Source of the DNA: Isoetes taiwanensis
Taxonomy: Eukaryota > Streptophyta > Lycopodiopsida > Isoetales > Isoetaceae
DNA length: 64,000 nt
Direction of reading: 5' to 3'
NCBI GenBank assembly: GCA_021234155.1
Contig: JAJEKV010000013.1
Coordinates: 372,001 to 436,000 of the forward strand
Shown: piece by piece, positions 1 through 64,000 of the stretch
Position numbering within the stretch: the first letter of the stretch is position 1
Layout: the number at the start of each line of letters is the position of its first letter
Notes under the pieces: model-generated
The model's database searches: none
Seen by the model: the letters and a program-made list of their open reading frames with translations, nothing else
What the model was told of the DNA's origin: nothing
Made by a program: the position numbers and the translations under genes

Positions 1-138
1 TATTTCAGATTTGTTGAAGATGGCAAACTAAATCTTGCTTTATTTTTATTTTGATAAGATTAGACCAGATGCAAAGGTCAAAAGATATTTTAAGTAGAAA
101 GCATCAACTATCGCCTAGATAATGTAAACTAAGATAAT

Positions 139-442
139 GTAAAATAGGAGTTTTGGGTAAAATCGTGATTATTTGGTAGAGAACCACAAAAGATTCAAAA
201 AGGTACAACATGTTACGCCACTCGGTAATATCTCAATAAAGGTAACGCTTTTAGAATCGATATTTAATTTGCATTCGATATATTATTATTTTTTATCTAA
301 CTTTTGCAGATTAAATACTTTTGACATTTATTTGGATTTTTTGAATTAGTTTTAATGAAAAGAAAAATGAAAGTAACACTCTTATACCTGGTTTAGGTAC
401 CTTTGCGGTGTTCAAAATTGGTAAGACCCTACCTAGTTTTAC
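139..442. mobile_element. MITE copy A (family shared with 13954-14271)
   Basis: A non-coding AT-rich element of about 300 bp. Its interior shares ordered blocks with the element at 13954-14271: 'taatatctcaataaa' plus a short GTAAC/GTTAC box, 'gttttaatgaaaa', and a right part with 'ggtaccttt' followed by 'accctac'. The left end (gtaaaataggag...gggt) is a degenerate inverted match of the right end (accctacctagttttac). It encodes nothing and would depend on a transposase made elsewhere. No clear target-site duplication is seen. Boundaries are approximate because the terminal repeats have decayed more than in copy B. Confidence 0.55.
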
Positions 443-1857
443 TTCTATTCATTGAAGTAAACGCCCAAGAATATGGACCACACCTCTCCATAGTAAGGGT
501 TATTAAACAAATGAACAATAAATAAAGATGAAACATCTGAAGCAGAATCCCAGACTCTTTCTTTATGCAACTAGCACTTAGGTGTAAGCCTCCAAAAGAT
601 AATTGTCAAAATATTCATGGCTATGTGATTCTCAGGTACAACGTTCATCTACATTTTTTCTAGAGTCTAGGAATGAAAGTCTTATAAACTTCACAAAAAT
701 TTAGATCTAATGCCCATGAATACTAGTAAATATCCTTCCCCGAAGCTTTCCAAGAAAAAGCAATGATGGGTTGTGTACACAACTTTAGAGGTAAAACACC
801 ATCAAAGTTTAGTAGTTCTGTTTCACACAGTTTCATCTACACAAATTTGGTTGAACTACTATATGATTTTTTTTGCCATTGTATACTTTTTTTATTGTCA
901 TTTTATCATCAACAGATTCTTTATAGAATCTCAATTTTAAATCCCTAACAAAGCCTAATGATGCACATGACAGCCATCCCATTAAGTCGGTTCAACTGGC
1001 CAGGCTGCGAGGGTATTCTCGCAGCGGTGGGAAACTATGATTCCGGGTATTGCATCTTCTTTTATTTTGTGAGGGTGTTGGATGTGCCGTGAACGCCAGA
1101 GTGTTAATGCCACCAAGACGCGGCGCTCTTCCTTCATGGACTTTTTGGTGAGGTGGTCTTTGTCTCTCCTCCTCCTGCTACTCTTGATTTTCGACATTTT
1201 CAAATTCCAAAGGAAGCAAAGATATGGCGGGTCGTGGACCGGCCCGGCCCATGCTTCTCTCTAATGGAGGAATGATTTATGTTTGTCCTGCTGGCGGCAA
1301 GGATGTTCCATTTTTCCTTTCCGCCCCTTTTGAGGTACCTTTTTCTTGCCTTTTTTTGCCACTATCTCAACTAGAAAATGGAAAGAAACAATAATAGTTT
1401 TATGCACAAGGGTCGCCTTTGAAAAAGGATTTGGCGCTATGGAGTTCCATATAGAGAAGAGGTTGCCATGACTCATTATGCATGTCGTAATGGGAATTGA
1501 TCCGAATTTAAGGTCACTAACTACATTAGAGCTTCAGACAATCATAAGACCAATCGGGTAATAGTTTGTAAGTCACCCTCTTATGCTTTCTTGATTTCTT
1601 CCTATTTTTGTGATGTTATGATGGCTTCACCTCCATAAATTTCGGAGCTATGTATGCCGGGAGTGGTTGGTGCACCTCGATCACAAACAGTCAGTCGATC
1701 TATCAATCCTACTTAATTCCATGTTGGTTTCCACACCTCTCGCTTCGATTATGCTCAATTATGATTGGGGACGCCTATGATTTGGGCGAGATGTCGAGTT
1801 TGCCTAAGGTTTTGATGGTAGCATCGCGTCTCTATACGGTTTCATTTAAGCTTTGTT
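443..1857. other. Non-coding stretch, no gene recognised
   Basis: AT-rich intergenic DNA with only short chance reading frames on both strands. The block around 960-1260 is somewhat richer in G and C but has no recognisable protein similarity. Confidence 0.5.
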
Positions 1858-1937
1858 TATGAAATACGGGATTCGAACTTCACTAAAATAATCAATGTCC
1901 AATAAGACTACTTTAACCAATCTAACTATGGAGCTAA
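1858..1937 (-). repeat. tRNA-like sequence, possible SINE head
   Basis: Read on the minus strand, this segment has a B-box-like core (GTTCGAATCC at 1869-1878) about 40 bases downstream of an A-box-like stretch (TAGTTAGATTGG, around 1918-1929). That is the order and rough spacing of an internal RNA polymerase III promoter. The flanks do not pair as a proper acceptor stem and the anticodon arm is poor, so it is not a functional tRNA. A decayed tRNA pseudogene or the head of a tRNA-derived SINE fits best. Confidence 0.4.
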
Positions 1938-1983
1938 TGTGACTATTTTTATCTTAAATCTAGTGTTTTTTTTATAACCCATT

Positions 1984-2290
1984 CACTACAAGAGGATGAG
2001 GGTTTACGCCGAAAAAATCAAGGAGAATTGAATGATATGTCCCGATGATATCCTCATCGATTATCCCGACGATAAATTCCCGACATATCAACACAGAAAA
2101 ACGCCGCAATAAATCGGCCGAAATGAAATCACATGGGAAGGCCGAAAATCGTCGGTAAATCGGCCGATTTTTTTTTCATTTGATGTAACGCCAGCATTTT
2201 CGGTTAATAACGTCGATTCTGCGTCGACAAACGTCGTGAAAAACGTCGAAAAACGCTGCAAATTTTTTACATTTTAATCATAAATTGACG
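1984..2290 (+). mobile_element. CACTA-type transposon left end
   Basis: The segment opens with CACTACAAGAGG, the terminal consensus of En/Spm-like CACTA transposons. It runs into about 270 bp rich in short subterminal motifs containing CGTCG or CGGCCGA (for example cgtcgaaaaacg near 2250 and cggccgattttt near 2150). Clustered subterminal motifs are normal at CACTA ends, where the TnpA-type protein binds. No CACTA transposase is found in the window. The right-hand end at 9715 carries different motifs (TGACGATTTT), and the 3-bp flanks do not match (ATT here, GCA there), so the two are probably different insertions. Confidence 0.55.
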
Positions 2291-2299
2291 AAGATTGAG

Positions 2300-5200
2300 G
2301 AATCGACATTGAAAGCTCTTATAGATCTCTGACATGATATATGATTAATAAAGTTTGCTAAATTATCCGTTGAAAAGTTAACGTTTTGGCTGGCTTTTAT
2401 GGTTTATCCGTTGTAACCTCCATTTGAAAGTCCCCTGGACATTTCTACCTAGTAATTAATCTTTTGCATTATAACACTGTGGATAAATGTAGATTCTATA
2501 AAAGATAATTATGATGGTAAATCCTTTGAATCAACAGGAGAGCGATCACCATGCTAAACCTTCTTTCCTAAGCATTGTTTGAAGTCACTATACAGTCCGC
2601 AGATCCCTCGGTCATGATATCTCTCAAAATTTAGGCATCACTTTGTTTTAGTTCCATTCACATTCATTCTTGAACTTGCCCCTTGCTACATACCATAATC
2701 CCTCAGGCCATTATTTGCATCCCACAATTCCACATGCCATTTTATCCCATGTTCACCTTTTGTTATGAACTAATTAAATACTTTTTGCATAGACCATTTT
2801 CTATTTTCCCATGCATAACCCTGACTATTTTAATTTTCATCATTCTTTGCTTTCCACCCCACAAAATCTTGTTCTATAATTTCTCTACCTTTGCCCTTTG
2901 TCCACCATATTCATCCTTTATTATAAAGTTTTAGTGTATAATGCAGTATAAAACCCAAAACTTCGGACGCCCAGATCTTGATCTACCTATTTTTCTCTGC
3001 CTAATGCCTAATCCGAATTTCTGTCTGTATGATTCAATCGATTCCAAGCTTCTAACTAATTGGCTAAGGTACCAAGTGATTCTGATGGTTGGTTATTGCA
3101 TTGAATTGGGTTTTCGCATCATGCTTAAAAAGCTTCACTGCATGGCGATGGAGTGATTCTGGATACCGGCGAATATGAATATTCGAGGGAATTAAGGCTT
3201 GCCTCGAAAGCTTGCTGGGCTTTTTCTGTGTTGCCAGGCATGTTTTGGATTAACACTGAGATGTGACAGAGGTTGAATTTTTCCTCTTCGTGGACCCGGA
3301 GCTTAGACCTTGGTTTTATGGAGGAGGAACGCCATATACACCTTATTGCCCACGCCGGTGGCACGGTTGCGGACTCGAGTGTTATGTAAGCTCTTTCTTA
3401 AATGCTTCATTTCCCTGCTTTTTCCTTTTCCATCCAGACCGCGTAAAAGCCCTCTCCATTTCTCTTTCAATCCGGCCCAAAACATCCATCAATGCAGCTA
3501 CAACCCACTGGGAGCAGGAGCATGAAGTAAACACAATTGGATCGACAGAGCGCATTTCTACCAGTTTGAAAATGCTTTGTCTTTTGTTCATAACAGGAAG
3601 CATCGAAAGCCATATTTGATTGATAGAAGTTCGTTCGCGGTATTGTTTTTCCAGCCATTGTCATGATAATTGCATTTTGGGGTCTGCGTGTATGTTAGGG
3701 TTGAATTTCTTTGTTGGTGCATTACAGACCAGGTCCGATCCTCCAAGGAAGGGCGACAAACGTGCGGATTTTAGAATAGTGCAAGAAGCAGGATTTGGTA
3801 TGCAGGGCAAAACATACCTGGCATAACTTACTAGAGATGTCTTCCAATAACTCAAATTGGTAGTAGGAACTTGGTCTGGCTGGAAAAGGTCCTCCATGAT
3901 TTGAACTTGCCTAGATGGCTAGACATAAAGAAACTTGCAAGGAGGCTTGCCAGAGACCAGCAGGATCATGCAGGGTAACCAAACATGCAATATCTAATAA
4001 AAAAATTCTAAATTACTGATTCAACTCACCTTTTGCAGCCATGTAATATGTCTTGGAGATGTGAACTAAGCATGCTAGTCCATTTGATAGGAAAGTGGCA
4101 ATCGGCGTGGCGCTTGATGATTGGGAATATCTCCTTCCGAGGGACCACAGTGGAAGGAAACATCATTGTTTGAAACAAAGGAAGAAAAATCCTGACATAT
4201 ATGCCTCGAATTTTACAATCAAGAAGCAGCAAAACATCGGCTGACAAGAGGCAAGGATATAGATGTCTCTACCGGCAATAGGGCGGAAAATGCAAGTCCT
4301 CTCAATCTCCATGATAACCCATGGTGGTTGTATGGTTATGGGTCAGATTTGAAGCAGACTTTTAGAAGATGGCAATCAATTGCAAATTGTAATGAAAGAA
4401 AAGTAGAATAACAGCACCTTCAGAATGGCAAAATCTCCCAATGGCATTCCAAACAGGCCAAATAAAGGAGTTGCATCCTCAAGTACATAAAAAGCATGTA
4501 TAATGTAATATTCCTCAAACAAATAGTTTAGTAGAGCAATATAATCTTTCAATCTATTTTACCGGCTTGGACCAAGTGTTTACATTATCTACATGGGCCT
4601 CCTCGGAAGATTTATCTACATCTAAGTTATTCACATGGTAAAGTGGTCGTAAGTCAAAGTTATTATGGAAAATGCTCCTTTATTAGTCACAATACAACTT
4701 TAAGGTTATCTATGCATTATCCAATTATGGACAAGATGCAACATTGAAAGATATTAATTTTAGTATTCAAATCCTGTATAGAAAGTTTAGAAGTCACCAA
4801 TAACATGCCAAAATACCACCAAGAAGTAAATCCCTTCTAAAACTGGTCCAATGAAATGTTTGATAAGCACCCCAACATTTGTAAGTTGCAAAAATTATGC
4901 CCATATTGAGAAGAGTAATTGGAAAAAAGATTAAAATCAACTAATAATGAGCATTTAGCATAATGAGCACATAATATGCCCAATACAACGAAGAAATAGA
5001 TCCCCTTCTATATAATGTTCCAATGCAATGTCCGATAGGCGTCCCAACATTTGCAGGATCCAAATGATCGCCATTTGCAGGATCTAAATGATGGCCAGCA
5101 AACGGCGGGCACCATAACTATCTCTATTATAACAATATAGAGTCTAAGTTGCATGCCATCAACACGTATCCCACACTGTGGCTCAACAACCCACCCAGTC

Positions 5201-7150
5201 CGCACTCTCATATATGTTGACCTCAATTAGAAGAATGCAGAGTTTGTCTCCGATGGCATTATACTATATCAACAAACACTATAGCTAATTGAAGACTTTT
5301 TGACAATGATTTCATTGCCTCAACTTAGTTTACAAAGGAACTTCGAAACAACCCAGCATGCTCAAACTTCCTCCACTGTTCATACCATATTGCCCAGCAT
5401 TGTTTACAAATCGCCATATGATCCCAGCAACGCTGGGCACCTAACTAGTTTCAACCATATTGCTATTTTCCATGATCCATCCCTTTGAATTTTTAGCTAA
5501 GTACACCATCATTTCCATTGTCTTTTTACTTTCACGATTATTCCCCTTGCCATATTATTTTTTATCTCTATGCTTTCCTTACCATTTTATACCCTTGTTG
5601 TTGCCATGCCCCTACTTTAAATATTTCTTCATGGTCGAACCTTGCAATTGTGTCTCAAGGGCTTCCCTAGAAGTAGGTGACCTCACTCAAATTTGCCTTG
5701 CACCAAATTGTTTTCCATGGTCGAAAGTATTTCATTTTTTAAAGCTCATAATTATTGGCTTATTTTAACCCCTTCAGACCATGGTCGAAGACGTCTAAAT
5801 ACCTTAACAAGTGAATACGGTGAAAATACAAAGAAACTCTTTCTTTCCCCTTTTTTGTATGACTATGGCACTAACGAAGACCTGGCTCAAACCTGGCTTT
5901 GAAGCTTTGGAGAATTTTTTGCGAACAAGCATGAAGTTGGTAGGCCTATGTATAGTTTGAATGAATGGAAATTGCTAAATTTCTATGTGGATCTCACACG
6001 TAGTATCATGTAAATTGAATGTATGACATTAAATATATCAATGGAGATAATTTTGGGCCTATGCTAAGTATTACGGAAAAAGGGGGTATGATGCATCACT
6101 TAGGTTTGGCTATAAAAAAAATGGTATAAAAGAAATGGGCACTAGTAGGAATATATGAAGATAAGCTAGTGAAATAATGGTGAAGGATGAAACCAAATTA
6201 AGTAGATAAACTTAAACACTAGGTTTAGTTATTAGGTCATTTTATCCAAGTTGTGAAAGCCACATATAGAAACGACAGGTAGCCGCATATGGAAGAGGTT
6301 CGCCTGATTGGGCATGCATGAGTCGCAAAATGGAAACCTACTTGGACTTCTTTTTGATTTCACCTCAATACTTTTCCGATTATGGTAGGATTCCTCTCAA
6401 CAGTTTATTGCTCGGATCGTGGTTGCCTATGGCGGCTGCAGATAGATTTGATATGCTTGTGAAGCATGATTTGAAAACGAAAATGAGATGACTATCTGGA
6501 GCTTCAATAACCAGGTCAATATGGCGCTTTCAATATATTATCGAACGTTGGAGGCAAAATCCCTAGTGCAGACGTGATGATAGATCTTGCAATGGTGGCA
6601 ATAAAAACACATAGACACCTTTTTTGGGAAGAAAGGACCATCTCACTAGTTGAATACCTGTAAGAGTACCTGGTTACTTGCCTCTTTTACTGCATATTTG
6701 AAACAGAAACAGGGCCAGCAATCTGCTCAAGATCTATAAGCAATTGGATTGTTATCCATATATTCCCATCAATTTGAGAAAGTTTTTAAGTCGCATTAAA
6801 TGATAAAGCATACACAAGATCCGGGGGTTGCAAGAAAATAACCTTTCTTTCGGTGTATGGCCCAAAATCTTCTCTGATACATTAATCAGAGATATAGTAT
6901 TCAAGATTCAGACCTTAACATTAAAAAATAATAAAGTTTAGCAATGAAATCTTGACATATATAGTTTAGCAATGATCTTGACATATATGAGACATTAACT
7001 AGAAGATATGGTGTGGGTAATCCCGAACCAAAATGAGTACACAATAAACATAAACAATTAAAGTATTAATTGAGTGACTGAGTGCTGAATAGACAAAGAA
7101 ATTGTAAAAGCAAAAGAAATTGTAGTACTCAAATTTTTTTTTGCAAATCA
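2300..7150. other. Long gene-poor stretch
   Basis: AT-rich DNA with scattered short open frames and no protein family I can recognise. Around 3731-3826 an acceptor-like 'cattacag' is followed by 32 codons ending in a stop. This could be a terminal exon of an unknown gene, but nothing upstream supports it. The remainder looks like decayed intergenic or transposon DNA. Confidence 0.45.
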
Positions 7151-7364
7151 TAACGAATTATATGTGAAGGAGTGATTCATACTTGGAGAAGAAATGGAGG
7201 TCAAAAAACCGGTGTAGGCACAATAGCGGATTGATTATGAGCAAAATTCTTCTCTTTGAATGGCGCCAAAGTTGCAGCAAGAAACCGGATGAGCTGGAAA
7301 TTTTAGCCGACGTAGTTGCCTGCCAAAAGTTTAGACGGGCGATGTTGCCTGTAGAAAACCAAGA

Positions 7365-7398
7365 GGGTGCCAAAACGCTGACTAGGTTTTTGGCACCC
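7365..7398. repeat. Short perfect hairpin
   Basis: GGGTGCCAAAA (7365-7375) and TTTTGGCACCC (7388-7398) form an 11-bp perfect inverted repeat around a 12-nt loop. It sits at the end of a 72-codon open frame of unknown nature. Function unknown; it could be a fragment of a transposon end. Confidence 0.5.
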
Positions 7399-8138
7399 TA
7401 AGTGTGATACGTTGGGTGTCCAAAAAATACACATTGCAATATATTAATGGTTATCTTTTATATAATTTTTGGTTCGGGCTATAATGTGATTTCGGCCTAA
7501 GACCTTTGAATTTCTACAAAGTGCTAAAATTCGAATTAGGGCTTGAAAGCCCTATTTCCAACGACCCTAACGCCGCTTCCCTCTTAGGAAGCGAGGAAGA
7601 GTGGCCGCTTTGGGCGGAGTCATGGCCGTGGAAATCATCGCTATGTTCAAATGTGGATGGCCGCCTGTGATTCATATGCAGGTAATTAATCTTGGCCTTA
7701 AATCTGATACAGATTTAGGAAGATATTTTGTTTTATCCATGATTGAGCCGATTCGGCTGCTTGTAGGAGTCTGTGTGCTTATGCAAGATCCTGCTCTATG
7801 ACTCAGGTGTATTTGGTGTATTTGATTGCCATTCTTATCAAGATCTGTAGTGCCAGACTTGGGCGTTACTTGCCATTGGAGAAACCTTTGATTTTGTTTT
7901 CCTATTCTCTTCTCTGAACAATCGAGGATTTCTGGACGATGAAAATTGGGTCGGATCTGTAACAGGATTCAGAGATTTCTCTGGAAAGCCCATGATAAAT
8001 GAAATGATTTTGCCCCTTTCTCTTCTTTCTCCAATCCATCGCGGGCCAAGTAGGTCTCTGTTGTAAGTTTTGGAGCTCTACCTCTTTAGTTCCTGCATTG
8101 CATTTATATTATTTGTTGTGTTTGTGATTTCTTTGTAG

Positions 8139-9088
8139 AAGCATAGGCTTGCGCTACTCAGAAGAGAGAAGAGAATGCAGTTCAATGATGGGCTTGCAAT
8201 GAAAGGTAACATTTGCATGTTACTGAATGAATGCTTACTTGTGTTTGAACATCAATATCCTTGTTTGGGAAATGTTTAGGCCCCCTTTTTGGTTTCTGAA
8301 GATGTAGATGTTGATATAAACAGGAAATACTCGTATTTTTGTCCGGTTACGGCCACTCCTTGGGGATGAGATTGCTGCGGATATAAGGTTTCCAGATGAG
8401 CATACATTATGCATTCAGGACATTTCTATTGGCAGCACATCTGTGGAATATTGTTTTGACCAAGTGTATGGACCAGACACGGCACAAGGTGATTCATCTT
8501 ATATTTGGTCTTATATACTGCATTTTGAAAAGTATTTGGATAGTCATGCTTGTATAATGGATGCAGAAAGGAATGAGTACTAGTACTATTAGCCTCCAGA
8601 ATAGTGGACGAGATTGTTTTTCTTGAGTTGAGATTTTGCATGAACGATTTTTACATGTACGGCTTGAGACGTCATGCTTCTTGTGGGACATATCCATTAG
8701 TTGTATGCACCTAAGATTGTGGCAAGCCAATGCATATATTTTCAGATCTACCTGACCCAATGGCTGCATGTAGATTTGGCTGTCTTTATTAACAAGTTTG
8801 AGGCAATTGAGACAACAAGGGCTCCTCTTGTGTTATAAAACACATTTTCTGCCTTATGATTGATCTCCTGATTGGGTTCTCTGTTATCAATTTTGCATTG
8901 TCAGTTCGTATTGTTCGTTTCCAGTTCTTATATTACTCCTTGTTTGAAGTATGGGCTTAATGCAGGTGACCTTTTCCAAGGCATACAGCCTTTCGTCCAG
9001 TCAGCATTGGATGGTTATAGCATTGGATGGTTATAACGTTTGTATATTTGCATGCGGTCAATGTGCATCGGGAAAGACCTACACAATG
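8139..9088 (+). pseudogene. KIN-14 kinesin motor fragment, pseudogene
   Basis: Three exon-like blocks with good splice sites, 8139-8205, 8324-8488 and 8966-9088, encode the start of a kinesin-14 motor domain. The order is a neck-like segment (RREKRMQFNDG), the first motor strand (RIFVRLRPLLGDE), FDQVYGPD, then LFQGIQPFVQSALDGY, and a P-loop segment reading ACGQCASGKTYTM where families normally have AYGQTGSGKT. The wording is closest to the KCA/KAC branch of plant KIN-14, known for chloroplast movement and cell division; that branch assignment is from memory. A perfect 16-bp tandem duplication (9003-9018 and 9019-9034) shifts the frame just before the P-loop. No later motor exon is found: the sequence runs into a CACTA end at 9300. 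A dead gene fragment is the best call. Confidence 0.8.
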
Positions 9089-9300
9089 GTATACTATGGC
9101 TTCATGCAGCATCTCTGTTTCTTTTGTCAACTGGGCACCATGATGCCCATGTACTTGTTACTTATTACTACTTGAATAAAGGAAATTTTTTCACATTCTT
9201 GTCTATAATTTGTAAGATATATTTATGTCAATTTAAGCATCAACATATCCTTAGAATGCAACTGTGTAGATTTAATTTAAACTGCAACTAATTCCAGGAT

Positions 9301-9715
9301 ATATTGCAAAAATGTTTTTGACGAAAATGTTGACGTAGAGTTTGACGAATTTTTTGACGATTTTGTTGACAAAAATGCTGACGATTTTGCTGACGAAAAA
9401 TCTGACGATTTTCCTGACGATTTTGCTGACGAACAATCTGACGATTTTGTTGACGAACCCTGACGTTTTTTCTGACGATTTTTATGACGAAACGTGTGAC
9501 GTTTTTCGTGACGATTTTTGTGACGTTTGTTTTGACGCAAAATCGTCAGAAACCTGACGATAAACCTGACGATATTTCTGACGAAAATTCTGACGTTTTA
9601 TCGTCAGATAATAGTCGTCAGGCAAATCGTCAGCCACTAGGGTCCGGGCACTTGCCTGTTTTGTGAAGACTATCTGACGATTTTCCTGACGCAGAACCGT
9701 TATTCTCTTGTAGTG
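9301..9715 (-). mobile_element. CACTA-type transposon end with 12-bp-phased TGACG array
   Basis: The segment ends at 9711-9715 with TAGTG; its complement begins CACTACAAGAGAATA, a CACTA-superfamily terminus. Inside it, TGACG occurs at 9319, 9331, 9343, 9355, (9367, one mismatch), 9379, 9391, 9403, 9415, 9427, 9439, 9451, then 9461, 9473, 9485, 9497, 9509, 9521, 9533, 9555, 9567, 9579 and 9591. The spacing is 12 bp except for one 10-bp step and one 22-bp step. Inverted copies (CGTCA) follow at 9544, 9602, 9616 and 9628, and two more forward copies at 9675 and 9687. This matches the subterminal TnpA-binding arrays of En/Spm elements. The serine- and lysine-rich open frame on the minus strand is a by-product of the 12-bp period. 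Confidence 0.7.
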
Positions 9716-9899
9716 GCAGGATTAAAAAACCCCCGCCCCGAAGGGTTTTCGAGGGAAAAACTTAGCGCATAAGCCCTGGCGGCACACCGCATACAATTGC
9801 ATAGGACGGTTCAATACCGTCCCCATAGGACACAAACGAGCCGCATCCATAATCTCCCTGGAGGTATGACCCCAACAAACCCACCGACGCCAGAAGTCA

Positions 9900-11950
9900 A
9901 TAGCCGATGCAACGGCCGGCCGCACTAATGTCGAGCATATCGCCTTCGGATATGGGCAAATGCCGGGCAAGTCCGAGGGCATGACATTCATCCTCAATCG
10001 CTACCGGTGGCAACACCGGCAAAGCCTTTGCTCCCCGTGCTTCACGAGCCCAACGCGTCTGTTTCAATCGCGGGCGATGTGCCCCGTCGCGAATGGGCGC
10101 TATAAGCCCGCGTTTCTTCATGGGTAGCCGGGTGTACAAAATGCTTGGTGTGGGCCTCTTGTGAGCCTAGGATTGACTTCGCTGGCGATAGTGTGCCGAC
10201 TTAACATGCGTCGAGCCTCTCGCATCCCACGACTTGAAGGAAAGTAGCATCAAGGTATAGTTTAAGTGCCTCGCGATCTTTCTTTGTCCTGACCTGGATG
10301 CATCTGTTTGCCTGCACACCCCAGCGTGAGAACCATTGAGCCCGCTTGTCTTTCCCCGAGGATTTCAGCGTTGGGGACCCATTGCCGTGGCCAAAGCAAG
10401 GCGGGGCAAGCGTGTATCATCCATAGCGACCACCTTTTGGAAGTAAACGACATGGCGTTCCAATGCAGCCCGTTGAAGGGGTAAAAGCACATCTCCCGGT
10501 AGGATGCGGTGCGAACTGTGGACTTCACCCCTGGGGCCCGTGCCAAGAAGGCCTTCGCACTGCTTTCGAGGTCATTCCGTGTTGAGGGATATCACCCGAC
10601 CCCACACTTCGCCCCCATACAAAAGGGCGGCTCAACCAAGGCCGAAACAAATGTGGCGGTGCCCCGGGCATACAACTCGCCTTGTGGGCTGTTGTTCTCG
10701 CATGGCATATAGTGCTTTCCAACCCGCAGTGACCCGCAACCCGATAGCCGCATCCCAATGGGTGGTAGTTGAGAACTCAATCCCCAAGTACTTGTAGGTC
10801 GGAGCCACCTCTACCTCTTGCCCCCCTCGGTAAGTGAATGTAGGAAGCCTTGGTCGACGGATGATGCAACTAGCAAAGACACCTAGTTTTGGCCAAGTTA
10901 ACTCGCATGCCGGTGAATTGGCAAAAAGTGTCAAGAGCATCCGGTGGCGTTGCATGTCCTCCGGAGTATAGGCCATGAGGTTGACATCGCCGCGATATAT
11001 GAGTTCTTTGGATTGTGTGATGCATGATATGTGCCGCACCCCATGCTCGAGAGCCAATCTTCCAACCGATCAATGTACGGGCCAAAGAGTGTGGGGGAGA
11101 GGGGGCAACCCCGACGCGACTCAATGCTACCGGTCACCGGTACGTGGTTGCCGATGTGATACGGCTCGAGCATGCCTCATACGACCCTATATCTTGCATT
11201 ACGCAAGTCCGGGGGGTCCCCGGTACCGCAATCGTCCCATAGTTTATTCGCGGGTAATGCGTGGTCGAATGCCTTTGCAAAATCCACGAAACAACGATGT
11301 GTTCTTACGCGGCGATTCTGCTATCTTCAATCAATAATGCTAGAGTGAAGATATGATCAATGGTGGAATGTTTGGGCGAAAGCCCGCACGGTAAGAGCTC
11401 GCACCTCCGTTTCCTCCGCCCATATTGTCGGCCCATTTTGCTCAAGGATGCCAGATAACAGTTTTTTTGCAAAGAGAGAGCTGACCATAATAGTACGGTA
11501 GTTGGCGGACATTGAGGGTCCCCTCTTTTTGTATATGGGCACTACTCTACTAGTGGTCCATTGCGTGGGAAGCCTTCTCGCAATGCTTTATTGAACAATG
11601 CCGTGAGAACGAGGCACCGGTGGAGGCCCCGCCCATTTCGAAGCTCGCACTTTGCATGCCATCTAAATCTGGCCGCCTTCCCATTAGCTAGGGCGTTTGT
11701 AGGCCCATGATGACATCCCCTCTGTGATAACCAGAGCCATGCCTATCTGTGGAGGGACCGGTGCCCCCGAGCCGTCATCACACATATTGCAAAAATACTG
11801 TACCCATTGCTCCGAGGTGATGTTCCCTGTGGGCTGTACCGGCTTGCTCAAGACCCTCCTCCAGAATGTCCTAGGGTGCCGGTCCAGGAGACCAAACATC
11901 TGTTGCTTTGATGCTCATGCGAGGTATCCGCCTTCTTGTTCTTGAGGAAG
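9900..11950 (-). pseudogene. LINE ORF2 reverse transcriptase, broken
   Basis: Segments in several minus-strand frames show reverse-transcriptase hallmarks: PIYKKRGPSMSANYRTIMVS near 11540-11440 (the KKGD...YRPI block), SRRGCPLSPTLFGPYIDRLE near 11110-11050 (the QGxPLSP block), and ELIYRGDVNLMAY near 11003-10965, where YRGD stands in place of the catalytic YADD. PTYKYLGIEF near 10805-10775 is the usual KYLG block. At least four frame changes separate these pieces. The part before 10600 towards the 3' end has no domain I recognise. The lost catalytic aspartate and the frameshifts make it inactive. Confidence 0.75.
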
Positions 11951-12139
11951 GAACGGTATTGACCCGGCGGCTGTGGGCGAGAGAGGCGGGATCGATGACT
12001 TGCCCAGGAGTGTCGCGTTTGAGCTCCCGACACTCATCATCAAACCATCTGTTGCGGGGGAAGGTGGCGGTGCCTGAGGCTTGCCGTGAGCGACCTCTCC
12101 CAAAGCATCTTTCTGCAGCCGTCAGGAGCAGGTGAGTCA

Positions 12140-13340
12140 GCTGAGCAGATTGTTCTTAAAGTGTGGGGAGTTGCAGCAGTCCCGCCAGATCGTGCTCAAG
12201 CGGTGGGGCATAGGTCCCCCGCGGTCGTAGTCGGTAGCGGTGGGGCACCCGTGTGGAGAGGCGTGGGTGCAGGGGAGCCTCCCACCGGAGATGCATGAGC
12301 AGGGGCGGTGGTGAGTCTACTTCCTCGTCCCGAGTGTCTGTCCCGATGGAAAAATGAGTAACCAGGTGCAGACCCCATTCCTCAACCAGCAGATAATCCA
12401 CCACACTGGAGCCGCCCCCTTGGTTCTCCTGTCTACAAGTGTAGCCGCTAGAAGACGGCCATTGCACCAACCCATTACAGATAACCAGGTCAAAGATACT
12501 ACCCAGCAACAGCAACTGCCTGCCATAGCGCGAAATATGGCTGTCATCTGATATCCTTGACCAAGCCACCTCTGTGGGGTTCAACTGCAAGACGTCCTCT
12601 GCCAGGGGCTCAAATTTTGGAACCTTTCGGCTCTGTGCGTGCATTAAAGTCGCCAAGCAAAGATAACCCCGCCTAACCGTTTGTCTTTAGATGTCATCAT
12701 ATAGATCGACATAAGGCTCCAATCGATCCACATCTGAATGAGTGTTATAGAAGTTGCTCTCGGCATGTGGAAAGTAGCATGCTGCTATGAGGAGAGTGTC
12801 GCCACTGTCATGTTGCACGCGCACCCACAAGTAACGATTGTACCTGCCCTGCGTTTTGTGCAACAAGACCGAAAGTGCCTCAAGGTTGCCGCGGTAGTAG
12901 CGAGGCAACCCGCCATGCCCTCGCTTGCACTGGCACTCATTGAACACCGAAAATGCGATAGCCCAGGAGGTTCCGGCGATGTCAGGCCTCGCGATGCTCC
13001 CATGTTTCCATGAGGAAAATGAGATCCATATCCGGTGCAATAGAGTTGAGACTCTCGCCTTTCTGCCGGGGAAGCCCAAACGGTTCAAAGACACCATCCG
13101 AGGCATAGTTCCTATTTCTTCGGCATTGATGTGGGCCTTCGATGATCTGCCCGGTTCTGCGGGGGGCGGTGTCGCGGTGCAGCGCCCGGCCGGGGCGGGA
13201 AGGCGAGGAGGAGGTGCGATAGGGGCAGCGGCGCGGCGGCGGCGGCGGGGAAGTAATGACGGCGCGTTACCTCGGCAACCTCGGTGGCCCGGCACGAAAA
13301 TCGCGGCTTGCCCCGGACAAGGCTGCAGCCCCCTCTGACG
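12140..13340 (-). pseudogene. LINE ORF2 endonuclease, broken
   Basis: The apurinic/apyrimidinic-type endonuclease at the front of ORF2 would nick target DNA. Reading right to left: ISFSSWKHGS near 13020, LPRYYRGNLEALSVLLHK near 12900-12850, RYNRYLWVRVQ, AACYFPHAESNFYNTHSD near 12790-12730, the DFNART block near 12655-12635, and a C-terminal SSVVDYLLVEEWG near 12400-12360. The same protein block appears at 31767-32180, with DFNARTG intact there. A frame change separates 12690 from 12650. Confidence 0.75.
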
Positions 13341-14850
13341 GGCGTCCACGACTGGGCCAGCTGCTGCCGGCGGGACTCCTGTTGCATCGGGGTGAGATCC
13401 TGGTCAACATACAGAGCAGTCCCCTTCAGTTGCCTACTCTGACGCAGGATGGCCTCCCGTACTCGCATGTTTGCCACCGTGAAGGTGACAACACGCGGGC
13501 GATCTGTGCGTTGAGCCCCAAGGCGGCTCGCTCTAGCAATGTGTACCGCAGTCAGGAATGCCATTCGAGATAGGATCTCATCCCGAATAAGCGGTGAGAT
13601 CCTCTCCCCGCCTCCTCTCAGAGTCCACGCACCACCACATTATGGCGTCGGCGGGCCTGCTCCTGCTGCTCACTAAGTCGAGGGGCAACATTAGCCGTCC
13701 CAGCAGGTGACCTTTGCTGGTCGGGTGTGGGGCTGCTCACGCCGGGCGGTGTGGTGTCGCGAGATGGAGGAGGTGGCGGCGTCCCGCCACTGTTTGGCGA
13801 CACGTGAAATTTGGGGGCACGCGGCGCTTGGGTCGTTTGTTTGCGACCTCTGGCGCTCGAGCTCGGGAGCCTAGCTCCCCGTTGGAATCTCTCACGCTTG
13901 GCCAACTCATTTTGTGCAAGGTCGCGGTGTTCATGGACCCTGAGCAAACTGAGGGGTAAAAGCATGTTAGGGTGTCCCTTAAAAGTATTATTTAGTGACC
14001 AAAAAGTACCTAAAAAAGGTACCCGTGGACTGGATAATTTTACACGTAATATCTCAATAAAAGTTACATTTTAGAACTTTTATATATATTTTGGTCTCCG
14101 GTAGCATTATCTTTATCTTAACTTTGAATATTAATGCGTCCTTGACTTTTATTTTGGACTTTTGTACTAGTTTTAATGAAAATAAAAATGAGAAAGTACC
14201 CAGTTCTGAAGTACCTAGTGTATGTACTTTTGCAGGTTCCAAAAGTGGTACACCCTAACATGCTTTTACCCGGAGGCCGCTGCCTTGCTGGGCAATGGTT
14301 GCTTTGAGCTCCTGGATCTCCTGATCTTGTGTCTCAGCCCTACTCTGCAGGGTTCTTAGCTCTGCCTGGTTGGCTTCGACGATGGCTCGGACGTTCCGTA
14401 TCACGGCGGCATACCCCTCAGCTTCCGACTTGAGGCGGGAAATAGTTGCCACTGTATCCTGCTCAACACCCTGCTTGTCGCATGCCATAGTCTCCACGGT
14501 GGTGAGGAGGGAATCCACGCGAGCTCGCAAGTCGGCAAGGCCACCTTATCTGTTGCCTCTCAAAGTGGGCCAAAGCGAAGCCCGATCTTCTAACTTCTTT
14601 GCATCACGGGTCTCCATGTCTGTAACCGTTGCCTTTCCACGCCAAAGCTGTCTTTTAAGCACATGGGATCTTTGAGGGCTGTATCTCTGGCTGTCAATCC
14701 ACGCAATCCGGGTTACGTTATTCTCGATCTGTTCCTCCATTTGTTTCATGGCCCTCGTCTGCTTTGTATGAAGCTTGGCGACCTTCATCCATCTCCCAAG
14801 CCAATCTCGTAGATTGGGCCTTCGCCCGGGCTTCCCTCCTTCACGCACAT
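13112..14850 (-). pseudogene. LINE ORF1, broken and interrupted by a MITE
   Basis: Minus-strand pieces resemble an ORF1 nucleic-acid-binding protein. 14848-14546 is a charged, probably coiled segment starting MREGGKPGRR. 14530-14272 is a clear coiled coil (VDSLLTTVETMACDKQGV...QDQEIQELKATIAQQ). After the inserted MITE, 13965-13618 is Pro/Arg-rich and ends RRRHNVVVRGL. 13564-13330 contains TFTVANMRVREAILRQSRQL then GTALYVDQDLTPMQQESRRQ, which matches the C-terminal domain of L1-like ORF1 proteins. Such proteins form trimers on the element RNA. The break at 13616 and the insertion make it non-functional. Confidence 0.65.
13954..14271. mobile_element. MITE copy B inserted in LINE ORF1
   Basis: A 318-bp AT-rich block bounded by a perfect 22-bp terminal inverted repeat (13954-13975, starting gggtaaaagcatgttagg, and its complement at 14250-14271). 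It sits between two halves of the GC-rich LINE ORF1, so it inserted after the LINE. The interior matches the element at 139-442. No convincing target duplication is visible (GAG on the left, GGA on the right), so the superfamily is undecided. Confidence 0.85.
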
Positions 14851-14929
14851 TTTGAGTATGCTAGGATCTGGAAGGCCTTATTGGCGCGCCATGGGTCGCC
14901 TAGAGGCCTAGAGAGACTGCTAGTGTGTT

Positions 14930-15290
14930 GAGAGAGAGCAGGGAGGAAGATAGGGAAGGAGGGCTAGAGAGATAGAGGGAGGCTAGAGAGATAGAGCAGG
15001 GATGAAGATAGGATGTAGAAAGAGGGAGTAGGCTAGAGGGATTGAGCAGAGAGGAAGAAGATAAGAGAGAAAGTGAGGTAAGAGAAGGCTAGAGAGAGAA
15101 TGTGCTATGCTATAGGATGTAGAAAGAGGGAGTAGGCTAGAGGGATTGAGCAGAGAGGAAGAAGATAAGAGAGGGCTAGAGAGAGAAAGTGAGGTAAGAG
15201 AGGGCTAGAGAGAGAATGTGCTATGCGCTAGAGAGAGAATGTGCTATGCGCTAGAGAGAGAATGTGCTATGCGCTATAAATGGTTGGAAT
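14930..15290. repeat. Purine-rich tandem repeats
   Basis: A block made almost only of A and G with two nested tandem repeats. A unit of roughly 100 bp starting gatgtagaaagagggagtag occurs at about 15010 and 15116. A shorter unit of 24 bp, containing agagagagaatgtgctatg, is repeated three to four times between 15205 and 15280. It lies just upstream of the Helitron relic. Simple-sequence expansion is the likely origin. Confidence 0.7.
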
Positions 15291-15292
15291 GT

Positions 15293-15505
15293 TTGTTACA
15301 TATATCATTTGATGTGGTGTGCTTTGTGTCGTGCAATATTTGCATAGGAAGTGTAATGAGGCATTTATGTTGTGTTTCAGGTATAAAAAAAAGTTATCTC
15401 CCAGTACATGTATCATTTGATGTGGTGTGCTTTGTGTCGTGCAATATTTGCACATTTATGTTGTGTTTCAGGTATAAAAAAAAGTTATCTCCCAATAGAG
15501 GACCG
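15293..15505 (+). repeat. Tandem duplication with splice-acceptor-like ends
   Basis: Two nearly identical units (about 15297-15410 and 15411-15500) each contain atcatttgatgtggtgtgc, a tract tgttgtgtttcaggtat and a poly-A run before gttatctccca. The second copy lacks about 20 bp. The 'tttcag' looks like an intron end, so this may be duplicated intron from the Helitron gene that follows. No coding potential is seen in the unit itself. Confidence 0.5.
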
Positions 15506-16580
15506 TGAATGGTAAAGTCGAATCAGGTTAGTTATGTTATCTTAATTAGGCTATAGGGTGTTTATAACCCAATGTATTAGACATCATTTACATATGATTG
15601 AAAGCCATGGATGATGGTGATAGAGCGGTTGTAGAACTAAATAGAGAAAGGAATCGACGGATAGTTAGAGAACGCTACTCAAATTTACCGAATGAGGATA
15701 GAGAGAGGATACGAGAGAGAGCCAGGGGGGGGGGGAGACAACGTTATGCGAGAATGATAGATGATAGAGGGGTCACGTAGATAGAGGAAAGTGAAAGTTA
15801 CAGAGAGAACACGCAACATAGAAATGAGGGCCGATACGCAAATTTCTCAGAAGCACATAGGGAGAGGATACGATATAAAAGAAGAGAACGCTATGCCAGT
15901 TTATCAACTGATGCAGTGGCCATTGTACGCCAGAGGGACAGAGAACGTCACGCAAGTCGTCTGGACGAACTGGTCTCAAAATGCGAGAAAGAGCTCGACA
16001 ACGATCTGGTCAATTTTGGTCCGCATCTCCAATAAGCAAGGATCCAACAATTGCACATGCAGAACCTGCAAGTATTCCATCTAGTCAAACACACGTGCAT
16101 GAAGACGATTGCATGCCTATCATAGATGCAAATGTAGAACCATCAAGCGCACTGTCCAGTGAAGTGCACATGCATGTACATTGTAGGCTTAGAATGCAAA
16201 AAAGAGCTAGACAACATTCACAACAATCCCAAATCTCATATACCCTAAACCAAGACTTAACATCCACACGTGCAGCCTCAACAATTACGTCATGTGATCA
16301 ATCACACGTCCATGGCGAGCATACCACTCAAAGAATAGAACTACCATCTTTAACACATTGGCAGGCTCAGGCAAATCAAATGAAATTAGCAATATGTCGA
16401 AGTTATACAATGTGTACGTGGAGTAGACAGTGTACATACTATCAAATACCATTACTCAATGTTGAGAAGGATGGATTTTGTTGTAACAAATGGAGATGGC
16501 TACTACCCCCATTAACACTATTTCCTAATGCACGCCACATTCTTTATAATATGTAAGAGTTTGCTGAGTTATCATGAAAA

Positions 16581-17105
16581 GTGAATAAGTTGTTTTGTTT
16601 TAGCATCCTTGGAGTAACTGGTGAGTTTGTGAATTTAGAATTCCTTTTGTTGGTAACTATCACTAGACGAACATACCATAGAATACGTCCTACGATGGAG
16701 TCGGGACATCCAATACATTGGTATATATATGATGATTTGGAACATTATGCAGAGGCAGCTACTCGAAGATTGTCATTCCGATGGGTCACAATCGTTGGAT
16801 CAATCCTTAATGAACCTAATCCATTTATTGGATATCTCAAAACAATGGGGAGCATGCATATGCCTTCAGCGTATATAACAATTCAAGGATTAGTTGCAGG
16901 TGGTGAAATCGCAGCAATTGCAGATGGTAGTAATACGGCTGATATTGGATCCCGAGTTGCTGGTTTTTGGGCTCAAAGTGAGGGAGAACCAACTTTTATG
17001 AATATCCTTGATCCTATATATGAGCCTTTGCAATATCCATTATTTTTTCCACATGGAACTCCAGGATGGGGCCCCAATAATGAGTATGGCTTTACACAAC
17101 TCTAG
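16581..17105 (+). pseudogene. Helitron-like N-terminal domain, longest intact piece
   Basis: A 174-codon open frame. After a degraded start come HRIRPTMESGHPIHWYIYDD, PNPFIGYLKTMGSM and EPLQYPLFFPHGTPGWGPN, matching in order the N domain upstream of the Rep catalytic core in plant Helitron proteins. The frame is open because it is the least decayed part, not because it is a separate gene: the catalytic region that should follow is replaced by AT-rich DNA at 17371-18290. It cannot act as a replication initiator. Confidence 0.7.
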
Positions 17106-17370
17106 ACATTCCGATAGGTATTCTCCATGCAACTCTCCTTCCTGTTACAAATGTCCTAAATCAATCAGTGCAACCACACCTCTTGACTCAATGGGCTACG
17201 TCCAATACAAAAGACGGAGTGGGAATGATATGTGGATTGATTTATATAATGTATTCTTGCTCCACGAACTCGGTTGCCATCTCATGGTTGATGTTGCATC
17301 CACCGTACACGTTTTTTCTTACTTTTATGGCACATATATAAAGGATTCGATACTACAAAATTTCAAATAA

Positions 17371-18294
17371 CTCAATATAGTCATATGGCTACAGAATCAC
17401 TGTTGGTTTCTAACCAAGGAAGAATTAGTACTTAACATGATGCACACATTATAAGCTCACAACCAGGGAAAAAATTAAGCACACTATATGTTTTTCTATA
17501 AAAAAAATGGCTTGGCTACTTTTCAAAATCTTACAGTATTTTATGATATATATTTGGCTAAATTTATTATTATCATTAGATTTATATGTATTTGGAGTTG
17601 GCGAAACTTTTGAATTAAGTATTCCTTTAAACTTTCACTTGGTTAATTTTTCTAGGTAGAAAAGGCAAGAAATGTAAATTATGTAGTTTTAGATATATCG
17701 TACTACAATTACAAATAATAATCAACAATCCAGGAACATATGATAATATTAAAAAACTTATAATAGAATAGAATATAATAGCTTATAACATCCATAGTTT
17801 AAACTAGATTCAATGCAACAACACTCTTCTAGATATAGTGATCAAATTGTTTGAAAAAGATGTTATGCAACCAACTTGGGCATCTAGATGGATATTGGCC
17901 ATCTCTTACAATTCCTCTTTGAAGATGCATATCTGGTATATGAAATAGAAATTCATAGTCCAAAAAACTACTATCACTGATGATAACAGGTGGGCATATG
18001 TAAAAATATTTATTAAGAATTCATTTTTGTTTGGCAATGAATGATTTAATATATAGATATTGTAGTATAAAAAAAGGCTACTCCCTTTTTCTTTAAGGAA
18101 AAAGGGAAAAATAGTTTGGCTAATCCTAAAAAAATAATAAATTACTTGTTTTAACTATGGCTATTTTTTATTTTTTTTAAAGAAATCTTCTTCATAAAAA
18201 TCGCCGCAAAATTTGTCTAGACCCCTTAAAAAATCATCAATTGGCTATTAATAGCTACTAATTCTTTCCATGCTCGCAAAGTATAGGGAACGAT
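17371..18294. other. AT-rich DNA inside the Helitron relic
   Basis: About 900 bp of very AT-rich sequence with no coding signal, between the N-domain piece and the 18295-18516 piece. The Rep and early helicase coding region should be here, so this is either heavily decayed or replaced by an insertion. No terminal repeats were recognised. Confidence 0.5.
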
Positions 18295-18805
18295 GTGAAT
18301 CGTGATTCGACAGATACCTCCCATGACCATGCTTCGAGATCATCTCATAGGAATGAAATACAAGATTATTTAAAAGCGCGCTATCCCTCAGCCATGGAAA
18401 CATCTTGGCGAATTATGTCGTATGATGTAACAAACAAAACTCTTGCAGTTAAGTGCTTGCCCCTTCACTTTCCGCGCTTAAACACGAAATCATTATTGGA
18501 CCGATACTTTCTATGACCATTAGATCCCGCGTTCAATGCATGCGCATACATCCAGTGTTATGAACAATATACTTTGACACTGTGCACTTCTAGACTACTG
18601 CTAGAACCTGGAACTTACATGGAACAAGAGCAGGAGGGGGGCAAAAGTATGCTGGTGGGTATCAAATAAACGTGGTTCAGCACCCAGCACCAACAACCTT
18701 CATACTTTTTTTTTTCCACCCTTCACCAATTATAGTCTAACCTATTTGATGCCCGTCACTTCATATAGACCGTACCCGTTCTAATCATAACTACAATATG
18801 CCCAG

Positions 18806-20550
18806 CAGCGTTCTCAGCTTATGGGGAAAACATTGCCTGCCTGGAAAGCATGATCCAAGGTGTGCAGAATGCCTTAAAAATGCAACAAAGTGATCTAGTG
18901 TCCAAGAAGGAACTAGTTGCACAATCTCAGTCAAAGGGCACCTTCTTCTCGGCTGTAGAGCAGAAGTTGCCGACCATAAAGGACAATATTGCACGTCTTC
19001 AAGCCCTGTTAGATCCTAATGCAGGTGCCTCTGCTGAGATTCATTCTTTGGAGAGGGAGAAAGATATGGCAGAGTATATGTTGAAGTCCCTCCTTGAAAT
19101 GGGGGGTGGGCCAATAGATGAAACCATGGTACAACAGGTGGCTGCACTAACTGCTAACGAGTCCCCCTTGCAAAAGCCCAACAACACTTATAGAATGTCA
19201 CCAGGCTGAGGGAAATGACCAAGAGAAATGATCAGCTGGTCAGCATCACTCCAATACCATCCCGATTGCCAATTGGAGATGAGGAGAGATGCTCCACCTG
19301 TGGCCAGAATGATTACACCCTCAGCCTGCGGATGAAATGTGGACATCATTATCATGTGAGCTGCCTCAGTTTGATCATGGAAAAAACATGCTGCCTCGAG
19401 TGCTCAGAGACTATTCCCCGACTATTCCTACAGGGTTAGTGCAGGAATTGGGGAAGCAAGGAACAGTAAAGCAGGAAGTGTTATATGCTGGAGCATCTCA
19501 CAAAACCCAGAATGAGATAATTGATGTTGATGAGCATGTAGCCACAACTCCTGATAGCAACATGAAAAGGAAACAAGTTAATACACCAAGAAGTAAAAGG
19601 ACCCCAGGATCAGCAAAGCACAAGTCTACAAGGGTTCAAACTCCACAGCCAAGACATGGAAAAAAAGGTACATACCTATTTTTAGGGTCTCAATTTGAAT
19701 TGGCAACAGTAGAAGATGCTGTAGACATTGGACAGCAAGCTATCAGCAGTCTGCAACACATTGCAGCACCTGACAGCACAGTGCCGAAGACACCAATTCA
19801 TGCAGAATCTAAGGGAGATTCAAGTAGTCCTGATGATGCTGCCAATTATGTTGTAGTTCCAAATTCTGCAGCTGCCTCTACAAAGGCCTCCTCTAACACG
19901 GTTGCTGCAGGGAAGGAAAACGATGGCGAAGATGTCAACAAGCAGGTTCAGGCGGTTGTTTCCAAGGTCAATAGGTTGACACGGTCAAGGACCAGGAAGG
20001 TTGTGGAAGAACAGAGTGAGGGTGAGTCAGAAGTTGATCTTGATGAAGACGTCCCTATAGAAGTAGCATTTGGAAAAAAAAAAATAAGGCTAATGTAATT
20101 TTGCCATATGTATTTCAGGCAGGCAAACCTTGATTGCTCAAGACAACCCTAGACCATCAGCCAAAAGGTTTGTCTAAATAATTAATATATTTGATCCCTG
20201 TTTTCTTCCACCATGAATGTGCAAATTTTGTTTGGATAATTCATTCAACTTAGGCTTGAGTAAAAACTTGTCCGCAGAAAAAGAAGGCAGCCAATGGTTA
20301 TAATTAGTGAATCTAATGAAGAAGACAATGCCACTAAAGGAGTGCCAACACAACCTCTAACATACAAAAGGTGCCTGTTATCCTGTTATATTTCACCTTG
20401 TATATTCTCTACAAATTTCAGTTGGTAATTGGAGCACATCCTTGCATGCAGGAGAACAAGGCAGGTTGTGAATGATGAAATGGAGGATGAAGCACGGAAG
20501 GCCACTGCAAGGGTTACTGATAGCCAGGAAACACCAATACATTGGGGGTA
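18806..20550 (+). pseudogene. Coiled-coil plus RING-H2 protein gene, frame broken
   Basis: An exon starting near 18806 (after 'atgcccag') reads GENIACLESMIQGVQNALK and continues as a helical coiled coil to about 19130. After a short intron or frame change (acceptor-like 'cttatag' at 19193) comes LREMTKRNDQLVSITPIP and a RING-H2 finger at 19290-19403 with all eight ligands (CSTC...CGHHYHVSC...CLEC). Its spacing, CxxC-x12-CxHx2Hx2C-x9-CxxC, fits a ubiquitin E3 ligase. Just after it GACTATTCC is duplicated with a CC spacer (19409-19429), adding 11 bp; without it the frame runs on into the acidic/basic tail at 19432-20098. Three further exon-like blocks follow, near 20120-20168, 20279-20371 and 20452-20550, the last ending in a stop. 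Named family unknown. Confidence 0.55.
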
Positions 20551-21042
20551 GGGAGATAGAGGAGATAGAAAGGGGGTGTAATAGTGGGAATCCCATGGTA
20601 GTCGATCATAGCACTTATCTATCCTACAAGTACAAAACACATGGCAATAGTGCGAGTTCAACTCCTGCATGTTCTCAAACTGTCTAGTCGGATTAGCAAT
20701 TCTAATCTTTAAACGAGTGAGTTCAAGAAGACACAATATATATTCAATTTTTTGCATGTCTATAACTTAGATCTTCCAACTTAATGCAAAGTTTCTTCGT
20801 GATCACCTCCCCTGAACTCTAAATCTCTCAACAAAGTTTTAAACTGGCACAGACTTTCTTTTATGGTGGTTATATTTTGCACTATTTCTTTTTTTCACAC
20901 CGAGTATCTTTACACCCAACATCTTTTGCCTTGAGTCGAACAAAAGAAAGGTTCGCGGCGCCGCCTCGATAATTTTTTTGTACTTGTTATTGTTATTAAC
21001 AAATGGCCTCTAAACGAAGGGCATTTTGGTCAATGTGGTAAT

Positions 21043-21754
21043 GTAATGACCAGGAGCTTTAAATTATGGCATTATCCCCTTTAAATTATAGGACGGAATT
21101 TTGCCCCTGGTTTTGCGGAGCGGTGCCGCTTTTGAGACTTTCTCTGCTTGCCTGTTCTAAGATTTTTTTTTGGCAGATGAAGATGCGGCAAGTTTACCTT
21201 CATTCGAGCATCCTTCCTTCGGTTTCTCATGCGCAAATCTGAGGCGCAGGTCTGAGCACAGGTTTGAGGCGCAGATCTCCTTCTTTCCGTTGGCTTAGCA
21301 CCCTGTTAACTGTAAGTACCCTGTTTTTTGACCCAAATCATAGAAATGGAAGCGCCCAGTACTTGTGATGTGCCTCTATTTCTCTTCTATTCTTCCTTTT
21401 CTTTGTGGGTGTTGCGCCCATTCAACCAGAACAGGTATCTTCGTATTTTATTTTGTATCAGACCACTGTTTTTAGTGATTCAACACGAGGCTTTGATTTC
21501 TCGTTTTCTATTTAGATTCGTAAATCAACATAGGAGTAGGCAGGAGAAAGAAGGAGAAGGAGAAGCAAATGAAGAGCCCATATGCAAATTTGTCTGCCAG
21601 AGGGTCTAATCCCTTTCCGGCATTGGATTTCAAGCAATTTATTTTGCTTTTTGAATGATACACAAAGCATAAAGCTATAGAATGCTAGAAATTGTCTCAG
21701 AAAACTTCAGCAAGCTCTAAAGCCCGGAGGAAATTTAAAGCTCCAGGTCATTAC
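21043..21754. mobile_element. Possible inverted-repeat element
   Basis: GTAATGACCAGGAGCTTTAAATT (21043-21065 on the plus strand) recurs inverted at 21732-21754 with one mismatch in 23 positions. The 712 bp between them hold no recognised gene, though 21190-21610 has open-frame stretches and splice-like 'ggcag' sites. A DNA-transposon derivative is plausible. No target duplication was found. Confidence 0.45.
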
Positions 21755-21791
21755 GTCCGGTAATTTCCAGTGGTCGGACATTACGCCTGTA

Positions 21792-21880
21792 AAGGCTCTA
21801 GCGGCGCCGCCAGACTCGGCGGAGCACTCGCGGCTCCGCCGCTCGTGCATCACCTCGTCTGGCGGAGCCGCTAGAGCCTT
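21792..21880. repeat. GC-rich long hairpin
   Basis: Arms at 21792-21814 and 21858-21880 are 23 bp, complementary except for one position, and very GC-rich (AAGGCTCTAGCGG...). The loop itself contains further self-complementary CGGCGGAGC/GCTCCGCCG stretches, so a cruciform or stable RNA hairpin could form. It stands out strongly from AT-rich surroundings. Origin unknown; it may be the end of a GC-rich transposon. Confidence 0.6.
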
Positions 21881-21928
21881 ACCTAGTACATAATTTTTGT
21901 GGCTGATCAAATTCAAAGTTGTTTTCAC

Positions 21929-22587
21929 AAACACACAACTACCATTAATATTATTAACACAAACCATTGCATTTAACACATTTAAATTAAAATCCCCCTT
22001 AAACCCCCTTTGGTTTGGGTGCATATTCACACCTGGGTTACTCCGCAACGAGTCAGTTTGATAGGCATATTTGCCCTTTATTCCAAGATCTGGACCGTAC
22101 ATAGCGATCCTCGTTTGTGGGGTATGCATGTACAAGTTTTTGTATACTGTATATTAAAGTTTGCAAAATACTATAAGATTTGAGAGAATGTACTTAATGG
22201 TGTTAATTTTGTACATGTATTGTAAATATATTTTTGGGGCTCTCACGACGGGGTTACTCCCGCAACGAGAGCTGTCGGATAGGCATATTTGCCCTTTATT
22301 CCAAGATCTGGACCGTACATAGCGATCCTCGTTTGTGGGGTATGCATGTACAAGTTTTTGTATACTGTATATTAAAGTTTGCAAAATACTATAAGATTTG
22401 AGAGAATGTACTTAATGGTGTTAATTTTGTACATGTATTGTAAATATATTTTTGGGGCTCTCGCCGCCCCCACGTAACCCCCTCGTAGAATATGCACCCA
22501 AACCAAAGGGGGTTTAAGGGGGATTTTAATTTAAATGTGTTAAATGCAATGGTTTGTGTTAATAATATTAATGGTAGTTGTGTGTTT
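21929..22587. mobile_element. Element with 100-bp terminal inverted repeats
   Basis: The left arm 21929-22028 and right arm 22488-22587 are inverted copies that look identical over 100 bp. Between them, two near-identical tandem copies of a unit with 218-bp offset (about 22035-22252 and 22253-22462) fill the interior; both contain ccaagatctggaccgtacat. High identity of both the arms and the tandem units suggests a young insertion or ongoing homogenisation. It codes for nothing and must be non-autonomous. Mutator-like or foldback elements have such long arms, but no 9-bp target duplication was established. Confidence 0.75.
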
Positions 22588-22608
22588 ATTGTTATATATA
22601 AAAAAAAA

Positions 22609-22628
22609 TTGGGCCCTTCGGGCCCCAA
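22609..22628. repeat. Short GC hairpin
   Basis: TTGGGCCCTTCGGGCCCCAA follows a poly-A run directly after the long-inverted-repeat element. It forms an 8-bp stem with a short loop, with one bulged or mismatched base. Isolated; function unknown. Confidence 0.4.
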
Positions 22629-22639
22629 CCAAAGCAAAC

Positions 22640-25351
22640 ATAGGTAAAGTTTATGGGCCTAAATATTAATTACTAAAAAGCACAATAACATCAAGACAAA
22701 CAAATTATTTCCATTGCAAACAACTATGAGTACATTATATTCATTATCTGTGATCCAATATTGCAATACAAGAATCGTGTAAACTATTGTGAACCGCATT
22801 GTATTGTATATGGTAACATGTGCCGGTGTCAATGCAAGCCCTGCTTTTGCCATGGCAAGCATTCACAAATAAAGCTCGGATATACTCACAAATATGGTTA
22901 CATAGATTAGCAAGCCACCGCACACAATGTCAAACATACAAGCTGGTGTGCACATACAACGAACTGCAAATCTGCCTCGAATTTTAAAGAGAAGCCTATA
23001 ACGAACTTTGCCGCTAGCCTATGGCCGGCGCTCGAAATCGGCCTCTTGCGACCTGCCTATAAGAGATTGCCAATTTCTGTATTGTCTACTTATATAAAAT
23101 ATAATGAGAACATAGAAGAAAGCAGCCAATTTGCAATAACATAACAATATTCTCTCCAATGACTCAAGACCAGTGTCTTAATAAATGTCAAGTGTTTCAT
23201 GAATTGTATGCAATTTGTTTGAGACACTAATAAATGGCTGAGTTTGACAGGGGGCATGGTACACTGTCAACAAGTTTAAGGAAGATAAAGTCTCCAAAAT
23301 TATTTTCACCTCCACTCAAAACAAGACCATTAGTCCATTGGTATGTGAAATACGTCCCAAACCTTCACCAAAGACAATACGATTTAACTATCATGCAAAG
23401 AAGGCATAATTGTAAAGGTCCCCAATAAAACTCTCAAATTAGCATCACGCTACCTCTCGCCAATAACTAGAGCATCGAATGTTGACACAGCTTTTAGCAA
23501 TGAATGTGAAGGGTCTTACAGAAGGGTCTTACAAGAAAATTCTTTACATGAAATAATTTTCAAGCAAAAAGAGGATCTTATCTGCATTGAAGCAAGCAAG
23601 AAAATGGAAGACACAGAGATTTTGAACAGAAAATAATACCGATGATCAATTCAACCGATTAATTTGCTGGAGAAATGATAAGAGCCACTAGACATGCTTA
23701 TGAACAAAATAAATATCCCTTCTCATAAGAATGAACTGTTGTAGTGTGTGCTAAGGCTACCTTGTACATGATGAGTAGATCTTCCCCGCTTAGAGGCAAC
23801 CTCGCTCCGATGTTCGGATGTCATCTTCGAGAGTCTCTCCCTCAGAAGCACATGAAGAGCTTTAGATTTCTAGTACAAGATGCCAAAGACGAAAAGCTTT
23901 TACAAGTCATCCACCTTAAGTGCCCGTGGATCGTAACGCTCGGATAAAATATCCCTCTCTACTTTGGTTGTTTCATCGTCATGCGATAAATCAAACAATA
24001 TGTGTAGTGTTAAAATTTAACATTGATAAGTGTTTTCTCGCACGTAAATTCTCACCTCTCGTTGATCAATAACTTCTCTTGCATTTGTTTCCTAAATAGA
24101 AAAAAATCGCGACTCGGGGAAGAATCCGCTTCCATGCATCGGTTTGGCGTAATCCCCGGCTGCCCAATATAAGCCACCCATCCATCAGATCACAAGGTCG
24201 CCTTTGCCTGACCGAACAGATTGAAGCTTGGCATCCGATTTCCTTCCCAAATCCCGAACGTAGGATTGCCATCCGGTTTCCTTCCCCATCTAAAACAAAG
24301 TTAAATTTCTCTTTGCCTTCAATAACGACCAATAATCTCGAGACATCACAATTACATGTAAGTCACACCTGCTCAAGCAAGATTGCTTTGTGTACTTGGT
24401 CTTCAAAAAGATGATCCTCATCCGTTAACACGCTCTCGGCACTTGGAGAATGCTAGCTTGCTCGATTTTTTGGGAGAGAGGAAACCATGTCCATACCTAA
24501 TGTCCCATCTAAAACGCATAAAACCTAGGGCAACCGAAAAAACAAATCTGCTTCGAATTTTAAAGAGAAGCTCTCGTGAGAGCCCGATTCTAAGATATCA
24601 AAAGTCGTTGATAGCATCAATGACACCAAATACCGCTCCATAGACTCCCCAAAAAAATGGTGAGTCTTACCTCCTTCACCGCACCTATCCTCAAAACCCT
24701 AGAATAAGCCCACAAACGCGTTCCCACGCACCCTAAAATCAAGGTCCTCGATCCTTGCATGCATTCTTTGCATTTTTTTTTTATAAGGGAAAAATATTCA
24801 ATGCAAAAACCATTGCAAAATCATAGGTAAAATGCCATTCAAATATGAGAATCACATTGTGCACTCTAGATATACTGATTAGTATGCCTCGTGCAATACG
24901 CCCATGAAATCATATGAAAACCATGCCAAAAAGCGTATAAAATTACAAAAAAAACCCCCTGTTATAATGCTACATATTGTAGATTAACATAGTAACTTTC
25001 GAACAAGATAACTTTCATCTAAATCGGAGTTCAAATTGACAAACTCTTTTCTAGACCACTCACATAAAGATAGATAGATAGATAGTATTTTAACGTCACG
25101 CCACTAGGCAGCATCCAACTGGACATGTAACATTCTAACTAACTAACTCCATTTTATATGTTTCTACTGTCGCTGGAAATTTCTCATTCTTATTTACAAG
25201 TTCTTGTGGTGGTCACTTTCTTATTTGATCGATCAGGACAAAGTATAGGCATTTTAATAAAATTTCCCATGATTATTTTGAGATATTATTTAATTATTTA
25301 CCCTTGGGAAGCAAGGGCGGATGATTCGGTATCGGCTGTAGGGTTTAGTAT
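22640..25351. other. Gene-poor stretch upstream of ING2
   Basis: AT-rich DNA without a recognised gene. A short phrase, cgaattttaaagagaagc, occurs at about 22978 and again at 24555, hinting at a dispersed repeat. A (GATA)n microsatellite lies near 25070-25085. The last few hundred bases before 25352 should contain the ING2 promoter; no convincing core element was identified. Confidence 0.45.
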
Positions 25352-27513
25352 ATGGCGATCGCGAGGACGGGAGTTTTTGTCGATGACTATCTTGAGTGTA
25401 AGTTTTCCTTCTCTTTGAATTGGGCGTGTCATATTCGTTCCATCATTCTCATTGTACTTGATTGCAATTTAGGCATATTGGACTATACCATATCAATTTG
25501 CCATGGAGATTAGTTTTTTGAATGTTTCGTGTCTACATACACAGTGAAGGTGTTAATGGGTTGATTCTGACACTCCACATTCTCAATAACGTGCAGATTC
25601 AAGTTCTTTACCAGCCGACCTTCAGAGACATTTATCAACGATGAGAGAGCTTGATGAACGTGCACAGAGTATGCATCCAATGACACAATATGCAGAATCA
25701 TATCCTGCTATAATCTATAGGATCCCTTTATTTTCGGGTGCACATTAACTTGTTATTTTTTTACTGGCAGATATGCTCACCCAAGTAAGGGAGCAAACTA
25801 AGCATTGCCTTAGTCTTCCTTCGAAAAAAGCGGCCCCCGAGCAAGAAGAACTTGTTGAAAAGCTACGACAAGAAATTGAAGTTAATCATGAGAAAATACT
25901 GAGCCTGTCCACTGAGAAAGTCCTGCTAGCCAAGCAAGCTTATGATCTGGTACAACCTGGCATTGGGAGTGTTTTTGGCTGCTGCACTTAGCAACAGGAA
26001 GGAAATGATTTGTATGATACTATGAAAAGCACTAATAACTAAGCGCTCTTTCACCAAGAAAATTCTCAGCTCATCAACAAGAGTGGCCTGCATTGCGTTA
26101 CCATAATTGTGCTGTTTAGCTAATTTGATCATTCTTCAGTGTAAAATATTCATAGGCAGGACTAAATGTTTCTAAAACATCATAGGAGTGTTCATGACTC
26201 TTAAACATCTGGTGTCGTGCAATTATCTGATCGCAGCAATCTCCACCGTGAAATCAGCATCTTGGCAGGGGAGGTTATTTCTGATAATCCATCGCTCCTG
26301 AATGATTATCAAGTCCATGGCTGAGATTGAGGAGTCGCCTCCACCAGATGTTTAAGGGAGGCCAACCCTCCCCTCTCGATGATTATGGCAGATAACCCTC
26401 TCGGCCGGATAACCCTCTCGGCCTGCCGGCCTCCAGGGTTATCTACCATAATCATCTCAAGCGGAGGGTTATCCTCCTCATCTTCCTGGATGGACTCTTA
26501 TTTGATTATTCTTAGCTACGTAATCCTCCATAACCTTGCAATGTATATATTGCTTGGTTTGGAGATACCTTTTTGCTTGATCATTAGTTTATGCTTTATG
26601 CCAATTCTTGACTATGAATGCACTTTGCAGGTGGACAGCCATGTAAAACGGTTAGATGAAGATTTGAACCAATATAAGGAAGACCTTAAACTAGGTAATA
26701 TCGAATTGATTCAGTAGGAAAGGAGGAAATGTGAGTTGCTTGTTTGTAACTGCTTGGTTCTTATACAACTCCAATCAGTTGATATACAGCAAATTGATTT
26801 GTTAGGGATATTTTTAGCTTTCTTTTAAATGTTTTAGATAAATGTCTCTTGAAACATTGTAGCAGCTTGAGAAGTTTTTGGATCTTGCTCTTCAGAAGGG
26901 AAAATACCGGCCGATGAACCCGCAATGTTATTGGCCCCGACACGAGAAGAAAAAAGGAAGACATACTTGTTTGCTCCTCCTCCTCCTCCTCCAAAAAGGG
27001 TAGAGACTAAAATTGAAAGAGAAGACAAGGATTGGGATAGAGAAAGAGATCGTGACAGGGACACTGAGTTAATGCCTCCTCCAGGAAGCCACAAAAAGAG
27101 GAGTCTTCCTGCCGCGCCAGATGTGGACCAACCTATTGATCCGAATGAGCCTACTTATTGCATCTGTGGCCAGGTATAACATCTAGAGGTGATTGATATA
27201 ACCTTTTGATGCAAATTATAAGATGGTTGCTTTTTCTGACATGGTTATAGTGATCCCAGGTATCATTTGGAGACATGATTGCTTGTGACAATGACAATGT
27301 GAGATTGCCCTTTCCTTTTTACTGTTGTATTGTGGATCTGCAAATTGTTGCAAATTTTTAGAATTAATGACGTCCAACATGCAGTGCCAAGGTGGTGAAT
27401 GGTTTCACTATCAATGTGTTGGGTTAAGTTCTGAGACAAAGTTCAAGGGTAAATGGTACTGCCCTGATTGCAAGATTCTGCAACGACGTGGCTTGTTAGA
27501 TCCTCCAATGTGA
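25352..27513 (+). CDS. ING2: ING2-type PHD finger histone reader, complete gene
   Basis: Seven exons join in frame to 268 aa: 25352-25397, 25597-25668, 25771-25949, 26631-26694, 26896-27173, 27260-27298, 27385-27513. All introns are GT-AG. The protein starts [15 protein letters not shown], then [20 protein letters not shown] and [18 protein letters not shown]: the N-terminal ING coiled-coil domain (about 1-120). A basic, Pro- and Arg/Asp-rich linker follows. The PHD finger is at 208-256 with ligands C209, C211, C222, C227, H234, C237, C252, C255. Y208, M219 and W232 correspond to the aromatic pocket that binds H3K4me3 in ING proteins. Such proteins tether acetyltransferase or deacetylase complexes to active chromatin in the nucleus. 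The start matches the known plant ING2 start. No polybasic tail is present. Confidence 0.93.
26354..26480. mobile_element. Foldback element copy 1, inside ING2 intron 3
   Basis: Nested inverted repeats: 26378-26399 pairs with 26435-26456 (22-bp arms, one mismatch), and an outer GGAGG/CCTCC set flanks them. The centre carries a 17-bp tandem duplicate (gataaccctctcggcc twice). A diverged relative with the same plan is at 38150-38262. It is wholly inside an intron and leaves the ING2 splice sites intact. A non-coding MITE-like foldback element is the best description. Confidence 0.7.
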
Positions 27514-29140
27514 TTATGGCTGTTTTTGAATGTGTTGTTATACATTCCATTCCAGTTTAACGATCCTGTCAATATGGGTTTTACAGTTTTTAGATACACA
27601 AAAAAGAAAATGTAATTGCCGAGTCTGATGAAAACAGCAACGGTTATCAGTTTGAGGCGTGAGCGGTAGATATGTTGTATGATTTTGGGGTAAATATTGG
27701 ATGTGGAATTGGAAGCATTTTGTTGTACAGCAGCATGTAAGCCACCGAATGATGGAAGGATCTGATGAGAGGGTTCTAGGGATGGCCAAGCAGTTACTTA
27801 TTAATAGAGATGAAACTGGGAGATCTGAATTGCATAGACTTTGTTCTTATCTTCTTACAATCAATGAAGGACATTGTTTAAAAGTAAAGGGTTTCTGGGA
27901 CATCAAACAGCAAAAAGAAGATGTAAATCTTGGTAGTAGTTTTGCAATACCACTTTTGTTGAAACCTCTATATCTGCCAAGTTGTGGAGTGGAAAATGTT
28001 AGTCACTTCTTCCAGCCTGTATGGATGTTAAGATTTGATACAATTGCTGTTTATTTTCATTGCCTAATTAAATTTATGTTTTTCTTCTGTGGTTCAACTG
28101 TGAGAATATTTTGATCGGATTTTTTAGGATGAATGCATACACAGACTCGAAAGCATTCCAGTTAGCGTTGGGGATGAGAAGGAAGTTTGAGTGGTGATAG
28201 AGATGTATCAGCCAATTCAAAGGTCATACAGAGAACTTATCTTAATTGGCTGGCCCTCTTGAACCAATCAGTAATTACAGCTTAGAGAGGTTAGAACGTG
28301 GATTTACAGGATCTCTAAATAACGACGCAATTATCATGATAATAAGTGCAGCAGTCAAGAATCCTATACCAATATCGGTTCTGCAACCCATGCCATAGAT
28401 GCAATTGCATATATGGACATGCATAATATGCCACCATTAACATATTTGTGCTTCAAAATTGGCTTGAGGATGGGGATATGAAGGTTTTAATGACTATACT
28501 CTTTTCCTCAAAATTTAGATGTTCTTGGAGTAAAGATATTATGAAGAATGTCTTTTATGGTTAAGACAGATGGGAGCCTCTTCACATTCTCCCTTACATC
28601 ATCACTTGTTATTTTCGACCTCTGAGGCATCGTCTCTGCATTCCACAGAATGTTGACAAATGCAATGTCGCCGGTTGGATCAGGTCCATGGGAGACTTAG
28701 AGCATTCTAGTTACAAGACCAGAAATAAAAGAAAGCTCTCTGGAATTAGGTCTTAATTGGCTCAAAGATGGATGAAAACGATCACAGAATGTTAGGAAAT
28801 GCAATGTCGCCGATTGGTTCAGGTTCATGGGAGATGTGGTTCCGGAATCAAATCTGTGCACACAGATACGTATGGTAGACAATCCTTGGAAATGAGGTTC
28901 TCCATGAACAGCGGCTCATTCAGTTCAAATGGACTTGTTCACAGGAATAATAACCACAGCAGGTACTTGATCTCTGATTCACCATTTTGCTTCGGCGTTG
29001 CAGGTAATAGATGTGGGCCGATTCTTCATGTTTTATTGTTTTCCACTTTGTGACGTCTTCTTGCATTTATTGCGGGTGACCTCGAATGCAAGTTTTCTAG
29101 GCTTGAATGCAACTATTTTCCAGCATTCTTTAACAATGCA
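27514..29140. other. ING2 3' flank and gene-poor DNA
   Basis: The first few hundred bases are likely the ING2 3' untranslated region. An open frame at 27701-28114 has no recognised similarity. The phrase aatgcaatgtcgccg(g/a)ttgg, with its surroundings, occurs at about 28662 and again 135 bp later, a partial tandem duplication. No gene can be supported. Confidence 0.45.
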
Positions 29141-29149
29141 AGAACATTT

Positions 29150-29450
29150 CTTTTGGTTCCAAACAAGCCTTAAATTTGAATGGGACCCTAGTATTTTTTT
29201 AAGGGCAATTTTTCAACTTGCCATTCAATTTGAAGGGCAAAATTTTGGCCTGCCATTCTTTTGCATATCCAAGTTTTTGAAAGACATTCAAAGCTCAAAC
29301 TCTAAAAATTATAATATATTTTAACTTTTAATAAATATAACTACAAAAAAGATCCAAAATAACTCATAGTCTTAGTAATATTAATATATTTCACATTGAC
29401 ATATTGCCATTGCCAATGCAAGAAATAAGGCGAAAATAAAAAATCTTTTT

Positions 29451-29484
<34 letters not shown>

Positions 29485-30044
29485 TTGTCCATCCAAAAAT
29501 GAAAATAAATATGTTCAAGAAACGACGTGCCTCGAAATTCCTCTGTGTTGAGTGGGCTCTTAAAGCTGATTAGCCGAGTTGGTTGGGTTTAGATCAACAT
29601 ATACAAATTGCATGCAGATGAAGAAGCTCGACGCTGGGCGAGAAAGAAAAGGAAATATGGAAAGAGAAATTCTTACCATTCTATTGTTTTTTTCGCACGC
29701 ACTTGTCTCGCCAATTAGCCAATTTTAATAAATTGCATTTGTTGAGGAGGAGATTGTTAAAAAATTTGAATATCAAATGTTGTTTGTTTTGGTCAAGAAT
29801 AATAAACAATAAAAGTGTAAGTATAAACAGAAAAATATATAATGTAAGCAATATTTTTTTTTTTTTTTTCATAATCATGGCCATTCTATTGAAGGGCAAC
29901 TTTTTCCTAAGCTTTTCTATTGAATGGTAAATTTTTTCCCTTGCCGTTCTTAAGAATGTCTGAAAAATTTTAGCCGTTCTCTGCATGTCTAGGACCCCCA
30001 AGAATGGTACCGAACATTTCAAATTTAAGGCTTGGTTCCAAACC
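29150..30044. mobile_element. Inverted-repeat DNA element, about 0.9 kb
   Basis: The left end reads ggttccaaacaagccttaaa (from 29155), and the right end, read in reverse, ggtttggaaccaagcctt. The core CAAGCCTTAAATTTGAA is shared exactly (17 bp). Subterminal 'gaagggcaa' and 'ccattct' blocks are also mirrored. It encodes nothing recognisable and contains a poly-A run at 29450-29482. The TTTGG(T/A)(T/A)CCAA-type ends resemble plant hAT or Harbinger MITEs, but the superfamily is undecided. The sequence AACATTT lies just outside both ends and could be a remnant target duplication. Confidence 0.55.
29450..29482 (+). repeat. Poly-A tract
   Basis: A run of more than 30 A residues with almost no interruption. 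It lies inside the 29150-30044 element. It may be simple-sequence expansion or the tail of a small retro-insertion. Confidence 0.8.
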
Positions 30045-30049
30045 AGTGT

Positions 30050-31760
30050 GTGCAGAAACATTTGATAGTGATTCTTTGCTTGATAATGAATCAGTAACAA
30101 TAAGAAATATGGCCCTAAACATACTAGATTGAACCCAAGATTTTTCACAAAAATGTTTTTGCATTGAAGCACTACGATCTTTGTTTTAAATGTGTTTAGC
30201 AACTTTGTTCATATGTTGCAACTTAGCAATAGGGCGAAACCCCACCGAAAATTATTGCCAATATTAGAGGAGAGAATTTCTACATGATAAATATCTAGCA
30301 ACTATACTAGGAAATGGGGAACAACAGGCGGTTGGAACTTGAGCTGGCACAAAAGTTACAATAGAAACATTTGACATGGAAACAATAGACAACTTTCTTT
30401 TGCTAATGTTTGCTAATGTCTTTGGACATCCCTACTAACATGCAATGACCTGGAAGCAGTAATGTAGCAGCAACACCTGGAAGCAGTAACGCAGCAGCGA
30501 TACTTGTTATCGCCCTCAGATGCTCAACAGGTTTACTTTCAGCTCTAATTGCATGTTACAAACTCCTAATAAGAAGTTCAAGACTTTATCTTGCATGCAT
30601 TAGCAAACTTACAAAAATCTGAAAAAACTTCAGATTTATTTTGAGGGTCACCAAGATAAGTATGGACCTTTGTTAGCTTCCAACTCTCTGTATATTGGAT
30701 AGGAAACATTGTGGCTGCTTTTGACTATTATTGTTACTTAATGGGATGTTTTCATTTTTCAATTGTGGCCATCGAAGGAATATTCCTCATTTTATGCCAG
30801 ATGAAGGGCCCCCTGTTTTTTCCAGGCTGCGACCCATGCAAATTTCAAAGGTGCAGAATTAAAGCACATGACCATTGGCGTCGACTGCAGACTGGCAACG
30901 CATCCGGAGCTAGGACCATGAAATCCGGGGAAGACCCTCAGCCCTTCACCATGCTCCGGCTCCACGCCCACAACAAGTCTACTCGCAAATCTACCTATCT
31001 ACTGGCATATCCGGCAAAACCACATCACACCCTCAGTAAAAAACTCAAGAACAAAAACCGGATGCATGCCTCTAATGGCCTCCATTGCTGATGGTAACAC
31101 AGAACCAGCAAAGGCGGAATCACCCTGGAAGAATTTTGGCGTAGCGGGATTTTGGCTCAGAATTATTTGGAAGCTCCTGTTTTGGCCATCCCAATTTCTG
31201 CTTCAAGGTCGACATAAGCTTAGAGCAGCGAAATCGGCAGCATGGAAGATCCAATCAGCATGTGCATCAGCAAACACAATCGTGTCTGCACCTATATTCT
31301 TCCCAATTTGGTGCTCACTCTTTCCAAATTTGAACCATTGACAAAGATCGATCTCAGCCAGCCCCAAAATAGCAAGAATCCCAGAAAAACAAACAAGCAG
31401 CTCAAATGCTCCAAAATATACGAAATTGAATACAATACAAATTAAAAATCATATTCCAAACCATGGCAAGAAATACCTTTCCCAATACCAAATGAATTGG
31501 GTAAACTTAATGGCTATGGTGCCAATGGGATTTGAACCCACCAATAAAACCAAAACAACAAAACGCAAAAATTTGAAACATACTTACTTTCTAATCTAGT
31601 GGAAGAAAAATGAAGGCCAAGCACAAAGCTACAGAATAACAGATGATCAAAACCCTATACCTTTTAGGACCACAGCTGGAGCTTTTACCCCTAAAGGAAC
31701 TATTTAGAGATACTGCTTTGAATTTCAACCGTACTGCATAATGTAACAATCATGTCTCAT
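30050..31760. other. Gene-poor stretch
   Basis: No gene recognised. A 27-bp imperfect tandem duplicate (30448-30474 and 30475-30501, starting acctggaagcagtaa) is present. On the minus strand near 31516-31545 a B-box-like GGGTTCAAATCCC followed by ATTGGCACC looks like the 3' end of a tRNA, but no matching 5' half exists. Confidence 0.45.
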
Positions 31761-31766
31761 TGGCTG

Positions 31767-33185
31767 TTATGTGCCAGTTCGTGCATTGAAGTCTCGAACA
31801 AGCATGACACTACCCCCCTGCTTGTGCTGCCGTATGTCATCGTGTAGATCGACATAGGGCTCTAACCTATCCACATCCAAGTGAGTGTAATAGAAGTTGC
31901 TCTTAGAATGTGGGAAGTAGCAGGCCGCCACAAAGAGAGGGCTATCACTGCAGTTCTGCACGCACACCCACAGGTACCTGTTATGTTTGTCCATCTTGCA
32001 CCGGGAAACTGACTATGCCAAGGCTGTCTTATAGTGGTATCGTTGCAAGTCGGGTAGCCTACGTCCAGCATGCTCCCATGTTTCCATGAGGAAGATGAGG
32101 TCCATATCGGCGGCAACCGATTTGATACTGTCTCCCTTCTGCCATGGGAAGCCCCGACATTCCAAGAGACCATGCACAATCCTTATTTGCTGGCAGGAGT
32201 TGCAGCTATAGGTTTGGTGGAGGTGGAGACATCATGTGGCATGCTGGCAGTGGCAGGTGGGGCCATTGTAGTAGGATGTGCGACTGGGGTCGTAGCAGAA
32301 GGGCATCAAGGGTTTGAGGTGCCTGCATCAGCATTTGGTGGCCTGAAGATCTGCATCCTTCCCCAGACCAACCCTGATGCCCCTCACTGTTTACGGACAC
32401 TCTTGACTTTTATCCAACTCATGCTTGCGATCCTCCTGCTGTGCCGGGGTCAGATCCTAGTCCACATAGAGGACAATCCCCTTCAACTGCCTGCCCTGAT
32501 GTAGGATGGTTGCTCGCTCTTGCGTGTCCCTGACTGTGAAGGTGGCCACCGGGGGGCGGTCAGGGTGATGAGCTCCATGGCGGCTCGCCCTAACAATGTG
32601 TACAGGCATGTGGAATGTCATCTAGGCCAAGATCTGTGTCTGAAGTTGGTTGATGAGGTGCTCTCCTGCCTCCACATTATGGCTCATGCGTCCTGGGACT
32701 CTGTGGTGGTCGGGCCTGTGCTGGATGCTGCAGCATGCATTGTTTGCGGTATACGAGGCATGGGATGTGGCCTGTATTGGGGTGGCGGCAGCATGGTACA
32801 ACTTGATGATGTAGTGGTGGGTCGCCCTAGTTGACGTCTTGTAGGCTGCCGGGTATGTGGATCTGCCATGTCCCTTGTTGCGACCTCTGCTCTCTGAATT
32901 TGGGAGCTCAGCTCGAGCTGGAATTGTTGCTGCCTTGCCAATTCATGTGTGCATTGCTGCAATTGTTCATGGGCTTTGCGTGGAGGCCCTTGCCTTGCTA
33001 GGCGACGATTGCCCGGAGCTCCTGCAACTCCTAGTCTCGTGTCTCGGCCTTACTCTGAAGCACTCTCAACTCTGACTGGCTCGCTTCGAAGGCAGTCTGG
33101 ATGCTTCGTACCGTGGTGGCGGCCTCCTCGACTTTTGACTTAAGGCGGGCCATTGTCTTCTACTCAGCACGCTACTTATCCTGTG
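31767..33185 (-). mobile_element. LINE copy 2 (5' part only)
   Basis: The same family as the LINE at 9716-14850, on the same strand. The endonuclease start spans about 32180-31767 and shares with copy 1 SFSSWKHGS-like, RYLWVCVQ, AACYFPHSKSNFYYTH, DVDRLEPYVDL and the catalytic DFNARTG. Upstream, 32200-33185 holds ORF1-like sequence, with gccctgatgtaggatgg matching copy 1 near 13440. It stops right after DFNARTG, so it has lost its 3' half. This is the reverse of normal 5' truncation and points to later deletion or partial duplication. Frames are broken. Confidence 0.75.
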
Positions 33186-33189
33186 CCAT

Positions 33190-33741
33190 GGTCTCTGGTG
33201 GAGAGGGATATGATGATTATTAGCCCGAATGAAGCAAAACCTGAGCACCCAAAAATTGTCATTAAGAAACCTGAATTGATCCATGTTGCATTTTTAATGG
33301 GCACAACCAAAAGTGTGGTCAGAGTCGCCTTTAACCAAAGCTCTAGAAAGGCCTCTAACCAAAACCATAGATAGGTTATGGGATCCCTTACCAAGGGGTA
33401 ATGGAAATGATGATTTATTAGCCTGAATGAAACAAAACCTGAGCACCAAAAAAATGTCATTAAGAGACCTGAATTGATCCAGGTTGCATTTTTACACGAA
33501 GGCCAAGAGGTTATGGGGCCCCTTACCAAGAGGTAATGGAAATGATGACGATGATAATGGTTTAAAAAGTGTTGAGGGTTATCTATAGCTTTATGTAATT
33601 GTAATTGTACAATTACATAAAGCTATAGACTAGTGTTCGGCAATTTCTTGGAAGTCTATATCCTATCCAGCCAAGGTGGCATTTTTTCTACTACATGTCA
33701 AAACAGGGATTGCATTCCGCCCACATTTTGGGCCTTTCAGG
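33190..33741. repeat. Dispersed repeat and segmental duplication, copy 1 left part
   Basis: Two imperfect tandem units (about 33210-33400 and 33410-33545) both contain gaatgaa(g/a)caaaacctgagcac and aatggaaatgatgat. They are followed by ccagccaaggtggcattttt and cacattttgggcctttcagg. The same blocks occur in order at 39550-39870. At 33741 the match stops because other DNA has been inserted, and it resumes at 34845. Confidence 0.7.
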
Positions 33742-34844
33742 AAATCCCATCGATCCGAGCCATCGGATCGGCATTCTCGAATGGGCAAGCATGCATTTAT
33801 TGCATGCATGCATGCATTGCATGCATTTTCTGTGGCTCTGGTTCATTTGAGATCGCTATTTCTTGAGCTTCTTCGTCGACTTCTCATCGGCGTTTTCTCC
33901 TCTCTCAACAGTTCCCTTGACTCTCTTTTTTTTTATACCAGGTAGGGAGGGGCTTCTCCCTGCTTGGTCGTTTGGCGTCTTTTTCCATATTGGGACATGT
34001 TCTTCCCCGATCTTCTCCCTTTTTTTGCCATCCTTCAGCCTTCGACCTCAGTCCCATTTTGATAAGGAAGTTCTCTTTTTGTTGGGAGCTTTTGTCTGTT
34101 TTGATGCGAGCCCTTCGAGAATCCCATCGATTCGAGCCATCGGATCGGCATTCTCGAATGGGCACGCATGCATTTCTTGCATGCATGCATGCATTGTATG
34201 CATTTTCTGTGGCTCTGGTTCATTTGGGATCGCTATTTCTTGCAGCTTCTGCATCGACTTCTCATCGGCGTTTTCTCCTCTCTCAGCAGTTCCCTTGACT
34301 CCCACTCGTCCTCCCTTAATGTGTATATTATTGTAAATGTTGTTTTTGTTGCGTGGCACGCATGACCAGCCCCTCGCTTTTTCGAGGTTGTTTTTTGTCG
34401 CGTGGCACGCGTGACCAGCCCCTCGATTTTCGAGGTTGTTGTTTTCTTATCTTTATGTTCTAATGTGTTGATGTGCAGGTACAGTGAAGCTGCGCGACTC
34501 TGTCTTCTTCAGGCTTCGTGGGTTTCTTTGTGGAAGCATTTTTTTGCAGCCTTACGTTGTATCCAAGCCCCTTGCAGAGGGCTTATCACTAGGGTTTTTC
34601 CTCGAAAACCCGAAAGGGTGAGGTTTTTTAATCCTGGTGATAAACTCTCTGCAGGTACACTTAACCAACATCTGTAGAATTTTTTTGGGGTCCAGATGAT
34701 ATAACTGGATATTCCCTGTATTTTTTCATTGTGGGTAGCTTGCAAATATGCAGCTACCCACTCTCAACCATTGTAGAATTCTGTTGAGATGAATGAAAAG
34801 ACTAGGAGCTTTTGTCTGTTTTCATGCGAGCCCTTCGAGAATAT
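33742..34844 (+). mobile_element. 1.1-kb insertion with internal direct repeats and a LINE 3' tail
   Basis: This segment splits the duplication whose other copy (39550-40250) is continuous, so it is an insertion. It holds a direct repeat of about 183 bp (33743-33925 and 34120-34301, both starting aatcccatcga and carrying gcatgcatgcatgcatt). A second phrase, gagcttttgtctgtttt, is repeated at 34087 and 34806. At about 34568-34640 lies a plus-strand sequence matching the LINE 3' tail near 9721-9775 (cctcgaaaaccc, gttttttaatcctg). A composite or repeatedly rearranged insertion is most likely. No protein is recognised. Confidence 0.55.
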
Positions 34845-35240
34845 GTAGTGTCTGTAGCAACTGATACTTAATGCCTACTAAATAAGAACGTATTGCCATT
34901 GCTATCATACTCTAGAGATTGGACGCCTTTTCCTTTCATAGCAAAGCAAGCATTGATGAGTCGACCCACAAATCTTGAAATCTAATCGTAAAAGATGTAA
35001 AAGGATTTGCAGATCAAGAATGTACAACAAAATTACTTGTTAAATGTTCTAGAAACTAAAATCTAATAGAGTTTGTTTTGTACAAGCAAATTTGAACAAG
35101 CAATGGTGCAAAAGTACTTGCTAAAGCTCTAAAATCTTATGGAGTTGGCCTTTTACAGTAAATATGAGCAAATGATGCAAAAAGAACATTGTAAGCTTTT
35201 TTCTTTGATTGCTTTCTTACATCTCTAAATTGCAGAAAAA
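34845..35240. repeat. Segmental duplication, copy 1 right part
   Basis: From gtgtctgtagcaac onward this matches 39876-40250, with blocks such as cttaatgcctactaaata, gcaagcattgatgagtcgac and tatggagttggccttttaca. Divergence is roughly one change in ten bases by eye, so the duplication is not recent. Confidence 0.75.
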
Positions 35241-35261
35241 GGAAAGGGCTATGACAATGCT

Positions 35262-35455
35262 ATAGAGAAATAATTGTGGGGACTGCAATTCCTAAATCCC
35301 ACAGTGAGAATGCTGATCATGGGAATGAGGCAACAAGTGTAGCAGATACCAAGGAGTCCACTAAGGAAGATGCATATGAATTTATTTACAACAATCAAGA
35401 AGCTAACAATTCAATGGAGAAGCCAAAAGGCTCCACTCGAATCGTAAAGGTTTGA
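35262..35455 (+). other. Exon-like open frame, gene unknown
   Basis: A stop-free stretch of about 64 codons. It reads VGTAIPKSHSENADHGNEAT, then KESTKEDAYEFIYNNQE, and ends KPKGSTRIVKV before a stop. Codon content and composition look like a real acidic protein segment, not chance frame. No neighbouring exon or family was identified. It may be a relic or part of a gene with long introns. Confidence 0.25.
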
Positions 35456-35459
35456 TATA

Positions 35460-38145
35460 ATTTAATTTGAGAAAATGCTGGGATAGACTGTAAGTTATTT
35501 TCCTGCTATAGATCTTAAGGGATGAATATTGTCTTAAGTAAGTGAGCAATTAATTTAAGCAGATTTAACATGTTGTTCTAGCCTCCAAAACATCTAGAGG
35601 AGCAGCCATTACATTAATATAGGGTTGATCTTTGTTATCTTGTAGAGCTGTAGAGTGAAAATATAAGCAGGATGAAGTGGGACGATCTCAAGAAAATCCA
35701 CGACACCTGCTATCCCTTATAATACAACCATATTATTAATGCTTGTTTTTTGTCTGTGGGTGCAGGTAACAGATTTTTAAAAGAGATGAATGCAGATCCA
35801 TGGGATTCCAAGGGAAAAACCTGAATTATGATTTTGATATGCATAATCTAGCATGTTTAAGCCTAATATACCTGAATCTTGGTATTATTCTAAATCCTTA
35901 AAGTTGGAGTTACATTATGCACAAAAATGACTAGAATTAAGTAGACACATGGGATTGGCTTTGCGAATGTATGTTCTGATTAATGAAACATTATATCATA
36001 GTGTACTAAACCTTTAGTGATTAAGCAAGATACATTCTCTAAGTGCTCTATAGTAAGATAGATATAGCATAATCATGGGCTTAAATTTAGTCTAAGGCAT
36101 TATGCATATTGAAATCTAATTGGACTGGGAGTTAAACACACCCAGAAATAAGCATACTGTAAAGGAAGGTGCATGGACGTATAGCAAGGTAAAATAGTAA
36201 TGAATATTCATATCTGACTACTATTTTAGAAGCGCATGTGTGTTCTAATCCATAATGCAGGTACTGGCATATGATAATACCACTACAAGTTGCTTTATTA
36301 AGGTAATGGTAGCAAGAAATTGTAATAGATGGGATAGAGGGATGTGAAATGGAGATTGTAAAAGTTTATGTGATATTGGCCTGTAACCAGGTTTAAAGAA
36401 TGTACAATTCATATGTGGTAATCAATTAAACTGTAAAACTTTAAGAGGGTTGTAAATTGGCATATTTGTCTTCTTGGTTATTTAACGCACCACCAATTCT
36501 AGAGTGGGTAATTGAATGATAAGGAAAAAGGTTGGGAGTATTGTTATGATGTGGTAATGCATTGGAACATGTGTGCTTGCATAAAAGATAAAAGGACCTG
36601 AACTTTGACCTAGACATAGAGGTACTTGCCTATGTTTAGGACTGCAAATTGAGATGTCTATTGACAAAAGATATAATGTTCTAGTTGTCTAGAACTAATT
36701 CGACGTTTTTTTTTTCCCCTTTTTTTTTCCTCCCTTTCTGCTATTACTTCATCTACTGCAACAAGTTGTTATTATTTTTTCTAGTACCCATCTTCTTTAT
36801 TTCCTTGGATACATATTCTATTGTTGCTCCTCTAGTGGCCGATCTCCTTTTACTATATACATCTCCCATCCTAGTACCTCATGAGGAGACAACCCATGAT
36901 ATTGTGTATTTTAACCCATGTAGTAGTATCTTGTGAGGTGATCTTATTGAATGAATGACTGAATAAATTGATCTTTAGAGAGCACTCTTTAGTACAATTG
37001 GTTATGTTTAGTCTACAAATTCTTGGAGAATACCATCCTAAGTTGATAAAATCTATGTTGGTTTCATTTGCAATGGTTCCTATTGTATTCGAATCAGAAT
37101 TTGAGTAGTTGTTGGAAGTCAATTATATCTAAAAGTTCAACAAAAAAGAAAAGGCCTTGAGCTATCATGGGTGATCTAAGGCTATAGGTTGAGGTCCTTT
37201 GTTTATGTTTTTATTTTGGATTTTTGCTTTCAATTTAGTATTTATTAGACCACATGCCCTTGCAAGTTATTTGAATCTAAACGTCCCCAACTGTTGGATT
37301 TGATGGTGGTTATATCACATAATCACTCGAATATTCGTTTCATAGGAATATTCCAATAATTACTGACAATAATCTTCCAAATATTCCTTTCCAAAGAATA
37401 TTCACTGTATTCTGCAATTAAATTACTCCGTTCTGGCATTGAGGCTTTGATCCTGATCGGAGGCGAAGCAGAACCAGCATTGCAGCTTTGATCCTCGGAG
37501 GCGAAGAATTCTGCTGCTTGGATCGGTGGAAATTGAAATTTTGTGGCCGAAAAGGGAGGCATGATCTTGGGCAATTTCTTTTGGGGGATCTAAACTGTCA
37601 TACGTTCTTGATGTTTAGCAATTCTGTGATTGCAAAGTGCCCTCTTGCTAGATCCAGAAATTTATTCTTCTGCTACACTTTTTCTGGGCTCTGAAACTTC
37701 GATCCATCCTTCTTTTTCTGCCTACATATGGATTACCTTCGAAGGTGCACAACCCACCTCTTTTTCCAATCAATCCTCTGCTAATATTGCTTCATCAAAT
37801 ATTGAATCTTTGAATGTGAACCTCTGTAGAAAAAAAAACCTACTTTAGAAAAAAAATCCAATTTTGGAAAAAACCCATTTCAATCCAAATGAATTAACCC
37901 TCTCGCCTTTGCTAATACTGCATAAAAAGAAAGAAATCCATTTCTTCTGGGGCTTTCGAACCGGATTATACAGTACCCAAATACATATTTCTATTCATAG
38001 ATCAGATCAAAACCGTAATCAGGGAAGAACAGAATAAGGAAAAAAACAACCCAATAAAAAATGAGCTCAAACCTTTTCTAATATTGGATCAAAATAGAGA
38101 ATCCTTTTTGTTGCGCCAGATTAAACAGAGCTAAACTTGCCCGGG
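35460..38145. other. Gene-poor stretch
   Basis: AT-rich DNA with simple T and C runs near 36700-36735. CACTACAAG at about 36280 resembles a CACTA start but lacks subterminal motifs. No gene or element boundary is supported. Confidence 0.45.
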
Positions 38146-38149
38146 CATG

Positions 38150-38262
38150 TGGTCAAGGGAGGTCAACCTCCCTCTCGAGGGTCATGCAAACTAACCCTCT
38201 CGGCCTATCAGCCTCGAGGGTTTATTTGCATAACCCCCTTGAGGAGGAGGTTACCTCCTCTT
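38150..38262. mobile_element. Foldback element copy 2
   Basis: The same plan as 26354-26480: an aagggagg...cctccctctcg start, arms 38179-38199 and 38216-38236 (18 of 21 positions complementary), a central taaccctctcggcct, and a closing gaggaggaggttacctcctc. The arms share only the framework with copy 1, so the pair is diverged but the folded shape is kept. Confidence 0.65.
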
Positions 38263-38269
38263 TTTCAAA

Positions 38270-39545
38270 ATTCTGTTACAAATTCATAGAAGTTATATTT
38301 CAAATGGAAATTTGCTTTCAACAAACGATGTTATATTCAATAACAATTTCTAGCACGAAAAAAGTTTTTATTTTCCTCTAAATGAAAACCATACCTTCAG
38401 TCGTAGACCAAATATCAGACAGATTATGTGTAAACTCAGAAGTGTATGGCTTTGAAGCATATTAAGAAGTTTAGTTCATCTAAGCATAAGGTTTCATGAA
38501 TATGTATCTCTTTAATTTATTTAATAATAATGGTATCTCTGGGCACTTGGTTACATATTGTTTTAAATTTGCAAAGATGATGAAACTACTTTTACGCACA
38601 TTATGTATACATGAATGTCACCTAAAGTGACATCTTTTTTTATGTGAAAACCAGTTATGTTACATTCCATGGGCTATAATGTTGAGAAAATGTGTGGGAT
38701 GCTGGATAAAATGTTGGAATGTCATGTAAAATTGAATGCAAAATCTATTAAACATTTCCGAAAAGAATTAATGCCATGTGTTGACACACAATTTGGCCTA
38801 GAAGGCAAAATGTGATGATAATTGGTTTTTACATACATTATCAACAACTGAATTTGCTTCAATAATTGGCTCGAGTGTTCCTTATAATCTTTGACTGCAA
38901 GCAATTTATCGGAACATCCATGTTGCTCTTCTAACTTCATTACCAAGAGAAGGTTTATAGCCACTTTGATGTGCTCGTGGTTTTGGACATGTTTACGAAT
39001 GCTAACTGGCTTATGAGATGCAACTCAACACTCAACCTTACCGCATGCCAAATTAAAAAGGAAGCCTGATATTTTTCAAGGAGTAAACTAGCAGTGGAAG
39101 CCCTTATAGTGGCATAGTGAGGAGGAGAGATTTCATGCCCCCCCCCTCCCCTCCCCCCCAAAATGATGGTCTTTTCAAATCATGTGTTGGCGGTTTGGTT
39201 GGTGGAAGAGCATTTATAACATCCACTGGAGATGTTCTACACATATAACACCTGCATATGAAATATGCATACAAGATGATGTCCAAATGAAAAGAATCTT
39301 TTGTTTCATATGGCCAACCCTGCTAAAGTCATTTCCATATGTGAACTCCAGCCTTAAAACATTGATATATGATATCTAGCTTCAAAACACCCCCCCTAAG
39401 GATTTCTTGGAGAGATCAATGATACCAGCTGCGTATGATAGTGATGAAAAACGAGCGAGCGACGCAACGAACGAATAGAGCGAAATGCAATGCAATGCGA
39501 ATGCGACGCGAAACGAGCGATAGTAACGAACGAGAATAGAATAGA
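38270..39545. other. Gene-poor stretch
   Basis: No gene recognised. A C-run (cccccccctcccctccccccc) lies at about 39136-39160. Near 39450-39545 short overlapping units such as gaacgaatagagcgaaatgc and 'agaatagaatagaat' form a degenerate simple repeat immediately before the segmental duplication copy. Confidence 0.45.
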
Positions 39546-39549
39546 ATAG

Positions 39550-40250
39550 AATTTTTAACATCCACGAAGGCCAAGAGGTTATGGGACCCCTACCAAGAGG
39601 CAATGGAAATGATGATTTATTAGCTCGAATGAAGCAAAACCTGAGCACCCAAAAATTTTCATTAAGAAACCTAAATTGATCTAGATTGCAGTGGAAACAT
39701 GCATCTCAGAGAGTCTAACTTTACAAAGTCTTGAGGATTATATGGCTTCATGACTTCTGTTGGGCAATTTCCTGGAAGTCTATACCCTATCCAGCCAAGG
39801 TGGCATTTTTTTCCGCCACATGTCAAAAGAGTACGATTGCATTCCACCCACATTTTGGGCCTTTCAGGAAATACGCGGTGTCTGTAGCAACCGATACTTA
39901 ATGCCTACTAAATAGGAACATATTGCTATTGCTATTAGTATTTATACTGTAGAGATTGGGCGCCTTTTCCTTTCATAACAAAGCAAGCATTGATGAGTCG
40001 ACCGACAAATCCTGAAATCTGATGGAAAAAGATGTAAGAGCATTTGCAGATCGAGTATGTACAACAAAATTACTTGTTAAATGCTCTAGAAACTAAAGTC
40101 CAATGGAGTTTGTTGCAAGCAATGTTGCAAAAGTACTTGCCAAAGTTCTAAAATCTTATGGAGTTGGCCTTTTACACTAATCTGAGCAAGTGATGTAGAA
40201 AGAACACTGTAAGTTTTTTTCTTTGGTTGCTTCCTTATATCTCTAATTGT
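39550..40250. repeat. Segmental duplication, copy 2 (uninterrupted)
   Basis: Continuous counterpart of 33190-33741 plus 34845-35240. It begins cacgaaggccaagaggttat, includes ccagccaaggtggcattttt near 39793, and runs through the gcaagcattgatgagtcgac block near 39985 to the end near ctttggttgcttcc. It shows the arrangement before the 1.1-kb insertion in copy 1. Confidence 0.75.
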
Positions 40251-40610
40251 TTTTTGTTCATGGCATGATCTTTTTAGCTCTCAATGCAAACTTGAAGATG
40301 CAAGCCCTTCAATTCAAACAAATTTAGTCATTTGCAGATCTTTCAAAACTAGTTTGGGTTACTGCGAAGTAAACCTATTCATATTTACAGTTCTTAGATG
40401 CTTTGCATGTAAGCATGGGTAGTTTAATTCAAGGGACCATTTTGTAAGCATTTTTCTTCCTATTACCTTTTGATTGATTACTAATACATGCTACTACACA
40501 TTTGAAATGAGTAGAAAAATTAGAACAAAATATCCTATTTGTAACAAATTATGGCTAAGTGCAATGGTAGGAACAAACGGGTTCAATTTTTTAATTCTTA
40601 CTAGAAAATT

Positions 40611-40627
40611 GCCCACCGTTGGTGGGC
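40611..40627. repeat. Short perfect hairpin
   Basis: GCCCACC and GGTGGGC flank a GTT loop, preceded by actagaaaatt. Similar 'tactaga...gccc...gggc' motifs occur at repeat boundaries in plant genomes, but no matching far end was established. Confidence 0.45.
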
Positions 40628-40754
40628 TTTCTATGTGATTGTATATGAAGATTCGGAGAGTAATATGTTATCTATGAGTATGTGACATTAAATTGAGTAA
40701 CGTTCACTTTTGCCACAAAAACATTAAGCGAAGAAGAGATGAGCACGCGGGCTC

Positions 40755-40846
40755 CGTAAAAAATTTTAGGAGCCAAAGACTATGACATTGAAATACTTTT
40801 CGTAAAAAAATTCAGGAGCCAAAGACTATCACATTGAAATACTTTT
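40755..40846. repeat. 46-bp tandem duplication
   Basis: Two adjacent copies (40755-40800 and 40801-40846), both reading cgtaaaaaa...aggagccaaagactat...acattgaaatactttt, differ at a few positions. Non-coding. Confidence 0.8.
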
Positions 40847-40849
40847 CTA

Positions 40850-42050
40850 TTGATGTGAGCTAAATAATTCCTTTTTAGGGCTGGTTATCATCTAAAAACT
40901 TGTTAGTTTACCTTGTCCAGGCGTACTCTCTTATCCCTCTGATACCTTATAAAGGATGGATCTGGGTATCTTTTGAAACATGCACCAGGGCCGGCAGCAT
41001 CAAACCTGTAGAATGTTCGCAAGAAAATTACGTGTGGCTTTAATTGGCTTGGAAACATTAATCAAAATTTCAACCACACTTCACGATACTTGATGTGCAC
41101 TTACTTGTCAAGAAGAGATAGCACGGGGGGCTCTCTACATTCTTCATATAACTTCTCAATGAAATTTGGTAAGTCTCATTGACTGAAATGGTTGTGTGGA
41201 ATGTCTATTTTTGCATGCCAAGTGGCACCTATTCAAGAGTATAATTTTTAGTCATTTCTTGCTCCTAAGAAATGCTCACCATCATAGGCACCTAGTTTCC
41301 TTACCTTTACCCTTAGATAAAATGAAACGTAGTTGATTTGATTTTGAGAGCAAACATCGTTCAGCCTTAGCCTCTTCATGCAAGTCAAAAATATCTCTCA
41401 CCAAGCCTAATGTGCGATACATGAGTTAGCTTCTTAGCAAAAATTTAGGCTTTTTGAGTACATTCGATAAAATCAACCTTCATCAACATTCTATAAGGCA
41501 GTGTATAAACATTAAAAATGTAATTACATAAGACATAGAAGCTCTACTTTGAGGAAATCTTGGACAGCAGATTTAAAAAGGCAGTACACGATGTTGTCTC
41601 CTTAAACCTGTTTTTTCTCCTTCTACCATATCCTTATCGTTAAAGTCCACATCATTTATTCCATCTTCTTGAAATTTGATAAAAACATATACATGTCCTA
41701 TTCAATCCCCAAATATGAACACTCCCAAAAATGTTTATCTCTATTCAATCAAACATGTTTCTTGTTTGTTTCATCTCCTCGTTAAAACGGTGCAACTTTG
41801 AAGTTCTAGTTGCATCCATGATCCCATGTGTTGCATGGCAATATTTTTGTATTTATGGTCCATATGTAATGGCACATTTGAGCTATGTTAAATGATTCAT
41901 GATGTTCGATTGATCTTATGGGATATGGTAACCGCATGTTATATGTGCAACATTTCATAAAAAAATATTGCAATCTTTGAATCATCTTTCCCATAATGAC
42001 AATATCCAAATCCAATCATTGAACTCCGTGCTATGACATCGCAGCTTAAT
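40850..42050. other. Gene-poor stretch
   Basis: AT-rich DNA with no supported gene. The part nearest 42050 may include decayed 3' parts of the PPR relic that follows on the minus strand. Confidence 0.4.
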
Positions 42051-42054
42051 CATA

Positions 42055-42780
42055 TGATTAAAGACCTTTTGTCCCTCTAACAAACTACCACATTTCACAT
42101 ACATATCAATCAATGCACTCCCTCTATTGCACCTATGCTGCCACACGCTCGCAAGATGCTTAAAAATGTGACCTCATCTGGTTTGACTTCTTTCTCTTGC
42201 ATTTTTGCAAAATGTTCTAGAGCCATATAGCCTTCCCCTCGTGTAAAGCATATCCAGATATCCGTAAAGCATAACATTCTATGACATCAGGTTGACATCT
42301 AAGGATGCATCAAATGTTTTACATGCCTCCATAAGACTTCCACATCTCATATACATGTCTATCATGGCACTTACCAACATTGAATTGAACTGTTCATTTT
42401 ATTTAATAACATCACAAAGAATTTTCCCCTCGACTTGCTCTATTGATCTAATGCTTTGCACATGCTTTTAAAATGCTCAAGAAGATGACATCATTCAGCT
42501 CTAATCCATTCTCATTGCTTATGTCAAAACAAATTTAATGCTAGAAGCGGCTCTCCATGTTGAATATATTCTGCAATTATTGTACTCCAAGACACCAACT
42601 CTTTGTTTGTTGAGTTTTCAAAGACTTCCCTTGCAATTGCCATGTTTCCACATTTAACATACATATCTATCAACAAGTTCGCAATTACAATATCTGATTG
42701 AAGTCTGCTTTCTATAATTTGACAATGCATAATTCTTCCCCGAGAATGTTTCTTACATACTTACAATTCTTAATACCTGA
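42055..42780 (-). pseudogene. PPR protein gene relic
   Basis: Minus-strand frames show plant PLS-type pentatricopeptide-repeat wording. The longest piece, 42730-42524, reads MHCQIIESRLQSDIVIANLL, then IDMYVKCGNMAIAREVFENS and ELVSWSTIIAEYIQHGEPLL. Downstream in other frames come LNDVIFLSILKACAKH-like and similar fragments, each broken by stops. Intact members are organelle RNA-binding proteins that guide C-to-U editing or processing. Only a few repeats remain and no E or DYW domain is seen. A retained relic of a large gene family is the best call. Confidence 0.7.
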
Positions 42781-42819
42781 AAAGTGCATCCGAAAAACGG
42801 GACATATCATATGATTGCA

Positions 42820-44040
42820 AGGGAAATGAAGAGCAAGGAGCAAGCCAGAGCAAGCCGATTCCAAATGCCATATACTTGCTTCAAGCTTCAACCTCTAGAA
42901 TAGTTTTTTTATTGCGGGGCACTAAAGTCGGGTAGGCATAAAGAGGCATTCTCGCCCTGAATGCGGAGCAACCCATCAAGCCACTCTACTCAATTATAAG
43001 TGTTGATTCAACAATACTATGTATTTCTTGCAGAATAGTAAATGCAAGACATAGCTCCTCAAATTTTTCTTCAAGATGGCCTTCACTCTGTCCAAAAAAA
43101 ATTAACATGATTCACCTGAATGATCCACCTGCACAAAAAAGGTCAGTTTTAAATCAAGAAAAGTAACATAAAGAAAGCCAGAAGTTTCTTATACCACAAT
43201 TTCAAGCATTACATAGAAGAGATATGACTGTCTTACAACCAAAGATGGAAAATATTCTAACATATGAGGAGCGAGGAGCAAGCAGATTCCAAATGCCATA
43301 TATTTGCTTCTGAAGCTTCAGTTCTAGAATAGTCTTTTGTTCTTGCAGGGCACTAAAGCTGGCTAAGCACAACCTACAACCTACAACCCAGCAGAGCCAG
43401 ATGTTTCTGTTACTCCTGCCACTGACCGAGCATCTGCATTTATGATATATGAATAAACACTCCTTCCAGGAAGATGAATGCAGACATAATTTTACTGTTA
43501 CCTGAAAGCCTGACGGATGTGAAGGATAGTCATGGCACAGAATTTTAATAGTAGCAGAAAAGGAACTGGACCCTGGTAGATGGCAAACTGCTCAATTCTG
43601 CGATAGCAACTTGTAGTCTTTGAATCTAGAAAATTTGACAAAACATGTCAATACTAATAAATTTACCAAACCAAACTCGAAGCTCATTTCTCTCTGAAAA
43701 ATGACAAATATAATCAAGTTCCACATATCATTGAGACCCTTCTCTCTCAAACTTCCTATCTTATCCTTTCACAACTACATAACAAATAAGACATGATTGC
43801 AAAAGCTTTCATAAAATGCTTTCCAACTTTTCTAACCACAGCTCCATCTAAAGTGGATTCAACATCATAAATCGAGACGTCATGGGTGCATCCTCAAGGC
43901 CCCCAGAAATTTGTCCACCTGAATGATCCACCTGCACAAAAAAGGTCAGTTTTAAATCAAGAAAAGTAACAAAAAGAAAGTCAGAAGTTTCTTATACTAC
44001 AATTTCACGCATGCCATAGGAGAGATATGACTATGCCTTA
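42820..44040. repeat. Duplicated intergenic modules
   Basis: Two modules each occur twice. One, with gattccaaatgccatata and agaatag plus gcactaaag, is at 42830-42945 and 43263-43370. The other, cctgaatgatccacctgcac with ggtcagttttaaatcaag and tcttata, is at 43112-43235 and 43912-44037. The order differs, suggesting duplication followed by rearrangement. No coding content was identified. Confidence 0.65.
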
Positions 44041-44559
44041 TGACTAAAGATGGAGTGATCGAACAAAAGACCAAAGGGGCATTGAGTACGCCACGGAAAT
44101 AAAATACATGACCTTTTATCTGTGGCATAAGGAGGCCACATTATCAAATCCATTTCTAGAAATCATAAATTTCACCTCGGACAATAATTCAATTTCATGT
44201 TACTAACCTTGGTAACAGTAGAAATTGATGCTCATGCTTTTTGTCACAATTTCTGTCACCACATTGAAGGTCCGATGAATGAATTGATGAAGAAACGTTT
44301 CCACAAACTAATCAAATGCAATTTACCTTTTTATAAGAAGCTACAACCTTCGAAAGAGCAAGAACACGTAAAAAAAACGTAGCATTGTAGATGAATGCAA
44401 AGTGATCAAAAAACACCCACCGCAAGTAAATCTAGATCCACCCAATTCCACTGGAATTTTATGCTTTTCCAATTCTGCCCCTTTAACAAGAACCAATTCC
44501 ACTTCCCTTTTATAATTGTTTTACAAAAACATAATTGTTGCATTACTTGCTGCTTTTTA

Positions 44560-45105
44560 ATGTAATGCCACGGGCATGAAGTGCTTGCTTTTGAGGCCCT
44601 CCGAGAAGGTTTGGAAGAGGAGATGGGAAGGGATTTCAAAGTAGTTGTCATTAGAGAGGACGTTGGCCATTATGGTGGCTCATACAAAGTCACTAAGGGT
44701 TTTGCAGAGGAGGAGTTTGTGGATCCGAGACCGCTTGATACCCCTCTTTGTGAGAATTCGTTTATCGGCATGGCCATTGGTGTGCCATGACAGTGCTTGC
44801 CCCATCATTGAGGGCATGAACATGGGTTTCCTGCTTTTGCATTCAACCGCGATTTCAAATAACGTGGCATGCTTCACTATACCTCGGTGGACAGTTCAAA
44901 ATTCCTTGTGTCATTAGGGGCCCCGGCGGTTTCTGGCAGGCAGCTTAGGGCGTAACATTCTCAACGAATCGGATTGCGATGGTTCCCCGGATATTTCCAA
45001 TCGTTCCTGGATTGCAGATGGTTGCACGCTCCAACGGACCGATGAAAGCCGCAATAAGGAGCGAAACCCCGTTATTTTATTTGAACAACAGAGATGAAAT
45101 ATTGG
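44560..45105 (+). pseudogene. Plastid pyruvate dehydrogenase E1-beta retrocopy, truncated
   Basis: An intronless run matches plant plastid PDH E1 beta. It reads [20 protein letters not shown], then [17 protein letters not shown] and [16 protein letters not shown]. After frame changes come IIEGMNMGFLL, SNNxxMLHYTS and, further on, RGPGG...GRQLxAxHSQR. The intact enzyme decarboxylates pyruvate with E1-alpha and thiamine diphosphate for plastid fatty-acid synthesis. One frame change lies near 44800. The copy lacks the transit peptide and the C-terminal half and has several stops. Absence of introns over about 170 codons suggests a processed retrocopy, but no poly-A tail remains. Confidence 0.75.
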
Positions 45106-45204
45106 GGTCGCTGGCTTCCTTTCCAAGCTTTCCCCTAGCAGTGACGGAGAGCTAGAACCGGAAAGCCACGGGCAAAAATAATTTCGCACCCTTTCATTTT
45201 TTTT

Positions 45205-45379
45205 TCCTATATTATAAAAAAATGGTTCAAATTATGCTACGTGGCACAATCTAGGCCGTTTGATAGGGGCACAACCATAAACAGACAAATCTGGGCCGTC
45301 TGGCGGGGGCAGGGATATTGGTGCGATCTCGGCCGTCGATCAAGCGAACAGACCGACGCCACGGTTTTATAATATAGGA
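45205..45379. mobile_element. Small MITE with TCCTATATTATAAAA ends
   Basis: A 175-bp element. TCCTATATTATAAAA at 45205-45219 is exactly inverted at 45365-45379. The interior is GC-richer and contains repeated 'ggccgt' phrases. Elements with such ends are common and short in plants. It lies about 490 bp upstream of the HMG gene start, so it may sit in its promoter region. Confidence 0.75.
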
Positions 45380-45871
45380 TTGTATACAATACAAGCAAGA
45401 AAGTTTTCCTAGTGGATTAGCACTGCCCATGACCCATGGGAATGCTTTTTAGTGTGCTGCCCCTTTTTTTTTTGTTTATATAAATTCTAATTAGTTATCT
45501 GGAGTGATCTAAAATGTGGTCGGGAGCTCGTATACTTATTTGGCATCACTAAAAGAATATGCTTTTGACGTCACTCAGAAGGAGAAATACTGACCGTTGC
45601 CGACTTGCAAAAGCAAATATCCAAACGGTTAGGATTTAAACACGTGTCACGCAGAGCCGGCACGCTCGGGCTCCTGAGCAAAAAGATACCGACGATATAG
45701 AAAACCACTAAAATAATGCTAGAAAAAAGGTTTTGAGGGAGCAGAAAACGGCACCCGTCAAGCCCGTCGCACCCGTCAAGGCCATCAAATTTTAAATTTA
45801 GAACATATATTTACTGCGCATGTTTTTGGAACACGGTTTTACGAAAGCAGGGGTTTTTCTGGAGCTCGGCT

Positions 45872-48800
45872 ATGGCGACCGAGGCTGCAAGCCCCCCTCC
45901 TACTTCCCCTTCTCCTCCTTCTAATCAGATCCCAGTTACGGTTAGACCAATGCGACCTCCAGAGACCCAAACCCCTCTCCCGGCAGCTAGACAAACACCC
46001 CCTTACCTTCTCCACCAATTTGCAACCCTCACACCCCAGCAAATGGCAGCTATGGGGGGTAACTTCTGGCAGGTACCCATGGTTCCGGTGGCTGGAATAA
46101 CCCCAGGCATGGTCACCGATCTGTCTTCAGCTGGTGCGGCTGCTAGAATGCGTTTTCCGGGTGTTCCTGTTCAGTTTGTAGCAATACAGGGCCAGGCACA
46201 TGGTGGGTTTTTTCCCAACATGGGTGTACCAGCAGGTGTTCCGGATATGGCTAGAGCTGCTCATGGTGGTCAGATCGCATTTGTGAGCCCCCAAGGTCCT
46301 CCTGGTATTCAATTTTTTGCTGAACGGCCCGTGCTTGATCTCCAAAACCAACAGCAGATGCAGCAACAAGACGTATCTGCTGCGATTGCAGCTGCAGCTG
46401 CCTCTGTAGCTGCTGGTTCACCAGGAAGGCATGTTATGGGGAGGCCTGGTCCTGGAAAGAGTAAACTGCACGGTCATGCCAAGGATGCTTCGCAGGCAGA
46501 CTCAAATGCTGGAGAGGCTCCTATCTATCCAGAAGCACTTGCAGACCACCATGAAGTGGTTGGCGATAAGGAGAAGTTTTTGGATACTCTCTCTAAGTTT
46601 CATGAAGCCATTGGAAGTCAGCTGTTGTAAGTTCCTTCCTTGATGCCAAGCTTGTAATATTATAAGGTAGGCCTAAATAAAACATATGAATCAACAAGCT
46701 TGCATCTTTGATATAATAACAGAACAAACATACCAAAATGTGAGATATCATTTATATGAGGAATAGTTAGGAGGTGGATTGTGGCATGGAAACATATTCA
46801 ATGCCTCTAAGATTATTTAGGCTAGTGTTGCAAGCATGATACGCCACTTTGTAGCTTAGGTCATAATAGTTTCTAGTGGACAACATTGATAAGACATTAA
46901 TTATATGTGCAGAATACCGAAGATTGGAGGTAATGACTTTGATGTCCATCGTCTATATTGTGAAGTTACTGCTCACGGAGGTTTTGAGCAGGTAAATGGT
47001 TCTTTCATAAAAAATATATCAATAAGTTCTATCAGTAGAATACCTCTGGAGTTTTACAGCGAGTATACATTGTCTTGTTACTCTCATCTTATGAACTTTA
47101 TCGGTGGCAATGTTTCTGAGCATTTGCGAGTTTTAATGGATGTCAATATTCAGCATTGACCACTAATAAAAAGGCGAACAGATTGATGGTGGAAAAGAGT
47201 GTAGCATTATTTTCTACCCTGCGCATTATTTTCTACCCTACACTGTTTCCTGGCCTTTTGATGTTGTCAAACCCAATTGTCTTTCCAAAAGGCATGTTTC
47301 TGTCCTCGTGGAGGGTTGATGGGAACTTTTACAATATTTTGTTTGTCAGTTTCTATAGCCATTTTGATAAGGTGATTGTCACTGTTAGGTCTATATCCCC
47401 TGCTTGCTGTACCTGATATGAAGTGATCAGCACTACAATAAACATAGGGATAATGTGATGACTGATTTTTGTAATATCAACTGTCTTGTTAGGTTATCAG
47501 AGAGAAGAAGTGGAAAGACATAGCTGCAGTCTTTGACTTACCATCTACGATAACCAGCCCGTCATATTTCTTACGAAAGCATTACTTGCACTTGCTCCAC
47601 CATTACGAGCAAGTATACTACTTCGGATATCAAGGAGAATTCGTTCCTCCACCGGGTATGTCTTATATTGGACATGGGGAAATTTTTTATATTTTTCCGT
47701 CAGTTAGTTATAAAACGTTGTTAAAGTCTAGATTCTAAGCAAAATGTGCTTTCCACTTTACTCCAGCCTTCCTGCCAACGCCAATGCCTTCTCTACATCC
47801 CAATAACAGTATAATTGGACACCCAGCTGCTGAAGATGGTGAACCTGTAAAGAAAAAGAGGAGAAAGAAATTTGAACATCACCAGCTACAAGGAGGTAAG
47901 ATGCGTTTTGTACACCTATCTTTATCTGCTTGTAGGTTAAAAACTTAGATGAGCTTCGTATTTCGCAGTTGATCCTGCTTCATCCATTGGAAACATTGTT
48001 ACTGGAGCAATCGAGGGAAAATTTGAACATGGCTATTTCGTCACAGTTGTTGTTGGAAGCGAGAAACTAAGGGGTGTCCTGTATAATGTTCCTTCTGGAA
48101 ACCAGTCTGAACAATTTGCAGCATTACCGGAGTTGATGAATAACATTGGCTTGCCATTAAGCTCTCCTGAACTGGATGTTGGTCTCCGCCGCAAAAGGAG
48201 GCGTCCTAATGACCTCCGCAAGAAGGATCCAACTGCACCTAGAGCATATAGAACAGGTTACAACTTTTTTTTTGCAGACCAGCGTCGAAGGCTGAAAGGC
48301 TGCAAACCAAAGGACAAGGATGTAGGTCGCATCATTGGTGACCGCTGGAATGCGATGACTGAAGATGAAAGATTGGTGTGTACTCCTTGCTTGTTTGTTT
48401 CATGTTCATGTTCTGTTATTCCTTTTTATTTATTTTTATATACTAAAAATTGCATTCAATTCAGCCTTACATGCTGAGAGGTCAAGAAGATAAGGAGCGC
48501 TATAACAGGGAGATGTCTGCATACGAGGAGAGATCAAAGATGCATGTGATGAATGATGCAGATGTAAACACTATGGCAGTGGGTTTTTCTGATCTTCGAG
48601 ATGATTTAGGACATGAGGGTGAAGAAGAGGAGGAAGAGCCAGAGTATGGACATGAACAAGATGATGGAACCGAAGAACCTGATTATCATGTCTCACTTGG
48701 TGCAGAAGTTGACATGTCTCAGCAGCAGTATATTCATACCGATACTTTTACGCATTATGAATCAACAGAGCAAATGGGATATGAGGATGAACATGGGGAA

Positions 48801-48962
48801 TATGCAGCTGAGCAGGATGGGGACTATGATGATGCAGAACAGCAGGATGGGGACTATATCCCACAGCAGAATGATGCGTATATTCCAGAACAAACAAATT
48901 ATGCAGAGGACCATAGCAATTATGAGCAAGCTCATGAGTACGAGCAAGGAGCCTATGGCTGA
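45872..48962 (+). CDS. HMGB15: ARID-HMG-box DNA-binding protein, complete gene
   Basis: Six GT-AG exons join in frame to 676 aa: 45872-46626, 46913-46991, 47493-47655, 47767-47895, 47969-48375, 48465-48962. Residues 1-230 are Pro-, Ala- and Gln-rich with no known fold (QQQMQQQ near 165-175). The ARID domain is at about 231-325 (DKEKFLDTLSKFHEAIGS, IPKIGGNDFDVHRLY, VIREKKWKDIAAVF, SYFLRKHYLHLLHHYE). A basic KKKRRKKF segment is a likely nuclear signal. The HMG box is at about 462-530 (APRAYRTGYNFFFADQ, GRIIGDRWNAM, EDKERYNREM). An acidic, Tyr/Gln-rich tail with repeats of QDGDY ends the protein. Plant ARID-HMG proteins bind AT-rich DNA and act in pollen and stress transcription. The N-terminal extension is longer than in Arabidopsis HMGB15 as I recall it. 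The start is the first in-frame ATG of exon 1. Confidence 0.9.
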
Positions 48963-49633
48963 GATAGTGGAAAGAACCCTAACAGGTGTCTAACAGAACA
49001 TTACTTGCTGTACGTAAGCCTCGTCAATGGAGGACTTGGCTGATTTGTTGGACAACACAAAGTTAAATGGAGATGCGGCATTTGATAGTTCATGCTCTTC
49101 CAAGAGGATAGCTTTGCAGTTGTACAAGCATGAGCGATGTGGTTCTGCTTTATCAGTAGGCTTTTTTTGTTTCCCTGTGCCATTAGTTTTCCTTTGGCAT
49201 TCATTATTCAGGAAGCCATTAAATTATGGTCAGAAAAATTGCACTTTTGGAGAGCAACTAGTACAACACGGGGCTGGCCCTTCAATCCAGGAATTGGAGC
49301 GCAGAGTCTATGGATATGAAACTTGGAGTCTAGTTATCGTGGTCACGGAGAGCAGATTATTTATGGACATGTGGCATGAACAGTAAAGTGTTTACATGCG
49401 AATCTGGCAAAGCAGTACAAAATTTGATAACATCATACATCACTGCGTCTGCGTAATTTGTGCTGTATTTGTAATCATGGAAAGCAGTTATAGATGGTTT
49501 TACTAACCTTGAATAGTTGCAAATCTAACATAGATAGAGCCTGTGCTCATTTTTGAGATTACCATATGATGCACAAATTTTTCCATTTCTATGCCTATAT
49601 TATTGCATGACATGAGCAATTCCATTTATCTGC
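48963..49633 (+). other. HMG gene 3' flank, probable untranslated region
   Basis: The stretch contains an open frame at 49027-49386 with no recognised family. It lies directly after the HMG stop codon and has mixed composition, so it is more likely 3' untranslated DNA than a separate gene. Confidence 0.4.
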
Positions 49634-49930
49634 AGTCTTTTCAACTTTAGTCTTTTCAAATGAAGACAGTTACAAAGATTGCTATGCTAGAATAGATGAG
49701 GAGCAGCGAAGGTGCATAAGATCCAAAAAGGCACAATCTATTCTATTGATTGCTTGTGTGCGCCACTAACTTCGGTTTAATATAATACAGTCTTTTCTTC
49801 TTTAGTCTTTTCAAACGAGGACAATTACAAAGATTGCTATGCTAGAGTAGACGGGCTGCTGAGGAGCAGGGAGGGAAGGCGCCACTAACTTCGGTTTAAA
49901 ATAACATGACATTTTAGCTTGTATAATTTT
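49634..49930. repeat. Imperfect tandem duplication
   Basis: The phrase cagtcttttc..ctttagtc followed by acaaagattgctatgctaga occurs at 49634 and about 155 bp later at 49789. gcgccactaacttcggttta closes each unit. Non-coding. Confidence 0.7.
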
Positions 49931-49934
49931 ACCA

Positions 49935-51335
49935 GCAAAATAGGTCCCGAAAAAGGAGGATCAGTGACGATGGCACTTCAATTTTAAAAAGCTACTTGTA
50001 ATCTTCAACATTTATATGTACACCACCACCAGAAGAGGATTTGCAATTCTAAAGAGCTATTGGAGAGCTCAGCACTTGCAATACTTTATGTTATATATAT
50101 TGATGATGTCTTATCCAACCATTTTGCCTAGCCATGCATTTACTCAAGTGCAGAAATAACTATTCATTGACCATGTGAGAATGGTTGATAAGCTTGAGGA
50201 TGGCTAACGTGCTGCAAAAATCAATAAGTTGGACCACATTTTGAAAGAGCAAATGTTATATTCTACTAATGGCTCAAATGCTGGGTAAGTCAGTTTTTTA
50301 AGGCATCCTAGATATTCGATGGGTATATATCTTTTCAAAGTGCGCCCAAATTCTCTTTCCTTCATTCAGAGAGTCTGCTTCCATCTAGAGAATAGGCTAC
50401 AATAGACTTTGTATTGAATAGAAAACTTGAATGAACAACTCTTATACACATGTAATAGACATGACTCTGGGTACTTTCATTTAGGACATAACTCTCTAGA
50501 TGGCTAGGATAGCCACGTCATGAGGGCATGGTGCTGAGGTGGAGGTTTTATCTGTAACACCTCCCCATAAACGAATATCTCAGCATACTTTGAGTGTCCA
50601 AATAATTTGAGTTGTAGTGCACCACTTTGAGTTTTCTTATATCTTATATACTTGGTCTTTTAGTGTCATGCTTCTTGTATATAACATTTTATAAGCTCTA
50701 AGAATTCTATGTGCTTGAGCTCTCCTATAATCCACATCTTCAACTAATTTGAAGAGCTCTTTATCATCTCCATCCTTATCATTGGATTGGATAATTTGTT
50801 TAGTCAAGAACCATCAAATTGTTGCTCTTGGATATAATGTTTCTTTCCTCCCCATACTCATGTTTCTTTCATCCAAATACTCATGTAACAGGCCTTTCCT
50901 CTTTCCCATAATCTATTAAATCATAAAAACTTTGAGTTAATGGACTGTAATGTGTTCTATCTGATGGTAGAATTATTATCTCCCATATAAGAAATTGGAG
51001 AATGTTACTCAAAAAAATCATTAGATTCTTCAAATAAACTGTTTGGCACAGACTCATCATTGGAATCATCCTTGTCAGTAGAATCTATACAAATTGGATT
51101 GTGATGGGATTCTTCAGAATGCATCAAGGCTGCATGCATCCTTTTAGAAGATTGCAAATTAATAGAGACAACCAGTAGCAAGATATCGCTGTGATAGAGT
51201 TCTGAACTTCTGTTACATTTGAATCAAGTTTGAGCTGAAATTCTAAGCAATTGAATTTGAATCTCGCATGCCAAAATATCCTGATTTTGTGCACCAATCC
51301 ATAGTCTTGCAATCTACAGGTACTAATCGGTGATG
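49935..51335. other. Gene-poor stretch
   Basis: AT-rich DNA with no recognised gene on either strand. The open frames at 50881-51312 on the minus strand have no domain match that I can name. Confidence 0.45.
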
Positions 51336-51339
51336 ACTA

Positions 51340-52400
51340 TAGCTGTTAACAAAAATATCCATTTCAATGTCTACTTTGAGTAGGTGGGTGTGCATGTGCT
51401 TGCCCCAACTAAAAAATTGAGTACTTGAGCAAGCAATGAAAACAGAATATAAGTGACCTTATCTGGCTTCAACCCATGCAACTACATTTGATAAACATGT
51501 TCGATGGCTTTGATCCTATTTTCTGTGTTCCATGTATCCTAAGACCATTGCATTCTATGATATTATATCTCTTGTAGGCATTTTCTGAAAAAGTCTACTA
51601 GCATCTTCCATACTCCCCCATTTTGCATATATGCCAACAAGACTACTGCATGCTAACATAAACATCTAGCTCTAGACGACCTTTTTTTTTTAAGTGTGCA
51701 TGGGCACGTTTGCCGAAAGGTAAAGAACCTGATTGTGAAGAAGCAGTGGCAATACTAATGTAGGTATAATTATTTGGCTTGATTCCACCATGCTCCATTT
51801 GCTTAAACAAATTGATAGCTTCAATACCTGTTTTACTTTGAGCATATCTGATCTCATTGCACTACAGAAAACAACATTTCTATTTGGCATGGTATCAAAT
51901 ACTTGTTGAGCATACTCAAAATTTTCAAATTTAGCATACATACCAATGAGTGTGCTACAGATAAAGACATCTGATTGGAGACTAGTCTTCCTAATATGTG
52001 CATGGATCAATTTGCCTAAATGAAGAGCTTCTAAATTAACACATGCGCACAAAAGACTGGCATAGGTGACCTCATTTGGCAAAACCCATTTGTTGCATTT
52101 TCTTGAAATAGTTGATAGCCACATGTTTAGCTTAAACCTACCAATAGCAAGATATCATTGTTGTCCACGTAAAGATATTTTGTTGGAGCATATTGTCAAA
52201 CACTTGCTATGCTTCATCTATTTTTCCACACAGCATACATATTAATAAGTGTATTAGCTAAGTAGATTGAATTTAGTTTTGATAATGTGGGAATGGACTT
52301 GCATGCCTTCTTTCATGGCTTTCATTTGAGTGCATGCTTGCAAGAGAGGAACATAGGAATCAGAATTTACCTTTAACTCCTTAATACTCCATTCCTTCTA
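51340..52400 (-). pseudogene. PPR protein gene relic
   Basis: Minus-strand PPR repeats. The best piece, 52124-51690, reads VTYASLLCACVNLEALHLGK, LIHAHIRKTSLQSDVFICS, then IGMYAKFENFEYAQQVFDTM. Upstream in other frames come KIDEAxQVFDNMLQQNIFTW, and downstream GIKPNNYTYISIATA and a WGSMEDASRLF-like fragment. The repeats follow the usual 35-36 residue period of PLS-class PPR proteins. Frame changes and stops separate the pieces and no E or DYW terminus is visible. Related in style to the relic at 42055-42780, but not a recent copy of it. Confidence 0.72.
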
Positions 52401-52409
52401 ACATGGTGA

Positions 52410-54440
52410 ATGCTACCATTAGACGTCCCGCATCACAAAGTGGTCTCAGATTGCAGAGAACGTTGCGGGAATTATATTGTATCGTGACTCCAATAAAAGT
52501 AGAAAAGAGGCTAATTGTCCAAGTAGTTTCTGCATTATTTAGCCTAATTTGTACCTATAAACATCACTAACAAGAAGAACAATTGTGATTGTATAGTGAA
52601 ATAATACACCAAGGCTATTTAGATGCCATCTAGGCATTTAATGCTAAAAAGTACCCATTGACGAAGGCTATTTCACACTTCTTGTCATCCTTTGGTTTAA
52701 GCATTCCATTGACCCGTTAAATCCATGCGATAAATAGGAATCCAAAATTTTAAGTAAAATGAAAGAGATGCTTACCCATTGAAATCCAAATTGGATAGTG
52801 GACCTGGACTGCTTTGAGGTTCACAATGGAGGATATAACTGCTGCTAAGTTCCTTCCACGACATCAACAACCTTGGATTTTTGCAATTCATTACCACGGA
52901 GCCATTACAAAGCGTTAGTTTCCATTATAGAGCGCCAATCTTAGATATGGGAGCAAAATTTTGAGATCCTGCAAGAGCTTCTATTTTATAATCTGTGATA
53001 TAGGCGTTCAATAGTGCGTTTAAAGTACAATTATCTGTTTACCTTTTCCCTACCTTCCTGTAACTTTTGCACCTTGCACCTCCACTTAGCTCAGTCCGTG
53101 ATGGCATGCAAATATGCCATTAAAACTAAGTTTTTTCTCATCCAAGACCACGAAAATTAGAAAAGGCCAAAAAACTAGAGAAGGGAGATAACAAAGAATG
53201 TCTACATCGAGGGCCGACACATCAAGATGTGTAACATAAAGATGATACATGCAAGATTATGCTCAGAGAGCCAATGATATCTCGCCATGTACATCTTCAG
53301 TTTAGGAATCACTGCAAACTCCTGTGTGAGATTTTTGCTGCATCTTCTTTGTGTTTTTTTTTCGATCTAATCAGTAGGAAAGAGAAAAAGGAGAAGAGAA
53401 TGGAAGAAAGGAAGAAGGGAAGATATGAAAGGGGAGGGAAAAGGGCCAAAAAAAGAACCGGCAAGAAGAAATAGAAAAAGGGACGCGACAACGTGATTGC
53501 AAAGAGAGGGGATAGAGATGGTCATCTATCATTATTAGACAATGAGTTTGATGAAGACCATCTCAAAAATATCATAAGTGGAGAGGACCGTCGAAAAAGA
53601 ACGATAAGTCGGTCGGAAACCTAGCATGACAATATCAAACCCTAATGCCACTGGCCAATGCAGAGGATGACAAAGAAGAATATTAATAATAATAACATAA
53701 CATCACATTCTTGGAATGTCTCTCTCATCCAATCCTAGCCTTATAGTCTACTATTGTATCTCATATGCTTGAGAAGATTCTGAGAAACTTCATACGGTCA
53801 ATTTGAATATTGTGACAAGATATAAATCTCAAGGTGACCTGGGTTGGCTACTAATAATCTTGATAGTCAGCTTCGTGAAGTGAATTGGGAAAATGGTTGT
53901 ACTATAATGATCGTTTCGACTTCCTTGAGACCTATCACCTCCATGACACTCCCACCCTCATCCCACAATCATCTCCCTGGTCCCTAGTTTATGCATCTAT
54001 ATCTTCAAATGTAATGATTTTTTGTGTCTATAGGTTTATTTGATCCGGCCTATATGAAGAACAAGATGTTATATTTAAATGCAGCCATTACTTTTTACTG
54101 GATCCATGTGATCCCATACTTATGGGACTATTCTTGGAGATCTTCTGGTACTGTGTCACTACTACTTAGGAAGTTTTGGTTCGACTTAATATGGCAAAGG
54201 AACTCTTCCTTCAGACTCATCATATCTCCTTTTATGGACGGGTTCAAGACTTCAAACTAGTTTCAATGGTTCATAAACTTCATGGTCGAAAGTTATGTTA
54301 ATACTATATCTAAAATTTTAGTGTGCATCCTTGTGCACTAAAACTGCCTATATTTGCATTTTTCACTTTGCGTTGTCTTGTTTTTCAAACTGTAATCATT
54401 GTATCTTTTTTCTATAATTAATGGAAAGAACTCCATTCAC
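52410..54440. other. Gene-poor stretch with a polypurine block
   Basis: No recognised gene. A purine-rich block at 53370-53475 (repeating gaaagaga and gaagggaag units) gives lysine/arginine-rich chance frames. The frame at 54024-54260 has no family match. DNA ahead of the poly-A at 54442 may be the 3' part of a retro-inserted transcript. Confidence 0.4.
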
Positions 54441-54441
54441 T

Positions 54442-54465
54442 AAAAAAAAAAAAAAAAAAAAAAAA
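54442..54465 (+). repeat. Poly-A tract, possible retro-insertion tail
   Basis: Twenty-four A residues follow 'aatggaaagaactccattcact', wording that resembles the end of a LINE 3' untranslated region. It is followed by (taa)n-type repeats. The upstream body of the supposed insertion cannot be assigned. Confidence 0.45.
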
Positions 54466-54509
54466 CCTATAATAATAATAATAGTAATAACTAGTTTCAA
54501 TGTAATATT

Positions 54510-55082
54510 TTTTCTTTTTTGAAGGACGAGAAACTCTTATTTAATATTCCAAAAAGAGTACATACATAATTGCAGAGACAGGAATAAAATCTCAGTAGAC
54601 AAATATAATCCATTGAGTGCAGCCACCTGTCTATGCATAAGATAAGATACCAAAATATTTCTCAAAAATCAAACGTTTTTTCTCAGGAGCAAGCTGAGAA
54701 CATAGATATGCCTTCACCAATCTGTCTTGCGCCTCGTGAAGAACTTGGTCAACATTAATTGATAAGCCTTTGAAGATACACAACCGCCTTCTTTTCCAAA
54801 CAGACCACACCAACCAGCCTAAAGCTAAGTGGAAAGCCTGTTGGTGCAAGCTGTTCCAAGTGGAATGATAAATGGCGAGAAGCACCTGCTAGCTAGTCAA
54901 AGACACATAGAAGAGAGATAGTAACCATGACCAAACTGGATGAACTTGGTCACATAGAAAGAAGCAGTGCTCGAGACCCGCTTACACATTAACCTGCATA
55001 CATCTGTGAAAGATCTTGATTCACATGTAATTGATCTTGAGGATCTCATGACAGTTAATACATGGTGTGAGCTCAGCTCCAA
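54510..55082 (-). mobile_element. LINE fragment, C-terminal end of ORF2
   Basis: Minus-strand reading of 54631-55082 in two frames gives EHCFFLCDQVHPVWSWL and then LALGWLVWSVWKRRRLCIF followed by NVDQVLHEAQDRLVKAYL. This is the C-terminal zinc-binding and tail region (zf-RVT) of plant LINE ORF2 proteins. The fragment ends in T-rich DNA near 54510-54530, consistent with a 3' tail. It is 5' truncated where the LTR at 55108 begins. It is AT-richer than, and distinct from, the LINE at 9716-14850. Confidence 0.65.
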
Positions 55083-55107
55083 ATATCAGATTTGTATATT
55101 TTACACA

Positions 55108-56246
55108 TGTTACGGACCAAGGGCAAGTCGCGCTTGCGGGCCTTGGGACTAGAAGTCTGCCTTGGACGTGCTACGGGGTGGCCTGGGAACGTTCCGAGGA
55201 GTAGTTACCGCCTAGGTGCGGCGTGGGATTTATTTTAAATGGTTAAACTTTCGTATGTAAAAGTGACACTTTAAATAAATTATAAAGGCCCTTTAGGAAA
55301 ACCACTTAACCATTGTTATATGGGTATGAGGTGGCATCTTTGGATTGGGCAAGATGGTTAAAAGGGAAAATTGATCCCTGTAACGTCGCGTTAAGACAAT
55401 CCGACCGGATCTGATGGAAAGGCTCAATTCTATCATTAGGAATGTCGGTTTTAGCTGGGGAAAAGGCCCAAGAGCCTTTTTCCAGCTATTCTTGGCCCTA
55501 GTGGCCTTATAAAGGGATTTGATGACAATTTCCAAGAACATAGTTTTGCCTTTGAAGCCAGGCCCAAGAGCCTTTTTCCAGCTATTCTTGGCCCTAGTGG
55601 CATTATAAAGGGATTTGATGACGATTTTTGAGAACACAGTTTTGCCTCTGAAGCCAAGCAATTGGAGCGCTATGCTTCTCATTGCTGCTTGATCTTCTAC
55701 TTTTAGAGGTTTTAGGCCATTTCGAATTGATTGGGAATCAATTCGGTCTGTGCCGAGAAACTCCATTATTTGGTGTTTGCTTGTAACATCACTCCATTCT
55801 TGGAGCGTTTGTGATTTCTCCTTGAGCAATACTGCTGCTACAGTATTGATTTTGTGCGATAGAACTTCTGAAGCTGGGCTTCAGCCTGATCCTGGGGATC
55901 AATAGCAGTTGTGCGTGGGGAGTTCTGGGAACTCACGGTTGAAGGGAATTCGGGGAGTTCTAGGTAGCACAATCGGACCTACTTTCTGTCACGGGGTGTT
56001 CACCTTTATCACATGAGCATATGCCACCTGCGTGCTTAAGGTGAGAAGAAACACCCCTATATACGTACGCAAAAGTGTTGGAAAAAACCCCTTCCGTGGA
56101 CAAAACACACTAGAATGTCAGTAAGAGGGGGATTTAAACCCCTAGTATACGTACGAAAACGTCGAGAAAAAACCCCCTTCCATACACTCACTAGGTTTAT
56201 ACGGGTCTTCTGTGTGAATCCCCCATGCTTTCTGTAGGCTGTGACA
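55108..56246 (+). mobile_element. Ty3-type 5' LTR
   Basis: An LTR of about 1139 bp opening TGTTACGG and closing TGTGACA. It is followed three bases later by a primer-binding site (TGGTATCAGAGC). It contains a 96-bp near-perfect tandem duplication (55465-55560 and 55561-55656), each copy with a TATAAA box (55508-55513 and 55604-55609). Retrotransposon transcription starts in the 5' LTR, so the promoter has been duplicated. No 3' LTR was found in the window, so the far end of the element is missing. Confidence 0.75.
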
Positions 56247-56249
56247 GTT

Positions 56250-56261
56250 TGGTATCAGAGC
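56250..56261 (+). promoter_or_regulatory. Primer-binding site, initiator tRNA-Met type
   Basis: TGGTATCAGAGC is complementary to the 3' end of plant initiator methionine tRNA, the usual primer for reverse transcription of plant LTR retrotransposons. It confirms the LTR boundary at 56246. Confidence 0.85.
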
Positions 56262-56274
56262 ACGGTTTAGAGCC

Positions 56275-59042
56275 ATGGCTGATCCAATGCAGGGTATGGC
56301 ACAACCAATTGATGGGCTGCCGACTATAGCTTTAACCGATGGCATAGTACCTGCACTCCGAGACATCCATTTGGAAGACTTGCCTATGTTTGATTTGGAA
56401 ACGATGCTGCAGGAACAACCCAGTGGGTTGTCAGCTCCTTCTACAACTGCTGTTAGTATGCAACCTCTTAGTGGTACCAGACACCCTGGGGATAATCCAG
56501 TTCCACAGGCGGGCTTGGCAGGTAGTGGGGCAATTACTCCAATAGCACCATTGCTGGCGACTGCGACAACAGTTACTACTATGCCAAGGGGTTCCCAAGA
56601 AGAGCAATTCTTGCTTGCTAGAACCCTGAACAATATGCAGAGACAAATGAATCAATGGATTTTGGAAAGTGTTGCCCGGGAGCAACGCCTTAAGGAATCT
56701 ATTGATCGGCTCATGCAAAACTCTAGGAGTACTGCAAATAATTCCACAACCCAAACGATACGAGGTACCGCAAGGGGACGGGTAGCTGCGAGTGCACCAC
56801 TTGTGGTTGGTCGCTCTATGCCTGACACAGCAAACCCAGCTGTGAGTGAACCTTTCGAGGAGACCTTGAACGGGCTCTCAGAAATGGAAATCAAAGCTCT
56901 GGAAAAGATGAAGATGCTAGAGTTTGACGGCACCAGAGGATGCGATGCTCTGGTTGGGTTGCATGAAATTATATTATGCGGCTACTAAGAAAGGCGACAC
57001 AACAAAGGTGTTGGACGCCTCTCTTTAATTAAAAGGTGTGGCTGCTTCATGGTGGGCTATCCACACCGACAGCGGAAAGACCTTTCGGTCTTGGACAGAC
57101 TTCTGTAAACGATTCAAAGATGAGTATGCGCCTCATTTTGAGAGTCGCCATGCACTAATTTCACTCAAGTTGTCGGTGCAAATTGGGACTTTATAGGAGT
57201 ACGTTAGTAAGCTCCGTGGGTTGTTTGCGAGACTTCCCAACCTTACCCCTCAGATGAGGGTGGACCACTTTGTCAACGGTCTGAAGGAAGTCAGTATTAA
57301 GACACATCTTCTGCAAACGGAACCCAAAGGCTTTGAGGAAGCAGTTGAGTTTGCAAGGAAATCGGTTGGTCGTGAGGAACCTCAAACGACCAAGAAGAGT
57401 TTTGATTGGAAGTCAAAACGAGCCGAAAATTCCGCGGATGGAGCGTCATCTGCTAAGAAGAGGAAGCGGAATCAGTCAAACAAAAAGGCTCGGGGCGGTC
57501 TAAAGATTCCAGTCAGAAAAAGTCAGCTATGAAGTGCTATAATTGCCAGGGCATGGATCATTATGCGAGAGACTGTCCTAACCTGCAAAAGCCAAAGAAG
57601 GCGATAGCTACGATGACCAAAACACCAACGGAGGGTGAAGCCGTGAAGATGCTGTCGGCTATCGCAAGAGAAGAAAGCATGGTAAATATTTCTTCTAAAG
57701 TTTTCTTTGGTAAAGGTATTCGTGTTCTAGGTAGAATCAAGGGAAAGAATGTGGTTGTTCTTATTGATTCTGCGAGCATTGACAATTTCTTGTCTGCAGA
57801 CTTAGCAAGGGAGCTAGGCCTGGAGCTGATGAAGGTGACTCCCGTATGTGGTTGAAGGAGAGCCAGGGCCTCAAGTTCAGCGTGGAGATCAACAAGCGCA
57901 GGGCGTAGACTTGACGCTTCAAGATAGAAGTTCACCTAGAGCAGTACAGTTTAGAATTGATGACGATTTGATCAATTTAAAATGTTATGATGTCATTTGG
58001 GGATAAAATGGTTTCAAACTGCACGTCCACTCATTGATTGGGCATCCCATGTGTTTAACTTTTGAGTTAGAAGATACTAAGTCTATTAGTATACAAGGAT
58101 CGCCTTACGTTGGATCCGGGATATCGGCCACTCAGGCCAAAACTGCTTTTAGAGTGAATAATAATCAAGTTTTTTAGAATATATGTATATGATGATGATA
58201 TATGCGTTAAAACTTATAATTCACTTGTAGAGCAACCGGATGGAAGCTCCCAGCTTCATCCTTAGTTACTTGATCTTTTTGAAAGATACAAGGATGTGTT
58301 TCCTGAGGAGTTGCCCATAGGGCCACCTCCGTCAAGGGGAGTGGAGCATGAGATTGACCTTGAGCCTCGAACTAAACCAATGGTGAGAGCGCCTTACCGT
58401 TTGAGTCATCTTGAGTTAGAGGAAGTTAAAAAGCAAGTTAAAGAATTGCCTGAAAAGGGGTTTATCCAGCCAAGCAAATCTCCTTTTGCAGCTCCGTTGC
58501 TGCTAGTTAAGAAAAAGGATGAAACTATGCGCATGTGCATAGATTATCGCGCGCTTAACAAAGCAACAATTAAGGATAGATACCTTTTACCACGGATTGA
58601 TGATATCTTAAATCATTTGGGCAGTGCAACTTGGTTCACCAAGATTGATTTAAGAAGTGGATATCATCAAATTAAGATCCATGCGGGTTGATGAATCAAA
58701 GACTGCTTTTCGAACTCATCAAGGACATTATGAGTTTTTAGTCATGTCGTTTGGTCTCACCAATGCGCCAACTACGTTCATGAGATTGATGAACCGAGTA
58801 TTCGCTGATTATTTAGACAAATCAGTTGAAGTATTCTTGGATGATATACTTGTCTACTTGAACTCATTGCAAGAACACTTTCAGCGTCTAGAACAAGCAC
58901 TTAAGTGTTGCGATCCAATATGCTGTATGCCAAAATCTCTAAATGTGATTTCCAGAATGGATTCAACCTGAGAATGTTCATGAGTTGAGAAGTTTTCTTG
59001 GGTTAACTACCTATTACAGAAAATTTGTGCCTAAGTTTTCTA
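56275..59042 (+). pseudogene. Ty3-type gag-pol, broken and 3' truncated
   Basis: Gag starts at 56275 (ATG) and stays open for 237 codons. Stops then appear, including TAA near 57028 and TAG near 57195. The nucleocapsid zinc knuckle CYNCQGMDHYARDC is at about 57535-57576. A protease-like LIDSASIDNFLSADLAREL follows near 57760-57816, with DSA in place of the usual DSG. Reverse transcriptase blocks are [11 protein letters not shown] (near 58530), [15 protein letters not shown] (near 58635) and FLDDILVY (near 58834). One frame change lies near 58690. The last recognised piece is HELRSFLGLTTYYRKFVPKF, ending near 59040. RNase H and integrase are absent, so the element is dead. Confidence 0.85.
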
Positions 59043-59195
59043 AGGTAGACACTAGGTGCTTGTGAGGTGCTTTACCTTTTTATACATGCATTTTCTATCT
59101 CCTTATATTCGTCAAGATTAGGTTTTGATGGGCGCTTCCACAGCCCGCGCAAATTTGAGTTTTCTGCCTCTCCTGATTTGGGAATTTGTTAGCCA

Positions 59196-62100
59196 TGTCA
59201 TCAATCCGGTTGGTAGGAGCAGATTTCCCGCTTCTCAGTGGAGCTTTGGTGATGGAATTGAATTTTGAAGAATTGAAACAGAGATCTTGGTTTTGTAGCA
59301 ATTTTTACGAAGTCTTCTTTATATATGGAATTGTTAGTTTGGAGCCAATGGACCTTGTTGAGAAATATGCAGCAGAATTTGAAGCAAGATTTGCTGATCA
59401 AGATCGACAAGCCTTAGCTGCTGCATTTGGTTACAATGTAGAAATCCACATGCCAAATTTGCATGTTGAAACAGAAACTTCAATTCCATTAGAGATCCAG
59501 AAGGATCCCTGCTCATTTGAAGTAGTCTCATTTCTAATTGAGAGTGCTGAAACACAACCCGATTCTACACCTTATAAGGCTTCTTGCACCAAGACATGTT
59601 ATTGTGTATCCCCTAATACAGCTTGCAGGAGAATCATGACAGAAAAGAGAAGACACCAGAGGATTAGGAAGAGAGAGAGAGGGAGAAATTGGCCTTGGAA
59701 AGAGACAAACATACAAAGAGATTGAGCACTAGACATAAACAAAAAGTAGCCAAACAAATTGTGGACTGTATCAACATAGTATATATGAATTTCCATTCTG
59801 AAGATAGACTAGATATTATTTCCAGGGCAGCAAAACATCTTCCTGAATTTAAATTGATTGGAAATAAAGCTTTGAATATGTAAAGCAGACACTTGTCATC
59901 AATAAACTTTCTAGAAGCAAAGACATAAATGAAGCAAGATCATCAACTATGATGATGGCTGTAAGTTCTTCTAGCAATCGTGCTGCTGTGGCAAAAGTAC
60001 TGAACTTGAAAAGGAAGGCTATATATGCTGCTCTTGACAAAAGAAAGATTGCTGACTTTGGAGGACCGCGGTCAATGTTCAAGAGGAGAGCTAGATATGG
60101 TAGAATTTCTGATGCAGATCGTGAGCAGGTCTATAATTTTTGGATATTTGAGACAAGGGTGTCTCCTAATAAATGACAAGTTATCAGATTAAGAAGAAAT
60201 CTTGATGGCAAGAGGATAGCAAGACCACAGAATTTGCATGCAATCCACTTCCTCGAAGAATCACAGGTACATTTTGAGTTATGCTACAATTTTGAACATG
60301 TTCTAACCTAGTTAGGTTTGTCAATGCAGGTAATGTTCTATAAATGTTTCAAATGGCAATTTCCAAATATAAAGTTGGAATAAGGTTATTTGAGGCTTTG
60401 AAGCCAAAGTTCGTGAGACGGCTTAAAGAGCATCTACCACATGCGAGTTGAATTTGTAAGGCAAACAATCAACACGGTACGAAGAGATTCTAAATTTCAC
60501 GGGCCTAGCTGCAGATGCAAATGTGCCATATGTGACCCAGGACCAACATGTAAAACATATATGCACACTTTCAACAGTATGAGCGATATGTGGAGGTCCA
60601 TGGTATGTCAAAAGGATGATGCTACATTTTGGCACAAGCCAAAATGTTTGCAAATGGATTGCGGGGACTGTGGGCTGAAGGCTTTCCTCAAATGTCCAAA
60701 GGAACAGAGTAAATTGAATTGGAAGAACTTTGAAAAGGTATTCTGGCATATCTTAAAGTGTTGTTTCTTTCAGTGTTCTTAGTTGAGTGAATTAAACATG
60801 TCAGTGATTAGTGACTATATTGAATTTCTTAGCATTTCTTCACATAAGTTTTGCTAATCAAAGATGAATAGCATTTTTTTAGTAAACATTTCTGCACATA
60901 ATTTTTGCTGATTAAAGAATTGTTGTGCATGTTGCAGGTGAAAGAGACTTACGTGAAGGATGTGGGCAAAGGTGGAAAGCCGATTGTTAATACAAAGGAT
61001 GTTATGAAGCTGGTTTATAAGAATACATCAGCACATGAATTCATGATACATGCAGATGCTGTAATTAAGCAATTCATTCCTCATAACTATGCGGCAAGAT
61101 AGCAAGTTGATCAGAGAATTATACTTTTAAAATTCAACAGGAAATTCAAACACTGCACTGGCGAAATGATCAATGTTCTATTCTAGTTCAGGCATGCCAT
61201 GAATCGGGAAGTTCCAAATATTAAGATCGACGACCGCAAGTTGGTGAAGGAGACCCATTTCTACATGTCTGATGATCGAGAACATGATTCTCCATTTGTC
61301 CAGCATTGTCTCCAGATGCATGATGACTATTTGGCTAGTATAACTTACTCAAAGCATGTCGTTTGGTCTGATGGTTGTGCGCCGCAGTTCAAGTCTTCTA
61401 GAGCATTTTATTATTTGGGAAGGTTTTTTAAGGAAAATGGAGTACAGATTGGCGGGAATGTCTTTGCCTCCTCGCATGGGAAGGGCGAGCATGACGGTGC
61501 AAGGGCTGTCATAAAAAGAATACTTACAAGTGAGATGCTAAAGAGGGATAGCACACCTCTTCGTAATGCAGAGGATGCGGTCAAGTTCTTGACATGGTAC
61601 TTCACATCAAAGAGAGGCCTGCAAGATAAGAACATCATCCGGTATGCAAACAATAAGGCTTCTTTATTTGACTTACAGTTCCAATTTGCTCATGTAAAGA
61701 ATGTTAATATGGTATGTCTATGTTTGTAGGCACTTTTGGTTAATAGAGGTTGGGGAAGTGTGCAGGAAATTACGTTATGACTGTGATACACTGAAGGGAA
61801 CTACAAAGATACACACCATTAGACCAATTTGTCAAAACAGACCCACTATGGTAGCTCACAAAGGTTTGTCTTGCTTCTGTAGTAGTTGGAAGGGCTTATG
61901 GAATAAATGCTTTCATGTAAAGAGGCTGGGAAGTTACACATATTCAGAATTGAAGCCATTTATCATGGAGAATCACAATCCTGTTACTCATGTGCAATAT
62001 GAAGGTGACAACCAATAGAAAGCGCAACTTGTGGAAGTGGGTGATAATTTTGTCGTGAACGGGGAAGCAAACAATGAAGAGAATGTAGAGTTTTGGATTA

Positions 62101-62582
62101 TCAAGTGTACTGAACCAAAACATGTTGTGGAAAATGCTTTTAGAGACGAATGGAGTTCAAAATTCAGCAGACAACAAGTTATCCTAACTGGCAAATATTA
62201 CAAGTTTGTTGGTGAAAATGGGTATGAATTGAATCACATGCCAGATGTTTCATGCTATTCACATCTTGTCGTATGTGCAAAAGTAGAGTTAATACCTGTT
62301 GTAGGTGAACCATTAATGTATGAGCTGCCATTGGGCTCATATGAGCACATAATAGATTGTTTGCCATTACCTGAATCTGAAATGCTGGTAAGTAGTAAGT
62401 CTACTATATCTTTGAAGGAAAAGAAACAAAAGCAGATTTTGGATGCTGTTAGGAAAAAGGTACAGGCCAGAAAGAAGAATTCAAAGCAGGCTATAGGAAA
62501 AACAAGTCGTTGCACGAAAAAGAAAGCTCTCAGGGTATTCAAAGGATGGGAAGATGCCAAAATGAAGAACAGGAAGATGTGA
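59196..62582 (+). pseudogene. Transposase-like gene of unrecognised family, decayed, with introns
   Basis: A gene-sized unit in several frames. 59196-59880 is an N-terminal region ending in charged repeats and AKQIVDCINIVYMNFHSEDR. 59883-60269 contains a helix-turn-helix-like NRAAVAKVLNLKRKAIYAAL and then KRIARPQNLHAIHFL, with one in-frame stop at 60174. Further pieces follow an intron-like gap (60270-60329). A Cys-rich segment (CRCKCAIC, CLQMDCGDCG) spans 60501-60737, and another intron ends at 60937. 61199-61715 is the core: ETHFYMSDDREHDSPFVQHC, VVWSDGCAPQFKS (61358-61396) and SHGKGEHDGARAVIKR (61472-61519). 61716-62579 has a KCTEPKHVVE...GKYYKFVGENG domain and a lysine-rich tail, with a single stop at 62016. 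Not MULE, hAT, PIF, CACTA or Helitron as I know them. Confidence 0.6.
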
Positions 62583-62589
62583 GTGAATG

Positions 62590-63800
62590 GAGTAACAGAT
62601 TGGAGTTATGAAGTTACTGTCTTGAAGCAGATATGCTTGCAGATATGTAGCAGAGCAGTTAATGTAGCAGAGTTTTTGTACCATGTATTATGCTGCTTTA
62701 GCAAACAATCTAATTGTGATTCAAGCTGAGACTGTGGATTGTGGCATGTATACTCTCTGTAATATATTATAGGGATATTTAATTGCTTTTCCACCTTTCT
62801 TTGATTCAATCAGAAAGGAACTTACCATTTTGTAGGCGTATCTCAAATAGACCCTCAAATGGAAGTCTTTGAGGTGAAAATAGATGTGCTGTTGTAGATT
62901 GTATAAATTTGACTATAGCTTCATCGTGAAGAAGTTAAACAGTTTCTTGTGACTAGTACAATTTATGCTTTAAAGCGCTTATAGTTAATATGCTTCAATT
63001 GGACGTTAAGCAACCCTGAGCTTAAGAGATTAGACGTGTACAATGTTACTCTTGTAAGCAATGTACAATTTCTTTAAACCAAACTAGTCAAATGATGCAA
63101 AAATAACAAGTCAGCAATAGACCTACAAAAATAGATAGCCTCTGGAAAACCAATGATTCTTCTCCCACACAACTAAAATGATAGGCGAAGGATCTTGTTG
63201 TCATACTCAAGAAAAACATGTCCAGACCTCTTTGCTTTCCACCCGGCTAGTATCATTTGTATTTTTCTATATTGCAAAAACAAGCAATATACTTACCCTC
63301 CTAGATATAACCCTCTCAAAAGGAAAGGTTGCATTTCAAGGCAGCCTCAAAGGAATTCAAGCAAATGCAATTAAAACCAGTGCAACCATTTATATTCAAG
63401 ACACAAAGTGATGTGGAGGACTTCTCAATGTACTGCATGCATTTGCCAGACAGCTTGAAACAGCCTGAGATTGTGAATTAGATGTTTAAAGCCAACTGGA
63501 TTGTGGATTGTCTAAGGGTGTTGAAGGCATACTTGCAATGTTGGTGGAAGGATGTGATATACCTGTGATATTTTGCAATGTAAATAGTGTGCTAATGACC
63601 CTATGATTTACACACATTCATAGTGTTCTAAATATTCTGATTCTATGGTATTGGTATCTCTGTAGAACTTAATGGAAAAACTACACGACAAGAACAAGTA
63701 CACAGAACAGTAACATATTTATAATAATGGTTTTTTACAATCGTAGTTGATGTAACAAAATTTGGGCTGTCATGATAGAACTGCCATAAAATTTCTGTCT
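62590..63800. other. Gene-poor stretch
   Basis: AT-rich DNA downstream of the transposase-like gene. No inverted terminal repeat matching DNA near 59050 was found. The open frame at 63178-63411 has no family I recognise. Confidence 0.4.
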
Positions 63801-63808
63801 ACAGGTGT

Positions 63809-64000
63809 CTATCTAATGCCAACAAACTGCTGCAAAGTAATATCATCGTCATCTTCTGTTTCAAAATCTTCTTCAGCTATTTTAGGGTCCTCTTTTGCTA
63901 CTGGAGATTGAACTTCATTCGTTCGTTGTTGATGGTATAGCATTTGGAACACCTATTGTCTGGAAACCTCCAGAGTTGAGATCTACTGCCAAACCAACCT
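63809..64000 (-). pseudogene. 3' end of an unidentified minus-strand gene, frame broken by a 4-bp duplication
   Basis: Read leftwards from 64000, one frame gives VGLAVDLNSGGFQTIGVPNA and then IPSTTNE before a stop. A second frame continues from NEVQSPVAKEDPKIAEEDF into an acidic ETEDDDDITLQQFVGIR and a stop at 63809-63811. A tandem repeat of four bases (CGTTCGTT on the plus strand, 63920-63927) is the simplest cause of the shift. Alternatively an acceptor at the AG of 'acaatag' could start a separate last exon at about 63949. The protein is not recognised; the rest lies beyond the window. Confidence 0.45.

Follow-up and report, generated by a model that had tools for sequence, protein, structure and literature searches.

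The Isoetes taiwanensis DNA analysed here carries the decayed remains of one copy of a two-gene DNA transposon that is present many times in the genome. This dead copy represents a cut-and-paste family that resembles the Sola superfamily in the way it works and is probably part of it. The analysed stretch, hereafter the window, comprises 64,000 nt of forward strand (contig C941, positions 372001-436000), of which the element occupies 59048-64000. Membership in Sola is judged from structure and target duplications, set against published descriptions rather than against Sola protein sequences.

The window copy and its parts

Inspection of the open reading frames recovered every piece that an earlier, sequence-only reading of this DNA had named in its decayed gene (an HTH-like and a Cys-rich segment, core motifs, a GKYYKFVGENG domain and a Lys-rich tail), in order, at 59195-62582 on the + strand and in broken frames. 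The parts of the copy are as follows.

59048-64000, + strand: portion of the decayed transposon copy inside the window (homology edge; comparison of the right part and the split)
59195-60266, + strand: transposase exon 1, start codon uncertain (open reading frames against those of sibling copies; 5' splice motif)
about 59964-60047, + strand: HTH-like stretch in exon 1 (by eye)
60267-60329, + strand: putative intron 1 (splice motifs CAG/gt...ag/GTA; open frames of siblings)
60330-60737, + strand: transposase exon 2 (open reading frames, sibling comparison, splice motifs)
about 60510-60700, + strand: Cys-rich segment in exon 2 (sequence inspection)
60738-60937, + strand: putative intron 2 (splice motifs)
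60938-61641, + strand: transposase exon 3, predicted catalytic-type core (core match 60938-61645, E 8e-99)
61642-61729, + strand: putative intron 3 (splice motifs)
61730-62582, + strand: transposase exon 4, with a second Cys cluster, a BAH-like domain and a Lys-rich tail (open reading frames, siblings, model)
about 62019-62345, + strand: BAH-like domain in exon 4 (structural alignment of the predicted model)
63812-64000, continuing to C941:436627, - strand: 3' coding remnant of the second gene, with its acidic tail (tblastn)
C941:462516-463157: RING exon of the window copy, beyond the insertion described below (RING-protein match)

Four exons seem to make up the transposase, separated by three putative introns with GT...AG borders that were placed from genomic DNA rather than from transcripts. 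These introns would account for part of the fragmentation of the window gene, the remainder being decay: a frameshift near 59680 and an in-frame stop at 60174-60176 in exon 1, deletions of 61 bp (at 61111/61112) and 11 bp (at 61189/61190) in exon 3, and an in-frame stop at 62016-62018 in exon 4, where the Lys-rich tail ends at 62582. Exon 3 retains VVWSDGCAPQFKS, with the codon of the second Asp (D2) at 61370-61372, and SHGKGEHDGARAVIKR, with that of the third (D3) at 61493-61495. The first acidic motif had been expected as a DFxEN-like block before 61199 and suspected to be lost, and so it proved: sibling copies read VSVIDFAENYTFKIQQEIQTLHWRNDQCSILVHITY across the site of the window's deletions, and their first catalytic-type motif, VIDFAENY, falls inside the 61-bp deletion.

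Ten sibling copies were cut out to define the element ends. Seven of them share the start of similarity at the equivalent of 59048, together with about 40 bp upstream of it, best kept as GGGTACACGCACGTTATTGGGGGACAC; these 40 bp of the left terminus are gone from the window copy. The element is thus larger than the earlier reading had it. On its right, it continues beyond the window end to C941:436652, and a further part lies at C941:462092-463279, with about 25.4 kb of other sequence in between. Similarity to the copy L020 breaks at the first of these positions and restarts at C941:462092 at the same place in L020, with a few bases' overlap, indicating that the window copy was split by about 25.4 kb of inserted DNA, in one piece or as several nested insertions. 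No right terminus was found within 1.7 kb beyond C941:463279. Next to the truncated left end of the element, at 58266-58971 (+ strand), lies a decayed remnant that looks, by its motif, like a Gypsy-type reverse transcriptase.

Copy number, selection and element ends

The observed features of the window gene are far beyond chance, given its matches in the genome and the purifying selection on the protein core among diverged copies. A DNA search with the core through 1,658,258,908 bases in 1110 contigs listed 44 matches of 73-100% identity, including the window's own and a few loci counted in two pieces. Protein-core searches gave at least 173 and at least 150 matches, with the best 138 of 9156 and the best 150 of 8341 first-look candidates scored. 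The sequence-only reading would have been refuted by the lack of any homologue outside this locus, and these matches remove that objection.

In the core alignment (A2), whose proteins are 56-97% identical to the first row, D77 and D171 are invariant in all 26 rows, and D212, the Asp of HDG, is present in each of the 13 rows reaching that position, further exons picked by the D3 motif itself being excluded from this count. The three Asp positions are spaced D-94-D-41-D. Their conservation is at the level of motifs only, and they would be the catalytic residues of the enzyme. Of the 55 core pairs, 52 have saturated synonymous sites; the other three, with measurable dS, yielded dN/dS values of 0.09, 0.05 and 0.08, in keeping with purifying selection on the core.

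Alignment of copies from the same genome, as the earlier reading had suggested, defined the termini. A right end is common to three long copies, the two best-kept of which read ...CGTG(C/T)GTACACCC, and the family termini are GGGT...ACGCACG, with inverted repeats of about 13 bp. Genome searches with each terminus (the best 40 of 225 and the best 40 of 75 candidates scored) returned paired ends and a set of elements of about 280 bp, 14 of which, 254-280 bp long, were extracted. Seven of these 14 have inverted repeats (GGGTCTACGCACG and CGTGCGTAGACCC) that match perfectly over 13 bp, and most others come close; these short elements, sharing both ends with the family, are MITEs. The terminal inverted repeats (TIRs) are imperfect in the long copies. 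Element length is about 8.5 kb on C1072 and, in the diverged subfamily described below, about 6.9 kb on C1050.

An exact 4-bp target duplication flanks 18 of the 26 tabulated insertions, that is, 12 of 14 MITEs and 6 of 12 longer copies. As a control, identical flanks occurred 0 or 1 times at each of 13 other offsets, and in 1 of 26 insertions at length 5. The C1072 copy (L011/L019) was omitted from the table, its right end having diverged, and other paired ends also stand outside it. Mixed in sequence, the duplications give no sign of a strict target. Exact duplications are missing from eight insertions (L034, L035, L040/41, L046/47, L048/49, L052/53, L056/57 and L018/21); four of these differ at one base, and L018/L021 would suit a 5-bp duplication. 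Two insertions, L044/L045 on C926 and L052/L053 on C1038, have near-identical flanks, with TTCA/TTCG beside the ends, and are probably one insertion later duplicated with its surroundings.

The family also includes more distant members. A diverged subfamily (C1050 and C1028; L059/L060), whose core is 61% identical to that of the window's family, has the ends GGGTGTATTTTCA and AAAAACACCC; of the two copies compared, one is flanked by a TTTA duplication and the other by TTAG. When six diverged 8-kb loci were searched computationally for TIRs and duplications, the five weak candidates that emerged were not convincing, and the ends of this subfamily were then obtained by comparing its two copies. 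A third subfamily, known from a single copy (L061), has a similar left end, GGGTGAAAGCATATAGGTGGGGGACACTTTTTTTGTC, with an approximate edge.

The claim that this is a DNA transposon family is borne out by its multiple copies, conserved termini, 4-bp duplications and three conserved Asp residues. A domesticated host gene family that keeps a transposase-like core would likewise contain long open frames under purifying selection, as some copies do. It would not be expected to number more than 100 copies, to be bracketed by termini and target duplications or to come with MITEs; the target duplications refute this reading for the family, and we give it next to no credence.

Predicted domains of the two proteins

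The core is predicted, with low confidence, to have an RNase H-like fold. The model shows the order strand-helix-strand-strand-helix-strand-helices-strand-helix (one 3-residue strand omitted), which is the RNase H-like order with one extra helix; the first Asp sits within strand one, and D2 follows closely on strand four. A second structural aligner matched the core to retroviral integrase cores (Z 7.9-8.5 over 82-92 residues, rmsd 2.4-3.0 angstrom) and to Argonautes (Z up to 10.0), although, by the tool's own note, best Z values of 7-8 are common without a true relative. The model itself is weak, with a mean pLDDT of 57.6 and values below 50 for residues 203-262, which hold D3. Foldseek returned no match with E <= 0.001 among 777 from the PDB, its top rows including Argonaute-type and RNase H-type proteins among unrelated ones. 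Against viral models, 5 of 584 matches reached E <= 0.001, all with TM below 0.4 (one RNase H, three polymerases or polyproteins and one unnamed). The RNase H-like fold proposed from the spacing of the D-containing motifs is thus favored by the predicted strand and helix order and the integrase-core matches, while the weak model and the Foldseek result leave it short of firm.

Profile searches did not place the proteins in a named family. Pfam gave no significant family for the exons of the window, L058, L061, L062 and L063, nor any confirmation of the HTH-like stretch in the window exons; NCBIfam gave no significant match for the L061 exons and the L062 core, PHROGs nothing significant for the L061 exons, and a PDB sequence search with the core profile no match at E up to 5. 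A strong profile match to a named transposase or nuclease, which would have undone the earlier proposal, is thus not seen in these four collections. Since this very abundant family met no model in these scans of Pfam, NCBIfam and PHROGs, its copies may go unnamed or pass for host genes.

Outside Isoetes, viral contigs contained 48 and 102 pattern stretches, none a relative, and no instance of the motif pattern; phages and plasmids gave no tblastn match. The single motif-pattern match in prokaryote genomes (L064) lies at the 3' end of an aldehyde-dehydrogenase-like ORF; the five ORFs of at least 100 aa there are all unlike the core by eye, and we regard the match as chance. Some uncharacterised animal proteins may carry DFAENY, SDG..QYK and SHGK..CDG motifs in this order, and a link between plants and animals is a possible lead.

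A second Cys cluster (CFC..CW......C) opens exon 4, ahead of a beta-rich domain with the motif GKYYKF(V/I)GE. In its predicted model (mean pLDDT 59.9), this C-terminal domain most resembles BAH chromatin-reader domains, with which residues ~95-206 align best. The top 36 of the 50 listed structural rows are BAH-containing chains (Z 6.0 to 4.1), including MTA1, EBS, SHL, ZMET2, ORC1, DNMT1, polybromo and BAHCC1; many are repeat entries of the same few proteins, and for several chains we presume the BAH content from general knowledge rather than from titles. From row 37 onward, the matches are mostly other folds, and none of 1000 reaches Z 8. A single Z below 8 proves little by the tool's note, and it is the uniformity of the list that points to a BAH-like fold. 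This reading comes from the second aligner: for exon 4, Foldseek gave 0 of 366 matches with E <= 0.001 and Pfam no BAH match. A PDB sequence search with the exon-4 profile produced 13 matches, the best at E 0.15, taken as chance. The likeness to the plant readers EBS, SHL and ZMET2 lies in the predicted fold; these are host proteins, not transposases, with no sequence-level match to exon 4.

Long copies carry a further gene on the opposite strand, between the transposase and the right end. In L020, it comprises a 475-codon open frame and more exon-like frames towards its 3' end, and encodes a protein with a coiled-coil-like middle (by eye), a zinc-ligand pattern C-x2-C...C-G-H-x2-H-x2-C...C-x2-C and an acidic tail. 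The ligands are invariant in the four rows compared, from three lineages (L019 and L020, L058, L059), the last pair being C-x2-C in three rows and C-x4-C in L059. Pfam zf-RING_2 fits over nearly its whole length, below its cut-off of 27.3 bits, in L058 (14.5 bits) and L020 (13.1), and does not match L059. Several copies also hold an imperfect direct repeat of about 245-280 bp (79-87%) in the second-gene region (L019/L020 ~1516-2085; L099 ~93-629).

The convergent arrangement recurs across the genome. Queries from two lineages placed 51 of 162 RING-protein matches within 10 kb of one of the 219 listed transposase-core matches, where chance would give about 0.0026 (~0.3%) per match; 50 of the 51 pairs lie on opposite strands and 49 have the RING-like gene 3' of the core. 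The test covers best-scored candidates and part of the rows only, so that missing partners mean little; C191 and C1072:4349486 do not fit the arrangement. The RING-like protein could nonetheless be a captured host fragment that rides along and contributes nothing to transposition: its identity among lineages (27-43%) is far below the conservation of the core, and dS is saturated in all three pairs, giving no estimate of selection. We consider this rather unlikely, as the gene keeps its place and orientation in 49 of the 51 co-located pairs and its zinc ligands in three lineages.

Relationship to Sola elements and a possible mechanism

Other superfamilies differ from the Isoetes family. EnSpm/CACTA elements have CACTA-type termini and 2-3-bp duplications; here, the termini begin GGGT and the duplications are 4 bp. 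Kolobok and piggyBac resemble the family in their DDD/E transposase and in duplication length, but they duplicate TTAA, which is found in none of the 18 exact duplications. Ginger1 also makes 4-bp duplications and shares the RNase H-like core predicted here. Its core is a Gypsy-type integrase, in the account of Ginger1 in PMC10741241, and no such Pfam match was seen in the Isoetes family at E up to 1.

Sola agrees better. The passage on Sola in PMC10741241 gives a DDD transposase, 4-bp duplications, a length of mostly 2-9 kb and TIRs from 11 bp, and passages on Sola2 elements of amoebae (PMC3627910) give TIRs of 12-13 bp and 4-bp duplications. The Isoetes family has 4-bp duplications (18 of 26 insertions, and both copies of the diverged subfamily), three Asp conserved at motif level, 13-bp TIRs and a length of about 6.9-8.5 kb. 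Moreover, Sola is reported from seed-free plants, namely the moss Physcomitrella (PMC10741241) and the ferns Azolla (PMC6786969) and Ceratopteris (PMC6890710). The sequence-only view of an undescribed superfamily, unlike those of plants, consequently gives way, since duplications, DDD motif, size and short TIRs all agree with a superfamily known in moss and ferns.

Differences are also apparent. The BAH-like C terminus and the convergent RING-like gene are absent from the descriptions of Sola in the relevant passages of PMC3627910 and PMC10741241, and the Sola2 duplications described in the former are AT-rich, versus mixed in the Isoetes family. Such elements go unmentioned in section 6 of the I. 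taiwanensis genome paper (PMC8566536), and no word beginning "Sola" occurs in the main text of that paper or of the I. sinensis one. Literature searches did not find the core motif strings or a RING finger together with Sola, nor, among the matches listed, "BAH domain" with Sola or lycophyte terms, which does not prove absence in print. These two extra parts, and the lack of significant hits among PDB sequences and in the profile libraries scanned, would suit a distinct DDD cut-and-paste superfamily that happens to make 4-bp duplications. We hold this to be improbable, for the Sola traits open to testing are present, the RNase H-like fold only at low confidence, and Sola itself consists of three divergent subgroups (PMC4455052). 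The likeliest reading is a new, elaborated Sola-like lineage.

We propose that transposition of such a Sola-like lineage could proceed as follows. The N-terminal HTH-like and Cys-rich parts may bind the GGGT... termini, and the RNase H-like D-D-D core would cut the element ends and insert them at staggered breaks in the target, which would produce the 4-bp duplications. The BAH-like domain may read chromatin at the target or donor site, by analogy with the chromodomains of some retrotransposons, which read chromatin. The RING-H2-like protein could serve as a helper of the ubiquitin-ligase type, and the MITEs of about 280 bp, which have both ends in common with the long copies, would be mobilised in trans. 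A bolder version, in which a superfamily-level lineage with its own histone reader and RING ubiquitin ligase practises chromatin-steered, ubiquitination-assisted transposition and has left many diverged copies in a lycophyte, strikes us as doubtful. Should the resemblance to BAH and RING hold true for these parts, the elements would join DNA cutting, chromatin reading and ubiquitination, and chromatin-guided DNA transposition would become testable in plants. The family also gives a search profile with which to trace Sola-like elements between plants and animals.

A second family turned up just beyond the window's right edge, where the initial part of the insertion in the window copy encodes a DUF7869 protein (PF25273, Pfam E 7.7e-27; L037:1810-2151, - strand). 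None of 14 control genomes matched DUF7869, and in the I. taiwanensis genome, where the best 150 of 9908 candidates were scored, the matches listed exceed the curated cut-off. In this genome, DUF7869 thus seems to be a further family of very high abundance, possibly carried by transposons.
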